Assembly: GCF_019931145.1 (NCBI RefSeq)
Contig: NZ_JAIOUV010000006.1
Span: 124,001-188,000 of the forward strand
DNA length: 64,000 bases
Direction of reading: 5' to 3'
Source: Marinicella meishanensis
GTDB lineage: Bacteria > Pseudomonadota > Gammaproteobacteria > Xanthomonadales > Marinicellaceae
Positions 1 through 64,000 of this stretch are shown one piece after another (within the stretch, counting starts at the first letter, position 1; every line of letters begins with the position of its first letter). The notes under the pieces were generated by a model. It did not search any database and was not told the origin of the DNA. It saw nothing but the letters and a program-made list of their open reading frames with translations. The position numbers and the translations under genes are program-made.

Positions 1-2
1 AG

Positions 3-350
3 CTGACAAAAGAAGAAACTGATGGTGCCAATGATGAAAAATATCAGTCGCTGATCATTGGCAGGTGGGTTGAGGACAAAGAACAGCAACAAATCATGAA
101 TTAACCAGGCTACATTGAGTATTTTGCTGATGGTACTTCCATTGTGAAACTATTCAGAGATGAATCCTGTTCTCAGTCCCAGGAGTTCATAAGTTATTGG
201 AAAATCATGAATGGAAATCTGTATTACAAATCTGCTGATGATGTTGAGTGGAGTCTGGATCGCATCCTTAAAATGACGGATTCCCATTATGTGGTGCGCT
301 CAAAAGAGCAGACCTTTTACCGAAAAAAGGGTACATTTTGTGATGAGTAA
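3..350 (+). pseudogene. Broken small gene, possibly lipocalin-like, interrupted by an in-frame stop
   Basis: One reading frame runs from the window edge to 350 with a single TAA at 102-104. Upstream of the stop it reads IIGRWVEDKEQQQIMN, and downstream, without a frame change, PGYIEYFADGTSIVKLF. Together these look like one continuous domain: a GRW motif, then a strand with ADGT, as in small lipocalin-like stress proteins. The 5' end lies outside the window. A GTG at 144 could restart translation to give a 68-residue C-terminal piece, but no convincing ribosome binding site precedes it. I infer a recent nonsense mutation (for example a Tyr codon changed to TAA) or a sequencing error. The lipocalin-like assignment is only a guess from the motif pattern. 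Confidence 0.55.
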
Positions 351-477
351 AACACAGTATTGCTTTCATTTAATCAACGGTCTAATCACACATCCAAGAC
401 GTGTAATTCTGCTTTGAGATTGATCAGGTTTCTTAACCCAAAGCCATCCATGGCCATCCTGTTCCTTTAATAATTAA

Positions 478-1800
478 TCAATTACCATCGGGTGCTGGGC
501 ATGAAGTGGCGCCTTCGGCGGCGGCTTGTTGGCACAGCAGGGCGTTGTTGTATTGGATTTGGGTGTTGACTTGATTGATGGTTTCAAGCTGTTTGTCCAA
601 TTCCGATTGACCCTCCAATGAGGACATGGTCGTAGACACATCTTTGGCGATGCCAGCCAATGCCCCCGTAACGGCTTCTGCCCTGGCTTCAGAATTCCAG
701 GTGAAACTGGTTCTTTGACCAAATTTATTGAATGACATGTTTACCGTTCTGTTTTCGGCGAAAGCCACGCTGAGGCACAGTTTTTCTGGATCACTTAATT
801 GGGGCGCCGGAATGGACTGGGTAGATTCAGTCAGTTTGTCATCATAGAGCGAGCCTTTGGGGGTAATTTGCAGGTCGATGTGGGTTAGGGGTGGAACCAA
901 AATCGACAGTTCGCACGCTTTGAAGTCGACTGATTTGTCACTGGAAGAAATGGTGGCGTTGGTTTGACGGGATTTTTTGCCTGCCCAATTGATTCTCAGG
1001 TGCTTCTTAGCGAAGTTGTATTCGGCCGATTTTTCCTTTTCAATGCCATTGAGCTCGGATTTGATCAACCATTTTTCAAAGACATCAGCAAAATCAAATT
1101 CAAGTTCCTGTTCCAAATATTCATCTTTCGGGTCATCTAACAATGACACTTGTTCAATGGGTATGTTCTTGGAGAAAGTGAGCGACATCGGTGACGAGGT
1201 TCTGATCTTGGAGATCTCGACAGCCAGGGCATCTATGTCTTCTTGAATTTTTTTGGGCGAACTTGGAAAGTTCACAGCCCTCAATATTTGTTGTTGGTCT
1301 TTGATGTTGTCTTTGAGGTTTGCAATTGAATTCAGGTGTTTGCTGACATCAGGGTGACACTCGAATCTGATCTTATCGGCTGGAGTCGTGCTATCAGCAA
1401 GGGCAGCAACACTGAGGACTTTTGTGGCGAAACTGGCCACATTGGAGATGATGGCTGCGGTTTGGTCTTGGTTGGTTGTATTGATTCCCGCGATCAGACC
1501 AGAAGGGTGGGTCGTAACAGTCAATTGTCTTTTCGTTCTGTCCGACCCCAAGTGTTGTCCATGAATCACTCTGGCCACGCCATCGTTACTGGGGATCAGG
1601 CTGACATTTAATTTTGGCTCCACTTCAATAGTGGCATGTCCGTTGGGGTTGTTTGTACACCCTTTTAAGATCAAAGTGAGGTCTGCCTTGACAATGGTTT
1701 TGGGCAAATAGTACTTGGTGCTGGCCCCAGAACCAGGGTTGGTGGTGGCGCAACCGCTCAGCAGCAATGCAATGACCATGGCTTGTGTGATGAGTTTCAT
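478..1800 (-). CDS. Putative lipoprotein of unknown function
   Basis: This 440-residue protein begins with a lipoprotein signal peptide ending in a lipobox LLSGC, so lipidation is expected at Cys17 and location in the outer membrane or periplasmic face. The frame stays open upstream to 1914, but the ATG at 1800 is chosen because GGAGGAAAC lies just before it and the signal peptide starts there. The mature part is mixed polar and hydrophobic, with a predicted helical stretch near the C-terminus (LDKQLETINQVNTQIQ) and a Cys pair near the end. No known domain is recognised. It is divergent from the protease gene at 2128, with about 330 bp between them. Confidence 0.8.
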   Translation of the reverse strand: MKLITQAMVIALLLSGCATTNPGSGASTKYYLPKTIVKADLTLILKGCTNNPNGHATIEVEPKLNVSLIPSNDGVARVIHGQHLGSDRTKRQLTVTTHPSGLIAGINTTNQDQTAAIISNVASFATKVLSVAALADSTTPADKIRFECHPDVSKHLNSIANLKDNIKDQQQILRAVNFPSSPKKIQEDIDALAVEISKIRTSSPMSLTFSKNIPIEQVSLLDDPKDEYLEQELEFDFADVFEKWLIKSELNGIEKEKSAEYNFAKKHLRINWAGKKSRQTNATISSSDKSVDFKACELSILVPPLTHIDLQITPKGSLYDDKLTESTQSIPAPQLSDPEKLCLSVAFAENRTVNMSFNKFGQRTSFTWNSEARAEAVTGALAGIAKDVSTTMSSLEGQSELDKQLETINQVNTQIQYNNALLCQQAAAEGATSCPAPDGN

Positions 1801-2127
1801 GTTTCCTCCAAATTCAATGGTGTGATGAATCGAAACACTCAGGCTGTGATTTCTAGCCTGTTGTTTCCTGTTTTTCTTCTCGCGTGTCCAGTCGAGCTGT
1901 TCACTGTTCATCAAAGTGTTCTTGGGTGGTCATTCCTCTCACTTCGATTTCAAAAAAAGTGCCATTGGCTGAATAGTTATGAATTCATGATCAGATGATT
2001 TTGGTTTAAGTGGTGAGATGAATGGTGATTAAGCGACACAACATATTCAGTTGCCGGGTGATGGGTGCTGATTCAAATAGGCTCACAAACACCTGGCTTA
2101 ATCATTGCAAAAATTGTGGAGGTCAAT
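1801..2127. other. Divergent intergenic region
   Basis: About 330 bases separate the divergent lipoprotein gene and metzincin protease gene, so both promoters should lie here. Ribosome binding sites are clear at each end (GGAGG before 1800 on the minus strand, GGAGGT before 2128). I see no convincing -35/-10 pair, repeat or RNA gene, and the short ORFs across it look like chance. Confidence 0.5.
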
Positions 2128-3351
2128 ATGAAAGTGTTTGTTTCCTGGTTTATCATCCAGTGCTTGATTCTGGGCGCTGTTATTTCGCCTGCTTCAGCCC
2201 AAAACAACCAACACAATCTGAGGTTTTTGCACCATGCAAATGCGGTGTTATCCGATGCAGATGCAGAGACCATTGCTGCATCTGCCACTTCGGTTCTGGC
2301 CACCGACAGTGGTGAGCATGACGTGCCATGCCCAGTAACGATCAATAAAATCGGGCCAGTTAATTCGTTTCCAAACACCGATGGCGTCATTGACAATGCA
2401 ATGGAGTTTTTTCTGGTGCAACAGGTCAGCGGCCATGTGAAAGTGGTTCGGGCCATCAATTGGTGTGAGAAGACTGGTGCCGCATACTTGGGCTGTGCCA
2501 GCATGCCTGGTAATTCTTTGGCCATGGTGAGGTTTTCTCCAGATCAAGATGGCATCTTGATGGCCCATGAGTTTGGACACAATCAAGGATTAGACCACAG
2601 GTTGGGCGAATTTAATTTGATGGATAAATCAATTGGACCCACAAGAGTCGGTATCAATCATCAAGAATGTGACGCATTCAAAGGAGATGCCGGAGGAGAA
2701 GGCCATGCCGAGTCACCGGTTGCGGGTGCTGTGGCTGAGCCTGAAACCGACACCATGACTTTGATCAAGACGCATTATTTCCATGGCTTTCCAGTGGCAG
2801 AGGGCAAAAATATCCCCAAAGAAGACGCCGCAATGATCATTGAGCTTTTGCATGATGAAGGTGAAAAGCAATGGTGGCCCAATGCTTTGGCCGCCTTGGG
2901 TCTGATGAATTCAGAACAATCGTTCCAAGCCATCACGGATTTCATGGAACAGGCGACCAGCGATGACTTCAAGGATCCTTTGGTTTTCAGGGCTTTGGCG
3001 ACCGCGCCGATCGCCCTGGGGTATTATGTAAACGTGTCTCAAGACCAACAAGCCCTTAACTACATGGTCAATGCAGCCACGCCTGAACGCATGACCAAGA
3101 ACACCGAGTTTCGGAACATGTTGGCAATTGATAATACGGACACTTCAGCCTTGGCAGGCAGCTTTGTGGCTGGTTTGTCACTGGCCGTGACCGAAGGCGA
3201 TGGGGCACTGGATGCATTGCAAAACATTCGCTTGGAAGTCCAACCAGATCAATTCCCCATATTCGACCAACTCGACCAATCCAAAATCGAATACGAGCGG
3301 GTCAAAGAACTGGGCCTAGAGGCTTATCGCTCGCGCAATGATGACAATTGA
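2128..3351 (+). CDS. Secreted metzincin-type zinc metalloprotease
   Basis: The 407-residue product starts with a Sec signal peptide (cleavage probably after the ASA near residue 24). It contains the zinc-binding motif HExxHxxGxxH as HEFGHNQGLDH at residues 147-157: His147, His151 and His157 would bind zinc and Glu148 would be the catalytic base. A following NLMDKS is a plausible Met-turn, which places it in the metzincin clan. The C-terminal half (roughly residues 210-400) is helical and unassigned. The frame is open further upstream, but the ATG at 2128 has GGAGGT in front and begins the signal peptide. The substrate is unknown. An extracellular or periplasmic peptidase role is inferred from motif and export signal. 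Confidence 0.85.
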   Translation: MKVFVSWFIIQCLILGAVISPASAQNNQHNLRFLHHANAVLSDADAETIAASATSVLATDSGEHDVPCPVTINKIGPVNSFPNTDGVIDNAMEFFLVQQVSGHVKVVRAINWCEKTGAAYLGCASMPGNSLAMVRFSPDQDGILMAHEFGHNQGLDHRLGEFNLMDKSIGPTRVGINHQECDAFKGDAGGEGHAESPVAGAVAEPETDTMTLIKTHYFHGFPVAEGKNIPKEDAAMIIELLHDEGEKQWWPNALAALGLMNSEQSFQAITDFMEQATSDDFKDPLVFRALATAPIALGYYVNVSQDQQALNYMVNAATPERMTKNTEFRNMLAIDNTDTSALAGSFVAGLSLAVTEGDGALDALQNIRLEVQPDQFPIFDQLDQSKIEYERVKELGLEAYRSRNDDN

Positions 3352-3384
3352 ATTGTGAGTTGCCCACAGGGATGTGGGTAGGGG

Positions 3385-3418
3385 TTTGTGATTATTAAAC
3401 TGGCGTAATAATCACAAA
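3385..3418. promoter_or_regulatory. 13-bp perfect inverted repeat
   Basis: The arms TTTGTGATTATTA (3385-3397) and TAATAATCACAAA (3406-3418) are exact reverse complements around an 8-nt loop. It lies 34 bp after the protease stop and 66 bp before the next gene. No T-run follows on the plus strand, so it is not a classical terminator. It could be an operator for the downstream cassette or a transcript-end hairpin. Confidence 0.5.
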
Positions 3419-3483
3419 GAAAAACCATATTAATGTATTGGAGTATTGTGATATTATTTTCAAAAGTGTGAAAGGAGGGAATT

Positions 3484-4272
3484 ATGAATGTAAAAATTGA
3501 AAGGGTATTGACCAGTGAAAAAACTCAAACTGCATTGGTTGTTTGTGCGGTTGTGTTGTTTTTTACACCCTTGTTAATCAGCTTGGTAGGCTTGATTCCA
3601 AATGAATATGAATTCCCCAGGGAATTGGCCAATGTATTATTGAATTCTGCCCAGCTTTCAATTGTGATCTTTTTCATTTTGGCGATCATGGCCAATATCA
3701 GACTGAAAAACACGGATGTAGCGAGTATTTCCAACACCATACCATCCTTTTTTCAAAGTGGTTCAGAATTTGAAAATCTCGATATCAGATGCCTCAATAG
3801 CCGACAGTTCATTGATCAAATTAAGAATGCTGATGTGAAGATCGACAAGCTAAGAATTATCATGAGTTCTCTTGAATCAGTCCAAACATTTTATTGTGGC
3901 CATTTGAAGGATTCTCAGAACAAAACAGGTTTGGTGACATGTGAAAAATTTGCTCATAAAGAAATTAAAAAGAACAGAGAAACGGCAGAGAAACAAATCA
4001 AAGGACTGATGAAGCAAAATAAGATCGCCAGCTGCGAAATTTATGAAATTGACTCTTTTTGTCTGGACTTTTTTTGCGTGCTTAATAATGGCAAGAAAGC
4101 CATGGTCGGGCGTTATTCACCTGACATCAGTCGAGAAGACCTGATTGGTTTGTCTTCCAGATGTTGGTTAGAGGACTTGCCTGCCAGGAAAAATGAGCTG
4201 GCCAAAGACTTCAACCTGCTTTGGACATCCTTATCCAAACACAACGCTGCAAAAAAGGTAACCACAGATTGA
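3484..4272 (+). CDS. Two-TM membrane protein with cytoplasmic domain, unknown function
   Basis: The 262-residue protein has two hydrophobic segments (about residues 17-40 and 56-75), followed by a soluble C-terminal domain of about 180 residues containing a Lys/Glu-rich helix (KFAHKEIKKNRETAEKQIKG) and several cysteines. A strong ribosome binding site (AAAGGAGGG) precedes the ATG. The stop codon TGA overlaps the TTG proposed as start of the next gene. This suggests translational coupling with the GrpB-like gene. Base composition here and through about 6980 is clearly AT-richer than neighbouring genes. No family is recognised. The topology suggests a membrane-anchored sensor or scaffold for the cassette, which is inference only. 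Confidence 0.75.
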   Translation: MNVKIERVLTSEKTQTALVVCAVVLFFTPLLISLVGLIPNEYEFPRELANVLLNSAQLSIVIFFILAIMANIRLKNTDVASISNTIPSFFQSGSEFENLDIRCLNSRQFIDQIKNADVKIDKLRIIMSSLESVQTFYCGHLKDSQNKTGLVTCEKFAHKEIKKNRETAEKQIKGLMKQNKIASCEIYEIDSFCLDFFCVLNNGKKAMVGRYSPDISREDLIGLSSRCWLEDLPARKNELAKDFNLLWTSLSKHNAAKKVTTD

Positions 4273-4796
4273 GCAGTGTTTTTGAAAAGTTAAATCGAAA
4301 GATAGAGATTCTTGATTACGATCCTGCTTGGATTGATAAATTTGAGCAAGAAAAGCAAGTCATTGTCTCAGGCATTGATGATCTGCAAGTCATGCACTTT
4401 GGCAGCACATCTGTTAAAGGCATGCCAGCTAAGCCGACCATAGACATTGCAGTTGGATACAAGAATCAGGCAGAACAATCAGGTTTGGTGAAATTCCTGA
4501 TTAATTTGGGTTATGTACATGAACCAAGACTCAAAGAGTTCATGCCAGATCGTGATTTTTTTTGGAAGGGAACTCCTACAAAGCATGAATTTCATATTCA
4601 CCTGGTTAGTTTCAATGGTGAAACATGGAATAATTTCAAATCATTCAAAAATTTGCTTAGTGAAAATCCAGATGCAGCGAAGGAATATGCCAAGCTGAAG
4701 AAAAGTTTGGTTAAGAAAAATGACCACGACATCACTGCTTATGTGGATGGCAAGTTAGACCTTTTTCATCAACTGCTCGAGCAATCAAAAAAATGA
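4269..4796 (+). CDS. GrpB/UPF0157-family predicted nucleotidyltransferase
   Basis: The 175-residue product matches the GrpB (COG2320) pattern. An N-terminal YDPAW and FEQEK region is followed by the nucleotidyltransferase-like HFGSTSVKGMPAKPTIDIAV, and the C-terminus carries a helix with YAKLKKSL. The family has a nucleotidyltransferase fold, but its substrates are poorly known. The start is uncertain: no ATG exists near the N-terminus. The TTG at 4269, with an AAGG upstream and overlapping the preceding TGA, fits family length, while another TTG at 4221 would extend into the upstream gene. Its stop overlaps the ATGATG start of the next gene. In this cassette it may add a nucleotidyl group to a small molecule or sugar that the neighbouring enzymes modify. 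Confidence 0.85.
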   Translation: MSSVFEKLNRKIEILDYDPAWIDKFEQEKQVIVSGIDDLQVMHFGSTSVKGMPAKPTIDIAVGYKNQAEQSGLVKFLINLGYVHEPRLKEFMPDRDFFWKGTPTKHEFHIHLVSFNGETWNNFKSFKNLLSENPDAAKEYAKLKKSLVKKNDHDITAYVDGKLDLFHQLLEQSKK

Positions 4797-5758
4797 TGAA
4801 GGTTTTGATTATTGGCGGAAGTGGTATTAACGGCCATTACCTGGCGCAAAGATTGGTGTCTGTGGCTGATGTTTATGCGTTGGGAAAAGATGCACCATTC
4901 CAGCGCGTAGCGGGGGTGGAATACATCAATCAAGACCTCAATTATATTTCTTCCTCTGAGTCAGAAGCCCTGGATATTTTAAACACGGAATTTGAATGTG
5001 TGATCGATTTATGCCAATACGATGTACATGACGCAAAGAGAAACCATGATCTATTTGGTTCTCGCTGCCACCATTACATCGTGGTCAGCACAACATTGGT
5101 TTATGACAGAAGAAATCTGCAAGAACAACAGCGGATTTCAGAAACCACCCCCAAAGCGGCTTTGGGTCAATTTGGTGGATATGTTGATGGCAAGATCAGG
5201 GTTGAAAATTTTTGGGAGCAGATCAGAGACACGAATTGGACAATATTGAGGCCGTATCACATACTCGGCAAAGGTTCTTTGTTGGGTTGCCTGCCCCTGC
5301 ATAATCGAGATCATACACTGATACAAAACCTGCAAAATCATCAGCCGCTGACATTGTGTGAGCATGGACAAATTCAATCCACTTTCATCCATTCAAAAGA
5401 CATCGCAGAGGCAATTTTTCGCCTGATTGGGGAGCCCAAATCTTTCATGCAGAAATTCAATTTAACTCACAACAGCTCTTATCCAGCCGTTGAATACTAT
5501 GAATGCATTGCTGATATATTGAATGTGCCGCTTCATATCAAGAATATGTCAAGAAAAGTTGTCTGGGAGTCTGGGTATGGGTGGGAAATGACCACGTTTA
5601 ACCACCAGTACAACTCAGATAAATTGTATGGATTGATTGGGATTGCTCCCCAGTACCACTTGGAAAAATCATTGGCAGAGATTATTCAGTTTAAGCATTT
5701 TTTTGAAACAGATGTTCACAACAAAATGAATTTATTGCCACAACCTGAGTGGTGTTGA
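4793..5758 (+). CDS. NAD(P)-dependent epimerase/dehydratase family protein (extended SDR)
   Basis: This 321-residue protein has an N-terminal Rossmann motif GGSGINGHYLAQ (residues 8-19), a second strand ending VYALGKD, VIDLCQYD as the next core segment, and VSTTLVYD as the Ser/Tyr-region equivalent. This pattern fits the NAD-dependent epimerase/dehydratase family, close to atypical SDRs of the CSP41/isoflavone-reductase type rather than classical GalE, because the canonical YxxxK is not evident. The ATGATG start overlaps the upstream TGA by four bases (ATGA), so translation is probably coupled. The substrate is unknown. A nucleotide-activated or sugar substrate is inferred from the GrpB-like neighbour. 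Confidence 0.8.
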   Translation: MMKVLIIGGSGINGHYLAQRLVSVADVYALGKDAPFQRVAGVEYINQDLNYISSSESEALDILNTEFECVIDLCQYDVHDAKRNHDLFGSRCHHYIVVSTTLVYDRRNLQEQQRISETTPKAALGQFGGYVDGKIRVENFWEQIRDTNWTILRPYHILGKGSLLGCLPLHNRDHTLIQNLQNHQPLTLCEHGQIQSTFIHSKDIAEAIFRLIGEPKSFMQKFNLTHNSSYPAVEYYECIADILNVPLHIKNMSRKVVWESGYGWEMTTFNHQYNSDKLYGLIGIAPQYHLEKSLAEIIQFKHFFETDVHNKMNLLPQPEWC

Positions 5759-5762
5759 CAGG

Positions 5763-6566
5763 ATGAGGCGATTTAATTTCATCCTCATTACACTGGACAG
5801 CTGTCGCTGGGATTCTTTTGAGTTGGCCGATACACCATTTTTTGATTCAACCGGTTTTTTCAAGAAAGCACATTCTCAAGCCACATACACGATGCCATCT
5901 CATTTATCCATGTTCAGTGGCATTTTTCCTCATGTTGAGGATCGAATTCCATATTACAACAGGTTCGAAAAGAACTTATTGTGGCTCGTGGAGCCAAGAA
6001 AAAACATTGAAGCATTGATTGATTTTGAAAATTGTCCCAAAGACATGATTGAAGGTTTTGGACAAATGGGTATGGATACAGTGGGTGTTGGTGCCATGCA
6101 GTGGTTTAAATCTCCCATTTTGACTGAAGGATTTCAACAATTTAACTACACAGGAATTCATGCCAGACAGCAAATTGAATACTTAATGAAATCCATTACA
6201 AACGATAAGGCTTTTTTTCATATGTTGAACTTAGGAGAGACTCATGACCCATATGAGTTTGGCGGCCAAGTCAGTCATTCAAATGAAGCCAGATATAAGA
6301 TGAGAAATCAAGTTGATGTGGGTTTTGACCAGGCTTCATTCGATAAGCAGATTGAATCTGTTCATTTTCTTGATGGTGTGGTTGAGGAATACCTGTCTTT
6401 TGTTGCGAGGACATCAGAATTTCCCAGTATCGTCGTGATTTGTTCAGATCATGGTGAGTGTTTTGGAGAAGATGGCATGTATGGACACGGATTTTATCAT
6501 CCAAAAATCATGGAAGTGCCTTTGGCCATATTCAAAATCGAAAATGGAAAAATCAAATCCATATGA
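5763..6566 (+). CDS. Sulfatase-fold (alkaline-phosphatase superfamily) hydrolase
   Basis: The 267-residue protein carries the superfamily metal-site signatures. ILITLDSC gives Asp12 near the N-terminus, TMPSHLSMFSG places Thr43 where sulfatases have their catalytic Cys or Ser, and CSDHGE (Asp229-His230) forms the second metal site. With Thr instead of Cys no formylglycine can form. A phosphodiesterase or phospho-group transferase is therefore more likely than a true sulfatase. The protein lacks a signal peptide or TM segment and is shorter than most relatives (400-550 residues), so it probably acts in the cytoplasm. The ATG lies 4 bp after the upstream stop, in the same tight operon. It loosely recalls the STM4013-type sulfatase-like proteins. 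Confidence 0.75.
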   Translation: MRRFNFILITLDSCRWDSFELADTPFFDSTGFFKKAHSQATYTMPSHLSMFSGIFPHVEDRIPYYNRFEKNLLWLVEPRKNIEALIDFENCPKDMIEGFGQMGMDTVGVGAMQWFKSPILTEGFQQFNYTGIHARQQIEYLMKSITNDKAFFHMLNLGETHDPYEFGGQVSHSNEARYKMRNQVDVGFDQASFDKQIESVHFLDGVVEEYLSFVARTSEFPSIVVICSDHGECFGEDGMYGHGFYHPKIMEVPLAIFKIENGKIKSI

Positions 6567-6678
6567 AAAATTTAACCAGCACTTCAGATCAGTTTTCGCT
6601 GATTGATGACCGATTGGAGTCGAAGGGGAAGTGGAACAGAGCTGAAAGTCAAAAATTAAAATTATGAGGTAACTAACC

Positions 6679-6978
6679 GTGAACAAAGAGAAGGCAATGG
6701 AAGTGATCATGGAAATCGAATCTGTATTCAAGAACGCTTCAAAAGGTTGGAAGAATGAAGGTGCGTTGAAGGAATTGAAACAGTTATTTATACAACTGAA
6801 TTCATTGGTTGGCTCCGATATCTATCTTTCAGAGAAGAGTTCGAGTGCAGTTGAGCAATTGGGCATTATTTTCAGTCAACGTAGACATCAAAAGTATGTA
6901 AATGGCGTAGATAGTGTCATTCACAATTTCAATGTGGATTTATCAAATCTAAAAAGTTGGATTAACTCCCAGTGCTGA
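6679..6978 (+). CDS. Small helical protein of unknown function
   Basis: A 99-residue charged, mostly helical product (EKAMEVIMEIESVFKNASKG at the N-terminus) with no signal peptide or membrane segment. The start is a GTG at 6679 preceded by a GAGGT. It sits 112 bp after the sulfatase-fold gene, shares the AT-rich composition of that cassette and may be its last gene. No family is recognised. Confidence 0.6.
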   Translation: MNKEKAMEVIMEIESVFKNASKGWKNEGALKELKQLFIQLNSLVGSDIYLSEKSSSAVEQLGIIFSQRRHQKYVNGVDSVIHNFNVDLSNLKSWINSQC

Positions 6979-7101
6979 AAGAGGTTTTGTAATTATTCTG
7001 ATGGATTTTATTCAGACGATACAATGGTGTGATTTTATGTTTCACTTTGTGCCGTATACATTCCATTCACATTAATTACCTCCATCCACAAGCCGATTCG
7101 G

Positions 7102-7107
7102 TATAAT
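7102..7107 (+). promoter_or_regulatory. Candidate -10 element
   Basis: A consensus TATAAT lies 34 bp before the ATG at 7141. No good -35 at 16-18 bp spacing is visible, the nearest being TTACCT at 7076 with a 20-bp spacer. The ribosome binding site is AAAGGA at about 7127-7132. Confidence 0.35.
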
Positions 7108-7140
7108 CGTTGGCTCTTCTTCATTTAAAGGACTAAATCC

Positions 7141-8769
7141 ATGATGATTCGTTTGGTTTTGTTGCTGTCTTTGTGTGGGGCGTTTGCGGTGCAGGCACAG
7201 CAGTTTGTGATTCATGAGTATGAGAAGTTGTATCCCAATTATGGGAGTACTTTGCGCTTGGTGGATTTTAAGGATGGCGAGGAGTTGGCGACATTTGGGC
7301 CGATTGAGAGCCGGACGATGAAGCCGGCGTTTTATGACTTTCCGCAGTTGGACCATTATTTGTTGCTCACCGATCAGAAGCGCAAGAAGACCCGTATTTA
7401 TGTGTTGGAACGAGACACGCTGGCTGTCAGGAAAGAGGTCAATATCGAGCGTTTGACCATTGAGACCAGGGATTTGGCTTCGGACTATTTTTTCCGCTTG
7501 GTCAATGACGGCAAATCGCTGGCCGTGGTGTTGGGCAAGCCAAACAAGAAAGAGTTGGTGTTGTTTGATACCCTGAATTATAAGCAAACCGCCAGTTTTC
7601 CGATCAACAGCAAGTATTCGGTGGCTGAGCTCAGCGATGATGGGCGTTTTGTTTATTTTAAGGACAACAATTTTTCCAGCCCGAAAAGTTCGCTGGTGGT
7701 GGTTGATTTGGCGCAAGAAAAGGTACTGCCTCGGATCAAGCATGGCCGCGGGGAAACCGTGGTTCACAGCTTCAAAAATTACTTGTTGATCAGTCGCAAA
7801 ATTCTTTTGTCGGAGAAGGACACCACCCGCTATGCGGAGCTCAAAATTTATGATCTGAAGAAGGATGGTGCCCAAGTGGCTGAGCGCATCCTCAGCGACC
7901 GTGAACAGCAGTTTGTTGAGTGGGATGGGGGAGAGCAACTGTTGATCGCCAACCGCACCCGCAAGTCGCCCAGGAACATCGAGTTTTACCTGTTGGGCGA
8001 ACAAGGCTTGAACAAACACCAGGTGCTGGATGTGGACGTGAAGTTGAATGACATGTGGTTTGATGCCGAGTCCAAGCGGATGTTATTGAGTGGTAAAGAA
8101 AACATGGCCTTGGTTGATGCCAATGATTGGTCGGTTCAATTGAACAGAAACCTGCCTTTCAATGCCGAAATGGGCCTGCTTAACTCCGCGGGCGACAAGG
8201 CTTTTTTGGTCACCAATTCGGGCACCCGCATGCACATGTTGGATGTGGCCAATAACCGCCTGGTGAATGATCTGGGTATTGGCTCAAGCGCCAAACGGGC
8301 GGGTAAGATTTTGGGCAAATCGTTGTTGATCGTGGTGTCCTCTACGGTGGGCGGCATTGTGCCAATTCCCATGTCAAGAAAGGGCATCGGCATGCTGTTC
8401 AGTCACCAAGAAAACAAACTGTTCGTCCACAACCGAGCGACTCAGGACATCACGGTGTTTGATGCGGTAGATTTCGAGGACAAATACAACATCACCGACA
8501 TGAAACACGTGATTGGGTTTTACAAATACAACGACGGCAAAACACCCACCATCAACTTCACCGACATGACCACCACCTTGGTCGATGCTGTCAGTGGTGA
8601 AGTGATCAAGGAAATTGAGCATGATGAGCTCATGGGTTTTGAATCCGACAAAAAGTGGTTTGTGGTGAACAAAAACAGCCGCGCCCTGCTGTATTCAAGC
8701 GAAACCGGTGAAAAGCTGGCATCCATCAAATCCCCCCTGGGGAAAGAAGCCTTTTATGTGGGTGAGTGA
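7141..8769 (+). CDS. Exported beta-propeller-like protein of unknown function
   Basis: The 542-residue protein has a short Sec signal peptide (cleavage after VQA, about residue 19), so it is periplasmic or secreted. The rest is a regular series of beta-strand blocks of about 45-60 residues, each ending in a turn such as DDGRFVYFKD, DVANNRLVNDLG or SSETGEKLAS. This is typical of YncE/WD40-like propellers. No catalytic motif is recognised. Propellers of this kind often act as binding platforms. AAAGGA precedes the ATGATG start. It appears to be a single gene, with its own upstream region of about 160 bp. Confidence 0.75.
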   Translation: MMIRLVLLLSLCGAFAVQAQQFVIHEYEKLYPNYGSTLRLVDFKDGEELATFGPIESRTMKPAFYDFPQLDHYLLLTDQKRKKTRIYVLERDTLAVRKEVNIERLTIETRDLASDYFFRLVNDGKSLAVVLGKPNKKELVLFDTLNYKQTASFPINSKYSVAELSDDGRFVYFKDNNFSSPKSSLVVVDLAQEKVLPRIKHGRGETVVHSFKNYLLISRKILLSEKDTTRYAELKIYDLKKDGAQVAERILSDREQQFVEWDGGEQLLIANRTRKSPRNIEFYLLGEQGLNKHQVLDVDVKLNDMWFDAESKRMLLSGKENMALVDANDWSVQLNRNLPFNAEMGLLNSAGDKAFLVTNSGTRMHMLDVANNRLVNDLGIGSSAKRAGKILGKSLLIVVSSTVGGIVPIPMSRKGIGMLFSHQENKLFVHNRATQDITVFDAVDFEDKYNITDMKHVIGFYKYNDGKTPTINFTDMTTTLVDAVSGEVIKEIEHDELMGFESDKKWFVVNKNSRALLYSSETGEKLASIKSPLGKEAFYVGE

Positions 8770-8857
8770 GGTGTTGGGGAAGGTGATATGAGGTTTGAGG
8801 TATGTCTGTGATTGATGATTTTGTTGAATGGGACAAGTTTCATTTGGATGATTAAAT

Positions 8858-9523
8858 GTGAATGATACGCTCGAAAAATTCCTCAAATCATATGCCAAGA
8901 CGCTGATTCTATTGGCAGTGGTCATGTTTTTCTTGTCTGGCTGTGGCTTGACTGCAAAGTACAAGCAATATCCTGACGGTGTTGCTGAGACGTTAGCGTT
9001 TGAATACATTGAAGGAAACCAATACGAATTAAGGCAGGCAGTGGCTTTTACACGCCATGGTGTTGAGCCAGCGCCTGAAGTTATGCTGGAGCAAGCAGCG
9101 CACAATGCAGCATATGAAGTGTGTGGCAGTTTCAGAGCCATCAAGTGGATTCAATTTGAATATTCCGTAACACCCTCTGTTTCGAAGGACTCCATCTACA
9201 AGCATCGGGAGTTGATGCAGTCCAAATTCGCCTGTTTGCATGTCGATGAAGCATATGAATATGGCATGAGGAAGACATTCATAGACAACCAAACCATGGA
9301 GGTCATCATGATGGCCTATGAGGTTAACTTTGATGAGGGTTTTGACATTGCGAAGTTTTTGGAAGATGAATTCAGTTTTCATGCCCATGCCTTTTGTGAG
9401 ATCAAAGGGGGCATTGATAATGTTGACTATGACTTGAATGAGGGCGTGCTTGAGTATTCTGCGCCTCAAAGGTTTGGACTGGATGTGTTCAGTTTAGAGG
9501 GTTCTGTCAGTTGTGGTGAATAA
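8858..9523 (+). CDS. Putative lipoprotein of unknown function
   Basis: The 221-residue protein starts at a GTG. A hydrophobic segment at residues 15-28 ends in the lipobox FLSGC, so Cys29 is the likely lipidation site after a longer than usual n-region. The mature domain has four conserved-looking cysteines (VCGSF, KFACL, AFCEI and VSCGE), which suggests disulfides in the periplasm. No family is recognised. A 17-codon ORF ends 3 bp upstream, and tiny ORFs follow directly after the TAA, so it may head a small operon that continues to 11405. Confidence 0.7.
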   Translation: MNDTLEKFLKSYAKTLILLAVVMFFLSGCGLTAKYKQYPDGVAETLAFEYIEGNQYELRQAVAFTRHGVEPAPEVMLEQAAHNAAYEVCGSFRAIKWIQFEYSVTPSVSKDSIYKHRELMQSKFACLHVDEAYEYGMRKTFIDNQTMEVIMMAYEVNFDEGFDIAKFLEDEFSFHAHAFCEIKGGIDNVDYDLNEGVLEYSAPQRFGLDVFSLEGSVSCGE

Positions 9524-9547
9524 GTGTCTGATAAATCGAAAATTATC

Positions 9548-9637
9548 ATGCAGGAGCAATTAAGGGTGAGTATGACTTTAAAAATTTGGGGTTTGCTATT
9601 TGTTTACTCCCTGCACAAGCTGGTCAATGGGGATTGA
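9548..9637 (+). CDS. Possible very small membrane peptide
   Basis: A 29-codon ORF (ATG at 9548) encodes MQEQLRVSMTLKIWGLLFVY followed by SLHKLVNGD. A GTG at 9524, directly after the previous stop, would extend it to 37 residues, and an ATG at 9572 would shorten it to 21. The central LKIWGLLFVYSL is hydrophobic enough for a short membrane helix. Its TGA at 9635-9637 abuts the ATG of the next ORF, which is the main support that it is translated. Confidence 0.35.
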   Translation: MQEQLRVSMTLKIWGLLFVYSLHKLVNGD

Positions 9638-9802
9638 ATGATGCTGTTTTATGTGTTGTTGATTGCTTGTGCCATTCCTTTGGTGTTTTTGTTGTTTGAC
9701 TTTTTTAATCAACACAAAGCAAACAAGGAAAAAGAAGCGGTTAGTTCGGCCCCGTTGAGTGATTCAAAACAACAGTCTGAAGAAAAAGGAAGTGATGGTT
9801 AA
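9638..9802 (+). CDS. Small single-TM membrane protein (54 aa)
   Basis: The ORF starts ATGATG directly after the TGA of the preceding tiny ORF. It encodes a hydrophobic helix (YVLLIACAIPLVFLLFDFF) followed by a charged tail rich in Lys, Glu and Ser. A single-pass inner-membrane topology with a cytoplasmic tail is inferred. Its stop overlaps the start of the next gene by eight bases, with the ribosome binding site AAGGAAG of that gene inside it. This is consistent with one polycistronic unit. The family is unknown. Confidence 0.55.
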   Translation: MMLFYVLLIACAIPLVFLLFDFFNQHKANKEKEAVSSAPLSDSKQQSEEKGSDG

Positions 9803-10184
9803 AGATCCAGTCAATCCTTCTAGGGCAGAGCTGCGACAATGGGCTTATGATGCTGAGGCGATGGAGCCGATGCAGGACTTTGATTTGTTAGTGGTTCTTT
9901 TGGGGCTCAATGATCTGGTTTTGGCATTTGCGGCGGATGATCAATGCCCCAAGCAAAGGTACTTTTTGGCATGTGCTTATTTGATTGTTGGGGATGCGGT
10001 CCGCACTGAATACCGCTCAGAGAGTCGAGATTACATTGACCAATTCCTGGCCGATGCCGGCAATACGCAACATCCCAAGCTGTTGGAGTTGGTCAATCGT
10101 TCTGCGGCCTTGATCGCTGATCCTGAATCATTTGATTATGATGATTGGTGTTGTGGTGGTTTGGCCAGGCGTTCAGAGGTTTGA
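9795..10184 (+). CDS. Uncharacterised cytoplasmic protein
   Basis: A 129-residue acidic protein without signal peptide. The frame extends upstream to 9759, but the ATG at 9795 is preferred because AAGGAAG precedes it. The central part (QRYFLACAYLIVGDAV, then a helix with LELVNRSAALI) is helical and could be a small repeat-type fold. It overlaps the small membrane protein upstream by 8 bp, and the TonB-domain gene starts 3 bp after its stop. A shared role in the envelope with these neighbours is inference. No family is recognised. Confidence 0.65.
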   Translation: MVKDPVNPSRAELRQWAYDAEAMEPMQDFDLLVVLLGLNDLVLAFAADDQCPKQRYFLACAYLIVGDAVRTEYRSESRDYIDQFLADAGNTQHPKLLELVNRSAALIADPESFDYDDWCCGGLARRSEV

Positions 10185-10187
10185 GGT

Positions 10188-11405
10188 ATGGCAATGATTG
10201 AAAACAAAAAGGGCATCTTGATGATTCGTGGGTTTTTCTTGGCTTTGTGTGGTGGCTTGTTGTTGTCAAACAGCGTTTGGGCTGAGTTGGCCACGAACAG
10301 TGAAGCGAAGCCACTTGAGACCTTCGCGCCTGATTACCCTTTGGAAGCCTTGTTGGATGGTCAGTCGGGCCGGGTTGAATTGTTGTTGAGCATTGATGAG
10401 CAGGGGGATGTGGTTTGGGTGGAGGTGGTTGATGCCGAGCCTGCTGGGGTGTTTGAGGGGGCGGCTGTTGCTGCCAGCAAAAAGTATCGCTATGCGCCCA
10501 AATTGGATTTTGGCAAACCGATTCCAACAGAAGCCATGGTGACCATCGAATTTGATCCCGAAGCAGCTAACAAATGGTGGGATCCAGCCGCCATTGAGCG
10601 GTTGCGTCAAAGGGTGCAAGAAATCCCCTATCACCAAGAATGGGTGGTGTTTACCGATACCGTAACGATTGAGTCCGACATCGAGCCAGCAGATGTGCAT
10701 GCGGTCGCTTTGTTGTTTGATGATGACCTGATGGCTCTGAATGTAAAGCCAATTATTTGGGGTGACGAGGAAGCGAGACAGCAGATCCCTGATTTTGCGG
10801 CGCAATTGAACAACATCATCGACGACGTGCGGGCGCAGTATCAAAAATTCCCCGGTGTGTTTCAGCGGTATCATCATATTTTTTCAGCCAGAAACCACCC
10901 GCCGCAGTTGATCAACACCATTGATTCGGTCAATTCAACCAACACCGATAACAACAAAAGCCGCTCTTTTCGCTTAACGATCAATCAAGCCGGCCGGGTT
11001 GAGAAATGGGAACCTTTGACCAATGATCGGCGGTACGATTTTCCCTTCATCAAAGACGATGTGGACCAAGAGCTGTCACAATTGAAGTTCATCCCGGCTT
11101 ACCGAGATGGCCAAGCGGTTGCCAGCACCATCAACATGCATTGGCAAGTCACCTTTATGGAGCCGCGGGCCGTCAAGAAAATTGCGATGGTCAATAACAG
11201 GCACCACTCAATGGCTAGAAGCTGGATCAAAGTTGCGGCCCTGATCAATGAAAATGGCGGGGTGGAACAAAGTAAAGTCATCAAAGCATCGGATGATGAT
11301 TTGATGCCCCTGATGCAAAATTTAATGGACATCCTGATATTTGAAGAACAAGGCCATCTGTCGCAAATCCTGCAAGTGCTGACTTATGGTGGTGATGGGG
11401 ATTGA
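10188..11405 (+). CDS. Exported protein with TonB C-terminal-like domain
   Basis: A 405-residue product if translated from 10188, or 394 from the ATG at 10221, which begins the signal peptide (MIRGFFLALC, cleavage after VWA) and has AGGG upstream. Residues of about 50-125 fit a TonB_C domain: YPLEALLDGQSGRVELLLSI, then the helix-strand EGAAVAASKKYRYAP. A second similar strand pattern occurs near FRLTINQAGRVEKWEP. The N-terminal TM anchor and Pro-rich linker of a true TonB are missing, so it is a TonB-like periplasmic protein of unknown partner rather than an energy transducer. It ends the run of closely spaced genes that begins at 8858. Confidence 0.75.
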   Translation: MAMIENKKGILMIRGFFLALCGGLLLSNSVWAELATNSEAKPLETFAPDYPLEALLDGQSGRVELLLSIDEQGDVVWVEVVDAEPAGVFEGAAVAASKKYRYAPKLDFGKPIPTEAMVTIEFDPEAANKWWDPAAIERLRQRVQEIPYHQEWVVFTDTVTIESDIEPADVHAVALLFDDDLMALNVKPIIWGDEEARQQIPDFAAQLNNIIDDVRAQYQKFPGVFQRYHHIFSARNHPPQLINTIDSVNSTNTDNNKSRSFRLTINQAGRVEKWEPLTNDRRYDFPFIKDDVDQELSQLKFIPAYRDGQAVASTINMHWQVTFMEPRAVKKIAMVNNRHHSMARSWIKVAALINENGGVEQSKVIKASDDDLMPLMQNLMDILIFEEQGHLSQILQVLTYGGDGD

Positions 11406-11424
11406 TGGGTTCAATCTATTGGAG

Positions 11425-11442
11425 CGTGGACTTGAGTCCACG
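11425..11442. repeat. Palindromic repeat, family A copy 1
   Basis: CGTGGACTTGAGTCCACG, preceded by TTGGAG. The same 18-bp palindromic design with adjacent GGAG or CTCC recurs at 11573, 13853, 14054, 17181 and 20932, in both orientations. Confidence 0.75.
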
Positions 11443-11526
11443 ATATTCGCTGAGTCTTCATTCATACCATGAATTCGCTACGATTTAGAAATCCGGCTTT
11501 GGGTATTTATAGACTGATGAAAATGG

Positions 11527-11550
11527 GTCCCCGGGTCAAGCCCGAGGACG
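11527..11550. repeat. Imperfect palindrome of dispersed-repeat type
   Basis: A GC-rich imperfect inverted repeat, CCCCGGGTCAAGCCCGAGG plus flanks. It has the same CGGTCAAGCCG core layout as a hairpin near 49270. It lies between family A copies 1 and 2 in a gene-free stretch. No function is evident. Confidence 0.45.
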
Positions 11551-11572
11551 ATGGGTTAGTATACATTTGGAG

Positions 11573-11590
11573 CGTGGACTTCAGTCCACG
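11573..11590. repeat. Palindromic repeat, family A copy 2
   Basis: CGTGGACTTCAGTCCACG preceded by TGGAG, same family as 11425. It lies 83 bp upstream of the small secreted-protein gene. Confidence 0.75.
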
Positions 11591-11673
11591 TGATTGTTGC
11601 GGGCAGCTGATGTCTGCCGATGAAGTCAAAGGGGTCAGAGTCATTGATTTAAAATGTAACTTAAGGAATCTCT

Positions 11674-12060
11674 ATGAAAAATTTGATCAGCATCATAATA
11701 TTTTTATTGTTGTCATTTGTGGTTTCAGCAAAGTCTGAGACGGATGGTTCTGAATCACCGCGGGTTTATAAAGTCACCCGTGAGCAAATGATCAGAAGTG
11801 AGATTCCTCCAGAACACGGGTTTCGTGTGTTCGCGACAGGTCTTCCGTTCACAAACGGGGATGAGACATTCGAAGAAATTATTAATAAAATCAATAAGAC
11901 AGACAATAAAATTTTAAAACAGTCTGAAGAGGTGTTATTGGTTCAAAGTTATGACAAAGACTTTGCCACTGGAGAGTTGAGCCCAGGTTTTAAAATTCGA
12001 TATGAGTTTAAAGATGGAAAGTTGGTTAGAGGGCCTGTTTTACATGATTCTGAGGAATGA
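11674..12060 (+). CDS. Small exported protein of unknown function
   Basis: A 128-residue protein with a Sec signal peptide (hydrophobic LISIIIFLLLSFVV, cleavage after VSA, about residue 19). TAAGGA precedes the ATG. The mature part is charged, contains a short Asn/Lys-rich helix and ends in a beta-rich segment (GFKIRYEFKDGKLVRGPVL). No family is recognised. Its base composition is AT-rich compared with neighbours. Confidence 0.65.
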   Translation: MKNLISIIIFLLLSFVVSAKSETDGSESPRVYKVTREQMIRSEIPPEHGFRVFATGLPFTNGDETFEEIINKINKTDNKILKQSEEVLLVQSYDKDFATGELSPGFKIRYEFKDGKLVRGPVLHDSEE

Positions 12061-12075
12061 GATTATACTCAATAG

Positions 12076-12237
12076 ATGATTTCGTTTAGGAAAACCTCGA
12101 TTGAAACCATTGCTGAACTTTCGATTTTTCTCACCAAACCAGTTATTATCTTCCAGTTTTTGTTTGGCTTTATACGCTTCATGCTGCTCAATCCCATCCT
12201 TACAAACCGCGTTTCCTCAGGGCCCAGGTCAACATGA
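12076..12237 (+). CDS. Possible small membrane ORF
   Basis: A 53-codon ORF from an ATG at 12076, with a hydrophobic stretch of about 25 residues, ends in a TGA that overlaps the ATG at 12234 (ATGA). No good ribosome binding site is visible. It may be spurious: the hydrophobic segment could instead be a decayed or frameshifted signal peptide of the 12234 gene, because the other frames here also encode hydrophobic stretches. Confidence 0.25.
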   Translation: MISFRKTSIETIAELSIFLTKPVIIFQFLFGFIRFMLLNPILTNRVSSGPRST

Positions 12238-12749
12238 GCAGCCAATCATACAGTCATCGAGGCATGGTGGCCGAGTTCAGAGTCACGGATGCAACCATTG
12301 AGATTGATGTGCGCATCAAGGGCTGGGTCAGGCGCAGGCATTATCAACTGGTGTTCCATGCCAGTACGACGGATCAACTCAGGTCGGCTTTGCTGTCTGG
12401 TTTGGATGCGTCGTCTTATCAGGAGTTGGCCGACAATTGGATGGTCAAAGTTGAGAATGTGAGCTGGCGGATGTTTGGTTTTCACCGAACCCATCGCTTT
12501 CCTGAACCGGTTGAATTCCCTGTGTTGGCTTATGCCGATGAAATCAGTCTGATGGGGATGAAGCAAAAGAAATCTCGGCCTCAAACGCAAATCACCGATG
12601 CTTTTATCGGTCACCGCAAGGGTGAAAAGTACCTGTTGTTGCGGGTGGGTCGGTATGTTTCGTCAGGCATTGGAAACAACAGTGGCAGCACGCCAGACAC
12701 GGCGGTGATGCCTTTGAGTTTGCTTAATGGGTTGTTGAAAGTGCTGTAG
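12234..12749 (+). CDS. Uncharacterised protein
   Basis: A 171-residue protein translated from ATG 12234, with beta-rich segments (FRVTDATIEIDVRIKGWVRR) and a helical middle. The start is uncertain. The same frame is open for about 115 bp upstream and would encode VFVWLYTLHAAQ, which looks like the end of a signal peptide, yet no start codon is visible there. A lost or frameshifted export signal is possible. The C-terminal part contains GEKYLLLRVGRYVSSG. No known domain is recognised. Confidence 0.5.
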   Translation: MSSQSYSHRGMVAEFRVTDATIEIDVRIKGWVRRRHYQLVFHASTTDQLRSALLSGLDASSYQELADNWMVKVENVSWRMFGFHRTHRFPEPVEFPVLAYADEISLMGMKQKKSRPQTQITDAFIGHRKGEKYLLLRVGRYVSSGIGNNSGSTPDTAVMPLSLLNGLLKVL

Positions 12750-12772
12750 TTTTTGGTTCTTGGGTTGTGTTG

Positions 12773-12898
12773 ACACACCCCTCGGTCCCCTCTCGCCTAC
12801 ATGGATGTAGGTGTGCCGCGTGAGCAGGACGCGTAAGCGGCCGACTACAAGGATGTAAGCGTGCCGAGCTAGCTCGGAGCGATATCGGCCAAGATGGG
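12773..12898. repeat. Dispersed repeat, family B copy 1
   Basis: Starts ACACACCCCTCGGTCCCCTC and contains the palindrome CCTACATGGATGTAGG, then GTGTGCCG and a GAGCTAGCTCGGAGC segment. Related copies begin at 13924, 14001, 17252 and 18994. It is noncoding and lies at the convergent end of the 12234 and 12943 genes. Confidence 0.7.
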
Positions 12899-12942
12899 AA
12901 GTGGGACACACATCGTTTTCCCTCTTGGTCTCAAACACTCGC

Positions 12943-13686
12943 TTATATGTAATCCCGGTTGCCTTTGAGGAAGGTGAAGTAGACTTTTTGGTGGGTCCAA
13001 AGCCAGGGTGGTTTGTTGGGGTTGCGTTTTAAGTCTTCGCGGGCCCTTTCATCCCGCCATATGGGTGACCAATAGAGGAAGACATTGACTGAGTATTTGA
13101 CGTTCATTTTGAGGATGAATATGTTGTGGATGCTGACTGACTCGGGGATGGAGGGGAAATTTTGTTGGATGAATTCCTCGGGGTTGCCAGCAACCTTATA
13201 GTTCTGATGTTGGTGGGTGTTCACCAGAATCAGATAAGCGGGTTCGAGTGGTTGGCTTTGTTCGGTCTTGAAGTTGGCATAAGCGGCTGATCTGGCCCTT
13301 CTGGCTGGCACAGATACGATGAATGTGGCATTTTTGTCGTGCTTCTCAACTTGGTAGAATTCAAAAATTCTGTTGCGCGGCTCTGAACCTCGATCACTGA
13401 GGCCCACATAAGCACCTTGATAAATTTTAATGCCGTCATTCAAGTCAAACCGGGCTGACAGGTCTTCGCGGTGATTGGCATCTTTGGACATTTCGGTGAA
13501 TATGGAGAGGTAGAAAAACCCCCACAAAGCCAAGCCAGTGAGGGGTGCCGAGAGGATGGTCCACATGATGGCTTTGAATTTTTTCTTGATCAAGAATGTG
13601 ATGATGAGCACGACGAGAATGGGTGACAGGTATATTGTCGCCACCATGGTGAAATAGATAAACTGTTGGAATAGGTCCATTGGCAT
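12943..13686 (-). CDS. Two-TM membrane protein of unknown function
   Basis: A 247-residue protein with two N-terminal hydrophobic segments (about residues 10-32 and 39-60) and a soluble C-terminal domain of about 180 residues, probably periplasmic. The domain contains GAYVGLSDRGSEPRNRIFEF and ends in aromatic-rich motifs. The ATG at 13686 follows GGAGAAAA. No family is recognised. It stands alone between repeat-rich intergenic stretches. Confidence 0.65.
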   Translation of the reverse strand: MPMDLFQQFIYFTMVATIYLSPILVVLIITFLIKKKFKAIMWTILSAPLTGLALWGFFYLSIFTEMSKDANHREDLSARFDLNDGIKIYQGAYVGLSDRGSEPRNRIFEFYQVEKHDKNATFIVSVPARRARSAAYANFKTEQSQPLEPAYLILVNTHQHQNYKVAGNPEEFIQQNFPSIPESVSIHNIFILKMNVKYSVNVFLYWSPIWRDERAREDLKRNPNKPPWLWTHQKVYFTFLKGNRDYI

Positions 13687-13852
13687 GTTTTTTCTCCTGG
13701 GCTGTTTGGTTGAAATGGTTCGCAGTTTCTGTGCTTATCTGTGCATTGTAAGTCTGGTTCAGTTTTTTCGCACGGCTGGGGTTGCTTGGTGTCATGGATT
13801 GCTACTTTGTGTCAATGGTGTGGTTTTTTCGGCAGAATTGAGTTGGCGCAGA

Positions 13853-13870
13853 CGTCGACTGAAGTCGACG
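13853..13870. repeat. Palindromic repeat, family A copy 3
   Basis: CGTCGACTGAAGTCGACG followed by CTCCAG. The orientation is opposite to copies 1 and 2. Confidence 0.75.
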
Positions 13871-13923
13871 CTCCAGAGGTCTTATGGGTGTTGCAGTTCC
13901 TTAGAAAATGGCTCTGTGCTTTT

Positions 13924-13999
13924 CACACCCCTCGATCCCCTCTCGCCTACAAGGATGTAGGTGTGCCGAGTTAGCTCGGAGTGATATCGGCTAAGAGGT
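13924..13999. repeat. Dispersed repeat, family B copy 2
   Basis: CACACCCCTCGATCCCCTCT, then the CCTACAAGGATGTAGG palindrome and a GCTCGGAGTGATATCGGC end, closely matching the copy at 12773. Confidence 0.7.
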
Positions 14000-14000
14000 A

Positions 14001-14050
14001 ACACACCCCTCAGTCCCCTATCTGCTGATTCAGCTCCGAGCTCGCTCGAA
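14001..14050. repeat. Dispersed repeat, family B copy 3 (partial)
   Basis: ACACACCCCTCAGTCCCCTA followed by GATTCAGCTCCGAGCTCGCT. The central palindrome is missing, and the copy runs directly into family A copy 4. Confidence 0.6.
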
Positions 14051-14053
14051 TGA

Positions 14054-14071
14054 CGTCGACTGAAGTCGACG
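14054..14071. repeat. Palindromic repeat, family A copy 4
   Basis: CGTCGACTGAAGTCGACG followed by CTCCAGGGGG, adjacent to a family B copy. The same A/B adjacency is seen near 17181-17252. Confidence 0.75.
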
Positions 14072-14312
14072 CTCCAGGGGGCGCTGTCTTTTGGTGATTT
14101 CAAGTGGTTTGTTTGGGGTGATGGGCAGAGTTCTTTGGTCAAATCTGAAATGTTTCATTTTGTATAAACAATGTTCCCAATGTCTTTCTGGCGGTGGTTT
14201 GGCTGGTGTGGTTTGGTTCACAATGGCGGTGAATTGAGTGGTGTGTTGCTTTGTGGCTTTTATGGCGGCGATCACAACACCGCATAAAAAACCAAGCAAA
14301 AGGGAGTGTCTG

Positions 14313-15539
14313 ATGAAATTACATTGTGGTTTATTGATTTTATTTTCTCATCAACTGGTGGCATCCGATTGGGTGTCAAGGGGTGGTGATTCTTATTTGG
14401 AGTATGTTGACTTTGTTTCCAATGATGGGGTGGTACAAATTGAAGAGAGCCCATCTGGGGATTTTGTTTATGCGGGCACCAGTTTGTCAGGTAATGACGC
14501 GGTAGACACCATCACGGTTTATTCGAAGAATCCGGCCAATGGCGCATTGACTGAAGCGTTTGCGTACACCCAAGGGGTGGCTGGGGTGGACGGCTTAACG
14601 GGCATCAACGACATTCAAATCACCCTTGACAACAGTTGTTTGTATGTTTCCTCTCTTAAGTTCATTGTGCCATTCGATCAAGATGGTCATTTGGCTGCTT
14701 TCAGAGTGGACTCAGTATCCGGTTCACTGTCTTTTGTGGAGGCCATAGACCGGTTGGATCCCAGCAATGGGAATTTCACTGCGCCCTATAAAATTGCCTT
14801 GAGCAGTGACAACCGTTTTCTTTACATGGCGGTTTCCAGTGAAGTGATGGTTTTCAGTGTGGATGTGACTGATTGTCAGTTAACTTATGTGACTAAATAC
14901 GCCATATCGGGCGGTGGCTTCGGTTCTGATTTGGTTTTTGACCAGTCCGAGGATCACCTCTATGTCACGTTGGGTACCACTGGACCACCCAATTCTGGCG
15001 GGGTGGTGATGTTTGCCAGGGATCAAATGACCGGGTTGTTGACGCCGTCAGAGGAATACATCAATGGTGAAGACGGCATCGTCGATCTGGAGAATCCTGT
15101 GGATCTCCTGCTGTCAGGGGATGGCCGGTATTTATATGCTTTGGCTTATGACCGTGATGCGGTGGTGGTATTCACGGTTGATCAACTGACCAGCGAACTG
15201 ACTTATGATGCCAGTTATGTCAATTTAACCAATGGTATCTCTGGTTTGATTCAACCCCGACGCATGGCCATGAGTCCAGACCAGGACTATTTGGTGATCG
15301 CCACTCAATGGGACTACAACCTGGTGGTCTTCAGCAGGGATCAGCAAGACGGTTCTTTGGTGTATGAATCGGCTTATTACGATGGTCAAAATGGATTTGA
15401 TCACATGCTTGGTCTCAGTGACATTTTACTGAGCCAAGATGGATTCTTGTATACCACGGCCGTGATCGACAACGCCATTCAAATCATCAACACCCACCCC
15501 GAAATCGATGATGTCATATTCCGGGATGGGTTCGATTGA
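14313..15539 (+). CDS. Exported lactonase-type beta-propeller with IFRDGFD tail
   Basis: A 408-residue exported protein. The signal peptide (LHCGLLILFSHQLVAS) starts at the ATG at 14313, preceded by AAAGGGAG, although the frame is open upstream to 14238. Six to seven repeats of about 50 residues carry the pattern 'LSxDxxxLYxxxxxxxxVxVFxxDxxTGxL', as in the 6-phosphogluconolactonase/YVTN propeller families. The protein ends in DDVIFRDGFD. The same type of C-terminal tail occurs on the proteins at 24990 and 34846, suggesting a shared sorting or anchoring signal. No enzymatic residue can be identified, so a binding or structural role at the cell surface is inferred. Confidence 0.8.
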   Translation: MKLHCGLLILFSHQLVASDWVSRGGDSYLEYVDFVSNDGVVQIEESPSGDFVYAGTSLSGNDAVDTITVYSKNPANGALTEAFAYTQGVAGVDGLTGINDIQITLDNSCLYVSSLKFIVPFDQDGHLAAFRVDSVSGSLSFVEAIDRLDPSNGNFTAPYKIALSSDNRFLYMAVSSEVMVFSVDVTDCQLTYVTKYAISGGGFGSDLVFDQSEDHLYVTLGTTGPPNSGGVVMFARDQMTGLLTPSEEYINGEDGIVDLENPVDLLLSGDGRYLYALAYDRDAVVVFTVDQLTSELTYDASYVNLTNGISGLIQPRRMAMSPDQDYLVIATQWDYNLVVFSRDQQDGSLVYESAYYDGQNGFDHMLGLSDILLSQDGFLYTTAVIDNAIQIINTHPEIDDVIFRDGFD

Positions 15540-15580
15540 TGCAGGTGGCAATTGGGGTTTAACCCAGGGATGGGTGGGCA

Positions 15581-15672
15581 GTGATCAGGGACGATCATTG
15601 TTTTGAAAGTGTACAATGATCTGGGGTGATCACTTCGGCGGGCCCAGCGACCTTGCTAAGAGGTGGCTGGGC
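15581..15672 (+). ncRNA. Structured intergenic element with two strong hairpins
   Basis: The first hairpin (15581-15633) pairs GTGATCA with TGATCAC and GATCATTGT with ACAATGATC, with a symmetric 5-nt internal loop and an 11-nt terminal loop. The second (15642-15672) pairs GCCCAGC with GCTGGGC and ACCT with AGGT around one G-G mismatch. They lie between two plus-strand genes and could be a leader RNA of the CoA transferase gene, a small RNA or a dispersed structured element. No known RNA family is recognised. Confidence 0.35.
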
Positions 15673-15788
15673 TTGGTCGAAGCCAGGATCAGGAGGCGAA
15701 GATCAGGGGAGGTCGCAACGGATTCATTATCCTGCTCACAGGAAACAGGGCTATTGATTATTGATGCCAGCCATTCAATAATCGTTTC

Positions 15789-17042
15789 ATGACTGATCAA
15801 TCAACAACCAGCAATCAGCCATCGCCAACCCTGTTGGATGGCATCAAAGTATTGGATTTGAGCCGCATTTTGGCGGGTCCTTGGGCGACGCAAGCCTTGG
15901 CAGATTTTGGGGCGACGGTGTGGAAAATTGAGAAACCAGGGGTGGGGGATGACACCCGACATTGGGGTCCGCCATATTTGGCTGGTGGCTCGGATGAGGC
16001 TGCGCTGTCGGCCTATTTTCTGGCGGCCAACCGGGGCAAGCACTCGGTGTGCATCGACCTCACCCAGCAGCGGGGACAGGACTTGGTCATTGCGCTGGCG
16101 CGGCAGGCCGATGTGTTGGTGGAAAACTTCAAGGTGGGCGGTCTAAAGCGGTATGGCTTGGATTATGTCAGCCTGAGCCGAATCAATCCGGGTTTGGTTT
16201 ATTGTTCCATCACCGGCTTTGGGCAAACCGGGCCACAAGCCAATGCCGCGGGTTACGATGCCATGATTCAGGCCAGTGGTGGTTTGATGAGCGTCACCGG
16301 CGAGCCCGCAGCGGCCGGTGGTCAAGCGCAAAAAGTCGGCGTGGCGGTGACGGATCTGATGACTGGCATGTATGCCACCACCGGCATTTTGGCGGCCTTA
16401 CACCAACGCCAGGCAACGGGTGTAGGACAACACATTGATTTGGCCTTGTTGGACACACAAATCGCCATGTTGGCCAATCAGGGCATGAATTACTTGGTCA
16501 GTGGGCAGGTGCCTGAGCGGCATGGCAATGGCCACCCGAACATCGTGCCCTACCAGACGTTCCCCTGCGCCGATGGCGAGGTTTTCTTGGCTGTTGGCAA
16601 CGATGAGCAGTTTGCCCGGGCTTGTTCGGTACTGGGGCTGGATGAATTGGCCCAAAACGACCGATTCAGCAGCAACCACCAGAGGGTGGCCAACCGCAAC
16701 CGTTTGATTCCCTTGTTGGCCCAAGCGTTGTTGACTCAAGGCGTTGGGCATTGGCTTGAACACTTCAACCAGTCTGGGGTGCCGTGTGGGCCAGTGAATG
16801 ACATTGGCCAAGCCATGGCTCAGCCGCAAGTCAAGCACCGCCAGATGTTGTTTGAGATGGTTGATGAGAACAGCCGTCAGATCCCACAAATTGCCAATCC
16901 ACTGAAGTTCTCAGCAGCGGCCTTGTCATACCCTTTGCCGCCACCGGTTTTGGGTGGTTCAACCAGGCAAGTTTTGTCTGAAGAATTGGGGTTGTCTGAG
17001 GGTGAGTTGGCGAATTTGTTGGCGGATGGGGTGATTGCATAA
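15789..17042 (+). CDS. Family III CoA transferase (CaiB/BaiF type)
   Basis: This 417-residue protein matches formyl-CoA/CaiB-BaiF transferases in length and motifs. These include LDLSRILAGPWATQALADFG at residues 23-42, a conserved region with KIEKP and DDTRHWGPP, NFKVGGLKRYGLDY, a GYDAMIQASGGLMSVTGEP segment near residues 155-173, and a C-terminal PCGPVNDI. The family moves CoA between acyl-CoA donors and carboxylic acids through a glutamyl/aspartyl-type acyl-enzyme. The actual acids cannot be told from sequence. No Shine-Dalgarno is obvious before the ATG, and an AT-rich hairpin-like segment directly precedes it. It appears monocistronic, with a structured 250-bp upstream region. Confidence 0.9.
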   Translation: MTDQSTTSNQPSPTLLDGIKVLDLSRILAGPWATQALADFGATVWKIEKPGVGDDTRHWGPPYLAGGSDEAALSAYFLAANRGKHSVCIDLTQQRGQDLVIALARQADVLVENFKVGGLKRYGLDYVSLSRINPGLVYCSITGFGQTGPQANAAGYDAMIQASGGLMSVTGEPAAAGGQAQKVGVAVTDLMTGMYATTGILAALHQRQATGVGQHIDLALLDTQIAMLANQGMNYLVSGQVPERHGNGHPNIVPYQTFPCADGEVFLAVGNDEQFARACSVLGLDELAQNDRFSSNHQRVANRNRLIPLLAQALLTQGVGHWLEHFNQSGVPCGPVNDIGQAMAQPQVKHRQMLFEMVDENSRQIPQIANPLKFSAAALSYPLPPPVLGGSTRQVLSEELGLSEGELANLLADGVIA

Positions 17043-17103
17043 TTCCTTCTTGGTGGCGAAGGTCAATGCTTTGTCATATCGGTCTGCGCCAGGATCACGA
17101 AAT

Positions 17104-17180
17104 GTTGTCATCTCGAGAGAACGCAGTGAGTGGAGAGATCTCGTGATTGTTTTGAGATCCCTCGGCTGCGCTCGGGATGA
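17104..17180. repeat. Dispersed repeat, family C copy 1
   Basis: Begins GTCATCTCGAGAGAACGCAG, continues AGTGGAGAGATCTCG and ends GATCCCTCGGCTGCGCTCGG followed by GATGAC. The halves are inverted relative to each other, as in REP/BIME-like elements. Related copies lie near 19081 and 20781. Confidence 0.65.
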
Positions 17181-17198
17181 CGTCGACTGAAGTCGACG
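17181..17198. repeat. Palindromic repeat, family A copy 5
   Basis: CGTCGACTGAAGTCGACG followed by CTCCAGGGGG, fused directly to the end of family C copy 1. Confidence 0.75.
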
Positions 17199-17251
17199 CT
17201 CCAGGGGGTGTTTGGGCGTTTCTGTTATCTTGGAAATGGTTCTGTGGATTA

Positions 17252-17330
17252 ACACACCCCTCGATCCCCTCTCGGCCGATTCCGCTCCAAGCTCTCTCGG
17301 CACACCTACATCCATGTAGGCGAGAGGGGA
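17252..17330. repeat. Dispersed repeat, family B copy 4
   Basis: ACACACCCCTCGATCCCCTC, then CGGCACACCTACATCCATGT and AGGCGAGAGGGG. The outer ends (CCCCTCTCG and CGAGAGGGG) are inverted repeats, so the whole element can fold. Confidence 0.7.
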
Positions 17331-17379
17331 AGCAGATTGCAGATCATTGGAGCTTGGCCTTCTGGCTACTTTGGCGTGA

Positions 17380-18849
17380 TCAGCGGCGTTTTTTGTAGAG
17401 GTGTTTAACGTCGTGGTCGGCGTGGTGGTCGAGGATTTCGTCCAGTTTGCGGCCGATTTTGGTGCACATTTTGATTTGTTCCAAGCGGGACCAGGTGGCG
17501 CGTTCGCCTTCGAATACCAGCTCTTTGATTTCATCTGAATTGAGTTGTCCCAGCAGTTTTTGTGGGTTAACGAAACTGAAGCTGGGGACGATGTTGATGT
17601 CGCCTTTGTATTCTTGGGCCACCGCAGAGTGGATGATGCCCATGGCCTGACCGATCTTGGGCAGTTTTCGCAGGTAGCGTCGGCTGATGTATTCGCCGCC
17701 TTTCAGCATTTCATGGGAGGATACCCTGACGACGTTTTTGATGCCATCTGGAACGGGTAAATAGTCTTCGCCTTTCATGATGGCCAATGACAAGGGGTTG
17801 GCCTGACTGACGATATAATGATTCACACCGTACAATCTGGCCAATCTTTTGGCCGGCAAATCATCGGTCACCGCGCCGTCAACCCACAAACGGTGCTCCA
17901 AATAGGGTTGGGCTTCACCGTAGACGTTTTTGGCCATCAGCATCACCGGTTCGAAGATGCTGGGCACCGCACAGGACGCCATGACTGCGGAGCGCACAAA
18001 CACATTGGGCGAGGTGATGGCATTCATCAGCCTGGATTTTTGGTGTTCTTCATAAGGGGCGATGGTGATGCTGATTTGGCGACCGGTTTTTTCATAGGCT
18101 TCCTGAAAAGTCAGGTCAGGAATGATGGCCTCCAGCAGCAACTTCAATGACTCAGAATCGGTCTGCTTGCGGATCAAGCGCCTGCGGTATTGATCAATTT
18201 CATCTTGTAGCGGGTCCAGCTTGGTGGAGCCATGCACCAGGGCCTCGAGTTCTTCATCCGTGCGGGTGCCCAGCAAGGCCGCAGAGATGGAGCCGGCGCT
18301 GGAGCCGGAGATGACATTGGGAATCAAATCGTGTTCAAACAATGACTTGATCACGCCGCGGTGAAAATGTCCCAGGGAGCCGGCACCGCTGAGCATCAGG
18401 GCAGAGCGGCCGAAACAATGGCTGGCGCGTTGAAAAAAGTCCAATTTGTCTTGGCCAGTGATGTCTTTGGTTTCGGGGATGGTGGCGATGTGTTCCAGGG
18501 CATCGACAATTTCATTCACGTAGTCAATGATCAATTGTTTGGTGCCGAATTTGGCGAGTTCATAGAGTTTGGCTTTGCCCATGCCGCCTTGGTTGCCGTG
18601 GATGCCTTCATTCAGGGCGAACAACAGGCCCACGTCATCCCGTTCTTTTCTGAGATTCTTCAGGACATTGAGCCGGGTGCGGATGTTTCGGTAATCATAA
18701 GAGTTCGATTCTTCTTTGTGCTTCCAAGCTTCAAAGCCAGAGATCGCATCGTGCTTCAACGCCGAATCTTTCCATTCTGCGTGGCTTTTGGCGCGGTGCA
18801 TCTTGAACTCAAGATACCGGAGGGAGATTGTGTCGTTGACTGAAATCAT
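17380..18849 (-). CDS. Patatin-like phospholipase/lipase with DUF3336-type N-terminus
   Basis: The 489-residue protein has a helical N-terminal region (about 1-150) like the DUF3336 domain of TGL/SDP1-type lipases. A patatin domain follows: the oxyanion motif GAGSLG (about residue 154), the nucleophile elbow GSSAG with Ser184, and the DGA motif with Asp324. These form the Ser/Asp dyad for hydrolysis of acyl esters in lipids. No signal peptide is seen, so it acts inside the cell, perhaps on membrane lipids or storage triacylglycerol. It is convergent with the CoA transferase and has no close partner. The ATG at 18849 has only a weak ribosome binding site. Confidence 0.9.
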   Translation of the reverse strand: MISVNDTISLRYLEFKMHRAKSHAEWKDSALKHDAISGFEAWKHKEESNSYDYRNIRTRLNVLKNLRKERDDVGLLFALNEGIHGNQGGMGKAKLYELAKFGTKQLIIDYVNEIVDALEHIATIPETKDITGQDKLDFFQRASHCFGRSALMLSGAGSLGHFHRGVIKSLFEHDLIPNVISGSSAGSISAALLGTRTDEELEALVHGSTKLDPLQDEIDQYRRRLIRKQTDSESLKLLLEAIIPDLTFQEAYEKTGRQISITIAPYEEHQKSRLMNAITSPNVFVRSAVMASCAVPSIFEPVMLMAKNVYGEAQPYLEHRLWVDGAVTDDLPAKRLARLYGVNHYIVSQANPLSLAIMKGEDYLPVPDGIKNVVRVSSHEMLKGGEYISRRYLRKLPKIGQAMGIIHSAVAQEYKGDINIVPSFSFVNPQKLLGQLNSDEIKELVFEGERATWSRLEQIKMCTKIGRKLDEILDHHADHDVKHLYKKRR

Positions 18850-18993
18850 CGGGTTGGTCCAGGTCCATCATCTGATTGGTATGCCATTATAAATGATGTG
18901 AGTTGATTTTGGGATTGGGGAGTTTGGGGTTGGCTGGCATATTGATTTGAATCAAATTTTTTAAGCTTAGACTTTGGTTGAAAACTATGGATT

Positions 18994-19064
18994 ACACACC
19001 CCTCGATCCCCTCTCAGTTGATTTTGCTCCAAGCTCGCTCGGCACACCTACATCGATGTAGGCG
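18994..19064. repeat. Dispersed repeat, family B copy 5
   Basis: ACACACCCCTCGATCCCCTC, then CTCCAAGCTCGCTCGGCACA and the CCTACATCGATGTAGG palindrome. Confidence 0.7.
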
Positions 19065-19080
19065 CCGGTCTCTGATCCTG

Positions 19081-19170
19081 TCTCGACTCAAGCGCTTACT
19101 TCCTTGAAAGCGAGGAATCTTAGAGCGGTGATGGGATCCCTCCGCTCGTTTCACTCGGTCGGGATGACAG
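19081..19170. repeat. Dispersed repeat, family C copy 2
   Basis: Contains AAAGCGAGGAATCTTAGAGC and ends GGGATCCCTCCGCTCGTTTC with CGGTCGGGATGACAG. It is diverged but shares the GATCCCTC...GGGATGAC ends of the other copies. Confidence 0.55.
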
Positions 19171-19280
19171 GCTTTTTTGTGACTGAACTGTACTGCTTTT
19201 GCCAGTTGCGTTCAGGGTGACGTGGATTTCAATTGATGTTCCTTGGTCTTGTTGGTTGGGAATGGGCTACAATCGATGGC

Positions 19281-20738
19281 ATGAGAAGGTTCACGATCAA
19301 ACGCACGATGCGCTGGTTTTTGGGGCTGTTGGTGTTGGGCTGGCTTGGTATGGGGGCCTATCACAGTTTCAAACCGTTGCCGGCGGGGATCAGTTTCGCA
19401 TCGGCTCAGAAGCCGGTGGGGCAGGTGCGGTTTTTAGCCGATGCCACATGGGTGGATGAAGATGGGGTGCGGTACACCGAACAGCAGATTTTTGATCGGG
19501 TGCTGACTCTGATCAAACAAGCGGAGAGGTTGGTGGTGTTGGACATGTTTTTGTTCAATGATTTCGCCGGTGCGGCCAATGGCCACGATCCCAACATGCG
19601 GCCCTTGTCTGATGAATTGGCGGCCGTGACGATCAAGCGCAAACAGGAATTACCAGGCTTGCGTGTGGTGCTGATCACCGATCCAATCAATCAATTGTAT
19701 GGCGGGCTGAAATCATCACGCCTGGATCAATTGAGCCAGGCAGGTATTGAAGTGGTGATGACAGATTTGAATCGTTTGCGTGATTCCAACCCAACCTGGT
19801 CTGGTCTTTGGCGCCTGTGTTGTCAATGGTGGGGTAATTCGAGCGAGGGTGGCTGGATACCTAACCCCGTGGGACTTGAAAAAGTCACGTTAAGAACTTG
19901 GCTTAAACTACTGAATTTCAAAGCCAATCACCGCAAAGTACTGGTCGCAGATTCACCCTCTGGTCTGGTGGGTTTGGTGACCTCGGGCAACCCGCATGAT
20001 GCCAGCAGTGCGCACGGCAACGTGGCACTGGAGTTCACTGGCCCCGCCGTGCTCGACCTGTTGGCCTCCGAACAAGCGGTGTTGGACTTTTCTCAAGCCG
20101 AGGTGGCGGACTTGCCAAGACCAACAGCGGGTGCTTCGGCCGCGCCATCCGCGGCCACCATACAAGTGCTGACCGAAAGCCAGATCCGTGATCGGGTGAT
20201 GGATGTTCTGATGCAAAGTGCTGCCGGAGACCGGGTTGACCTGAAGATGTTTTACCTGTCACACCGCGGCATCATCAAAGCACTGAAGCAGGCGCATGAG
20301 CAGGGGGCTCAGGTGCGGGTCTTGCTTGACCCCAATGAGGACGCTTTTGGCAAAAAGAAAAACGGCATTCCCAACCGACAAGTGGCCCATGAGTTGACGC
20401 AAGCCGGGATTCCGGTACGCTGGTGTGACACGCATGGCGAGCAATGTCACAGCAAAATGTTGTTGACCCAACGGGAGCATGGCCGCAGTGAGCTGATTCT
20501 GGGTTCAGCGAATTACACCCGCCGCAACCTGGATGATTTGAACCTGGAAACCAATGTGGCATTGGTCGGGCCATCGGATTTGTCGGCTTTTGCCGATGCC
20601 GCCACTTATTTTGACTTGTATTGGCACAATGGGCCCAATCAATTTTTTAGCCAACCCCATGCCCACTACGCCGATGACAGCCGCCTGCGCTACTGGCGCT
20701 ACCGCATCATGGAAGCGACGGGGATGTCGACGTTTTAG
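19281..20738 (+). CDS. Phospholipase D-like protein with N-terminal membrane anchor
   Basis: A 485-residue protein. After a basic N-terminus, a hydrophobic segment (WFLGLLVLGWLGMGAY) acts as anchor or uncleaved signal, placing the domain outside the cytoplasm. Two HKD half-sites are visible: HRKVLVAD (His217, Lys219, Asp224) and HSKMLLTQ (His390, Lys392), followed by GSANYTRRN. The second half-site has Gln397 where the Asp normally sits. The PLD superfamily cleaves or transfers phosphodiesters such as phospholipids or cardiolipin precursors. The ATG at 19281 is chosen from the start of the basic and hydrophobic signal, although the frame is open to 19233. No operon partner is seen. Confidence 0.85.
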   Translation: MRRFTIKRTMRWFLGLLVLGWLGMGAYHSFKPLPAGISFASAQKPVGQVRFLADATWVDEDGVRYTEQQIFDRVLTLIKQAERLVVLDMFLFNDFAGAANGHDPNMRPLSDELAAVTIKRKQELPGLRVVLITDPINQLYGGLKSSRLDQLSQAGIEVVMTDLNRLRDSNPTWSGLWRLCCQWWGNSSEGGWIPNPVGLEKVTLRTWLKLLNFKANHRKVLVADSPSGLVGLVTSGNPHDASSAHGNVALEFTGPAVLDLLASEQAVLDFSQAEVADLPRPTAGASAAPSAATIQVLTESQIRDRVMDVLMQSAAGDRVDLKMFYLSHRGIIKALKQAHEQGAQVRVLLDPNEDAFGKKKNGIPNRQVAHELTQAGIPVRWCDTHGEQCHSKMLLTQREHGRSELILGSANYTRRNLDDLNLETNVALVGPSDLSAFADAATYFDLYWHNGPNQFFSQPHAHYADDSRLRYWRYRIMEATGMSTF

Positions 20739-20780
20739 GGTGGTTAAGGGGCTGAATTAATGAACAGGTTGGCCCGATTT

Positions 20781-20894
20781 TTGAGGTCTTTCGGTAGCGC
20801 TCGGGATGACAAGCACTTGTCATACCAACCGAACGCAGTGAGTGGAGGTATCTGGTGTGCGTTTTGAGATCCCTCGACTTCGCTCGGGGTGACA
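20781..20894. repeat. Dispersed repeat, family C copy 3
   Basis: Contains CGGTAGCGCTCGGGATGACA, CGAACGCAGTGAGTGGAGG and TGAGATCCCTCGACTTCGCT with CGGGGTGAC. The two ends are inverted relative to each other. Confidence 0.65.
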
Positions 20895-20931
20895 ACAATG
20901 TGGGGATGTCGTGAGAACACGTGGCGGGAAC

Positions 20932-20949
20932 GGTCGACTGCAGTCGACG
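20932..20949. repeat. Palindromic repeat, family A copy 6
   Basis: GGTCGACTGCAGTCGACG followed by CACCAG, a variant of the family. Confidence 0.65.
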
Positions 20950-20995
20950 CACCAGAGGTCATAGGAGCATGGACTGCAGGAGGGGCTGGGAGGAA

Positions 20996-21868
20996 TTAGG
21001 GTTTAACTGGTTTCAATTGGTAACCGGCTTCTTTAAGTAAATTCACCACACCATTGGGGCCGCCAAGGTGGGCAGCACCGACGGCGAACAGGGTGGGGTT
21101 TTGTTGCATGATTTGGGGCATTTTCTTGACCCAGTTTTTGTTCCGGGCATCCAACAGCACGTCGATCAGTTCAGCGCCATTGTGGACTTTGCTGATTTCC
21201 CTGATGGTCATTTGGTGGATGTCGTTGATGTCTTCTGCGTAGTACAGGTCGAGCATCTCCCGAAACATTTCTGGCACCATGCCGTAGGCTTTCAACTCTT
21301 CTTCACTCCAGGGTTCGCCTGATTTGGGTGGATCCATGGCGCGCATCACGGCGACCTGTTCATCCAAAGTTTCCAAAGATTTGATCGGCATGTCGATGGC
21401 TTGGGCTTGGGTTTCCAAGTCTTCCTCGACACCAACGATGGGGCATTCCAGTGAGGTCATCAACAACATCGCTGAGATGGCAAACATTTCCATGTTTTTG
21501 AACATGCTGATGTCAAAGTCGGTGTATTGACCAATGATGCCTTTGAGCTGTTCGTATTGCACGGGTGAAAGGCGTTCTTCGAGCGGCACGTCGGTGATCA
21601 TCACCGACATCATGACCGAGGGGTCTTCCAGGTGAATTTCCAGGTACAGCTGGTCCACTTGCTCCATGGCTGCGGCAAAACGGGGGTCTCGTCGGTGGTC
21701 CTTTTCACACATCACATGCACGGTGCCGGCGACGTAGGAAGCTTGTTCAATGCCCGGTCCGGTGATCTCCCAAATCATGGAACTGTTGGCTTTGTTGGTC
21801 GATTCGCTGCTGTGACCGACGGTGGTGAACAGGGCGAATAGGATGAGGGTGATGAGTTTGTTTTCCAT
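20996..21868 (-). CDS. TraB/GumN family protein
   Basis: The 290-residue exported protein has a signal peptide (LITLILFALFTTVGHS) and the TraB/GumN pattern. This comprises SYVAGTVHVMC near residues 44-54, YLEIHLEDP about 30 residues later, a helical middle and a C-terminal LFAVGAAHLGGPNGVVNLL. The family resembles Tiki-like metalloproteases: GTxH and the C-terminal GxxH contribute metal-site residues. Bacterial members are poorly characterised, and some are encoded in polysaccharide gene clusters. Here it is isolated and divergent from the aminotransferase gene. A periplasmic peptidase-like role is possible but unproven. Confidence 0.85.
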   Translation of the reverse strand: MENKLITLILFALFTTVGHSSESTNKANSSMIWEITGPGIEQASYVAGTVHVMCEKDHRRDPRFAAAMEQVDQLYLEIHLEDPSVMMSVMITDVPLEERLSPVQYEQLKGIIGQYTDFDISMFKNMEMFAISAMLLMTSLECPIVGVEEDLETQAQAIDMPIKSLETLDEQVAVMRAMDPPKSGEPWSEEELKAYGMVPEMFREMLDLYYAEDINDIHQMTIREISKVHNGAELIDVLLDARNKNWVKKMPQIMQQNPTLFAVGAAHLGGPNGVVNLLKEAGYQLKPVKP

Positions 21869-22039
21869 GTGTGAGATTCCTTGTTTGGTTGTGAGTCACC
21901 CATTGTACACCAACGAAGAAAGTGGGTGGTGGGCCGAAGGTCACATTGATTCATCAATCGTTGGGGTCCTGACCTTCGATCTATTTCATTGCAGCAGACA
22001 AATCAGGTACACTGTGTTGACCTGTTATCCGACACCCAT

Positions 22040-23233
22040 ATGAACACAGTCAACACCACCACATTCCAATCCAAATTGCCGCATGTGGGCACCAGTATCT
22101 TTACCGAGATGTCACAGTTGGCCGCTCAACATGGGGCGATCAATTTGTCCCAAGGCTTTCCTGAGTTTGATGTGCCCGAGTTTTTGAAAGGTGCGATCAG
22201 TGAAGCCATCGCTGCCGGCAAGAACCAGTACTGTCCGTCATCGGGTTTGCCGGCTTTGTTGGAACAAATTGGGGCTTTGGTAGACCGTTGTTATCGCCAG
22301 AATGCCGCTGCCCCATTGGATGCCATGAATTGCGTCACCGTGACCTCTGGTGCCACCGAAGCCTTGTGGGTGGCGTTTCAAACTGTGGTCAGGCCCGGCG
22401 ATGAGGTGATTGTGTTTGATCCGGCCTATGATTCTTATGAGCCAGCTGTGGAATTGGCCGGTGGCCGCTGTTGCCACATCGCCATGACGGCACCGGATTA
22501 TGCCATTGACTGGGAACAAGTGGAGCAGGCGATCAACGCCAACACCCGAGCCATCGTGATCAACAGTCCCCACAATCCGACCGGCACCTTACTCAAAGCC
22601 AGTGATTTGGAAGCCTTGCAGCGCTTGGTCACGGTGTATGGTTTGTATGTGATCAGTGACGAAGTGTATGAGCACATGACCTTTGATGGTGAACGACACG
22701 AAAGTGTGTTGTCATATCCTGAATTGTTCGCCCGCTCCATGGTGATATCCAGTTTTGGTAAGACTTTTCATTGCACCGGTTGGAAGTTGGGCTATTGTGT
22801 GGCACCTGCAGTCTTGACCGCTGAATTCAGAAAAATACATCAATATGTGACCTTCTGTACTTTTACCCCAGCCCAATATGCGGTCACAGAAATGTTGCAG
22901 TCGCACCCTGGACACATTGATGAATTGGCGGCATTCTACCAACAAAAGCGGGATGTTTTGGTGAAAGCCCTGCAGGCCACCCGGTTCAATGTATTGCCCT
23001 GTAAAGGCACTTATTTTGTGTTGCTGGATTATGCGGCCGTCTCAGACAAAAAAGACACGGAATTTTGCCATTGGTTGACCACCGAAGTCGGTGTGGCGGC
23101 CATTCCATTGAGTCCCTTTTACCAAGCTGAGGTGTTAAAAGCCTACCACCGGGATCACAAAGTGGTGCGACTGTGTTTTGCCAAAAACAACGGCACCTTG
23201 TTGAAAGCCGCGGGGTTGTTGTGTCAACTCTGA
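22040..23233 (+). CDS. ybdL: PLP-dependent aminotransferase, probably methionine aminotransferase
   Basis: A 397-residue fold-type I aminotransferase. INLSQGFPEFDVP, SGATEALW, FDPAYDSYEP, NSPHNPTG, SDEVYEHMTFDG and SFGKTFHCTGWKLGY are all present, and Lys241 in SFGK should hold PLP. The motifs are those of YbdL and kynurenine/glutamine transaminase K relatives, which convert 4-methylthio-2-oxobutanoate to methionine using glutamine or other amino donors. The ATG at 22040 is chosen over an upstream in-frame start because it fits family length. Its last 13 bases overlap the omega-amidase gene. That partner supports a glutamine-dependent transaminase in methionine salvage. Confidence 0.9.
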   Translation: MNTVNTTTFQSKLPHVGTSIFTEMSQLAAQHGAINLSQGFPEFDVPEFLKGAISEAIAAGKNQYCPSSGLPALLEQIGALVDRCYRQNAAAPLDAMNCVTVTSGATEALWVAFQTVVRPGDEVIVFDPAYDSYEPAVELAGGRCCHIAMTAPDYAIDWEQVEQAINANTRAIVINSPHNPTGTLLKASDLEALQRLVTVYGLYVISDEVYEHMTFDGERHESVLSYPELFARSMVISSFGKTFHCTGWKLGYCVAPAVLTAEFRKIHQYVTFCTFTPAQYAVTEMLQSHPGHIDELAAFYQQKRDVLVKALQATRFNVLPCKGTYFVLLDYAAVSDKKDTEFCHWLTTEVGVAAIPLSPFYQAEVLKAYHRDHKVVRLCFAKNNGTLLKAAGLLCQL

Positions 23234-24009
23234 CGGTCGCCGCGGTTCAAGCCGACATCCAATGGTTGGACAAGACCGCCAATTTCGCCGCGCTGGAAGC
23301 CCTGATTGTGGCGTATTTTCGTGACCACGATGCATTGGATTTGTTGTTGTTGCCCGAAACTTTCTCGACCGGATTTTGTACCCATGACCCGATGGTGAAA
23401 GAGCCGGCGGATGGTGGGGATGACTTGGTTTGGCTCAAACACATGGCCGCCCAACACCATTGTGTGATGGCGGGAACTGTATTGGTGGCTGCAGGGGATA
23501 AAAAGGCCAACCGATTCTATTGGGTGAGGCCGGATGGCCGGGTTGAGTTTTACGACAAAAGACACCTGTTTCGGCTGGGTAACGAAGGCGACTATGTGGC
23601 CCAAGGTATGGATCGAAAAGTGTTCGAAATCAATGGCTTCAGAATCCTTCCTCAAGTTTGTTATGACTTGCGGTTTCCGGTGTTTTCCCGCAACCGCCAA
23701 GACTACGATTTGTTGGTCAATGTGGCCAACTGGCCGGCTGCACGCCGCCATGTGTGGGACACTTTGCTCAAAGCCCGGGCGATGGAAAACCAAGCCTATG
23801 TGATCGGCGTCAACCGGGTTGGCAGCGATGGTTCAGGGGTGGCTCATTCGGGTGGCACCTGTGTGTTGGACTTTGTCGGTGAACCGATGGTCGCTGCCTC
23901 AGACAACCAAGTGCAAATCATCAGCACCACCCTTGATATTGCCAAACTGGATCAATTCAAACAAAGCTTTCCGGCCTATTTGGATGCAGATGAGTTTGAG
24001 CTGAAGTGA
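23221..24009 (+). CDS. yafV: Nitrilase-superfamily omega-amidase (YafV-like)
   Basis: A 262-residue protein with the nitrilase triad: Glu46 in LLPETFSTGF, Lys113 in YDKRHLF and Cys147 in QVCYDLRFP. The motifs and length match YafV and mammalian Nit2 omega-amidases. These hydrolyse 2-oxoglutaramate, or 2-oxosuccinamate, to the 2-oxo acid and ammonia. The start is a GTG at 23221 inside the aminotransferase gene (13-bp overlap); starting further upstream would add residues outside the family fold. The coupling with the YbdL-like enzyme makes a two-step module: transamination with glutamine yields 2-oxoglutaramate, and its hydrolysis pulls methionine formation. Confidence 0.9.
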   Translation: MSTLTVAAVQADIQWLDKTANFAALEALIVAYFRDHDALDLLLLPETFSTGFCTHDPMVKEPADGGDDLVWLKHMAAQHHCVMAGTVLVAAGDKKANRFYWVRPDGRVEFYDKRHLFRLGNEGDYVAQGMDRKVFEINGFRILPQVCYDLRFPVFSRNRQDYDLLVNVANWPAARRHVWDTLLKARAMENQAYVIGVNRVGSDGSGVAHSGGTCVLDFVGEPMVAASDNQVQIISTTLDIAKLDQFKQSFPAYLDADEFELK

Positions 24010-24155
24010 CTTGTTGAGGGATTGTTCTCAATCCGTTGTGGCCTTTGAACCATTTTGCACCCCTTCGATACCGCTGAACAGCAACCGTTTGGCAATTCAT
24101 TTCGCAGTCCTCAATTTTTTTGGGTTCGCAATGGAATAAGAAAAATATACATTTC

Positions 24156-24184
24156 TTGACTCTTTGCGTTGGGCTGTGTTTAAT
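24156..24184 (+). promoter_or_regulatory. Candidate sigma70 promoter
   Basis: TTGACT at 24156-24161 and TTTAAT at 24179-24184 are separated by exactly 17 bp and lie 40 bp upstream of the lipoprotein ATG at 24224. This is one of the best -35/-10 pairs seen in the window. Confidence 0.6.
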
Positions 24185-24223
24185 GGTCAATGAACAATCA
24201 CAAAAAAGAAAGGGGGAATCATC

Positions 24224-24721
24224 ATGAGAAATTGGCTTTGTGTGGTCGCGGTGTTGGGCTTGGGTGCTTGTGCCGCGTCTTTGGAAAAAGTGGCCATTGA
24301 GTCACAACAAACCACGGTCGATGGCATTGGCATCGTCAGCAACCACCCGGATGTGATCAACACTTACATCCAGCCGGTGGGCAACCAAAGTGTGATTTGC
24401 CTGGAGCCGGATCCGGACTATTCTTCGGCATTCCAAGGCGGTTTTTCCGTGGGTGCGACGGCCGGTGGCGACAGTGGCAACATCAGCGGTTCCCAAGGTG
24501 AAACGGTGGTCACCGCAGGTGGCTTGAGTCCTTTGGTGCTGTTGGCGCGGGAAATGCTGTACCGGGCTTGTGAGCTGTCGATGAACACCAATGCCAGCCC
24601 CGAACAGCAAATTGCCATTTACCAAACCTTTCTGAAGTCAATCGAAACCATCAGCCAAGCGGCCACCGGTACGGGGACTCAGCCAACACAACCAAATCCA
24701 TCTACACCAAGTCAGCAATGA
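24224..24721 (+). CDS. Putative lipoprotein of unknown function
   Basis: A 165-residue protein with the lipobox GLGAC (lipidation at Cys16), followed by a mature domain with VICLEPDPDYS, a Gly/Ser-rich stretch (FSVGATAGGDSGNISGSQGE), a helix LVLLAREMLYRACELSMN and a Thr/Pro/Gln-rich tail. The Gly-rich part and the conserved-looking arginine helix recall small lipoproteins found beside outer-membrane systems, but no family is assigned. A strong ribosome binding site AAAGGGGG and the promoter at 24156 support expression as a single gene. Confidence 0.75.
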   Translation: MRNWLCVVAVLGLGACAASLEKVAIESQQTTVDGIGIVSNHPDVINTYIQPVGNQSVICLEPDPDYSSAFQGGFSVGATAGGDSGNISGSQGETVVTAGGLSPLVLLAREMLYRACELSMNTNASPEQQIAIYQTFLKSIETISQAATGTGTQPTQPNPSTPSQQ

Positions 24722-24989
24722 ATGTAGACCAACCAATTTTGCGTAGGATACATTGACTAAGTTCTCTGAGAAATCATGAATTCAGAATTCTGACTTTGGG
24801 TCAATAATTGTCAGTGTTCATTCATATGAATGTTTTGAGAGCTGGCCGGATACTTATTTTCACTGAGAATGAATGATATCTCTGGTGATGAATTACGAAA
24901 GTTGCTATCATTTTTAAAACACAAAAAAAGGGGTGTGTGTTTTCTCAGATTTGTGTTCACAATATTTTTAACTGTACTCAGGAAATTCA

Positions 24990-25241
24990 ATGAAAACTGC
25001 CATTAAATCAGTTGTGATTGGTGTGCTGGTATTGGTTTTTGCTCAAGCTCATGCTCAATATGAGTTGCCGCGCCACACCATTTCAAGTGGAGGCGGTCAG
25101 TCAGCAGGTGGGTCTTTTGAACTCACCGCCGCCGTGGCACAGCATGACAGCCAGGAAACCATTGCCGGTAATGACTTCGCAATAAACAGTGGAATCATGA
25201 TCCCCAATAGGGACTTGATCTTTAAAAACAACCTAGATTAA
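24990..25241 (+). CDS. Small exported protein with GGG-motif and IFKNNLD tail
   Basis: An 83-residue precursor with a signal peptide ending HAQ. The mature part carries HTISSGGGQSAGGSFELTAA, followed by FAINSGI. This resembles the SGGGxSxGGxxxLxGTIGQ beta module found in many secreted bacterial proteins, here as a single short copy. The tail MIPNRDLIFKNNLD resembles the IFxxGF[D/E] ends of the proteins at 14313 and 34846. It lies 12 bp upstream of the repeat protein gene at 25254, so the two are probably co-transcribed. Confidence 0.7.
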   Translation: MKTAIKSVVIGVLVLVFAQAHAQYELPRHTISSGGGQSAGGSFELTAAVAQHDSQETIAGNDFAINSGIMIPNRDLIFKNNLD

Positions 25242-25253
25242 TCAGGACTTAAT

Positions 25254-26486
25254 ATGAAAACAACAATCATCTTATTATTCTGCAGCCTGTTTGCGGTACC
25301 TTTGCACGCTCAGATCGATCACACTTTCACATACCAAGGTGAATTATTGGACAATGGTGCGCCTGCTTCTGGTTTGTATGACATGACCATCAGTGCCTTT
25401 GATAATGCCAATGGAACCGGAATTCCTCTGGCCACGTCTGAGCATTTGGGGGTGAATGTAAGTATGGGATTATTCACCATTCAATCGGTTGACTTGGGGT
25501 CAACCATTTTTGATGGTTTGGACTTGTGGTTGTTGGTTTCTGTTAAACAACAAGCCGATGCCAGTTACACTGATTTGAGTCCTTTGCAAAAAATGCATTC
25601 TGTACCTTATGCCGCCAGTTTGATTGACAAAGGCGCAACCGCCGGTCAGGTATTGACTTTTGATGCAGTGACCGGTTGGCAGCCAGCCAATCCAAACACA
25701 GGCACCGATGATCAAAACATCACTGGTTCAGGACTCAGTGGTACTGAACTGACCATTGGTATCGAAGGTGGTAACAGTCAAGTGGTGGACTTGGCTGCGT
25801 TACAAGATGGTACCGGTACCGATGACCAAAACATCACAGGATCTGGATTGAGCGGAACTGAATTAACCATTGGTATTGAAGGAGGCAACAGTCAAGTGGT
25901 CGATTTGGCTGCGTTGCAGGATGGCACTGGCACCGATGACCAAAACATTGCAGGTTCAGGGTTAAGTGGTACAGAGTTGACCATCGGTATCGAGGGTGGC
26001 AGCAGTCAAACCGTTGATTTGGCGCCCCTGCAAGACGGTCCAGGTACCCGACTGGTGCGGGTGTCTGACAATGCTGTTCTCGGAAAAGTCATTGGTTTTA
26101 CCAACAATCAGTGGACCGTTATCAACAACAGCGGCTATTTGGTACATGTGAACGCCGATGGAACTCCAGGTTTGTCCTCTCCTCTGTATAATGATGGGGC
26201 TTGTACGGGTACCCCTTTGTATTTGATGTACACAGCCAACTCGAATGGCAGTGGTTCGACTCTGGCTGCCCAAGGTTTTGTCTTCACCATTCAAGGAATC
26301 GGGACTTATTACGTACCTAAAAATTCCAGTTTGATCGACAATGCCGCTTACAATCGCCGTAGAAATTCGCCCACCAATTGTCAAACTTTGAACCATCCGA
26401 CCAACACAGTCATGCCAATCCAGGCCAACAACGTGGCAGTGACTGGTGTGCCTGATGGTGGCTATGGTCCAGTTCGGATTGAATGA
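25254..26486 (+). CDS. Exported repeat protein with 38-residue tandem repeats
   Basis: A 410-residue exported protein (signal peptide ending PLHA). Residues of about 20-130 form a domain with FTYQGELLDNGAPASGLYDM and LSPLQKMHSVPYAASL, the layout seen in tail-fibre-like secreted proteins. Three tandem repeats of 38 residues follow from residue 150 (DDQNITGSGLSGTELTIGIE as core). Repeats 1 and 2 are identical, and repeat 3 has five changes. The C-terminal 150 residues are a beta-rich domain. A surface fibre or adhesin-like role is inferred. It follows the small IF-tail gene by 12 bp and ends in a strong terminator. Confidence 0.8.
   Translation: MKTTIILLFCSLFAVPLHAQIDHTFTYQGELLDNGAPASGLYDMTISAFDNANGTGIPLATSEHLGVNVSMGLFTIQSVDLGSTIFDGLDLWLLVSVKQQADASYTDLSPLQKMHSVPYAASLIDKGATAGQVLTFDAVTGWQPANPNTGTDDQNITGSGLSGTELTIGIEGGNSQVVDLAALQDGTGTDDQNITGSGLSGTELTIGIEGGNSQVVDLAALQDGTGTDDQNIAGSGLSGTELTIGIEGGSSQTVDLAPLQDGPGTRLVRVSDNAVLGKVIGFTNNQWTVINNSGYLVHVNADGTPGLSSPLYNDGACTGTPLYLMYTANSNGSGSTLAAQGFVFTIQGIGTYYVPKNSSLIDNAAYNRRRNSPTNCQTLNHPTNTVMPIQANNVAVTGVPDGGYGPVRIE
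25701..26042 (+). repeat. Three 114-bp in-frame tandem repeats
   Basis: Units start at 25701, 25815 and 25929. Units 1 and 2 encode identical 38-residue peptides but differ at 20 of 114 nucleotides by my count, every difference being silent. Confidence 0.9.
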
Positions 26487-26509
26487 ATTCAAACTTGCAT
26501 GTGTAAAAA

Positions 26510-26536
26510 AACCTGCTGTCATAGCAGGTTTTTTTT
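26510..26536 (+). terminator. Rho-independent terminator
   Basis: AACCTGCT-GTCAT-AGCAGGTT with an 8-bp stem followed by TTTTTT, 24 bp after the stop of the repeat protein gene. Confidence 0.9.
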
Positions 26537-26560
26537 GACTTAAATATCAGCCATGAATCT

Positions 26561-26842
26561 TTATTTGCTGAACACCTTGTCGCCGATGATTTTAAAAGCC
26601 GGTGTGCCCCGCACCAAGGTGTCACGAGCAAACACCTGATCACAAGCCGGACAAGTGCCTGGTGATTGGGTGAAGTCTTTGCTGATGCGCTCTTTGAAAC
26701 ATTTAATCAATGCGCCTTTGCCGCCTTTGCGGTAGGTGAACAGCTGGGTTTTGCAACCGCTGCAAAACACATCCACCGTGGTGGTGGGACCTTTTTTGTG
26801 GGGTTTGGCCATCGGCGTAGGGTAGCAGGATGCAATGGGCAT
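26561..26842 (-). CDS. Small zinc-ribbon protein
   Basis: A 93-residue protein with two CxxC knuckles, FCSGC and CPACD, separated by about 37 residues. A basic N-terminus (MAKPHKKGP) and LFTYRKGGKGALIKCFKERI lie between or before them. A zinc-ribbon that may bind nucleic acid or a protein partner is inferred. The open frame continues upstream to 27067, but the ATG at 26842 has AGGA at good spacing; an ATG ten codons downstream is an alternative start. It is convergent with the repeat-protein gene, whose terminator lies between them. Confidence 0.7.
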   Translation of the reverse strand: MPIASCYPTPMAKPHKKGPTTTVDVFCSGCKTQLFTYRKGGKGALIKCFKERISKDFTQSPGTCPACDQVFARDTLVRGTPAFKIIGDKVFSK

Positions 26843-26976
26843 GACAATGTCCTGAGACTTATAATCAATGAAAACCAAGGTCACTGCGGCGTGCTGAGCT
26901 TGGGTCGAAGTAAGCCTATCGAAGTGAACAACAAAAACGGATTCAAACAGTTTGGTCAAATTTCTGCGTGAAATTG

Positions 26977-27008
26977 ACAAGCCCGCTCGATGACTTGAGC
27001 GGGCTTGT
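26977..27008 (-). terminator. Terminator-like hairpin after the large protease
   Basis: A perfect 12-bp stem, ACAAGCCCGCTC with GAGCGGGCTTGT around an 8-nt loop, begins 12 bp beyond the minus-strand protease stop. The tail that follows is only moderately T-rich. Confidence 0.7.
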
Positions 27009-27020
27009 TGGCGGGTATGA

Positions 27021-29132
27021 TCAGTAAGACAGTCTGGAAATGGCCACACCTTGCATGTTGCCAACATCCCTCAGCCAAGTGCCCCCCGGAGGCGAGGGGT
27101 AGGTGGCGTTGATGTAACTGCGGTTGCCATTGCTGAACAGCAGTTTAAAAGTGCCAATGTCCTGAGTCGTCGTGGACCCCGTGCCCGTTCTGGGGTAACC
27201 AGTGACATGGTTGAATAGGTTAAACACAAAATCACTCTGCAGAAAGGGCACATTGTTCAGTTGCCCATTAGCCCATCGACCTACACCTGATTGATCAAAA
27301 TAGTAAACAGTGGCCAAAGCCACATTGGTGCTGCCAGTTGGAGCCACTTGAAATGAACTGCCCCAACCACTCAGAGTCGGCTCGAACCATAATCCCGAGA
27401 CTGAACTTGGGTTGGGGATTTTGGGTTCGAAATTTTCATCCAAGAACAAGGGTTGCATGCACCAACTGCCGGTTTGACCGTCTATGGTCCAATTAAATAC
27501 TCCAGGTTGAGCACTGCGATTGACGCCATCGCATGCGCTGCTGTTGTTAACTGAAGAAAGTGCATAATCCAGGGTGAAGGAGCCTGCGTCTTGTGGTGTG
27601 GTTTGTTCGGTGTTGTCATCAAAAGTATACCGATAGAAATCGCCGCTTAATGAGTTGTTTTGGTAGTTCGATGTTTGAGCAATCATCCATTCTGGTTCAC
27701 CATTGTTGTCATAGGTGTAAAATACAATGACATACTGAATGTTGTCGCCACTCCCAGCTTTGGTGATGTGCAAACCATGACCATTTTTTTCGGGATCAAA
27801 CGAGTAGCCCCTGATAGGCTCACTGTAAACGGGAGATGATATGCTGCCCCAATTAGCGGCCTGAGGTATGGTCAATTCCAATGTTGATTTCATGTTGGCT
27901 GAATGGTTGTTACCGATATATTGGCCTCCGGCCACAGCTGGATTCAAAGCGGGATTAGAAAAATATTCAATGCGGCGACAAGTTTGTTTTTCAGGTGCGA
28001 CGCTGGTATCCAAAACACAGCCATCATCTTCATTGTATCCCCCCATGATGGTTTGCCATTGATTGTTGGCATCAATCAGGCCATGATTGAGTGAATTGTT
28101 GATGTCTGGTTTTGAGTCTTCGGGATGAATTCCACCCAGCATGTGGCCAATTTCATGTATGGCAGTCAGATCTCCCAGTGCATAGGTGTCGGTACTGACG
28201 CCATAGGGTGATTCTGGAAAAAAAGTGTTGGCAGCGCCACCAACCCGTTCAAATGTGGGCCCCAGTTCAGTTTTGACGAATAAAAAGACGAGATCAGCAC
28301 CCACATGATCACGCCTGATTTCGATGTCTGAAAACAGTTCGCTTTTGCTGCTCATCAGATTCACTATGTCTTCGCGGGTGTCTCCAAGAAAGTCAGAATT
28401 TATCATTTGTGCTGGGCCTGCTATAGAAATTTTGTGACTTTGATTGAAACCAACTTCACTGTTTTGCAACACTTGATTAAACTTGGTGACCACATTGCTG
28501 GCCAGCATGTTGGCATCAGTGACGTTGTTGGCGTACAAAAACAGAACCGAAACATCATGAACTGTGGGACTTGGTTTGGCACCTTCATTTTTATTTTGGA
28601 AGTTCACTTCTTTGGACTGTTGATCGTGTCCTTGAGGCAAGATTTGGCTCAGGTAATTGTGCTTGCGGTCTTCTGGGAAAATGGCTCGATAAATGCGGTG
28701 AGAAGCTGCAGAGGATTTGCTGATTGGTTCAATGATGTAACTTGAGCCGCTGATTCTGAGGTTTCCTAATGCACGTGACCCTTCAACCGATATGGTGAAA
28801 TTGGCATTTGGGAATCTGTCTATGATGCCAGTGAGGGTTTTTATTCCGTGGATGTGATGGTCAATGTGTTCGACATACAGACTGATTTTTTGTGTAATCC
28901 CAGGTAAGGGCAGGGTCCAAGAATCGCCAACTTGGGTTTGGAGCATTTGTTCTGTGTTGATGGTGCCAACCGCCATTCGCTCTGGGTCCATGGTTGGGGG
29001 TAAGTCAGCCTGGCTGATGTGGTCCCAGGTGGCCCATTCATCGGCGATGAACAGTTCGTGGTTACTGAGTGCATGGCAGCTCCAGGTCAAGGTGGTGACC
29101 CATAGCACCATTTTGTATAAAGGGAGTTTCAT
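27021..29132 (-). CDS. Secreted reprolysin-like metalloprotease with C-terminal GWG-type domains
   Basis: A 703-residue secreted protein: signal peptide, a propeptide-like region to about residue 190, then a metzincin domain with HEIGHMLGGIH (His326, Glu327, His330, His336) and a TIMGGYN Met-turn. This fits the reprolysin-like M12 group of bacterial secreted peptidases. The C-terminal 260 residues hold two related beta modules. The first contains GYSFDPEKNGHGLHIT and YTYDNNGEPEWM, and the second contains GLWFEPTLSGWGSSFQV and YYFDQSGVGRWANG. These resemble a repeated domain common in secreted proteins of Lysobacterales-like bacteria. The substrate is unknown. A tail remnant of the same kind lies at 31155. 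Confidence 0.85.
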   Translation of the reverse strand: MKLPLYKMVLWVTTLTWSCHALSNHELFIADEWATWDHISQADLPPTMDPERMAVGTINTEQMLQTQVGDSWTLPLPGITQKISLYVEHIDHHIHGIKTLTGIIDRFPNANFTISVEGSRALGNLRISGSSYIIEPISKSSAASHRIYRAIFPEDRKHNYLSQILPQGHDQQSKEVNFQNKNEGAKPSPTVHDVSVLFLYANNVTDANMLASNVVTKFNQVLQNSEVGFNQSHKISIAGPAQMINSDFLGDTREDIVNLMSSKSELFSDIEIRRDHVGADLVFLFVKTELGPTFERVGGAANTFFPESPYGVSTDTYALGDLTAIHEIGHMLGGIHPEDSKPDINNSLNHGLIDANNQWQTIMGGYNEDDGCVLDTSVAPEKQTCRRIEYFSNPALNPAVAGGQYIGNNHSANMKSTLELTIPQAANWGSISSPVYSEPIRGYSFDPEKNGHGLHITKAGSGDNIQYVIVFYTYDNNGEPEWMIAQTSNYQNNSLSGDFYRYTFDDNTEQTTPQDAGSFTLDYALSSVNNSSACDGVNRSAQPGVFNWTIDGQTGSWCMQPLFLDENFEPKIPNPSSVSGLWFEPTLSGWGSSFQVAPTGSTNVALATVYYFDQSGVGRWANGQLNNVPFLQSDFVFNLFNHVTGYPRTGTGSTTTQDIGTFKLLFSNGNRSYINATYPSPPGGTWLRDVGNMQGVAISRLSY

Positions 29133-29466
29133 GGTGATTCCTCATGGTTGGTTGTTTTGTTCCAGCAAAACCCTTCTGCTGGATACTCAATACCTTGAGC
29201 CAAGCCCTTTGTTTCATAAAGATCTTGGCCAAATACTGCCGCTATTTGGCCAATTATTGTTGATTTTGGGTGAATCAAGCACAGTCTGCTGATGCCGCAT
29301 AAAAAACATTCAAGGTGTGTATCCAAGCGCTGCTGTTTTATAATTGGTTTGAATGGAGTGAATGACCCTCAAGGAAATTGATCTTGGGTATTGCAAAATT
29401 TTCTATAAGGATGTGGTTGTTGATCAATTGTGATCAGACCAATTCTTCTTTTTCATATGGTTTGTT
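29133..29466. other. Divergent intergenic region
   Basis: About 330 bases between the protease and signal peptidase genes. They contain the perfect inverted repeat at 29225-29253. The remaining bases show no gene and no convincing promoter pair. Confidence 0.5.
29225..29253. promoter_or_regulatory. 11-bp perfect inverted repeat in a divergent region
   Basis: TTGGCCAAATA (29225-29235) and TATTTGGCCAA (29243-29253) are exact reverse complements around CTGCCGC. It lies about 93 bp upstream of the protease start and 214 bp upstream of the signal peptidase start. A regulator site is a reasonable guess; no regulator gene is adjacent. Confidence 0.5.
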
Positions 29467-30333
29467 ATGACTGAAAACGAATCGACTGTTTCTGGCATGT
29501 GGACACCCAAGCGTTGGGTGGCGGTGTTGCTGGCATTCATATCGGCTCCCATTGGTTTTTTGTATTTGGGCCAAAAGCGCTGGGCTTGGTTTTATTTGTT
29601 GCTGAGCGTGGGCCTGGCTTTTTTGCGGTTTGGGGTGTTGTCCAAATACACCAATGATGAGGTGCTGTGGTTGTTTTTATTGACTCCTTTAACGGCCATG
29701 ACCCATGCTTATTGGTTGGCACCCAGAATCAAAGAAATCAGAAAATGGTACAGCCGGTGGTATGGTTTGGCGGGCATCTTCATGTTGTTCTTCATACCAT
29801 TCCTGACCATGCGGGTGTTCTTTTATGAAAATTACCGCATACCTGCTGGCAGCATGTTGCCCACCTTGCAAGTGGGGCAGCTCATTCATGTCAAAAAGTG
29901 GGGCTGTGGCAACTACCAATTTTGGAACATTCAATTCTTAAAGACCGAGCGCAATGATTCATGTCCGATCAAGCATGGCGATTTGATTGTGTTTGATTTC
30001 CCAATGAACCCGAAAGACAAATACATCAAGCGGGTGATGGCGATGGGTGGTGACCACATTCGCATTGATGACAAGCAAGTGTGGCTCAATGGCCAGCTGC
30101 TGCCGGCAGAGTGGATGCGCCAAGAGGACAGCCATGCTTATTGGCTTGAGACTCTGGGAGACATGCAGTATCAAGTGATCCACATCGATGGCCGTGAGGT
30201 GCCATTCAGACATGTCGATGTCACTGTCCCAGCGGGCCATTTGTTTGTGATGGGAGACAATCGGGATAATTCACATGACAGCCGCTCTTGGGGTGTGGTA
30301 CCGATTGATCATGTGGTGGGCGTGGTTTTCTGA
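29467..30333 (+). CDS. Signal peptidase I with extra N-terminal membrane domain
   Basis: A 288-residue type I signal peptidase. The catalytic Ser129 lies in PAGSMLPTL and the general base Lys188 in KDKYIKRVMAMGGD. MGDNRDNSHDSRSWG is the conserved C-terminal box. The family removes Sec signal peptides on the outer face of the inner membrane. Unlike housekeeping LepB, the first 110 residues form a domain with about four hydrophobic segments, starting with a PKRWVAVLLAFISAPIGFLY motif. There is no lepA or rnc nearby. It is probably a second, accessory signal peptidase. Its position beside a large secreted protease suggests a link, but that is inference. Confidence 0.9.
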   Translation: MTENESTVSGMWTPKRWVAVLLAFISAPIGFLYLGQKRWAWFYLLLSVGLAFLRFGVLSKYTNDEVLWLFLLTPLTAMTHAYWLAPRIKEIRKWYSRWYGLAGIFMLFFIPFLTMRVFFYENYRIPAGSMLPTLQVGQLIHVKKWGCGNYQFWNIQFLKTERNDSCPIKHGDLIVFDFPMNPKDKYIKRVMAMGGDHIRIDDKQVWLNGQLLPAEWMRQEDSHAYWLETLGDMQYQVIHIDGREVPFRHVDVTVPAGHLFVMGDNRDNSHDSRSWGVVPIDHVVGVVF

Positions 30334-30368
30334 AGCCAGTCAAGCTATCTGCGGGCAAGAATCAGCGG

Positions 30369-30374
30369 TATAAT
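30369..30374 (+). promoter_or_regulatory. Candidate -10 element
   Basis: TATAAT, 33 bp before the ATG at 30407. No matching -35 is seen. Confidence 0.3.
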
Positions 30375-30406
30375 GATTGGTCCTTGATGAAGTTTGTGAG
30401 GTCAGT

Positions 30407-31105
30407 ATGAACAAAACCGATGTGCTGCAATTGTTGCAAGATCACCGCAATGAGCGGGGGATCAAGAACTGGCATGAGTTGTATCCAGACAGTCCGTTCA
30501 GCAGTTTGGGCATGGGTTTGACGGTGTTGCGCAAATTGGCCAAGCAGGTGGGCAAAGACCATGACTTGGCACAAGCGCTGTGGGACAGTGATGTGTATGA
30601 AATGAAAGTCATGTCGGTGTTGGTTGATGATCCCAAAGCGATCAGCCGTGAGCAAGTGGAGCAGCAGGTCGAAGACATTGATTTCGGCATGATGGTGCAT
30701 GTCTATTCAGCCTGTGGTGCGCCAGTGGCAAAAACCCCCTTCATCGATGAAGTGGCGGTGGACTGGGCCCGCAGCGATGATGAGGTGCGCAAACGCTGTG
30801 CTTACGGTTTCGTCTATGAACTGTCCAAAAAGAACACCAAAAGCGCGCCGGATGATGCCTATTATGAGGCCATCCTAGATCACATTGAGCAAACCCACGA
30901 ACAAGAAAACAACTGTGTGTTGTTGTCCATGGGGGCGGCTTTGATGGGGATTGGCAAGCGCAGTTTGCCGCTGAATCAAAGGGCCTTGAAAATTGCCCAA
31001 GACATCGGTCCCATCCCGGTGGAAAGTGGTAAAACCCAATGCGAACCCATGGATGTCAGCAAACACCTGACCAGTGAGTACATTTTGGGTAAATTAAAAG
31101 CCTGA
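30407..31105 (+). CDS. AlkD-like DNA alkylation repair (HEAT-repeat) protein
   Basis: A 232-residue all-helical protein with the AlkD/ALK pattern. An N-terminal NERGIKNWHELY and SSLGMGLTVLRKLAKQVGKD precede LAQALWDSDVYEMKVMSVLV. Later come the WARSDDEVRKRCAYGFVYEL segment and a C-terminal repeat. AlkD proteins remove N3- and N7-alkylated bases through HEAT-like repeats without base flipping. The exact specificity cannot be read here, and some family members do not repair DNA. The frame is open to 30377, but the ATG at 30407 fits family starts. It is monocistronic and ends in a strong hairpin. Confidence 0.8.
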   Translation: MNKTDVLQLLQDHRNERGIKNWHELYPDSPFSSLGMGLTVLRKLAKQVGKDHDLAQALWDSDVYEMKVMSVLVDDPKAISREQVEQQVEDIDFGMMVHVYSACGAPVAKTPFIDEVAVDWARSDDEVRKRCAYGFVYELSKKNTKSAPDDAYYEAILDHIEQTHEQENNCVLLSMGAALMGIGKRSLPLNQRALKIAQDIGPIPVESGKTQCEPMDVSKHLTSEYILGKLKA

Positions 31106-31139
31106 ACAGGGCCGGGCAGTCATGTGCCCGACCCTGTTC
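31104..31139 (+). terminator. Terminator-like hairpin overlapping the stop codon
   Basis: GAACAGGGCCGGGCA (31104-31118) pairs with TGCCCGACCCTGTTC (31125-31139), a 15-bp stem with one mismatch and a 6-nt loop. Its first bases belong to the TGA of the AlkD-like gene. The following tract is not T-rich, so termination may be partial. Confidence 0.65.
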
Positions 31140-31154
31140 AATTCATTGCGTGGT

Positions 31155-31262
31155 TCAATAAGACAGTCGATCAATCACCACATTGGACCGATTCCATTGG
31201 CCAAACGGGTGGAAGGGATAGGCGGCCTGCAAAGTGACGCGATCACTGAAACGCCTTGCCAG
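31155..31262 (-). pseudogene. Remnant of a protease-type C-terminal domain
   Basis: The minus strand encodes about 35 codons (LQAAYPFHPFGQWNRSNVVI, then DRLSY and a stop). They match the last residues of the large protease at 27021 (NATYPSPPGGTW ... GVAISRLSY). The frame is blocked upstream by a TGA at 31263-31265, with no start or domain core, so it is probably the decayed 3' end of a second such gene. Confidence 0.5.
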
Positions 31263-31396
31263 TCATTGACGCCCAAGGGATGACACAAAACGTCGCTCTG
31301 ATCAGCCATTCATGGCCGTGATGTGTGATGCATCGCCAGGCCCGATTTTTTCTGAATTCTGCATACCGTTTGGACCAAGATCTGGGCAAAAATGGC

Positions 31397-31402
31397 TATA
31401 AT
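31397..31402 (+). promoter_or_regulatory. Candidate -10 element for the sigma-kinase operon
   Basis: TATAAT at 31397, 60 bp before the ECF sigma ATG. The only -35-like sequence, TTGGAC at 31370, has a 21-bp spacer, which is too long for a good sigma70 promoter. Confidence 0.35.
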
Positions 31403-31461
31403 GGGAATTTGATTCATCAACCGCATTGGCGTGGTTGATGCAATAAAAACGACCCCAACCC

Positions 31462-32037
31462 ATGACCCACGATCGCAAACAAGAAGTCACCCAATTGTTG
31501 AACCAATTCAAAGACGGAGATTCCCAATCCAATACCGAATTGATGGCCCTGATTTACCGGGAATTGCGGTCCTTTGCGGGCAACATCCTCAAACAGGAAA
31601 ATCAGACCATCACCTTCCAAGCCACGGAGTTGGTCAATGAGGCTTATTTTCGTTTGTTCGACTCATCGGCGGCCGATTGGAATGACCGCAAACACTTTTT
31701 GTCTTCCGCCATTGTGGTGATGCGCCGTTTGCTGGTGGACCATGCGCGGAAAAAACACGCCCAACGCCGCATCCCCAAGAACCAACAAACCCCGTTTGAA
31801 GCGGTGTCGGCCATCACCGAATCATTGGATTTGGATGTGGTGGCATTGAATGACGCCTTGGACGACTTGGAAAAGCTGGATTCTCGCGGGGCCAAAATCG
31901 TTGAGTTGCGATTTTTTGGCGGCTTGTCGGAAGATGAGATCGCGCAATTTATGGGCCTGTCGCGCAGTACGGTGAATCGAGAATGGCAAGCCTGTAAATT
32001 GTGGTTGTTGCACCAATTGTGTGACCATGACGCCTGA
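31462..32037 (+). CDS. ECF-type RNA polymerase sigma factor of the kinase-linked group
   Basis: A 191-residue sigma70-family protein. Sigma2 covers about residues 12-85 (TELMALIYRELRSFAGNILK, ELVNEAYFRLFD and FLSSAIVVMRRLLVDHARKK). Sigma4 covers about 130-185, with the helix-turn-helix GLSEDEIAQFMGLSRSTVNR. This motif set matches the ECF subfamily usually encoded next to Ser/Thr kinases (TIGR02999 type) rather than next to anti-sigma factors. The stop overlaps the kinase start by 11-17 bp, so expression is coupled. The kinase, rather than an anti-sigma factor, is the likely control partner. Confidence 0.9.
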   Translation: MTHDRKQEVTQLLNQFKDGDSQSNTELMALIYRELRSFAGNILKQENQTITFQATELVNEAYFRLFDSSAADWNDRKHFLSSAIVVMRRLLVDHARKKHAQRRIPKNQQTPFEAVSAITESLDLDVVALNDALDDLEKLDSRGAKIVELRFFGGLSEDEIAQFMGLSRSTVNREWQACKLWLLHQLCDHDA

Positions 32038-34741
32038 GCAGTTTGCTTTGATGAAAGAGGTTTTGTTGGCAGCACAAGAACTGCCTGCTGACCAGCAGCA
32101 AGCCTATGTCCATAAGGCCTGTGGTGATGATCAAGCCTTGATCAAGGCGGTGTTGTCGATGTTGCAAGTCAAAGAGTCCACCTGGGCCCAGGCCATTGAA
32201 CAGCCTGCCATCGTGCGCCATTTGAACGAGTCAAAGCGGCAAGAGGAACTGCCTGAATTGGCTGTGGGCGACCAAATACACACCTACACCATTGTCAAAA
32301 AAATTGGCACCGGCGGCATGGGCCATGTGTATGCAGCTCAGCAACAATATCCGGCCGAACGGCAGGTGGCCTTGAAATTGATCAAAAAATCGCCCAATCA
32401 GAAATATTTGATCAATGAAATCCAAATCCTGGCCAGTTTGAACCACCCAAACATCGCCACTTTGTATGAAATCAACCAAACCGAGCAAGGGCAAACTTAC
32501 ATTGCCATGGAATTGGTTGAGGGTTTGGACATGATCAGCTGGTGTCAGCAGCGCCAATGCAGCCAAGCCCAGCGCATCCGTTTATTTTTGCAGCTGTGTC
32601 AAGGCATTGCGTATGCCCATGAAAAAGGCATCATCCATTGCGACATCAAGCCCAGCAATGTGCTGGTCACAGAAGTCAGTGGGGCGCCTGTCGTCAAGGT
32701 GATCGATTTTGGGGTGTCCCAATTTCAAGACCAACTGGCCGAAGATAACAGCATTTCTGGTACGCCCAGTTACATGGCACCTGAAGTGATGCAGAGTCAA
32801 GCCAAGCCCCTGGCCGACACCCGCCGTGACATCTATGCCATGGGGGTGTTGTTGCGCAAGTTTTTGGACGATGTGCCTTTGAACCAAGACTTTCAAGCGA
32901 TCATTGACCGCGCCACCGCAGCCCAGCCTGATGCACGGTATGGCGCGGTGCTGAGCTTGCGCGATGACATCCACCGGTTCTTTGATCGACGGCCCATCAG
33001 CGCCCGACCACACACTTGGACTTACCTCAGTGGCTTGTTCATCAAGCGCCGCTTGGGTGTGGTGCTGTTTTCACTGGCCCTGCTGGCCACGGTGGTGGCT
33101 GGCTATTGGGCCCAGCGCCAACAAGCTCAATTGGCCACCGAGCAGGCCCAGAAAGCCCAATTGGCCCAAGCCGAAGCCGAGGAAATGGCCACGTTCTTGA
33201 CTGATTTGTTCAATGTGGCCAATCCGGAAAAAGGCCGTGAATCGGCGGTCACTGCCCAACAATTGTTGCACAATGCCAAGGACCAGTTGTTGGCTGTTGA
33301 GCAACCCACTTTGTCCGATGCCCGCTTCATGCATACCATTGGTTCGATTTTGACCCGCATGGATCAATTCGCCGATGCCGAAGCCTTGATCCAGCAGTCT
33401 TTGGCGGTGAAGCAGCGTTTGTTACCGGCCAACCACGAAGAAATCATCAGTGGTTTAAGCCAACTGGGATTGATTCACCGCAAAACCTTGGATTACGTTC
33501 AAGCTGAAAATACTTTGCTGGCCACCATTGAACTGGCCCAAACTCAAGAACCCGTCAATCTGGATCAGTTGGCTTATGCCCACAACCATTTGGGCAATGT
33601 GTATAACCAGACCAGGCAACCGGCCAAAGCCATTGAACAACACTTGGCTGCCATTGCATTGCGTCAACAGTTGGGCGATCGCAAGCATTTGGCCGATTCA
33701 TACAACAATTTGGGGGTGGCCTATCGACAGCAAAAAGATTGGTCAGCCACCGCCAAGCACATGAATCAGGCCTTGGACATATATTTGGAAGTGTATGATG
33801 CCGATCACCCATTCATCGCCGCCATAAAGCACAACTTGGCATACGTAGAGGAGCAAGGTTTCAATTGGGATGTGGCCGATCAAATGCTCAAACAGGCAAT
33901 CACTACCTGGCGCGAAGCTTATGGTCCAATACACAGCAACACTTTGATCGGCATCACCAACCAAGTATTGTACTTTCAACGGCGTCTGCGCTTTGCCGAA
34001 ACGGTGCCGATTTTACTGGACGTCATTGATCATTTGGCTGCTGAAGGAGCGGTGGAAAAACAGGCTGATTTCTTGAGTCATCTGGGCAGAAGTCAGGCCC
34101 ATCTGGGGCAGGTGGAACCAGCGCATGAGGCCCACATAAGGTCACTGCAATTGATTGAAGGTTTGGCTTTACAAGATACCCAATTGCCAGCCAAACTGCA
34201 TTACCGGTTTGCTGAGTCTCTGCTGGAGTTGGCGGAATATGAAGCGGCTGCTGATCAAGTTAAGCACTCTCAACAAGCATTGTCAAAATTGCCATCTGAA
34301 CACAATCTGCATTTGTACTTGAACAACCTGTTGGCCAAAGTTAAATCGAGGCAAGGGGATGGCGCGGCAGCCAAGGCCTTGTTCCAATCGGTGCTGGCCC
34401 ACAACAAGCCTGACAACACCCGCAACCAAACCGAACAAGTGACGGCACTGTTGGGCTTGGGCAGGGTGCACCGCACTTTATTCGAATTAGAAGAAGCCAC
34501 CGAAGTGTTGTTGCGGGCCTTGGCACTGAATGTTCAAGTTAATGGCGACGCCCACAAAACCAATGGACTGATTCATGCCGAATTGGGTCTGGTGTTTCAT
34601 GACCTGGAACAACCTGAGCGCGCTGAAAATCACTTGAAAATGGCACTGCGCATACAGCAACGGGCTTTGCCGGCCAAGCACCCGGATTTGTTGGCCACCG
34701 AACACAGCATGACACAACTTGGGCTGGCCATGGCCGAATGA
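32027..34741 (+). CDS. Membrane Ser/Thr protein kinase with C-terminal TPR region
   Basis: A 904-residue protein: a short N-terminal helical region, then a Hanks-type kinase domain. The Gly-rich loop is GTGGMGHVY (Gly94), the ATP Lys117 lies in ALKLIKK, the catalytic loop is HCDIKPSN with Asp206, and DFG lies at 227-229. It is a non-RD kinase, having HCD instead of HRD. A single TM segment at about 343-364 (VVLFSLALLATVVAGYW) places a TPR-rich region of about 500 residues on the outer side. The TPRs recur roughly every 40 residues. Translation starts at GTG 32021 or ATG 32027 inside the sigma gene. A signal sensed by the TPR part could reach the sigma factor by phosphorylation. Confidence 0.9.
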   Translation: MTPEQFALMKEVLLAAQELPADQQQAYVHKACGDDQALIKAVLSMLQVKESTWAQAIEQPAIVRHLNESKRQEELPELAVGDQIHTYTIVKKIGTGGMGHVYAAQQQYPAERQVALKLIKKSPNQKYLINEIQILASLNHPNIATLYEINQTEQGQTYIAMELVEGLDMISWCQQRQCSQAQRIRLFLQLCQGIAYAHEKGIIHCDIKPSNVLVTEVSGAPVVKVIDFGVSQFQDQLAEDNSISGTPSYMAPEVMQSQAKPLADTRRDIYAMGVLLRKFLDDVPLNQDFQAIIDRATAAQPDARYGAVLSLRDDIHRFFDRRPISARPHTWTYLSGLFIKRRLGVVLFSLALLATVVAGYWAQRQQAQLATEQAQKAQLAQAEAEEMATFLTDLFNVANPEKGRESAVTAQQLLHNAKDQLLAVEQPTLSDARFMHTIGSILTRMDQFADAEALIQQSLAVKQRLLPANHEEIISGLSQLGLIHRKTLDYVQAENTLLATIELAQTQEPVNLDQLAYAHNHLGNVYNQTRQPAKAIEQHLAAIALRQQLGDRKHLADSYNNLGVAYRQQKDWSATAKHMNQALDIYLEVYDADHPFIAAIKHNLAYVEEQGFNWDVADQMLKQAITTWREAYGPIHSNTLIGITNQVLYFQRRLRFAETVPILLDVIDHLAAEGAVEKQADFLSHLGRSQAHLGQVEPAHEAHIRSLQLIEGLALQDTQLPAKLHYRFAESLLELAEYEAAADQVKHSQQALSKLPSEHNLHLYLNNLLAKVKSRQGDGAAAKALFQSVLAHNKPDNTRNQTEQVTALLGLGRVHRTLFELEEATEVLLRALALNVQVNGDAHKTNGLIHAELGLVFHDLEQPERAENHLKMALRIQQRALPAKHPDLLATEHSMTQLGLAMAE

Positions 34742-34845
34742 TTGAGGCGCCTGCCATCAATTTCACTTTTTAACACCGCATTTGAAGCAAACCACACACT
34801 TTTCACGCTTTACATCAATAAGTCAGCAAAAAAACAGCCATCACC

Positions 34846-37800
34846 ATGAATAAAAACTACCAACACATCAGATTCTTATTGTCATCTTTGATCTTGCTGC
34901 TGGGATTTCAAGCCCAGGCCGGCACCACTTTTTGTTTGGGCATTTCACCAGGCAACTGGAGCAGCACCAGCTCTTGGATCTGTGACACGGGCAGCGGTAT
35001 TCCTGAAACCGACACCAACGTGCAAATCGTAAGCGCTTTGATTTTGGATGTGGATGCCACAATTCTGAATATTACCATTGATCCAGGTGCCGATTTAGAT
35101 GTGGCCGCCAGTGCAGGCGGTTTGACCTTGCAGGTGAATGGAGATGATGTTGATTTGCGCAATGCACAAGTGGACTTGTCGGGTGACTTCAACATTGTGG
35201 CTACCAACAACCCTGGGCAAGAGGTCAATTTGGGTGAAGTGAATGGCCCACACAATTTGAACATCGTTTCAACTTCACAGATTGAATTTTTGAGTCCGGT
35301 GGGTGGTACCTTGCCCTTGAATGGGATTGTCACTGATACCGGCAGCGTGCTGTCAGTCTTTGCCGATGTCAGCACCTCAACTGATCAAACTTATAATAAC
35401 GACGTGCGGTTATTTGCTTCCAGCACCATGATTGGGGCGGTGATCACTTTCAATGGCAATGTCTACTCTGAATCCGGAGCGGCTGATTTTGATTTGTACC
35501 TGGACGGTGATGCTGTATTCAATCAAGACGTTGGGTTCGGGTCTTTGAGCCCAGATGAATCCAATCGGGGTGATTCTTTCAGCTTGAGGAATTTGACCGT
35601 CAACGGTACCACCAACATCAATTCCGTGGGTTCGGCGATCATCACCACCGCAGGCTCACAAGAATATTTCGGCGCCATGACCATCACTGCTGACACCACC
35701 TTCACCAGTACTGATGGGTCACTCTTGCGGTTTTGGGAAGACATCGATGCCACGGGTCAGCACCTGGCATTCAACACCACGGGAACGACCCAATTCACCG
35801 ATGCTGCATTCCTGGGCGATGTGATCATCCAAGCGGCCAGTGTCACCACCGATGCCGGAGGCACCACGGTGATTGAATATCGGGCTGATTTTCAAGTCAA
35901 CAGCGATGACACCGCCACCACCTTCAACGACGCGGTCAGAATCGGACCCAGTACTTTCATGGAAGTCAATCAAACGGGCGCGGCTGATACGGTGTTCAAT
36001 GACCAGGTGTTTCAAACCAGCGGTGGCCAAAAATACCTGGAAGTCAATGACGTCAGTGGTCAAACCATTTTCAATGGTCCGGTGTTGTTGGGCCGCATCA
36101 TCACCAATGATGGTGCTGGCGATGATTCCACGGTGATCAACACCACCACATTCACCGTCGATCAAGGGGCATCCAATGAAGGGAGCATAACATTCAATGA
36201 TCCTGTGAAAATCATGCAAGACATGACCATCGCCGAAACCGATGCCGGCAGCATCACCTTCAACAACACCCTGGATGCCGCAGATGGATTTTTTGAGGTC
36301 GATTTGGTCATCAACTCTGATAACGTGGTCAGTTTTGGCCCCATCGGAACGGCCAATGCGTTTTACACCTTAACCACCGATGCCGGTGGTTCCAGTGTGC
36401 TGAATGGCAACACACAATCCAGCTTTAATTTGATTTTTAATGACGCGGTGACCCTGAACCAAACCACGGCCATGTCTGCAGAAGTCATCTATTTGTATGA
36501 AGCTGTCAATTTACAGACCTTCGACCTGTCTTTGACGGGAATCGATGTCATATCACAGGGTGTGATCAGTGGCTCGGGCGGTTTGATCAGCACCTTGGAT
36601 GGTGATTTGGACTTGCGCGGTGAAAACACTTACAGCGGTGTGACCCGCATCAACAACGGCGATTTGAGTTTGGCTTCGGCCCCATCGCAGAACAACATCA
36701 GTGCGTCCAATGAAATATTCCTGACCGCCGGCTCCACTTTGTTTCCACCTGGTTTCAGCTTTAATTTTGATTTGGCCAGTGGGCAAACCCTGTCTGGCGA
36801 TGGCACCGCAGCCATTTCATTGTCTGCTTTGTCCGGTTCGGTGATCAGTCCTGGCGACGCGGCAGGCACCAACACCGGTGATCTGAGCTTCACCAGCTTG
36901 AGCATGGATACGGGCAGCACCTATGTGGCTGAAATCAACGGTTTGACTCCGGTGACTGAATATGACCAATTGAGTGTGTCGGGCATTAACCTGGACAGCT
37001 CACTGGGTGGGGGCGCCACCTTGGAAGTGGTGATGAACACTGATATCAATGCCGGTGATCAATTCATGTTGGTCAACACCCAAGGGGGCAATGCCGTGGC
37101 CAACACCTTCAATGGGTTGCCTGAAGGGGGCACGGTGACTGCCTCCAATGGCAGCCAATTCAACATCACATACCAAGGGGGGGATGGCAACGACGTGGTT
37201 TTGTCAGGCTTGTGTAACGGGGTCATCACAGTGAGCAATGATGCCGACAGCGGGCCTGATACCTTGCGTCAAGCAGTGTTGGACGTGTGTCCTGGGGGTA
37301 CCATCAATTTTGCCGCCGACTTGAGCATCACCCTGGTCAGTGAAATCGAACTGGAAGCGGACATGACCATCGACGGTTCTGGCCAAAACGTGACCTTGTC
37401 TGGCGGTGGCAGCAACCGCATTTTCAATGTTGATGTGGGTGTGGCGGTGAATTTGTATGCATTGAATGTCAACAATGGTTTTGACCTCGGTGAGGGCGGT
37501 GGCATCATCAGCAATGGCAACCTGACCATTGTTGACAGCACCTTTGATGGTCACGTATCAAGCTCCGGACCACTCGGCGGTGGCGCCATTTACAACAGCA
37601 ATTTCGGCACTTTGACTGTTTCGGAGAGCACCTTCACCAACAACTTGGCCGGCAAGGGTGGCGCCATCTTCAATGACGGTGGTACCTTGAACATTGAAAT
37701 CAGTACCTTCAGCCAGAATGGCAGCAATGCCGGTGAGGGTGGGGCGATCCACAACCGCGGTACCTTAATCGCCACCAATGTGACCATCGCGGGCAATGGA

Positions 37801-39531
37801 CAAGCCAACACCACCGGTGGTGGTTTGATGACCTGGAATGGCAACCAAACCCTGAACAACACCTTGATCGCTGACAACAATGGGTCGCAAGACTGTTACA
37901 TCGAGTTGAGCAACAGCAGCCAGAGTAACAGCAATTCCTTGATCGAAAGCGGTAATTGCGACGCGGCTTTGACCGATGATCCCCAATTGCAGGCCTTGGC
38001 CAATAACGGCGGCAACACACAAACCATGGCTTTGGCTTTGACTTCACCAGCCGTCGATGCCGGCAGTGATGCCCTGTGTACCGTGGAAGATCAGCGCGGC
38101 TTGCCCCGTCCGCAATTGGCAGCTTGTGACATCGGTGCTTATGAAACCGAATACCTGGGCATCATCCATGTTGACCAAAACAGTCAAAAACGCGCCGGTA
38201 CGTGCATATTGGGTGCTTGTTGGCAAAACGCTTATGACAATTTAATCGACGCCCTGGAAGTGGCAGGCCCCACCTCACAGATCTGGGTGGCTGCTGGGGT
38301 TTACTTGCCCGATGTCGATTCAGGTGGCAACAGCGATGACCCGAGTGAGGCTTTTGAAATTCCCGGTGAAGTTTCGGTCTATGGTGGCTTTGCGGGCACC
38401 GAAACCGCTTTGGAGCAACGGGATTTCAATGCCAACCTCACTGTATTGTCGGGTGACATCGATGAAAACGACACCGATGTCAATGCCGATGGGGTGATTG
38501 AAGCGGTGGCCGACATCAACGGCACCAATGCCTACCATGTGGTAGACCTTTCTGACCCGGACGTGGTGTTGGATGGTTTCACCATCACCGCCGGGTTCAA
38601 TGACAACGGTCCGCCACCGGCCAGAACAGGGGGAGGCGTGGAGTGCAACACAGCCAACAGCGCCGGTCACGTGCTGAGTCATTTGGTGCTGCAAGGCAAC
38701 TGGGCTGAATTTTCAGGCGGCGCCATGTATGGATGCAACAGCACCATCAGCAATGCCTTGTTTGTCAATAATGAGTCAGCCAACAACGGGGGGGCGGCCA
38801 CCTTCACCAGCCAAGCCACACCCACATTGGATCAAGTCAGTTTCATCGGCAATTCAGCCGTCAACAACGGCGGTGCCATTGTGCACCAAGCCATCGAGAT
38901 GGATCGGGTCTATTTTGCTGGCAACTCAGCCGGCGGCAGTGGCGGTGCCCTGTATGCGTCCAACGTTGCCGTGGTCACCAATTCACTGTTCAGTGGTAAC
39001 GCCGCTGGCAGTGACGGGGGAGCCGTGTACCTATTGGCCCCAAGTAGTTTCACCAATGTCACCATGACCGGCAATGTGGCGGTTGGCGATGGTGGTGCCA
39101 TTTATCATTTGGGTGGCCCGGTGAGGGGTGGTAACACCGCCATTGAGAACAGCATTGTGTGGAACAACGAGGACATTTCTGGTGTCGGTACCGTCGGTGC
39201 AAGTAAATCTGGTGGTGGTGATGTCATCTGGTCCCACAGTTTGGTTCAAGGCTCGGGAGGCAGTACCGCTTGGAATAACGCAGCTGGGATTGATGCTGAC
39301 AACAACATCGACCTGGACCCTGATTTTGTCCAAGACGTCGATTTGATGGCCGTGCCCACCGTCGCTGGCAACGCCCGCCTGACCTTGGGTTCAGCCGCCA
39401 TCGGCAGTGGCAACAATGCCGTGGTCAGCACCACCGAAGATTTGGATGGCAATGCCCGGATTGATGGTGGAACCGTTGACATGGGTGCCTATGAGTACGG
39501 CGATTTGATCTTTGCCCACGGTTTTGAATAA
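34846..39531 (+). CDS. Giant secreted beta-helix protein with IFAHGFE tail
   Basis: A 1561-residue exported protein. A signal peptide (LLSSLILLLGFQAQA) is followed by about 750 residues of short beta repeats and an autotransporter-associated-type segment (GDLDLRGENTYSGVTRINNG). Two parallel beta-helix regions follow, each closed by a choice-of-anchor Q-like motif: RGLPRPQLAACDIGAYE near residue 1100, and TVDMGAYEYG near the C-terminus. The protein ends GDLIFAHGFE, like the proteins at 14313 and 24990. No outer-membrane autotransporter barrel is present, so it is probably released or surface-attached by another route. It sits 104 bp downstream of the kinase and may be a target of the sigma-kinase pair, which is inference. 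Confidence 0.85.
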   Translation: MNKNYQHIRFLLSSLILLLGFQAQAGTTFCLGISPGNWSSTSSWICDTGSGIPETDTNVQIVSALILDVDATILNITIDPGADLDVAASAGGLTLQVNGDDVDLRNAQVDLSGDFNIVATNNPGQEVNLGEVNGPHNLNIVSTSQIEFLSPVGGTLPLNGIVTDTGSVLSVFADVSTSTDQTYNNDVRLFASSTMIGAVITFNGNVYSESGAADFDLYLDGDAVFNQDVGFGSLSPDESNRGDSFSLRNLTVNGTTNINSVGSAIITTAGSQEYFGAMTITADTTFTSTDGSLLRFWEDIDATGQHLAFNTTGTTQFTDAAFLGDVIIQAASVTTDAGGTTVIEYRADFQVNSDDTATTFNDAVRIGPSTFMEVNQTGAADTVFNDQVFQTSGGQKYLEVNDVSGQTIFNGPVLLGRIITNDGAGDDSTVINTTTFTVDQGASNEGSITFNDPVKIMQDMTIAETDAGSITFNNTLDAADGFFEVDLVINSDNVVSFGPIGTANAFYTLTTDAGGSSVLNGNTQSSFNLIFNDAVTLNQTTAMSAEVIYLYEAVNLQTFDLSLTGIDVISQGVISGSGGLISTLDGDLDLRGENTYSGVTRINNGDLSLASAPSQNNISASNEIFLTAGSTLFPPGFSFNFDLASGQTLSGDGTAAISLSALSGSVISPGDAAGTNTGDLSFTSLSMDTGSTYVAEINGLTPVTEYDQLSVSGINLDSSLGGGATLEVVMNTDINAGDQFMLVNTQGGNAVANTFNGLPEGGTVTASNGSQFNITYQGGDGNDVVLSGLCNGVITVSNDADSGPDTLRQAVLDVCPGGTINFAADLSITLVSEIELEADMTIDGSGQNVTLSGGGSNRIFNVDVGVAVNLYALNVNNGFDLGEGGGIISNGNLTIVDSTFDGHVSSSGPLGGGAIYNSNFGTLTVSESTFTNNLAGKGGAIFNDGGTLNIEISTFSQNGSNAGEGGAIHNRGTLIATNVTIAGNGQANTTGGGLMTWNGNQTLNNTLIADNNGSQDCYIELSNSSQSNSNSLIESGNCDAALTDDPQLQALANNGGNTQTMALALTSPAVDAGSDALCTVEDQRGLPRPQLAACDIGAYETEYLGIIHVDQNSQKRAGTCILGACWQNAYDNLIDALEVAGPTSQIWVAAGVYLPDVDSGGNSDDPSEAFEIPGEVSVYGGFAGTETALEQRDFNANLTVLSGDIDENDTDVNADGVIEAVADINGTNAYHVVDLSDPDVVLDGFTITAGFNDNGPPPARTGGGVECNTANSAGHVLSHLVLQGNWAEFSGGAMYGCNSTISNALFVNNESANNGGAATFTSQATPTLDQVSFIGNSAVNNGGAIVHQAIEMDRVYFAGNSAGGSGGALYASNVAVVTNSLFSGNAAGSDGGAVYLLAPSSFTNVTMTGNVAVGDGGAIYHLGGPVRGGNTAIENSIVWNNEDISGVGTVGASKSGGGDVIWSHSLVQGSGGSTAWNNAAGIDADNNIDLDPDFVQDVDLMAVPTVAGNARLTLGSAAIGSGNNAVVSTTEDLDGNARIDGGTVDMGAYEYGDLIFAHGFE

Positions 39532-39564
39532 TTCCCTCACCCTGGAAAAACCTGGGTTGATGTT

Positions 39565-39589
39565 GGGGCGGATCTTCCGCCCCTTTTTT
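39565..39589 (+). terminator. Rho-independent terminator
   Basis: GGGGCGG-ATCTT-CCGCCCC followed by TTTTTT, 33 bp after the beta-helix protein stop. Confidence 0.9.
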
Positions 39590-39615
39590 GTGCCTGAGTA
39601 ATGACCTGTTGGCAC

Positions 39616-40458
39616 TCAGGCAAAATCACTGGCGGCATGGCGTTCGCTTAATTGGAATGCCTCATCTCCCCAGTTGCGGTTGACCCGGCGGCCGCGTTGG
39701 ACGGCTTCACGTTGATCAATGGCTTTGGCCCAGCGCAACACATGCCGGTAGTCGTTGACTTGGAGAAACTCTGCGGCATCATACAGCCGACCCAAAACCA
39801 GGGCCCCATACCAAGGCCAGTTGGCGATGTCGGCAATGGAGTATTGATCACCCGCCAAATAGTCATGCTTGGCCAGGTGTTGGTCCAACACATCCAATTG
39901 CCGTTTGACCTCCATGGTGAAGCGGTCAATGGGATACGCCATGGGTTCGGGGGCATAGCTGTAAAAGTGACCAAAGCCACCACCCAAATAAGGGGCGCTG
40001 CCCATCTGCCAAAACAACCAATTCAGGCATTCGGTGCGGGCCGATAATTCGGTGGGCAGGAAGGCATTGAATTTGTGCGCCAGGTGCAACAAGATTGAGC
40101 CTGACTCAAACACCCGGATGGCTTGCTCGCCACTCAAATCCAACAAGGCCGGGATTTTTGAGTTGGGGTTGATGGCCACGAAATCACTGCCGAATTGGTC
40201 GCCTGCATTGATGTCGATCAGATAGGCATCGTATTCGGCGCCGGTGTGTCCAGCGGCCAGCAACTCTTCAAACATCACTGTGACTTTAACGCCATTGGGT
40301 GTGGCCAAAGAATACAATTGGAACGGGTGCTCACCGCGGGGCAGGGTTTGTTCCTGTCGGACGCCGGCGGTGGGGCGATTGATGTTGGCAAACTGGCCAC
40401 CGTTACCGGGTTGCCATTGCCAAATTTTCGGTGGTTGGTAAGTCTTTTCTTGGGTCAT
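39616..40458 (-). CDS. yghU: Glutathione-dependent disulfide-bond oxidoreductase YghU
   Basis: This 280-residue GST-superfamily protein matches YghU closely. An N-terminal YQPPKIWQWQ and FANINRPTAG precede HPFQLYSLATPNGVKVTVMF, followed by NPNSKIPAL, RVFESGSILLHLA, GGGFGHFYSYAP and the C-terminal RHAASDF. YghU-type enzymes bind two glutathiones and reduce disulfides such as 2-hydroxyethyl disulfide; it is a cytoplasmic thiol-redox protein. It is convergent with the beta-helix gene and stands alone. Confidence 0.95.
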   Translation of the reverse strand: MTQEKTYQPPKIWQWQPGNGGQFANINRPTAGVRQEQTLPRGEHPFQLYSLATPNGVKVTVMFEELLAAGHTGAEYDAYLIDINAGDQFGSDFVAINPNSKIPALLDLSGEQAIRVFESGSILLHLAHKFNAFLPTELSARTECLNWLFWQMGSAPYLGGGFGHFYSYAPEPMAYPIDRFTMEVKRQLDVLDQHLAKHDYLAGDQYSIADIANWPWYGALVLGRLYDAAEFLQVNDYRHVLRWAKAIDQREAVQRGRRVNRNWGDEAFQLSERHAASDFA

Positions 40459-40631
40459 GATTGGGTCCTGGGTTGTGTGTTGTTTGAGAAAGGATAAATC
40501 CTTCCAACAGACCGACAGCTTAATGGGTTCATCGCAAAAAATGTGTCAAAGCCCATCTGGCTGCCTGGTGAACCACATGGACAGGTGACCTGTGTTACCA
40601 TGTTTTTTTCTCTTGTTTATTAGTTTGCGCC

Positions 40632-41342
40632 ATGAAAATCCAATTGTTCCCAACCCCAATTCGCATTTTGTGCTTGTGTCTGTTGACCACCGTGGTCACA
40701 GCGGAGGAATCATTACCCCAATCCGGATTGGATGAGGTGCAGTTCAATGTGGTGATGGTCAACCACGAAGGTGAATCAATGACTTTGGATCCGGCGTTTT
40801 TGAGCCATGCGGTGTTTAACTTTCCGGTGATTTCCGGGGGTGTTTTTGGCAGTCCCGATGCCGGACAAGACCGCCAATTGCTGTTTGCTGATGACCAAAA
40901 CCAGATCAAGCTGGACTTAAAGGCCGAGCAGAAACGCATCGCCAAAGCCGCGAAAAAGTTGCAACCCAGGTTTCAAGAACTGGGCTTGAAAGTGGACTCC
41001 AAACGGACCAAACTGGTGCGGCTGGGCACCTTCGCTTATCATTTGCAAAATCCCGAGTATGTGGCTGGCATTGCAGTGGCGCCAGTGGGTGAACCTGAAA
41101 CCCTTTTGATATTGGTGTATTTTGATCGCCGAGCCGAATTGACCGGCGACATCGTTTTGGGTGGTGAATTGTATCAGCATCAAATCAGCATTCCCAAAAA
41201 AGGCTTTTATTGGATTGAAGTGGACACTTTGGAAGCGGGTATGTACCAACTCAAACGCGCACCGAATCACCGGCAAGTCGAATTGGTCATCAGTGTCGCT
41301 GAAAACCAGGCTGGAACACCCGCGTTGACCGCACTGCAGTGA
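40632..41342 (+). CDS. Exported protein of unknown function
   Basis: A 236-residue protein with a signal peptide (cleavage after VTA, about residue 24). The mature part begins with FNVVMVNHEGESMTLDPAFL, has a charged Lys-rich helix (LKAEQKRIAKAAKKLQP) in the middle, and a beta-rich C-terminal half (YVAGIAVAPVGEPETLLILV, then IPKKGFYWIEVDTLEAGMYQ). Two Thr/Lys-rich strands recall periplasmic chaperone-like or carrier proteins, but no family is assigned. The ATG at 40632 lacks a clear ribosome binding site. It stands between YghU and the carotenoid-oxygenase operon. Confidence 0.65.
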   Translation: MKIQLFPTPIRILCLCLLTTVVTAEESLPQSGLDEVQFNVVMVNHEGESMTLDPAFLSHAVFNFPVISGGVFGSPDAGQDRQLLFADDQNQIKLDLKAEQKRIAKAAKKLQPRFQELGLKVDSKRTKLVRLGTFAYHLQNPEYVAGIAVAPVGEPETLLILVYFDRRAELTGDIVLGGELYQHQISIPKKGFYWIEVDTLEAGMYQLKRAPNHRQVELVISVAENQAGTPALTALQ

Positions 41343-41456
41343 TTGACTGAAGGCCTTTCAAGCCATTCGGTCGAAGTCCGACCCCAAAGAATGAATGGCG
41401 TTCGTCCATGCCCTCAAGATGCCTGAATCGGCGTTTTTCTTTATCGGGTGGTACTG

Positions 41457-41477
41457 CAATTCACGATTCGTGAATTG
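41457..41477. promoter_or_regulatory. 21-bp palindrome upstream of DUF2141/carotenoid-oxygenase operon
   Basis: CAATTCACGA and TCGTGAATTG are perfect 10-bp arms around one central base, 123 bp before the ATG at 41600. Short arms with an odd centre are typical of dimeric repressor operators. Confidence 0.55.
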
Positions 41478-41536
41478 ACACCAGGCCCAAAAATGACCGT
41501 TTGACGAAGCCAATGACCCCATTGGCGAAAAGTCGA

Positions 41537-41564
41537 TTGTACTTGGATTTGGTTTCATTAGGAT
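41537..41564 (+). promoter_or_regulatory. Candidate sigma70 promoter
   Basis: TTGTAC (41537-41542) and TAGGAT (41559-41564) with a 16-bp spacer, 36 bp before the ATG at 41600. A GAGGAA ribosome binding site follows. The -10 is poor. Confidence 0.35.
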
Positions 41565-41599
41565 GGGTTGTGTCTGATCAACCATGAGGAAATAATTCA

Positions 41600-42046
41600 A
41601 TGAAATCAACGTTTAACAAAGCAACATTCTGGGCCCAGGCAGCGGCATTGACCACCTTCAGTCTGGCGGCTTCAGCGGCGGAATTGGTGGTGTCGGTCGA
41701 CTCGATTAAGAACGATGAAGGGCATTTGATGGCTCAGCTGTTTGCCGGTGAAGAGAACTACAATCAGGGCAAGGCACACGCCAGCTTGATGGTGGCGGCC
41801 AAACAAGGCGTGGGTCAATTGACCTTCACCGATTTGGCTCCGGGTGAATACGTGGTGCGGATGTTTCATGATGAAAACAACAACCAACAAATGGACGCCA
41901 ATGCCTTTGGCATGCCGACCGAAGGCTATGGCTTTTCCAACCAAGCCGTGGGCAACATGGGACCGCCACAATACCGCGACATGGTGGTTGAAATCACCAC
42001 CGCAGAAGAACAAGCCACCACCGTCGCACTGATGGTGTACCTGTGA
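41600..42046 (+). CDS. DUF2141 exported protein
   Basis: A 148-residue protein with a signal peptide (cleavage after AASA, about residue 26) and a DUF2141-type domain. This gives ELVVSVDSIKNDEGHLMAQL near the N-terminus, then the typical FHDENNNQQMDANAFGMPTE and GYGFSNQAVG. The DENxNxxxDxN stretch looks like a Ca-binding-type turn. DUF2141 proteins are periplasmic and of unknown function. Here the stop precedes the carotenoid-oxygenase start by 11 bp, with AAGGAGG between, so the two share an operon. A carrier or stabiliser role for the lipophilic substrate is only a suggestion. Confidence 0.85.
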   Translation: MKSTFNKATFWAQAAALTTFSLAASAAELVVSVDSIKNDEGHLMAQLFAGEENYNQGKAHASLMVAAKQGVGQLTFTDLAPGEYVVRMFHDENNNQQMDANAFGMPTEGYGFSNQAVGNMGPPQYRDMVVEITTAEEQATTVALMVYL

Positions 42047-42057
42047 AGGAGGCCCGC

Positions 42058-43563
42058 ATGAAACGCCGTGAATTCGTCACACAATTGAGTTTGTTGGGGG
42101 CTTTGGGCTTGGCCCCCAAGATGTTGTTGGCTGCCGATCAGCTGGTCGCTGGCAACCTCAGCACCCTGCAGCGCTTTAACCAGGCACTGCCCAAACAACC
42201 GAAATTGGTCGGTTATGCCAATTACACCCAAGAGCGGGTGGTGGACCGGTTGACCATCGAAGGGCAATTCCCCAAACAACTGCGGGGGCAACTGTTTCGC
42301 AATGGTCCGGCCTTGTTCGAACGGGGGGGGCTTCGCTATGGTCACTTGTTCGAAGGTGATGGCATGATCCATGCCTTTGATTTCAAAGACGGCCAGGTGT
42401 CCTATCAAAATAAGTTCGTGCGCACCGATAAATTCGTGGCCGAGCAAGCGGCCGATCGATTTTTATACGATTTCAGTGGATTGGGCATCGAACAACCCAG
42501 CCCCATCACCAGTGCCGACAGCATCAACCCGGCCAACACCAATGTGTTGCCAATCGGTGACGACATATGGGCCCTGTGGGAAGCCGGATCGGCCCACAAA
42601 TTGGATCCCAACACTTTACAGACCAAAGGCAAGGTCACTTTGGACCCCGGGTTGAAAGGCATGCCATTTTCGGCCCATCCCAAAGTCGATATTGATGGCA
42701 CGATTTGGAATTTTGGTTTGGATTACGGCTCGGGTAAAATCATTTTGTACCGCTTGAAACCCAACGGACAATTGGACCGCTTTGGCTTGATTGACAGCCA
42801 ATACCACGCCATGTTGCATGATTTTTTGGTGACCGAAAAACACATTTTGGTGATCTTGCCTTCGCTGACCATCAAACCAGACGCCCCCAGTTTCATGCAG
42901 CGACAAACCTTCGCCAATGACCAGCCCATGCGGGTCTTGGTGGTGGATAAAAATGATCTGACGGTGCGCTCGACCCATGAATTCCCGCCGTGTTTCTTGT
43001 TCCACTTTGGTAACGCCTGGGAAGACCGCGATGGCACCATCCACTTCGACGGCTGTCGCTACCGCAATTTGGACATCATGCAAGTGATTGAACAGGTGAT
43101 GGTCGGTCAAACCGTGCCGAATCAACATGCTTTCAGCCAAACCGTGAAATTCACCATCCGGCCCAATGGACACACCGACCAACAGGTGTTCGCTGGCATC
43201 AGCGAATTCCCAAGAATCTACCCATCACAGACGGGCATCATGAATCAAAAGGTCTTCACCATCGGCGGTCAACCTGAGGGCGGCTGGATGCAATCGGTGC
43301 GTTCGTTGAATGTGCACACCGGTCAAGAGGATGCATACGATTATGGCGATGATTACTTGGTGGAAGAACACATCGTGGTTGAGCGCGATGGCCAACCAGG
43401 AAAATCCGGGTGGTTACTGGGTACGGCCTTGCATTGGCCCAGCAAAAAAACATGTGTCAATGTTTTTGAAGCGGAAAACATCAGCGCCGGTCCCTTGGCC
43501 AAGGCGTGGTTGCCGTTTCACATCCCACTGGGCTTCCATGGCAATTTCCGCTCTTTGGCTTGA
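42058..43563 (+). CDS. Carotenoid cleavage oxygenase with Tat-like signal
   Basis: A 501-residue protein. The N-terminus MKRREFVTQLSLLGALGLAP has twin Arg (3-4), a hydrophobic stretch and an AxA-like end, so Tat export as a folded, iron-loaded enzyme is likely. The RPE65/CCO family motifs follow: RNGPALFERG, GDGMIHAFDF, a set of four candidate iron His (in SAHPKVD, YHAMLHDF, FHFGNAW and GFHGNF) and acidic second-sphere residues. These enzymes cleave carotenoid or stilbene double bonds with O2. No carotenoid synthesis gene lies in the window, so the substrate is open. The ATG at 42058 has AAGGAGG upstream. The operon partner is the DUF2141 protein. Confidence 0.9.
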   Translation: MKRREFVTQLSLLGALGLAPKMLLAADQLVAGNLSTLQRFNQALPKQPKLVGYANYTQERVVDRLTIEGQFPKQLRGQLFRNGPALFERGGLRYGHLFEGDGMIHAFDFKDGQVSYQNKFVRTDKFVAEQAADRFLYDFSGLGIEQPSPITSADSINPANTNVLPIGDDIWALWEAGSAHKLDPNTLQTKGKVTLDPGLKGMPFSAHPKVDIDGTIWNFGLDYGSGKIILYRLKPNGQLDRFGLIDSQYHAMLHDFLVTEKHILVILPSLTIKPDAPSFMQRQTFANDQPMRVLVVDKNDLTVRSTHEFPPCFLFHFGNAWEDRDGTIHFDGCRYRNLDIMQVIEQVMVGQTVPNQHAFSQTVKFTIRPNGHTDQQVFAGISEFPRIYPSQTGIMNQKVFTIGGQPEGGWMQSVRSLNVHTGQEDAYDYGDDYLVEEHIVVERDGQPGKSGWLLGTALHWPSKKTCVNVFEAENISAGPLAKAWLPFHIPLGFHGNFRSLA

Positions 43564-43579
43564 AATGTGTAAACGGGCC

Positions 43580-44344
43580 CTAACTGAGCAGGCCGTGCTG
43601 TTTCAGTTGGGGCAGGTATTTTTGTGAAACCGGCACTTCCATGTCGTTGTGCAAAATCAGGGTGGCTTTGCGCGTCTGCTTTTTGACTTGTTTGATGGCG
43701 TCCAAGGCCACCCACCATGAGCGGTGAACTTGTATGCCGGGATAGTGCTCCAGTTCCACCAAGGCATCCTTCATGCGTAGCAGCATCATGTGATCACCGC
43801 GTTCGGTGTAAACCTTCAGGTAATGGTCTTCCATCGAAAAACAAATCAATTCAGTGCCCAACTGGTGGGGCAAGCGTTGGATGAAGCGGTTGTCCTTTGG
43901 CGGGTTGGTGGTGGTTGCCGTTTTGGCGTTTCTGGCTTGTTCCAACAGGTGCCCGAACACATTCAGAATCAGGCTGAGGATCAGCACTTTCGGGTAATAA
44001 AACTGCAGGCTTTGTGGGAAGCGCAAGGAAGAGTCAAAAAACAGCTGCGAGGTCCAATCAACAAAGAATGACAAAAACACCGCACCGATCACCGAGGTGA
44101 TGACCAGCTTCAGGTAGACATTGAGGTTTTTGTTGGCCAGCCAATTCTGACAGAACCGTTCAGTCAAGGAAAAGATGGCATGGCCCACGCCAATCAAGAT
44201 CACCCAATACAGCAAGCGCTGTCCCAAGGGCATCTGAAAACTGCCAAATGGGCCCAAATACCCCACGCCCAAGCCAATGGCCAAGGTGATCAAGACGGTC
44301 ATGAGGCTGGGTAAGGGCAGGTGGTGGCGTTTGTTCAAGTCCAT
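43580..44344 (-). CDS. Membrane-bound LytTR-type transcriptional regulator
   Basis: A 254-residue protein with about four TM segments in the first 135 residues and a C-terminal LytTR DNA-binding domain (about 160-250). The latter is seen as ELICFSMEDHYLKVYTERGD, LRMKDALVELE, GIQVHRSWWVALDAIKQVKK and the end segment VSQKYLPQL. LytTR domains bind DNA direct repeats, and membrane versions respond to a signal without a separate receiver domain. It is convergent with the carotenoid oxygenase gene, 17 bp apart, and could regulate that operon, though this is only positional. The ATG at 44344 starts a basic N-terminus. Confidence 0.9.
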   Translation of the reverse strand: MDLNKRHHLPLPSLMTVLITLAIGLGVGYLGPFGSFQMPLGQRLLYWVILIGVGHAIFSLTERFCQNWLANKNLNVYLKLVITSVIGAVFLSFFVDWTSQLFFDSSLRFPQSLQFYYPKVLILSLILNVFGHLLEQARNAKTATTTNPPKDNRFIQRLPHQLGTELICFSMEDHYLKVYTERGDHMMLLRMKDALVELEHYPGIQVHRSWWVALDAIKQVKKQTRKATLILHNDMEVPVSQKYLPQLKQHGLLS

Positions 44345-44488
44345 GTTGTGTGATGTGGGCTACAGTATGGGTATTTGATCCTGCCATTATATCACTGCGG
44401 TCAAAAGGCTTGGCTGCGCGGCAGGACTTTTCGTCATTCTGTTGACCAAACAGGCTAAAATACGGTCTCTTGTTAAGCATGCACACCG

Positions 44489-46687
44489 ATGGAAATCAAA
44501 ACCCACTTTCTCGACAACCTCAGGATTTCGGCCACTTTTGATGATTACGAAGTGATCACGGATCAACCGATTCGTTACAAAGGCGATGGTTCAGCGCCCA
44601 GTCCGTTCGATTATTTTTTGGCCTCCTCGGCCTTGTGTGCGGCTTATTTCATCAAGGTGTATTGCCAAGCCAGGGACATCCCCACTGAGCACATCCGGCT
44701 GGCGCAAAACAACATCGTTGACCCAGAAAATCGCTACCAGCAGATTTTTAAAATCCAAGTCGAACTGCCCGAAGGATTGAGTGACAAAGACCGCCAGGGG
44801 ATCGTGCGTGCTGTCGATCGTTGCACGGTCAAGAAAGTGATCCAAACCGGTCCTGATTTCCAGGTTGAGGTGGTGGAGAGCTTGGCGTCTGATGCCCAAG
44901 CGATGTTGATGGATGTGACAGATGCAGGCGGTGAAACCTATATTTTGGGCAAAGATTTGCCGTTGGAGCAGACCATTGAGGACATGACCGGGGTGTTGCA
45001 ACAGCTGGGCATGAAAATCGAAGTGTCATCCTGGCGCAACATCGTGCCGCATGTGTGGTCATTGAACATCCGTGATGCCGCGTCGCCTTTGTGTTTCACC
45101 AATGGCAAGGGCAGCACCAAACAAAGCGCTTTGTGTTCGGCTTTGGGTGAATTCATTGAGCGTTTGAATTGCAATTTTTTCTATAACGATCAGTACTTTG
45201 GCGAAGAATTGGCGCATGCTGAATTTGTCCATTATCCCAATGAGCGCTGGTTCAAACCTGGCCCCGATGACGCCCTGCCAGAAGGCCTGTTGGATGACCA
45301 TTGTTGGGCCATTTACAATCCCGATGGTGAATTGCGGGGCTCGCATTTGATTGACACCAACTCGGGGAATGTCGAGCGGGGCATCTGTGCCATTCCTTAT
45401 GTGCGCCAGTCTGATGGTGAAACGGTGTACTTTCCGTCGAATTTGATCGAAAACTTGTTTTTGAGTAATGGCATGAGTGCCGGCAACAACCCCGATGAAG
45501 CCCATGTGCAGTGCTTGTCTGAGATTTTTGAACGGGCCGTAAAAAAGCAAATCATTGAACAAGAAATCGTGCTGCCGGATGTGCCGCCTTCGGTGTTGGA
45601 TAAATACCCGGATGTGTTGGCTGGCATCGCCGCTTTGGAACAACAAGGCTTTCCGGTGGTGGTCAAAGACGCGTCTTTGGGTGGTCGTTTTCCGGTGATG
45701 TGTGTGACCCTGATGAACCCCAAAACCGGAGGAGTTTTTGCGTCATTTGGGGCGCATCCCAGTTTTGCGGTGGCTTTGGAGCGCAGTTTGACTGAATTGT
45801 TGCAAGGGCGCAGTTTTGAAGGCTTGAATGACGTGCCCAAGCCCACTTTCAACAGCCTGGCGGTGCAAGAGCCGGAAAACTTTGTCGATCACTTCATCGA
45901 CTCCACCGGGATCATTTCCTGGCGCTTCTTCAGTGATCGGGCTGACCATGCCTTTCATGAGTGGGACTTTTCCGGCAGCAATGCCGAAGAGGCGGCGGCG
46001 TTGTTCGCCATACTGCAGGATTTGGGTAAACAAGTGTATGTGGCTGAGTTCAATGTTTTGGGCACCTCGGCCTGTCGCATCCTGGTGCCGGATTACTCTG
46101 AAGTGTATTTGGTGGAAGATTTGATTTGGGACAACACCAACAAAGCCTTGGCCTTTCGGGAGGACATTTTGACCATCCACCGCTTGGATGAGGCCGCCTT
46201 GCAGGCCTTGCTGGACCGATTGGAAGACAGCCAGTTGGATCAATACATGGACATCCGCACCTTAATCGGGGTCGAATTCGATGAAAACACGGTGTGGGGA
46301 CAGTTGACCATTTTGGAATTGAAAATCATGCTGTCATTGGCCTTGGGTCAATGGGTCGAGGCCTTGGATGGGGTGGCTGAATTCCTGCAATACAACGACA
46401 ACACGGTTGAGCGCAACCTGTATTATCAGGCCATGGAAACCGTGTTAGAAATCACTTTAGATGAAGAGTTACAACTGTCTGATTTCATGCATAATTTAAA
46501 TCGCATGTTCACGCCTGAGGTGATGCAACGTGTGGTGAGTAATGTCCATGGTGAAGACCGCTTTGATGGACTGACCCCAACTGACATGCGGCTGACAGGT
46601 GTGGACAAACATTTGCGTTTATTGGAAAGCTATCAGAAGCTGCACCAGGCCAGGGCGCGTGAAGCGGCAGCCGAGCGTGCCTCATGA
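44489..46687 (+). CDS. ycaO: OsmC-YcaO fusion protein
   Basis: A 732-residue fusion. Residues of about 1-135 are an OsmC-like domain (RYKGDGSAPSPFDYFLASSA, then VDRCTVKKV with a reactive-type Cys). About 165-560 is a YcaO kinase-like domain with SLNIRDAASPLCFTNGKGST, ALGEFIERLNCNF and NLFLSNGMSAGNNPDEAHVQ followed by the ESLTELLQGR-type helix. A helical C-terminal part follows. YcaO enzymes activate amide bonds with ATP; E. coli YcaO supports RimO-dependent methylthiolation of ribosomal protein S12. The OsmC fusion is a known subfamily and suggests thiol or sulfur chemistry. No precursor peptide is visible, so a RiPP role is not supported. Confidence 0.9.
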   Translation: MEIKTHFLDNLRISATFDDYEVITDQPIRYKGDGSAPSPFDYFLASSALCAAYFIKVYCQARDIPTEHIRLAQNNIVDPENRYQQIFKIQVELPEGLSDKDRQGIVRAVDRCTVKKVIQTGPDFQVEVVESLASDAQAMLMDVTDAGGETYILGKDLPLEQTIEDMTGVLQQLGMKIEVSSWRNIVPHVWSLNIRDAASPLCFTNGKGSTKQSALCSALGEFIERLNCNFFYNDQYFGEELAHAEFVHYPNERWFKPGPDDALPEGLLDDHCWAIYNPDGELRGSHLIDTNSGNVERGICAIPYVRQSDGETVYFPSNLIENLFLSNGMSAGNNPDEAHVQCLSEIFERAVKKQIIEQEIVLPDVPPSVLDKYPDVLAGIAALEQQGFPVVVKDASLGGRFPVMCVTLMNPKTGGVFASFGAHPSFAVALERSLTELLQGRSFEGLNDVPKPTFNSLAVQEPENFVDHFIDSTGIISWRFFSDRADHAFHEWDFSGSNAEEAAALFAILQDLGKQVYVAEFNVLGTSACRILVPDYSEVYLVEDLIWDNTNKALAFREDILTIHRLDEAALQALLDRLEDSQLDQYMDIRTLIGVEFDENTVWGQLTILELKIMLSLALGQWVEALDGVAEFLQYNDNTVERNLYYQAMETVLEITLDEELQLSDFMHNLNRMFTPEVMQRVVSNVHGEDRFDGLTPTDMRLTGVDKHLRLLESYQKLHQARAREAAAERAS

Positions 46688-46731
46688 GGCACCGTCTTTG
46701 TTACAATGTATCGCAGTCTTGAGTCGCTGAG

Positions 46732-47175
46732 ATGACCATGCCCAGTCCCCGAAAATTTTTTCACGCCATCAGTTACCTGCAATACCCGTTGTTGTTGGCA
46801 GCGGTGGGTTTTTATGTGCCATTCGTGATTTCTTTGCTGAACAAGCAACCCGATTGGGCGGTGTTGAACCACGTGTTGATATTGTTTGGGGTGTCACTGA
46901 GCTTTTCGACCTTACAAGACACCACCACCACGCAAAACAAACTGTCAGAAAAGGTCTGGCAACACCCCACCAAGGGCAAAGTGGCCCTGGTCATCATCGC
47001 CATCATGGCTTTTGGGTTCATGGCAGTGGGCCTGCTGGCCTTGATGTGGTTTGAAGCCGATCAGACCCAAAGTGTGGCGGTGGGACTGACGGTACTGGGC
47101 ATTGGCATGCTGGGCTTATTGAAAGCGGCGATCGAAATGTTTGATAATCACCGTTTGGATAAAAACCCTCAGTGA
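46732..47175 (+). CDS. Small multi-pass membrane protein
   Basis: A 147-residue protein with about four hydrophobic segments (YPLLLAAVGFYVPFVISLL, VLNHVLILFGVSLSFS, KVALVIIAIMAFGFMAVGLL and VAVGLTVLGIGMLGLLKAAI) linked by polar loops. A TACAAT at 46702 may be a -10 element 25 bp upstream. No family is recognised. Its position after ycaO may be incidental, since the gap is 44 bp. Confidence 0.7.
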   Translation: MTMPSPRKFFHAISYLQYPLLLAAVGFYVPFVISLLNKQPDWAVLNHVLILFGVSLSFSTLQDTTTTQNKLSEKVWQHPTKGKVALVIIAIMAFGFMAVGLLALMWFEADQTQSVAVGLTVLGIGMLGLLKAAIEMFDNHRLDKNPQ

Positions 47176-47258
47176 CGCAGCCCCAGGATCAGACTGAGCG
47201 TCCATACGGTGGTTTTGATGCCCAAAACCACCATCAAGATAATCAACAACATCAACAT
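47169..47258 (-). CDS. Possible 29-residue single-TM peptide
   Basis: The minus strand encodes MLMLLIILMVVLGIKTTVWT followed by LSLILGLRH, almost all hydrophobic with two cationic residues. It overlaps the end of the convergent gene by 7 bp. GGGGTGG upstream may serve as a weak ribosome binding site. Short hydrophobic ORFs occur by chance, so this is uncertain. Confidence 0.3.
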   Translation of the reverse strand: MLMLLIILMVVLGIKTTVWTLSLILGLRH

Positions 47259-47480
47259 GGGCCACCCCGCAACTACAAGACTGCCTCAGTTTATGGTCGC
47301 ACCGTCTCAAACTCATGAAGTTCAGATCAAGTTTTGATGACAAAGTCGACAGGGTTGCATGAGGACCATGCAAACCCATTTTTGCGAAGAGAAAGCATAT
47401 TGGCATGAAAATGATTGCCTCTATTTCTCAGTGAGCACCCTTCGCTGCTTTGTTTTGTGCTTGCGATTGAGGTGCTGTAG

Positions 47481-48118
47481 ATTCCTGCTTTCGCAGGAAT
47501 GACGGTTCTGTTATTTATTTACCCACCACTGCGTCATTCCCGACCCCGATCGGGTATCTCTGTTTGTTTGCATTTCAGCCTTGAATTGATTTTTGCCACA
47601 CAAGCCAAAAACCCTTTCGAATGTTCGCTGGAATGACGGTTCTGTTGATTTTTCTCACCATGACGTCATTCCCGACCCCGATCGGGAATCTTAGTTTGTT
47701 TGCACTTACAGCCATGAGTTGATTCTCATCACACAAACCAGATGTCCTGTCACACATGCGTAGGAATGCCGGCTTTTTTTACCCACCATGACGTCATTCC
47801 CGACCCCGATCGGGAATCTTAGTTTGTTTGCACTTACAGCCATGAGTTGATTCTCATCACACAAACCAGATGCCTTGTCACACATGCGTAGGACTGCCGG
47901 CTTTTTTTACCCACCATGGCGTCATTCCCGACCCCGATCGGGAATCTTAGTTTGTTTGCACTTACAACCATGAGTTGATTCTCATCACACAAACCAGATG
48001 CCTTGTCACACATGCGTAGGACTGCCTACCCACCATGGCGTCATTCCCGACCCCGATCGGGAATCGCTGTTTGTATGTATCCCAGCCTTGAATTGATTTT
48101 GACCACATGTACCAAATA
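47481..48118. repeat. Tandem array of ~130-bp units, left block (5 unit starts)
   Basis: Unit starts (GTCATTCCCGACCCCGATCG) lie at 47533, 47665, 47793, 47921 and 48040, with periods of 132, 128, 128 and 119 bp. Each unit has the palindromic CCCGACCCCGATCGGG head, then TTTGTTTGCA, CATGAGTTGATT-like text and an end resembling GTAGGAATGACGG or GCTGGAATGACGG. The GTCATTCC start and GGAATGAC end are inverted. The block begins with ATTCCTGCTTTCGCAGGAAT at 47482. Confidence 0.85.
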
Positions 48119-48142
48119 TTCAGTCTCATTGAGTCAGCGAGG

Positions 48143-48433
48143 TCATCCAATGATTTCATCCCACAAGTCAATCCAGTTTGGGTTAAGTTCTTCAATCAAC
48201 TGGACTTTCCATTGTCGTTTCCATTTTTTCATTCGTTTCTCTCTGAGAATGGCTTGTTCAATACATTCGTACTGTTCATAATAAACCAATTGGGTGATTT
48301 TATATTTGGATGTGTGACCATCAATGAAGTGGTTTTTATGCTGCCACACTCGAGTGATCAATTGCGCAGTAACTCCGATATAGATGGCGCCACCCTTCTT
48401 ATTGGCCATGATGTAAACATAAGAATATTTCAC
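48143..48433 (-). CDS. GIY-YIG nuclease-domain protein inside a repeat array
   Basis: A 96-residue single-domain GIY-YIG protein of the UPF0213/YhbQ-like class. It has YVYIMANKK with Tyr7, IYIGVTAQLITRVWQHK with Tyr18 and Arg28, and the helix LREKRMKKWKRQWKVQLIEE with Glu65 as likely metal ligand. The family cleaves DNA with a single metal ion, yet roles of such solitary proteins are largely unknown. The start is a GTG at 48433 with no good ribosome binding site. The gene sits between five and four repeat units, and the unit around it is interrupted. It may be the enzyme that moves or maintains the repeats. Confidence 0.85.
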   Translation of the reverse strand: MKYSYVYIMANKKGGAIYIGVTAQLITRVWQHKNHFIDGHTSKYKITQLVYYEQYECIEQAILREKRMKKWKRQWKVQLIEELNPNWIDLWDEIIG

Positions 48434-48579
48434 GTTATTTAGTTTCTGATTGGTTCTGGTCTAATCAGACCAAAAAAATCTTGTGCTTTTAATGGGTGTA
48501 TTCTGATCATGTCAGTCATGGATATGACAGGGCAGTTGAATATGTGGTGTTTTGAATGAATTTTTATGGGTCCTGAAAC

Positions 48580-49135
48580 TTAGATTCCTGCGTACGCAGG
48601 AATGACGGTTCTGTTGATTTTTCTTACCATGGCGTCATTCCCGACCGCGATCGGGAATCTCTGTTTGTTTGCACTTACAGCCATGTGTTGATTCTCATCA
48701 CACAAACCAGATGCCCTGTCACACATGCGTAGGACTGCCGGCTATTTTTACCCACCATGACGTCATTCCCGACTCCGATCGGGAATCGCTGTTTGTTTGC
48801 ATTTCAGCCTTGAAATGATTTTTATCACACGAGCCAAATACCCTTTCGAATGTTCGCTGGAATGACGGTTCTGTTGATTTTTCTCACCATGGCGTCATTC
48901 CCGACCCCGATCGGGTATCTTTGTTTGTTTGCACTTACAGCCATGAGTTGATTCTAAACACAAGCCAAAAACCCTTTCGAATGTTCGCTGGAATGACGGC
49001 TTTGTTGTTTTTTTCTCACTATGGCGTCATTCCCGACTCCGATCGGGAATCGCTGTTTGTTTGCATTTCAGTCATGAGTTGATTGTGACCACACAAGCCA
49101 AACACCCTGTCACACGTGCGCAGGAATGACAGTTT
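48580..49135. repeat. Tandem array of ~130-bp units, right block (4 unit starts)
   Basis: Unit starts lie at 48633, 48762, 48893 and 49025, with periods of 129, 131 and 132 bp. The block begins with GATTCCTGCGTACGCAGGAA at 48582, like the left block. A decayed start may follow near 49159. Variants of the head include GACCGCGATCGGG and GACTCCGATCGGG. Confidence 0.85.
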
Positions 49136-49683
49136 ATTACTTTTTCAACCACCATGACGTCAATCATCATGTACTTAACTGTCGCCATTCTGTGGCCTGA
49201 CCACAGAATCCAGGCAGGCTGAGTCAAAACATCTGATATTTTCAAAAAAAACACACTGATTAGCACCTGGATCCTGCGGTCAAGCCGCAGGATGACGAGA
49301 ATCTACCTGAATACCAAAGCACAGTTTTTGGTGGTTAATTTTATTTATCAATGTAACGTATGAGTCTCTCAGCAGACAGTTGTCGGCTCTGATAAAAAAT
49401 ATTCGGCCAGCAGTTTCTGTCCGCAGGAATGACGGGTTGCTTATTTAATTCATGATTTTCCAGAAGCATGTTTTTTTGATCGGAGTAGCTTTGGTTAGGG
49501 AATGTGGGTCCAGTGGGCAGATGAATGGGTTAATAAAATCATTGAGCAAGTTCACAATGTTGTTGAAGAAAAATCTGGTAAGATATTAATAGTTATGGCA
49601 AAAAGGGGCACAAATGGGCATGCATTCGGTGGTTACTCAAGGCATTGAATTCAGTGGCATCATAAGCGAGCGGAGGGGTGGTG
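49136..49683. other. Gene-free stretch after the array
   Basis: About 550 bases with no credible gene. A hairpin near 49270 (CCTGCGGTCAAGCCGCAGG) is of the same kind as one near 11527, and CCGCAGGAATGACGGG near 49423 is a piece of an array unit. The last 100 bases should hold the antiporter promoter. Confidence 0.5.
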
Positions 49684-51333
49684 ATGGATTTTAGCTGGGT
49701 GGCCATGGCTTTGAATGACTTTTTGTGGATTGGCTTAACCTTTGTCCTGGGTTTGGTCGCACAAAAAATAGGCCTGCCACCCTTGGTGGGTTTTCTGACC
49801 GCAGGCTTCATCCTCAGTACCCAAAACATCGTTGATCAAGGTTTGTTGAAAATCATGTCTGATTTGGGCATCACCTTGTTGTTGTTCACCATCGGTTTAA
49901 AAATCAACATCAACAACCTGGCCCGGCCACAAGTCTGGGCGGTGACCTTGATCCATTCGTCCGTCATTGTGGTGGCCTTGTTGGCCATTTTCAGCCTGTT
50001 GATCGTGGCAGGGGTGTCGGTGTTCGTCGATTTGTCCTGGCAACATGCTTTGCTGTTGGCTTTTGCTTTGAGTTTTTCCAGTACCGTGTTCGTGGTTAAA
50101 GTGATGGAAGAACGGGGTGAATACGACGCCTTGCATGGTCGCATTGCCATTGGTATTTTGGTGATTCAAGACATCTTGGCGGTGGTGTTCCTGGCATTCA
50201 CCGCCAACAAAGTGCCGACCATCTGGGCCTTGGCCTTGCTGTTGTTGATTCCTTGTCGGTTCTTGTTGCGTCGCTTGTTGAACACCGTGGGGCACGGTGA
50301 GTTGTTGGTGTTGTTTGGCTTTTTATTGGCCATTGGTGGCGCCGAAGTGTTTGAAATCATGGGGGTCAAAGGGGATTTGGGTGCCTTGATTTTGGGGGCC
50401 TTGCTGGCCAACCACCCCAAATCCATCGAGTTGGTGAAGAAGATGCTCAGTTTCAAAGACCTGTTCTTGCTGGGGTTCTTTTTGTCGGTGGGCTTGTATA
50501 GCCAACCCAACATGGACACCCTGTTGCTGGCCTTGCTGCTCACGCCATTGGTGTTGCTCAAGTCTTGGTTGTTTTTCGTGTTGTTCACCCGTTTCCAGCT
50601 GCGCGCCCGCACCGCACTGTTGTCGACCATCAATTTGAGTAATTTCAGTGAGTTTGGCTTGATCGTGCTGGCCATCGGCGTGGCGCAACAGTGGATCCAT
50701 GAATCCTGGTTGGTGGTGATGGCTTTGATGATTTCTTTTTCTTTTGTGGTCTCTGCGGTGTTGAGCACCTTTTCCAATGAGTTGTACAACAGCAACCGCA
50801 AGTGGTTCAAACGGTTCCAAAGTCGGGAACGTCTGCCTTTTGATCCGGTGTTGAACATCGGCAAAGCCGAAATTGCCATCATTGGCATGGGCACCATTGG
50901 CACCGGCGCCTATGACCAACTGTGTCAATTGCACAAAAAGTTGGTGGTGGGCATTGATGTCAATGTCTACAAGGTGTTGAACCACAAAAAAACCCATCGG
51001 CATGTGGTGCTGGGGGATCCCAGTGACGCCGATTTTTGGGACCGGGTGAAAAAGATCCACCGCCTGAAATTGGTGGTGCTGACCTTACCCAATTTTGCCA
51101 CCACCTTGGAAGTGGTGAAGATGATGAAGGAAATGGGCTACAAAGAGCGCCTGGTGTCCATCGCCAAATTTCCTGAGGACATCGCTGCTTTGGAAGAGGC
51201 TGGGGTGGACATGGCGGCCAATATATTCACTGAGGCCGGTGCCGGTTTTGCCAGCCACATCATGGATACCGAGGCCATTTCCGGCCATTTGAACATCGAT
51301 CAGCCGCCGGAACAAACCACATCTGTCACCTGA
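49684..51333 (+). CDS. CPA2-family cation:proton antiporter with TrkA-N domain
   Basis: A 549-residue protein with 12-13 TM segments (about residues 1-385), including FLTAGFILSTQNIVDQGLL and DLGITLLLFTIGLKININNL, which match the Kef/CPA2 core. A C-terminal Rossmann domain (about 400-520) follows, with AIIGMGTIGTGAYDQL and a GDPSDADFWDRV second motif like TrkA-N. It probably exchanges K+ or Na+ for H+ at the inner membrane, gated by nucleotide. The E. coli KefC regulatory cysteine or glutathione site is not evident. The ATG at 49684 has GGAGGGGTGG in front. It is convergent with the diguanylate cyclase gene. Confidence 0.9.
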   Translation: MDFSWVAMALNDFLWIGLTFVLGLVAQKIGLPPLVGFLTAGFILSTQNIVDQGLLKIMSDLGITLLLFTIGLKININNLARPQVWAVTLIHSSVIVVALLAIFSLLIVAGVSVFVDLSWQHALLLAFALSFSSTVFVVKVMEERGEYDALHGRIAIGILVIQDILAVVFLAFTANKVPTIWALALLLLIPCRFLLRRLLNTVGHGELLVLFGFLLAIGGAEVFEIMGVKGDLGALILGALLANHPKSIELVKKMLSFKDLFLLGFFLSVGLYSQPNMDTLLLALLLTPLVLLKSWLFFVLFTRFQLRARTALLSTINLSNFSEFGLIVLAIGVAQQWIHESWLVVMALMISFSFVVSAVLSTFSNELYNSNRKWFKRFQSRERLPFDPVLNIGKAEIAIIGMGTIGTGAYDQLCQLHKKLVVGIDVNVYKVLNHKKTHRHVVLGDPSDADFWDRVKKIHRLKLVVLTLPNFATTLEVVKMMKEMGYKERLVSIAKFPEDIAALEEAGVDMAANIFTEAGAGFASHIMDTEAISGHLNIDQPPEQTTSVT

Positions 51334-51350
51334 TATGAACCAGCGCCTAC

Positions 51351-52826
51351 TCAGTCAGTTGGGTCGGCGATGCTGATCTGGTTGCCGCCGTTTTGCTTGG
51401 CGGTATACAAGGCTTGGTCGGCACGCATGAACAATTGATGAAAGTCTTCACCTGCCGACAACTGGGCAATACCAAAACTGCCAGCCAGGGTGGTTTCACC
51501 GATGATGATTTCACTGACGGCTTGCTGAATGCGCTGAATCACCAGGGTGGCCTCCTGGCTGCTCAAATCAGGCAGCAACAGGACAAACTCATCACCGCCA
51601 AAACGCGCAATCACATCGTTCTTGCGCAAGCTGTTTTTGGCGTGGTCACTGACTTGTTGCAAAGCTTGGTCACCCACTGGATGGCCGTATTGGTCGTTGA
51701 TTTGTTTGAAGTCATCCAAATCAAACACCACCAAGGACAACGGTGTTTGTTGCGCATGGCTGTTGGCAATTTCCGCTTCGGCCCGTTGCTCCATGTGGGG
51801 GCGCGAAGACACTTGTGTGAGGGCGTCGGTTTGTACCTTGATTTCCAGTTCCCGGTTGTAGGCTTTGAGCTGAGGAATGGCGATGCCAAACAAGGCATTG
51901 GCCGCAATCACATTGATGGCAAATTGATAAACCATCACATGGTCCATCAAACCCAATAAATTCACCAACAAAGCGATCAAAACACTGCTGACCGCCAGGC
52001 TCACGACATTGAATTTGGGGCTTTCGGTGCAGGCAATCCACATGTGGGTTACGGCCAGGAAGAAAATGGCAAAAGAACTTTCTTGGGTGCCAATCCAAAA
52101 GGCCAGCAACATGGTCAATATGATCAAGGCCACATTCAATGACATTTTGTAAATCAGGCTTTTGACCGAGCCCAAGTCGTCTCGAACGAACTCATTCAAG
52201 TTCATGTTCGGGTCGGGGAAGAAACGCAGCAAGACCCCGCTGAACAACGGCGCCAAGACCACCACCCCGGCCATGTCGCCAATGAAAAATGGCAGCAAGG
52301 TTTGTTGCACATCGGCTCGCGGCATCTGGTCGGTGAACACCAAAGAGCTGATCACCAAGGTGGTCACCACGAAAGCGGTGATGCCTGCCACCACCAAAAA
52401 TGTGACGATCAATTGCGGGGCTGAATGGTTTTCTTTCAACGACAACCTGACGATGATGTGGGCCCCCAACCAGTAGGGCACCATGTGCGCCAGGCCAAAC
52501 AAAAATCCGGCCCAAGCCGATTGTGGCAGACTCAAGGGGATTTGATAGATGTCGATTTGCCAAATGGTGATGACGATGGCCCCGGCCATGATGGGCAACG
52601 CCGCGCGTCTACCCAACACCATGAAACAAGCGAAGGTGAAGCCAGACACCGGAAACCAAACACTGGCGTGGTTGGTGTACTCCACCAAACGGCCGGCTTG
52701 CCACACCGCCAACCAAGCGACAAACAATACCATGGTGCGCAGCACCATGGATTGGCTGAGGGTGTTGCTGAGTTTGTCACTGAATGTCATGTCGCTGCGA
52801 TTTGAAGCCAATTGCTGGGCAGTCAT
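51351..52826 (-). CDS. MASE1-domain diguanylate cyclase
   Basis: The 491-residue protein has an N-terminal MASE1-like membrane sensor of 8-9 TM segments (about 30-325, including VWFPVSGFTFACFMVLGRRA) and a GGDEF domain at about 335-485. The signature GGDEF lies at 410-414, with the inhibitory RxxD (401-404) placed five residues before it. It should make c-di-GMP and be feedback-inhibited. MASE1 ligands are unknown. The start overlaps the end of the propeller gene at 52823 by four bases (ATGA), so the propeller gene is read first and the two proteins are co-translated. Together they may form a signal unit. Confidence 0.95.
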   Translation of the reverse strand: MTAQQLASNRSDMTFSDKLSNTLSQSMVLRTMVLFVAWLAVWQAGRLVEYTNHASVWFPVSGFTFACFMVLGRRAALPIMAGAIVITIWQIDIYQIPLSLPQSAWAGFLFGLAHMVPYWLGAHIIVRLSLKENHSAPQLIVTFLVVAGITAFVVTTLVISSLVFTDQMPRADVQQTLLPFFIGDMAGVVVLAPLFSGVLLRFFPDPNMNLNEFVRDDLGSVKSLIYKMSLNVALIILTMLLAFWIGTQESSFAIFFLAVTHMWIACTESPKFNVVSLAVSSVLIALLVNLLGLMDHVMVYQFAINVIAANALFGIAIPQLKAYNRELEIKVQTDALTQVSSRPHMEQRAEAEIANSHAQQTPLSLVVFDLDDFKQINDQYGHPVGDQALQQVSDHAKNSLRKNDVIARFGGDEFVLLLPDLSSQEATLVIQRIQQAVSEIIIGETTLAGSFGIAQLSAGEDFHQLFMRADQALYTAKQNGGNQISIADPTD

Positions 52827-54073
52827 CCAGCGCTGGTGTAGGGACTTTTCCAGTAATACACGGTGCCATCATCACTGGCCCCGACCACTGCACTGCCATC
52901 GCGTGAAATCTGCATCGGCCAATTCATCATGAAGGTGGGTTGCTGGATCACCGTCGACCCATCGGCCACTTTGAACAGGTACAGGTTGCCGGCCGATTCG
53001 GTGGTGGTTTGGCCCACGGGCTTGCCATCGGTGGCGGTGACATGGGTGGTGCCATGATCCATGGACACCCCCGGGTTGGCGCCATAAGACAATTCCGCTT
53101 GCCATTGGGCTGTGGCGGTACCGCTGACATTTTCCACCAAATACAACAGCCCGCCTTTGGTACCTCCTGAGAGGTTGGCGCCGCAAGCCACCAAGGCATT
53201 GCCTGAAGTGTTGATGCCGATGGCCACGGCATAGGCCAAATCCAAGGTGTAACCAGTGGCTGGTGTGGCAAGGTGTTGCCAAACCAGGGTGCTTGGATTG
53301 CTGTTGTTGACCAAGGCACAACTGCCGTCATGTAAGGACGCGGCCCAATGGCTGCCATTGTCAGTCACCGCCACTTGAATGGGACCGGCGGTGGTCAAGT
53401 CGCATGTGCCCAACGTACTCACCGTGGTGTCGTTGATTGAAAATGACAGAATGGCGCCTTTGTGTGTATCTGTTGAACCGGATTTGTTCGCATCCCAGTT
53501 AATCGCTGCTGCCACCACGGTGCTGCCATCATGGCTGATGACGCAACTGTTGATGTCATAGGTGGTGGAAGTGTGGGTGAAAATGCTGTCAAATTGATAA
53601 TTGGTCAGGCCCGGGGTGATGATCAATTTTTTTAATTTGTAGACTTCCACAGTTTGGCCATAGCAAATGGCTAAGTAGGAACCATCATGACTCAAGCTGA
53701 CTTGGTTGATCCTGGCTGGTTTGGTGATGTCCAAGAATTTTTCGCCGGTGGTCCCAACAAAAGCTTGTAAAAAGCCTGGGTTGGCACAACTGGGATCTTC
53801 GTGATAATCGACGGTTTCACCACCCGCTGCGACAATGGCGGCATCGCCACTGATGTCGACCCAATAAACGCCTTGATACGTTGCGGTGTTCCTTTGAATG
53901 GGTTGTTTCCACAATTGGTTGCCTTGGTTATCAACCATGTAGGTATAAAAGTACCCTTGGCCTCGTTCAAAGGAGGAGCCATATACGCATCGGGTGCCGT
54001 CATCGGAAATGGCCACTGAATTGACTTGGGCAGGCGGAATGGTCCACGTTGGGGTGGGGGATTGGAATGTCAT
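52823..54073 (-). CDS. Cytoplasmic WD40-like beta-propeller protein
   Basis: A 416-residue protein without signal peptide or TM segment. It has about seven repeats of 45-60 residues with the SxDGxxLAxxxxxxVxVY type pattern (INQVSLSHDGSYLAICYGQT, INSCVISHDGSTVVAAAIN, MQISRDGSAVVGASDDGTVY), so a WD40/YVTN-like propeller is likely. The ATGA overlap with the diguanylate cyclase suggests a functional pair. It could bind a ligand or partner to tune c-di-GMP production. The start at 54073 has no clear Shine-Dalgarno. Confidence 0.8.
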   Translation of the reverse strand: MTFQSPTPTWTIPPAQVNSVAISDDGTRCVYGSSFERGQGYFYTYMVDNQGNQLWKQPIQRNTATYQGVYWVDISGDAAIVAAGGETVDYHEDPSCANPGFLQAFVGTTGEKFLDITKPARINQVSLSHDGSYLAICYGQTVEVYKLKKLIITPGLTNYQFDSIFTHTSTTYDINSCVISHDGSTVVAAAINWDANKSGSTDTHKGAILSFSINDTTVSTLGTCDLTTAGPIQVAVTDNGSHWAASLHDGSCALVNNSNPSTLVWQHLATPATGYTLDLAYAVAIGINTSGNALVACGANLSGGTKGGLLYLVENVSGTATAQWQAELSYGANPGVSMDHGTTHVTATDGKPVGQTTTESAGNLYLFKVADGSTVIQQPTFMMNWPMQISRDGSAVVGASDDGTVYYWKSPYTSAG

Positions 54074-54151
54074 GGTCTTTGCGGGTAGTTACACACAAAA
54101 AAATTATAACTTGATGCACCGCCCGCACCAACCGTTAAATTGAACGATAGG

Positions 54152-55399
54152 TCATTCTTTGCTTTCGATTGCGGTGAAAGTGACCCCAGCGTGTTGTTGC
54201 AAGCGGTCTATCAGTGGCTGACCCAGCAAACTGGCTGGGGTCCAAAAGCCTCCTGAGTGCTCAGGTGACAAATTTTGTACCATGCACAGGGCTGTTTGGG
54301 CCATGATTTTGGCGGTTGAGCCATAGCCAGGATCGCGGTCGCCATAGACTTGGGTGAACAATTGCTCACCGTCGGGCGTCTGGCCGACAAAGCGAAAATC
54401 GTAAAAGCCCTGTTCTTGGTCCTCTGGGCTGGGCCCTTCGCCAGGCTTGGGCAAGACAAATTTTTTCAGCAAGGCGCGGATGGGGCCGATGCTGATGCCT
54501 CCAAAGAAGGCACCCAGTCCCCAATAGACACTGCGGGCGCGCATTTTGCCTTTGAATCCTGGGCCGGTCATCAAACCTTCATTGTATTTGAAATCAACAC
54601 CATAAGCGTTTGCCGTCAAAGCGTTGGAACGGTGGACGATTTTGGTGTTGATCGGGGCCATGAAAAACGGTGCCGTCCAGCGATTAAAAGTGTCATCCCA
54701 CTCAATGGTCACGTGATGTTGGCGGCTGGTGTACCCATGTCCCTCAGGGCACAGAATGTATGGGTTGACCATCTGCTTTTTCAGTTTCGGGTCCTGTTTC
54801 ATCTGTTCGGCCATGTTCAAGGCGGTGGCGATGGTGCCGCCGGAGGCCGCACCGCGCATGTTGCGGATGCGTAATTTGACTTGATTGCAATGGCTGCCAA
54901 ATTTGACTTGGGCCACTTGTTGCAGGTGCCAAACGCCGAGATCTGAGGGGATTGAATCGAAGCCGGTACAATGCACGATGCGGGCACCGCTGGCCTTGGC
55001 CTGGGATTCATACCGGTCCAACATTTTTTTGATCCAGTGGGCTTCGCCGGTTAAATCACAGTAATCGGTGCCGGTTGCCACACAGGCCTTGACCATCGGT
55101 TCGCCATACAAATCATAGGGGCCAACCGTGGTCATCACCACTTGGGTTTGATGACACAATTCTCGCAATGAATCGGGATCGTTGGCATCAGCCAACAGCA
55201 CCGGGATGTCGCGCCTGGATTCAGGCAAGGCATCCAACACAGTTTGTAATTTGTCGGCCGATCGGCCAGCCAAAGCCCAACGTATGGGACTGTCGGCCAG
55301 GTGTTCGCTCAAGTATTGGGTGATGATTTGCCCCACAAAACTGGTGGCGCCAAACAGCACGATGTCATATGGGGTTGAGTCTTGTTCGCTTGTCTTCAT
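54152..55399 (-). CDS. Saccharopine dehydrogenase-like NADP-binding reductase
   Basis: A 415-residue protein with a Rossmann start (YDIVLFGATSFVGQIITQYL, then WALAGRSADKLQTVL), TTVGPYDLYGEPMVKACVAT, TDYCDLTGEAHWIKKM and GFDSIPSDLGVWHL. This pattern fits the saccharopine-dehydrogenase-like, trans-acting enoyl reductase group. True saccharopine synthesis is unlikely without lys genes. The family may reduce acyl chains or lipid intermediates. The ATG at 55399 has AGGAGCC upstream; the open frame beyond it is not used. It follows the CNNM gene by 10 bp, so they form an operon with unclear common role. Confidence 0.85.
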   Translation of the reverse strand: MKTSEQDSTPYDIVLFGATSFVGQIITQYLSEHLADSPIRWALAGRSADKLQTVLDALPESRRDIPVLLADANDPDSLRELCHQTQVVMTTVGPYDLYGEPMVKACVATGTDYCDLTGEAHWIKKMLDRYESQAKASGARIVHCTGFDSIPSDLGVWHLQQVAQVKFGSHCNQVKLRIRNMRGAASGGTIATALNMAEQMKQDPKLKKQMVNPYILCPEGHGYTSRQHHVTIEWDDTFNRWTAPFFMAPINTKIVHRSNALTANAYGVDFKYNEGLMTGPGFKGKMRARSVYWGLGAFFGGISIGPIRALLKKFVLPKPGEGPSPEDQEQGFYDFRFVGQTPDGEQLFTQVYGDRDPGYGSTAKIMAQTALCMVQNLSPEHSGGFWTPASLLGQPLIDRLQQHAGVTFTAIESKE

Positions 55400-55409
55400 A
55401 TCTGGCTCC

Positions 55410-56474
55410 TCAGCCGTTGTCTGGGTCCACCACCAAACCTTTGTCGATGGCCCGTTTGCGCCACTGTTCACGGGCGTGGGATTGCATGTCTCGGACTTTG
55501 TCCACTTCGTCCATGATCTCCAGGCCCAATAAAGTTTCGACCACATCCTCCAAGGTCACCAAACCGGCGGTGTGGCCATATTCATCGACCACCAGCGCGA
55601 TGTGTTGGCGCTGGTTCAACAACAATTCCAGCAACACCGGCATGGTGGTGGATTCGATGACCGTGGGAATTTCACGTTGGATGGCTTTCAGCGACTTGTT
55701 TTCACCATTGGCTTGGGCCAATAAAATGTCGGTTTTGAGCACAAAAGCGGCGATGTCATCGGGGTCCTCGGTGAACACCGGCATGCGTGAAAATTGTGAA
55801 TTGGCCACTTGCTCAAACACCGATTCGACCGTTTCAGCCGCGGGCAAGCAGACCATCACATTGCGCGGGGTCATGATGTCTTTGGCGAAGATGGCATTGA
55901 AGGTGAACAGGTTATCAATGATGCGCGATTCGTGTTCATCGATGTGTCCGGTGCGGTGACCCAATCCGGCCATGGCCAAGAATTCATCGCGGTTGAAACC
56001 ATGGTGGCTGGAGCCTTTGGAGATCAGTTTGGTGACCTGTTCAGACAGCCAAATGGCTGGGTACAGCATTTTGATCAAGAAAGCCACCAGATAAGCAATG
56101 GGATTGGCCAAGGCTTTCCAATACACCGCGCCAATGGTCTTGGGGATGATCTCAGAGAAAAACAAAATCAACACCGTGATCACGGCTGAGAACAAGCCAA
56201 TCCAGGCATCGCCAAACACCTTGGTGGCTTTGGCACCAGCGACGATCGCGCCCACGGTGTGGGCAATGGTGTTCAAGGTCAAGATGGCGGCCAGAGACCG
56301 ATCAATCTGGTCAAACCGCAGGCGTTTGATGCGGGCGGCTTTTTTGGCGTCGGTTTGTTTCAGGTTTTCAATGTAGGAAGGCGTGATGCTGAGCAGCACG
56401 GCTTCGGCAATGGAGCACAAAAAAGAGAAGAACAAGGCCCCAAAAACATACAGCAGCAGTAAAAACATATTCAA
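55410..56474 (-). CDS. CNNM/HlyC-CorC family membrane protein with CBS pair
   Basis: A 354-residue protein. The N-terminal DUF21/CNNM region has about four hydrophobic segments (FGALFFSFLCSIAEAVLLSI, LAAILTLNTIAHTVGAIVA, FFSEIIPKTIG). A CBS pair follows at about 195-330, with IDNLFTFNAIFAKDIMTPRN and HIALVVDEYGHTAGLVTLED. Family members are linked to Mg2+ export or hemolysin-like phenotypes; bacterial CorC proteins sense ATP/Mg through the CBS domain. There is no C-terminal CorC/HlyC transporter-associated domain, so it is the short form. It precedes the reductase gene by 10 bp. Confidence 0.9.
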   Translation of the reverse strand: MNMFLLLLYVFGALFFSFLCSIAEAVLLSITPSYIENLKQTDAKKAARIKRLRFDQIDRSLAAILTLNTIAHTVGAIVAGAKATKVFGDAWIGLFSAVITVLILFFSEIIPKTIGAVYWKALANPIAYLVAFLIKMLYPAIWLSEQVTKLISKGSSHHGFNRDEFLAMAGLGHRTGHIDEHESRIIDNLFTFNAIFAKDIMTPRNVMVCLPAAETVESVFEQVANSQFSRMPVFTEDPDDIAAFVLKTDILLAQANGENKSLKAIQREIPTVIESTTMPVLLELLLNQRQHIALVVDEYGHTAGLVTLEDVVETLLGLEIMDEVDKVRDMQSHAREQWRKRAIDKGLVVDPDNG

Positions 56475-56542
56475 TCAGTCGGTGAGCAGGCTGTCTACCA
56501 ATGTAAGGTCATTGCAATGAAATGGCAATGGTTGATGCAACG

Positions 56543-56573
56543 GATCGGTCAGAAAGTGTCACTGACCGATCCT
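56543..56573 (-). terminator. Hairpin between pepA-like and CNNM genes
   Basis: GGATCGGTCAG (56543-56553) pairs perfectly with CTGACCGATCC (56563-56573) around a 9-nt loop, 19 bp after the minus-strand aminopeptidase stop. No T-run follows, so it may be an mRNA-end or processing hairpin. Confidence 0.5.
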
Positions 56574-56591
56574 GCATGGCGGGCTGGGGAT

Positions 56592-58160
56592 TCACTCAAA
56601 TCGGGTTTTGATGTATTCGTTCAACAACCGAATACCAAAACCCGGTGAACCCGGTGACGATTTGGTCGGCGTGGCTTTGTCATTCCAGGCCACCCCGGCG
56701 ATGTCAAAGTGCACCCAAGGGGTGGATTCGCGGACAAATTCACCGATGAAAGCGGCCCCGGCACTGGCACCTGGCGCATCCGGGCCTGAATTCATGACAT
56801 CGGCCACTTCGTGCTCAATGGCTTTGAAGTGGTTGTCATTCAAGGGCAATTGCCACACCTCTTCACCGGTGTTCAAACCCGCGGTGATGAAGGGTTCAAC
56901 CAATTCCTGGTGGCGGGTGAACAAGCCGGCATAGTCTTTGCCCAACGCGCGGCCGACCGAACCGGTTAAAGTGGCCAGGTCAATCAACACCGCCGGGTCG
57001 TATATGACATCGCCGTAGTGGATGGCGTCGGCCAACACCAGGCGGCCTTCGGCGTCGGTGGAGCGGATGGCGATGGTTTTGCCAGACATGGAGGTGACCA
57101 CATCACCGGGTCTTTGGGCGTTGGGGCCGGGCATGTTTTCGGCCAGTGCAGCGATGCCCACGGCATTGACTTGGGCCCCGCGACCGGCCAAGGCATGGAT
57201 GGTGCCGATGACACTGGCGGCACCGGACATGTCGAATTTCATGTTCCACATGTTCGGCGGATTTTTCAGGCTGATGCCACCGGTGTCAAAAGTGATGCCT
57301 TTACCGACCAACACCACCGGCGCCTGGTCTTTGGTGCCACCCATGTATTCCACCACCAGCAGGCGGGGCGGGCGTTGACTGCCTTGGCCAACGCCATACA
57401 AAGCACCCATGTTCTGCTGGCGCATGTCATCTTCGTCATAAACTTTGATCTTGATGTCATTCATGCCTTTGAAGTGGGTCCGCCATTGACTGACGAAACT
57501 TTCCGGGTAGATCACATTGGCCGGTTCGTTGGACAGGTTGCGGGCCAACCAAATGGCTTGGGCCAGTGGCTTTTGCTCGGCATCAAAGGCGGTTTGGGCG
57601 GCGGTGGGGTTGGCCACCACCACATTGATCGCATCCTGACTTTTTTGTTTCTCCGGATCGGTTTGGTAGCGGTCAAAATAATAACTGCCCAACAGGGCCC
57701 CCAAAGCTTGGTTGGCACCACTGAGACCGTCTGCTTGGTTGGCGTCCATGGCTATGGGGGGCAATGTTTTGAATGCTTCAACGGCGGTTTGCGCGGCTTG
57801 ACCTGCCAGTTCTTGCCAGTCACGCGCCGACAAGGGTTCGGCATCCGAACCCAAACCAATGAGCAACATTTGCTGCAAGCCAGATGCCATGGGGGCGGTG
57901 ATGACTTGGGTCTGCATCTTGTCTCCGGTGAAGTCGGTGGCGGTCAAAGCGTGTTGTAGGGCGCCGTTGGTTTGTTGGTCGATCTGTCGCCCCAAAGGAC
58001 CCAATTGGCCCTCGGCGTAAACCCCAAGAATCAAATGTCCAGAGGTGGGCAGGGCATCGCTGAATTGGACTTTGGGTAAGGTGTTGTGATCGGTGGCCGC
58101 AGCCAGATTGGTGAAAAGCCACATCAGTGTGGCCAGCCATAATTGAGCACGAAGATTCAT
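56592..58160 (-). CDS. Exported leucyl aminopeptidase (M17)
   Basis: A 522-residue M17 protein. The C-terminal catalytic domain (about 190-520) has VGKGITFDTGG (metal/active Lys287), the FDMSGAASVIGTIHAL region and STDAEGRLVLADA, the conserved NTDAEGR box with the first Asn changed to Ser, and later DLATLTGSVGRALG. An N-terminal macro-like domain precedes it. M17 enzymes release N-terminal residues with two zinc or manganese ions. Unlike PepA of most bacteria, this one starts with a signal peptide (LWLATLMWLFTNLAAA), so it works in the periplasm or outside. It may use peptides made by the secreted proteases in the window. Confidence 0.9.
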   Translation of the reverse strand: MNLRAQLWLATLMWLFTNLAAATDHNTLPKVQFSDALPTSGHLILGVYAEGQLGPLGRQIDQQTNGALQHALTATDFTGDKMQTQVITAPMASGLQQMLLIGLGSDAEPLSARDWQELAGQAAQTAVEAFKTLPPIAMDANQADGLSGANQALGALLGSYYFDRYQTDPEKQKSQDAINVVVANPTAAQTAFDAEQKPLAQAIWLARNLSNEPANVIYPESFVSQWRTHFKGMNDIKIKVYDEDDMRQQNMGALYGVGQGSQRPPRLLVVEYMGGTKDQAPVVLVGKGITFDTGGISLKNPPNMWNMKFDMSGAASVIGTIHALAGRGAQVNAVGIAALAENMPGPNAQRPGDVVTSMSGKTIAIRSTDAEGRLVLADAIHYGDVIYDPAVLIDLATLTGSVGRALGKDYAGLFTRHQELVEPFITAGLNTGEEVWQLPLNDNHFKAIEHEVADVMNSGPDAPGASAGAAFIGEFVRESTPWVHFDIAGVAWNDKATPTKSSPGSPGFGIRLLNEYIKTRFE

Positions 58161-58259
58161 TGGATTCCTGGTTAATTGAATAAGGGGGTTATGTTAATGA
58201 GTTTCCAGTCAAAAAAGCGTGGAGGAATTGGGTCAGGGCTGGCAGCCCAACACCTGACA

Positions 58260-58745
58260 TCACTGGCGTTTTTTCAGCCACCACAGTTGCAACACCAACA
58301 AACCCAAAAAGACCAACAGGATGAGCAAGAAAGTTTGCTGCAACAATGGGTCTTCCAAAGAGGTCACCCGGGGCGCGTCGGCTGGGAAACGGGTCAGTAT
58401 TTCGGTGGCGGTGGGCAGGGCATGGAACAGGATGGTGCTGGAATAACACAGGGCCATCACATACGGAGTCCATGATTTGAACCAAGCGGTTTTTTCCACC
58501 ACCCAACCGGCCACCACGGCCAGGATGGTCAACACCGCCAAACCATGGGCCACGTTGAAGCTGCCGTGTTTGAATATGAGTAGGGCAGTGCCGGCTGTGA
58601 TCACGGTGGCCAATAAATAAACTTTACCCAAAGTGGCTTGCCAGCTAATGGCTTGTTCACGCCACAACAGGATCAGGACACTGAAAATGGCCGCGATGCC
58701 CACGAATGTATGAAAGAAGCCCAAGGCGCTGATGTTTGAAATCAT
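58260..58745 (-). CDS. Four-TM membrane protein, DUF2306-like
   Basis: A 161-residue protein with four to five hydrophobic segments, including FFHTFVGIAAIFSVLILLW, GKVYLLATVITAGTALLIF, NVAHGLAVLTILAVVAGWVV and FLLILLVFLGLLVLQLWWLK. The arrangement with GTALLIFKHGSFNVAHG resembles small DUF2306-type integral membrane proteins. No enzymatic residue is identified. It lies between the aminopeptidase and hydrolase genes on the same strand, but gaps of 99 and 23 bp make operon membership uncertain. Confidence 0.65.
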   Translation of the reverse strand: MISNISALGFFHTFVGIAAIFSVLILLWREQAISWQATLGKVYLLATVITAGTALLIFKHGSFNVAHGLAVLTILAVVAGWVVEKTAWFKSWTPYVMALCYSSTILFHALPTATEILTRFPADAPRVTSLEDPLLQQTFLLILLVFLGLLVLQLWWLKKRQ

Positions 58746-58768
58746 GATGTGGTGACCAGTTGTTTGTT

Positions 58769-59908
58769 TCAGTTTACGCCAAACCAGCCTCGAATCTCAA
58801 TCATCAATCGCTGCCAAGTGGCATCAAAACCATGCCAACTGGCCACCACCAGCAACACCAACAGGCCCAACAAACCCAGCAGCAACAACACCTTCAACGG
58901 ATGGGTCACCCAGCGCAGCCAGGACGGTCGCCAGTTGGCTGGCCTTGCCTCTGAAATGGGTTTGGGCTTGGCTGCGGTGAGAAAAGGCAACCAAACTTGG
59001 GGAAAAATGTGGGTCAATTTGTCGGTGGCAAAATAACTGCTGTGGCCCAGGTCGGTTTCATGGTGGTGTATCACTTGTTGGGTGTCGTTGAAGCCTATGC
59101 GGCCTGAAGGTCCCGTGCCCGGAATGGTGTAGTGGGCCAAGCGCACCGTGTGGTCGCGGTCAGAATGGTGACACATCACCCCTTCAATGCGCCCGCTTTG
59201 CTGCACCGCAGCCCAGTCATAATCGGGCCGCACAATGGCCCCCACCAGGATGATGCGGCCCAGTTTGATGTCGGCATAACGGTCGTCAGTGAACAAACGG
59301 CTGAGCAGCAAGGTGCCGTAACTGTGGGCCAAGACGTCGGGTCGTCCAGCCGGGGCTTGTTGTTGCAGTTGGCGAATGGCCCCGGCCAGTTGGTTCATTT
59401 GGCGCCGTTGGCTGAGCAACAGCAGTGGTTTGATCTTGATGTTGCCGTATTTATAGATGTACACGGGAACCGCATGGCGGTAATGATTGGACAACAACCA
59501 ACTGAATTCCTGCTGCCAGGCCCCCACGGTGTTCATGCCATGGATCACCAGCATCCAATGGATGTCGCGGCTGCGGGCTTTGGTGACCACATACAGGGTT
59601 GTGGTGACCAACTGCAAGGGGGCATCATCTTGACACACCGAGCAGGTTTGGTTGGCCAAGGAGGGCTCATCAGGCGCTTGTAAACATTGGGCACAATGCT
59701 GCGTGGTTTGCACTTGCAGCAATTGCTGGTTGGCCAGCAAGGCCAGGGCCTGTTGCAAAGGCGCTGCTGGCAAACCTGTAAAACGGATCAATCGGCCCAA
59801 ATCGAAGGTGCCGTTGTCAGTCGTCTCATACCATGCTTTGAGCCGGTCAACCGGTTGTTTGATGGTGTCGGCCACGGAAGACCAAAAGCTGTTGTTGGCG
59901 GTTGTCAT
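58769..59908 (-). CDS. Alpha/beta-hydrolase with N-terminal zinc-ribbon-like region
   Basis: A 379-residue protein. The N-terminus is helical, then two CxxC pairs (HCAQC and CSVCQ) are spaced as in a zinc ribbon. An alpha/beta-hydrolase domain follows, with LVIHGMNTVGAW as oxyanion strand, AHSYGTLLLSRLF as nucleophile elbow (Ser in AHSYG instead of GHSxG) and GRIILVGAIVRPDYDW. A C-terminal TM segment (VLLLLGLLGLLVLLVVASW) anchors it in the membrane. The ATG at 59908 is 5 bp after the stop of the upstream gene, so they form a pair. An esterase or lipase acting at the membrane is inferred; the substrate is unknown. Confidence 0.8.
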   Translation of the reverse strand: MTTANNSFWSSVADTIKQPVDRLKAWYETTDNGTFDLGRLIRFTGLPAAPLQQALALLANQQLLQVQTTQHCAQCLQAPDEPSLANQTCSVCQDDAPLQLVTTTLYVVTKARSRDIHWMLVIHGMNTVGAWQQEFSWLLSNHYRHAVPVYIYKYGNIKIKPLLLLSQRRQMNQLAGAIRQLQQQAPAGRPDVLAHSYGTLLLSRLFTDDRYADIKLGRIILVGAIVRPDYDWAAVQQSGRIEGVMCHHSDRDHTVRLAHYTIPGTGPSGRIGFNDTQQVIHHHETDLGHSSYFATDKLTHIFPQVWLPFLTAAKPKPISEARPANWRPSWLRWVTHPLKVLLLLGLLGLLVLLVVASWHGFDATWQRLMIEIRGWFGVN

Positions 59909-59912
59909 GGGT

Positions 59913-60950
59913 TCATAATTGCGACAAGTAAGTGATGATGCGGCGCATTTCGAAGCCACTCATCTGGGCTTTGAAATAACATTTGTGGTGCCGCGCTGAG
60001 ACCGACATTTGGATGGTTCGTCCAGATTGATCCAGGTGGATGTTGAAGTGACCGGTGTCACCAGTGAAGTCGGCTTCGTTTAGGGAGCGTCGCACCAAGC
60101 GCATGCTTTCGATTTGCTTGAAGCCGCTGATGTGTTGATTGGCGGTGAATTCAATGGTGCCACCGTTGGTACTGAATTTGGTGCTGTGTGCATGTAAATT
60201 CAACGGGTTGGACCCGGCGGCCAAGTCCAGGCGATCCAAAGCTTTGATCGGTGCGGCCAAGTCCTTCACCGGCAAATCGGGCAGTTGCAGAATGGCTTGC
60301 ACGCAGGCCACCGCAGCGCTGTGGGCCAGGCGATGGGCTTTGCCCAAGGGCAATTGAATGTATAAGGCCGCTGTGCCGGTATCGGGGGTGAGCAAAAAGC
60401 GCATGACTTGGCGCGATGGGGTGATCCGAAAAGCCCGAAACTCATACCAGTCGCCATCGATTTCTTGTAAGGGTAAATCCTGGGCCCTGACCCGCAAGGT
60501 GTTGCTGGCTTGTTGTCGCCAAATCACTTCCAACGAGCCTTGTTGCACTTTGATTTGTTGCAGCTCCATGGCTTCGGGGAAGCTGAATTGATCGGTCGCC
60601 TGCAACACGGCTTGGTGGGGTGAGTCAGTCACCAACTGGTGTAACGCAGTTTGGGGATCGGCGTTCACTTGGCGCATGAATTCAACTGGCAGCTCGAACA
60701 AATAGACGTGTTGCTGGCCCCAGCCTTCCACTTCATGGATCCATTGTTCCAAAGCCGTCAATGCGATGGTACCCTCCAACAAAGCGGTTTGCAGGTTGGC
60801 CAGCGAAGCGCTTTTGTTGGGGCCGAGGTTGACTTGGACGCCCTGACTTTTCTGCTGTCGCAGAAATTCCCGTATGAACAGCACCCCTTGCGCTTTGGCG
60901 ATGGCCAAAGCGTTGTGGATGGCAGGTGATTGGACGGTGGTATTGTTCAT
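59913..60950 (-). CDS. Uncharacterised protein paired with the alpha/beta-hydrolase
   Basis: A 345-residue protein without signal peptide. It has an N-terminal helical region (NALAIAKAQGVLFIREFLRQ) and a middle with repeated beta-strands, including DLPLQEIDGDWYEFRAFRIT and LLTPDTGTAALYIQLPLG. The C-terminal SGFEMRRIITYLSQL ends five bases before the hydrolase ATG. Cysteines are rare, and no known domain is recognised. The tight pairing suggests it binds or regulates the hydrolase. Confidence 0.7.
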   Translation of the reverse strand: MNNTTVQSPAIHNALAIAKAQGVLFIREFLRQQKSQGVQVNLGPNKSASLANLQTALLEGTIALTALEQWIHEVEGWGQQHVYLFELPVEFMRQVNADPQTALHQLVTDSPHQAVLQATDQFSFPEAMELQQIKVQQGSLEVIWRQQASNTLRVRAQDLPLQEIDGDWYEFRAFRITPSRQVMRFLLTPDTGTAALYIQLPLGKAHRLAHSAAVACVQAILQLPDLPVKDLAAPIKALDRLDLAAGSNPLNLHAHSTKFSTNGGTIEFTANQHISGFKQIESMRLVRRSLNEADFTGDTGHFNIHLDQSGRTIQMSVSARHHKCYFKAQMSGFEMRRIITYLSQL

Positions 60951-61048
60951 TTTTTATGCATCAGTGTACCATGATTGGTTGGGGCAAACAGTCTCGAATG
61001 CCGGCTTTCTGCCAGGTGGACATTTTTGTGTGTTTGAGTGACAAAAAT

Positions 61049-61085
61049 GGCCAGTTTTGCGTCCATGACCATGCAAAATCTGGCC
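61049..61085. promoter_or_regulatory. Hairpin in a divergent promoter region
   Basis: GGCCAGTTTTGC pairs with GCAAAATCTGGCC, leaving one extra base in one arm, around a loop with GTCCATGACCAT. It lies between the divergent genes starting at 60950 and 61190. It may be an operator or attenuator-like leader; no regulator is known. Confidence 0.35.
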
Positions 61086-61189
61086 TCCTTGGCCTGGGGC
61101 CATTCTGGCCAAGCGATTGGCGTGGTTTTTCGGTACAAATTGGGGGGCTTGTGATAAAGTGACGGCCATTGAAAACCAACACACAATCC

Positions 61190-61906
61190 ATGAGAATCAT
61201 AACCATTATGAGCCTGTTGCTGTGGGCCTTTGGCTTGCAGGCACAACAAGGTGATAACGACTCTGGCGGTGATGACGCCGAAGACAAAAAGAAGCCCAGT
61301 TGGTCGACGGGCTTGCCCGAGCGACAAGCCGCACCAACCATGAACACCCCTGATTTGAATGTGGAAAAACCACAGGTGGACGTGGGACAGCCTGATGTGG
61401 TTGAGATGCCCGTGACTGACATGGCCATTGAACGGCCCAGTTTCAGCATGCCGGCGATTGAAATCGCACCGGTCACCGATGATGCCAATGTGCCACCGGC
61501 ACCCAAATCATCGAGTCGTGCGCGTCAGGCCAACAACGATGATGAGCCTTCCAGCCCAGTACGCAGCACCATCAATAACACCGCCCAAGCCATCACAGCA
61601 GGCCAGCCTTATCAAGTGTTGGGTGAGCAAAACTACCCCAATGGCTACGTCTGGGAAGCGCTGGTCAGTGAGCCGGTTAAAATCCCCAAATCCTTGTCTT
61701 TCAGTTACAAACAAATCCAGCTGGAGGTGCACATCAACCCCGCTGGAGAAGTGGTGAAAGTCAAGCGCTTGGATGACGTCACCTCCAGCATGTTGTTGAA
61801 TTACTCCAACCGGACGTTGAAAAAGTGGCAATTCAGACCACCGGCCGAGTTCGGTATTGATGAAGTATTGGTCAACAGCTTGTTGGTTGAAATGGTGGCC
61901 AGATAA
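61190..61906 (+). CDS. Exported protein with TonB C-terminal-like domain
   Basis: A 238-residue protein with a signal peptide ending LQAQ (about residue 18), a Pro/Asp/Ser-rich linker of about 110 residues, and a C-terminal domain at about 155-238 (SYKQIQLEVHINPAGEVVKV, then LLNYSNRTLKKWQFRPP). This is the TonB_C-type strand-helix pattern with WQFRP. It lacks an N-terminal TM anchor typical of TonB. Its role may be to contact an outer-membrane protein. The ATG at 61190 begins the signal. A terminator follows. Confidence 0.75.
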   Translation: MRIITIMSLLLWAFGLQAQQGDNDSGGDDAEDKKKPSWSTGLPERQAAPTMNTPDLNVEKPQVDVGQPDVVEMPVTDMAIERPSFSMPAIEIAPVTDDANVPPAPKSSSRARQANNDDEPSSPVRSTINNTAQAITAGQPYQVLGEQNYPNGYVWEALVSEPVKIPKSLSFSYKQIQLEVHINPAGEVVKVKRLDDVTSSMLLNYSNRTLKKWQFRPPAEFGIDEVLVNSLLVEMVAR

Positions 61907-61930
61907 GTCAACCACAGAGATGTTGTGAGC

Positions 61931-61953
61931 AGGCCTCGCAGGAGGCCTTTTTT
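61931..61953 (+). terminator. Rho-independent terminator
   Basis: AGGCCTC-GCAG-GAGGCCT followed by a run of six T, 25 bp after the TonB-like gene stop. Confidence 0.9.
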
Positions 61954-62040
61954 GTGTCAGCCGTATATTTGTGACCATTGTTCACAACATCTTAAGGTGA
62001 ACAATGCTAGCATGATTTTTTCCTTGCTGAGTTGAACTGG

Positions 62041-64000
62041 ATGAAGAAATTGATCAAATGGCTGTTGGGTTTGGTGGCATCTTTGGTGGTGTTGGTGGTG
62101 CTGGCCATCATCATTTTGCCTTGGGTGTTTGACCCCAATGATCACAAACCACGGATTCAACAACTGGCGGCCGAACAAATCGGTCGTGAAGTGCAGCTCA
62201 ATGGGCCCATCGAATGGTCGGTGTTTCCGACTTTGGCCATCAACCTCCAAGATGTGACGGTGGCCAATGAATCCGGCTTCAAAGGTGACCACCTGGCCAC
62301 CGTTCAGCGGGTGGCGGTGAAGGTGCAATTGTGGCCCTTGTTACAACAGCAAATCAAAGTGGGTCAGGTTGAATTGCAACAACCCAACATCCAACTGCAA
62401 GTGGCCCAATCTGGCAACAGCAATTGGCAGTCCCTGTTGGATCACCTGGCCAGTGATCCGAGCAACGAAACCACAGCGAGTGACGGCACTGCGTTGGAAA
62501 TCAGGGGCATCGAAATCAGCGATGGGCAGTTGCGTTATGTCGATGCCAGCGCCGATTTGACCGCCACCTTGCAAGATCTGAACTTCAACAGCGACGCCAT
62601 CAAAGCCAACACCCCAACGGACATGTTCTTGGACGCGGACCTGGCCGTGGAGGGCACTGGCCTGGCTGGTCGCGTGCAGGCCGCCTGGCAAGCCACCGGT
62701 TTGACCGGCGATGCGGGTGTGGTGCTGCAGTTTGCACAATTGTCATTGACTGGGGAGGTTGACCAAGTGCCGTTAACCATACAGACCCAAGGCCTCAGTG
62801 TGTTGAACTTGGCCGATGACAGCCTCAATTTCAGCTCACTGGATCTTTCTTATGCCAACTGGTCCCTCACCACCCCGGTGCAGGGTCAGCAAATCACCGG
62901 AGACATGACATTGGCGGGACAATTGTCCATGCCGGCCTTTGCCTTGGATGATTTGTTGAACACCTTGGGCTCCCCGCTGAAGAACCAGGCCGACAATGAG
63001 TTGGGTGGTGAGTTGCAGTGGCGGTTGCACAATGACCGCCTGCAATTGCAAAACATCATGATGCAATTGGATGGCTCGACTTTGACCGGTGAAGTGGACC
63101 TGCGTCAACTGAGCCAAATGCAAGGCCAATTCAGCTTGAGCCTGGACCAATTGGATTTGGATCAATACCTGCCAGCGGTCGATTCGGCCGGAGGTGCCGC
63201 CGGCGATGATGCCGCCATGGATTTGGGTCGCTTGAATGGCCAGATCACCATGGGGCAGCTCAAAGCAGCCGGGGTGCAACTCAATGACATCACCCTGAAC
63301 ATCGCCACCCAGGGACCCAACATCGTGGTCGAACCCCTGAAAGCCGGCTTTTATCAGGGCTTGATCAAAACCGAACTGCGGTTACAGCCCGAACAAAGCC
63401 GTGAAAAACTGCAGATCACCCACCAAATGCGCGATTTTCAAGCCGGTGGTTTGTTGGCTGACCTGATGGGCACCGAATACCTGACCGGATTGGGTCAGTT
63501 GGATGCCGATTTGCGCATCGACGAACCATTCAGTGAACGCCCCTTGCAAAGTGCCCAAGGCAGCCTCAGCTACCAACTGACCGATGGCGATTTGGTGGGC
63601 ATTGATGTGTTTGAAATCATCCAACGATCGTTGAGTTTGTTGAATAAAACCGAGGCCGCCCAAACCAATGAAGATTTACGCACCGCATTTGGATTGATGG
63701 ACCTCCAAGCCGACATCAACAACGGCATATTGAAAACCAAGCAGCTGCGCCTGACCTCGCCGTATTTCGATGTCAAAGGCGAGGTGACCATTGACCTCGA
63801 TCAACAAACCATCCAAGGCACCATCAAACCGATGCTGACCAACATCCCCGCCGATGTGCTGGATAAAAATTTGGCCAAGCTGATCAATGTGCGCATACCC
63901 GTGAACTTATCCGGCAACCTGTTGGAGCCGGCGGTTAAAGTGGATGTGGCGCAACTGCTGTTGGCAACCCAAAAGGCCAAAATCGATGAGAAAAAAGACG
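62041..64000 (+). CDS. AsmA-family protein, 3' end beyond the window
   Basis: The open frame from ATG 62041 runs to the window end (653 codons seen, no stop), so it is truncated here only by the window edge. A single N-terminal TM segment (LLGLVASLVVLVVLAIIILP) is followed by the AsmA signature FDPNDHKPRIQQLAAEQIGR, EWSVFPTLAINLQDVTVAN and VELQQPNIQLQVAQSGNSNW. The later part has the AsmA-like repeats of beta segments, including DLVGIDVFEIIQRSLSLLN. AsmA-like proteins span the periplasm and help move or assemble outer-membrane lipids and proteins. The start is weakly marked: the upstream bases have no good Shine-Dalgarno. The promoter should lie in the bases after the terminator at 61931. Confidence 0.85.
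   Translation, partial: MKKLIKWLLGLVASLVVLVVLAIIILPWVFDPNDHKPRIQQLAAEQIGREVQLNGPIEWSVFPTLAINLQDVTVANESGFKGDHLATVQRVAVKVQLWPLLQQQIKVGQVELQQPNIQLQVAQSGNSNWQSLLDHLASDPSNETTASDGTALEIRGIEISDGQLRYVDASADLTATLQDLNFNSDAIKANTPTDMFLDADLAVEGTGLAGRVQAAWQATGLTGDAGVVLQFAQLSLTGEVDQVPLTIQTQGLSVLNLADDSLNFSSLDLSYANWSLTTPVQGQQITGDMTLAGQLSMPAFALDDLLNTLGSPLKNQADNELGGELQWRLHNDRLQLQNIMMQLDGSTLTGEVDLRQLSQMQGQFSLSLDQLDLDQYLPAVDSAGGAAGDDAAMDLGRLNGQITMGQLKAAGVQLNDITLNIATQGPNIVVEPLKAGFYQGLIKTELRLQPEQSREKLQITHQMRDFQAGGLLADLMGTEYLTGLGQLDADLRIDEPFSERPLQSAQGSLSYQLTDGDLVGIDVFEIIQRSLSLLNKTEAAQTNEDLRTAFGLMDLQADINNGILKTKQLRLTSPYFDVKGEVTIDLDQQTIQGTIKPMLTNIPADVLDKNLAKLINVRIPVNLSGNLLEPAVKVDVAQLLLATQKAKIDEKKD

Follow-up and report, generated by a model that had tools for sequence, protein, structure and literature searches.

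The AT-rich cassette at positions 3484-6978 of the window (the whole 64-kb stretch of DNA that was analysed) is tentatively read as an acquired accessory operon, in which a membrane protein, a hydrolase and a nucleotidyltransferase (NTase)-fold protein would form a membrane-anchored core, able both to form and to cleave phosphodiester linkages on a glycan precursor or small molecule. This reading is built on the gene order and composition of the cassette, on the families of three of its products, on the invariant residues of the hydrolase, and on the presence of a homologue of the membrane protein beside a homologue of the hydrolase in another phylum.

Gene layout and leader

The cassette consists of five ORFs, all on the + strand. 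The first (3484-4272) encodes a 262-aa protein with two hydrophobic segments, here called TM. It is followed by a GrpB gene (4269-4796), whose TTG start overlaps the TM stop codon (TTGA), by an SDR gene (4793-5758, 321 aa), which shares an ATGA overlap with the GrpB gene, and after a gap of 4 bp by the hydrolase gene (HYD, 5763-6566, 267 aa). An earlier sequence-only reading had described these first four genes as coupled, and all three junctions are confirmed from the ORF positions. The fifth is an orphan ORF of 99 aa at 6679-6978. It has a GTG start and stands apart, 112 bp downstream of HYD, and for this reason is not regarded as coupled; its membership of the cassette is uncertain. No glycan-making gene is found inside the cassette, and the 64-kb window contains no tRNA genes and no Rfam matches at the gathering score.

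A rather unlikely alternative, to which we return below, is that the cassette is a chance assembly, with TM and HYD as the only functional pair, and GrpB, SDR and the 99-aa ORF as hitchhikers in an acquisition hot spot. The translational coupling of TM, GrpB and SDR, the short gap to HYD and the matching composition of the genes argue instead for one transcription unit under selection.

The perfect 13-bp inverted repeat reported in front of the cassette is also confirmed, with arms at 3385-3397 and 3406-3418 and a loop of 8 nt. The 61 nt around it have a better fold than every one of 200 shuffled sequences (z -5.4). Perfect 13-bp arms with a loop of at most 12 nt are found at 3 places in a 360-kb sample of the same genome and at 2 in the window, namely the cassette leader and 26505. 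There is no T-run 3' of the repeat, and a terminator reading was rejected because the repeat is not among the terminator-scan entries. A promoter reading of the leader was likewise rejected, with 8 promoter-like sites against a shuffle mean of 10.4. The repeat is a putative operator or RNA hairpin in the operon leader.

Composition and probable acquisition

A composition scan bore out the claim that the cassette is richer in AT than its neighbours. Its GC content is 0.393, compared to a mean of 0.519 (sd 0.033) for 720 segments of equal length sampled over 360 kb of this genome; 10 of the segments are as low. By GC3, all five genes rank at 1.6-5.2% among 250 ORFs, counted from the lowest, while the gene on the left (2065-3351) ranks at 9% and the gene on the right (7141-8769) at 62%. 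For the codon-usage index the cassette genes rank at 5.2-8.4%, the left flank at 9.6% and the right flank at 32%, and the contrast with the left flank is weaker here. Equality of GC and codon use between cassette and flanks, which had been named beforehand as the finding that would count against the proposal, is not what is seen.

The deviating composition, together with the scarcity of the genes in relatives (described below), supports lateral acquisition of the cassette. The earlier proposal was of a transferred pathway: the transfer is supported on these two grounds, and the idea that all five genes make up one pathway is not. An empty-site comparison within the genus is ruled out, as neither flanking gene has an orthologue in it. 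The upstream gene is found in 1 of 18 genus genomes, namely its own, and the downstream gene in 5 of 18 (E <= 0.001, own genome included), the other four having 20-25% identity. A second AT-rich stretch (34-40% GC), which contains an R-M gene, lies upstream at about 118-124 kb of contig C12, and is separated from the cassette by DNA of 45-48% GC. This second stretch is in keeping with a chance assembly at a hot spot.

The hydrolase, GrpB, SDR and 99-aa proteins

HYD is an alkaline-phosphatase-superfamily enzyme without any hydrophobic or TM segment. It matches PF00884 (Sulfatase) with 42.6 bits against a cut-off of 25 (E 6.3e-11). The sequence-only reading was right to describe it as a metal hydrolase with Thr at the sulfatase nucleophile position: Thr43 occupies this position, and all 35 aligned rows keep D12, T43, H161, D229, H230 and H242. 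HYD therefore has neither the Cys nor the Ser that an FGly sulfatase carries as nucleophile, which makes formylglycine chemistry untenable. One might take HYD for a genuine sulfatase of carbohydrates, and removal of sulfate for the task of the cassette, in view of the Pfam match, of the sulfotransferase and APS genes that accompany some relatives, and of the sulfatase structures, which lie no more than about 1 Z behind the best match. The Thr nucleophile and the lack of a hydrophobic segment both speak against this, and we consider it very improbable.

The structural model of HYD (mean pLDDT 81.9) has its best match with EptC (4tn0, Z 17.7). The nearest folds comprise EptC, EptA and MCR (Z 16.2-17.7), sulfatases (up to 16.7) and NPP (15.3). 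The model thus appears nearest to the phosphoethanolamine transferases, though barely ahead of the sulfatases, over which EptC leads by only about 1 Z. The DHGE...GHG segment of HYD aligns to the family models of these transferases, and the ligand pattern of MCR-1 maps onto the six invariant residues. By this pattern, HYD has the Thr nucleophile and the acidic and His metal ligands in the order of the phosphoethanolamine transferases. It differs from them in being shorter, in having no TM segment and in sharing only 11-17% identity; the family score is 20.6 bits against a cut-off of 500, and the membrane N-terminal domain is absent.

HYD also matches NF038075 (STM4013/SEN3800) over residues 4-257 with 90 bits (E 1.7e-25), which is below the cut-off of 250. 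Like HYD, the STM4013/SEN3800 hydrolases are small, stand-alone members of the alkaline-phosphatase superfamily with Thr at the nucleophile position. However, their loci in Salmonella and Streptomyces have STM4011/STM4012 radical SAM proteins and STM4014 annotated, whereas HYD does not have these partners, there being no radical SAM family match among the five cassette and two flanking proteins. At E <= 1e-35, 4 of 369 class genomes contain HYD; in the three that are not its own genome the identity is 26-30%.

GrpB is a clear member of the GrpB/UPF0157 family. It passes the Pfam gathering score for PF04229 (136.5 bits against 25.5, E 1.2e-39), matches PDB 2nrk (E 6.2e-20), and keeps the residues common to three plasmid homologues, including G44-S45-T46, K49, K54, D58 and H110 (P0007 numbering). 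What is different here is that it stands in an operon with TM, SDR and HYD. The family accounts for 224 plasmid records, and in the three plasmid neighbourhoods inspected no TM, SDR or HYD is annotated, as might be expected if GrpB were a hitchhiker. One source describes a fusion of GrpB/UPF0157 to dephospho-CoA kinase in M. tuberculosis and reports a folding role (PMC2765170), and another places GrpB among NTase-fold proteins (PMC7288161). No assigned reaction for stand-alone GrpB was found in the open-access literature.

SDR is an extended SDR that matches PF01370 (Epimerase) with 39.8 bits against a cut-off of 20.9 (E 4.5e-10). It carries the GxxGxxG and YxxxK motifs, and its NAD(P) site and catalytic pair are apparently intact. 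At E <= 1e-10 it was found in 1 of 151 relatives, which is its own genome. Two Myxococcota loci (L089 and L091) with an SDR near a hydrolase were rejected as unrelated, the SDR having 23% identity and lying on the other strand, and the hydrolase ORFs being about 500 aa long. The 99-aa ORF is AT-rich like the other cassette genes; it has no relative in plasmids or viral contigs and no family match above cut-off. The earlier assignments hold for GrpB (NTase fold), SDR and the two-TM protein. A neighbourhood search for co-occurrence of GrpB, SDR and HYD came out negative: none of the 97 loci centred on relatives of HYD or SDR has GrpB, SDR is likewise missing from the other HYD loci inspected, and the searches turned up no SDR relative with more than 32% identity. 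In the data searched, neither SDR nor the 99-aa protein has a cassette partner outside its own genome, which again favours a chance assembly.

The membrane protein and its recurrence beside HYD

The hydrophobic segments of TM are at about residues 13-41 and 47-76, and its C-terminal half is predicted to be an alpha/beta domain. It matches no Pfam family above cut-off. The AlphaFold model is poor (mean pLDDT 50). With this model, the top rows from VIA-align are PLD-fold proteins, with a best Z of 6.3 that falls in the range of common arrangements; they include MITD1 and TrmB, which share the PLD fold. With Foldseek nothing reached E <= 0.001, and RadA/Rad51 proteins make up most of the rows listed. 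The soluble half of the model looks like an inactive PLD domain, the HxK(x4)D catalytic motif being absent from both TM proteins (that of the cassette and the homologue described next). TM is found in 1 of 398 genomes of the phylum sample, its own, and in no other of 369 class genomes (partly overlapping the 398) apart from one fragment, rejected as a chance match (67 of 281 positions, one internal stop, no other support; genome G629). There are no relatives in plasmids, phages or viral contigs.

A TM homologue does occur in a distant phylum, in a Halodesulfovibrio MAG (locus L022, 4836-5681, 32% identity, E 7.8e-38). A HYD homologue (42% identity) follows 0.3 kb downstream and overlaps the next gene by 8 bp. 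The product of this third gene is weakly NTase-like (best Pfam E 3.9e-4, 21 bits against a cut-off of 27) and is unrelated to GrpB, the idea of a single family being rejected by hhalign (probability 0.1%). The TM-HYD pair has been seen in two genomes in all, one of them a MAG, and TM with HYD and some NTase-like gene is the only combination that recurs, once; the five-gene combination was not found outside its own genome. The occurrence of the genes separately in relatives, raised earlier as an objection, applies to GrpB and SDR, and TM and HYD recur together once. An NTase-like ORF near another HYD relative (L021) has a GS...SDLDL stretch but no Pfam match at E <= 0.5, and since it was judged by eye only, L021 is left out of the tally of cases. 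A clade of the window, L021 and L022 hydrolases was rejected, because the tree does not group them. Its deep forks are open, and the NTase-associated hydrolases are therefore not claimed to be one group.

If the accessory-operon reading is correct, the NTase-fold protein (GrpB in Marinicella meishanensis, and another NTase-like family in Halodesulfovibrio) would attach a nucleotidyl or phosphoryl group to an acceptor, either a small molecule or a sugar. HYD, presumably cytosolic and with a Thr nucleophile in an active site patterned like those of phosphoethanolamine transferases and NPP phosphodiesterases, would transfer or remove a phosphodiester-linked group. TM would anchor the reaction at the inner membrane face and might bind the product as ligand through its putative inactive PLD-like domain, while SDR, in this genome, may oxidise, reduce or epimerise the sugar part. 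The final product would most likely be a modified glycan precursor or small molecule. The suggested link of GrpB and SDR to the TM-HYD pair comes from the Marinicella genome alone. GrpB is common on plasmids, and the cassette is a small system in which its substrate could be found; as TM and HYD recur beside some NTase-like gene, the coupled operon provides a concrete setting for GrpB.

An unlikely alternative is an anti-phage or conflict system that operates in the manner of 2TM-effector signalling systems. The NTase-fold enzyme would produce a nucleotide-derived signal, HYD would degrade or alter it, and the 2TM protein, responding to changes in signal level through a cytosolic PLD-like sensor domain, would disrupt the membrane. 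A more specific version, which we consider quite improbable, is a new 2TM immune module with GrpB as signal synthase, HYD as phosphodiesterase eraser and an inactive PLD-like sensor, the NTase families differing between phyla. If defence is indeed the function, nucleotide-based immunity would gain a synthase, an eraser and a sensor fold, all three of them new. An SDR is not known to have a place in such nucleotide-signalling systems. The rare distribution of TM is consistent with defence, as is the location of the Halodesulfovibrio genes, between SIR2 (1.2e-166) and HerA (6e-252) on one side and a DUF4297-like gene (3.9e-21) on the other. The 2TM effectors of Panoptes and CBASS (OptE, Cap15), as described in PMC12657218, similarly have two TM segments and a soluble domain and are found beside a nucleotide-handling enzyme, although the soluble domain of TM looks PLD-like (in a weak model) and not a beta-barrel, CARF or SAVED domain. 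PglZ, an alkaline-phosphatase-superfamily protein, is a core part of BREX (PMC12839542).

A type IIG R-M gene (36% GC) ends 5.1 kb upstream of the TM gene, which also points towards defence. However, 100 control ORFs from the same genome matched 28 PADLOC families at E <= 1e-40, none of them with more than 2 members, so that a single defence gene within some 5 kb carries little weight. The best PADLOC E-values for the cassette itself are 0.0041 (GrpB) and 0.012 (TM), neither of them a good match, and no recognised signal synthase (CD-NTase or mCpol) was matched at E <= 0.1 in the 2023 library, which may lack newer systems.

The surroundings of other HYD relatives also argue against defence, being of glycan or sulfation type. 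Sulfotransfer_3 genes are present in 3 of the 9 loci closest to HYD (ORFs chosen by eye), a carbamoyltransferase is near the relative in L021, and APS-activating genes are near those in L029 and L030. It is from these surroundings of some HYD relatives that the small-molecule or glycan role proposed earlier draws such support as it has. One further HYD relative sits in a viral contig.

Layout and composition of the cassette

The cassette consists of five ORFs on the forward strand (3484-6978), of which the first four are coupled. The two-TM protein (TM, 262 aa) is joined by a TTGA overlap to GrpB, a protein of nucleotidyltransferase (NTase) fold with a TTG start at 4269; GrpB is joined by an ATGA overlap to an extended short-chain dehydrogenase (SDR, 321 aa); and a 4-bp gap separates SDR from HYD (267 aa), an alkaline phosphatase superfamily enzyme. 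The fifth ORF, of 99 aa, has a GTG start and lies 112 bp past HYD. The GC content is 0.393, compared to a mean of 0.519 (sd 0.033), and was equalled or undercut by 10 of 720 equally long windows, taken from 18 stretches of the same genome, 360 kb in all, and from the remainder of the window. By GC3, each cassette gene falls within the lowest 1.6-5.2% of 250 ORFs; of the flanking genes, one ranks at 9% and the other at 62%. A codon-usage index places the five genes at 5.2-8.4%, against 32% for the right flank but 9.6% for the left, where the codon contrast is therefore slight. The perfect 13-bp inverted repeat (3385-3418) is rare, with three comparable places in the 360-kb sample. The sequence-only reading, which described coupled AT-rich genes behind an inverted repeat, is correct.

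Predicted structures

The AlphaFold model of HYD (mean pLDDT 81.9) resembles EptC (4tn0: Z 17.7, rmsd 3.6, 215 aligned), EptA (5fgn: 16.9, 3.2, 211), a sulfatase (6hhm: 16.7, 3.9, 225) and an NPP (7mw8: 15.3, 3.1, 193). The lead over sulfatases is slight, because matches within 1 Z count as tied. Residues D12, T43, H161, D229, H230 and H242 are unchanged in 35/35 aligned rows, in the order of the MCR-1 ligands. With Thr43, formylglycine is ruled out.

GrpB matches PDB 2nrk and retains the residues common to three plasmid homologues, and SDR has both GxxGxxG and YxxxK. No transmembrane-like segments were found in HYD, GrpB, SDR or the 99-aa protein. The model of TM is poor (mean pLDDT 50). Foldseek gave nothing at E <= 0.001, listing MITD1 first and then mostly RadA/Rad51 with low TM-scores. 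The top VIA-align matches were MITD1, phospholipase D, TrmB/TrmBL2, Tdp1, SauUSI and FAM83B (Z 4.7-6.3), which are PLD-fold proteins. Because of these matches, and because the motif HxK(x4)D is not present, TM might contain an inactive PLD-like domain, a low-confidence assignment.

Which genes travel together

A scan of genome contigs with the HYD alignment gave 102 relatives, from which 80 loci were kept. The cassette proteins were compared by tblastn (E <= 0.01) with 97 loci (L003-L100 minus L014), of which L003-L013 span only 1.5 kb per side; some of the contigs are truncated. TM had a single match (32% over 241 aa, E 7.8e-38), on a Halodesulfovibrio MAG contig (L022). There, three genes share a strand: TM (4836-5681), HYD (5983-6792, 42% identity) and one that is NTase-like (6785-7645), with a Pfam MTPAP-like match of 3.9e-4, below cut-off. 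Thus both TM genes found adjoin a HYD gene, and each of these pairs shares its row with an NTase-type gene. No relatedness was detectable between the two NTases, and the two hydrolases are not grouped in the tree. TM and HYD with an NTase-like partner is the best-supported unit, from two genomes. SDR matched four of the 97 loci, two of which had been retrieved by SDR itself; the remaining two were deemed unrelated. GrpB and the 99-aa protein matched none.

At E <= 1e-10, SDR had no match beyond its own genome among 151 relatives (own included); at E <= 1e-12 it was found in 6/398 phylum genomes, the five others at 25-32% identity. HYD was found in 24 of the 151 relatives (E <= 1e-3), only G121 being close (40%), and in 4/369 class genomes at E <= 1e-35, where the E-value is 1e-123 in its own genome and ranges from 2.6e-43 to 2.3e-40 in the other three (26-30% identity). 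TM occurs only in its own genome among the phylum genomes and, setting aside one rejected fragment, among the class genomes, two samples that partly overlap. The flanking genes have no orthologues in the genus.

The suggestion of a transferred cassette stands. The further idea of a single five-gene pathway finds no support outside this genome. We tentatively favour a module for making and breaking phosphodiester linkages, with a small molecule or the precursor of a glycan as its substrate. It is rather less probable that GrpB and SDR were assembled by chance around the TM-HYD pair. GrpB-like genes are widespread (224 plasmid records). Plasmid GrpB genes (L139, L141) adjoin aminoglycoside nucleotidyltransferase or macrolide resistance genes.

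Surroundings and defence genes

The settings of HYD relatives are varied. Ten neighbouring ORFs chosen by eye included Sulfotransfer_3 genes (G121 at L138, L023, L025), an ATP-sulfurylase/APS-kinase gene (L029) and an APS kinase (L030); the L024 ORF had no match. A carbamoyltransferase and an integrase lie near the L021 relative, and kinase-like, MFS and PLD-like genes alongside that of pTi-SAKURA. The Ti-plasmid cluster L015:7986-13311 comprises a HYD relative, whose annotated start is later than homology suggests, an AAA kinase, an HprK-like kinase, an MFS transporter and a protein that is PLD-like, with weak similarity to DrmC. On a 189-kb viral contig, a HYD relative (31%) overlaps a second ORF without a Pfam match (L142:7977-9475), possibly a phage-encoded modification pair; the surrounding ORFs look virion-like by eye.

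A defence system is a rival reading, hardly less probable than chance assembly of GrpB and SDR around the TM-HYD pair. In L022, SIR2 and HerA lie upstream of the TM-HYD-NTase genes and a DUF4297-like gene downstream. Upstream of the cassette itself, a type IIG R-M gene (PADLOC 6.7e-247, 36% GC; DUF7149, DUF7814 and Eco57I domains) ends 5.1 kb before TM, outside the window (L119:14565-18401, equal to contig C12:118565-122401). This neighbour is weak evidence, because, in a control set of 100 ORFs from the same genome, 28 PADLOC families were likewise matched strongly (E <= 1e-40), none with more than two members. AT-rich DNA surrounds the R-M gene from about C12:118000 to 124000.

In L022 (9093-12557), His-Xaa-Ser system genes adjoin both the TM-HYD-NTase genes and SIR2-HerA; the HxsD- and HxsA-like genes are slightly under NCBIfam cut-offs, and are accompanied by two radical SAM proteins. 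The sampled own-genome stretches (L116-L133, 100 ORFs) contain a DpdF-like protein (1.9e-242), hinting at a deazaguanine-type defence cluster. Within the window, a lipoprotein-like ORF (8858-9523) has a very weak match to KwaB (DUF4868, E 0.0044).
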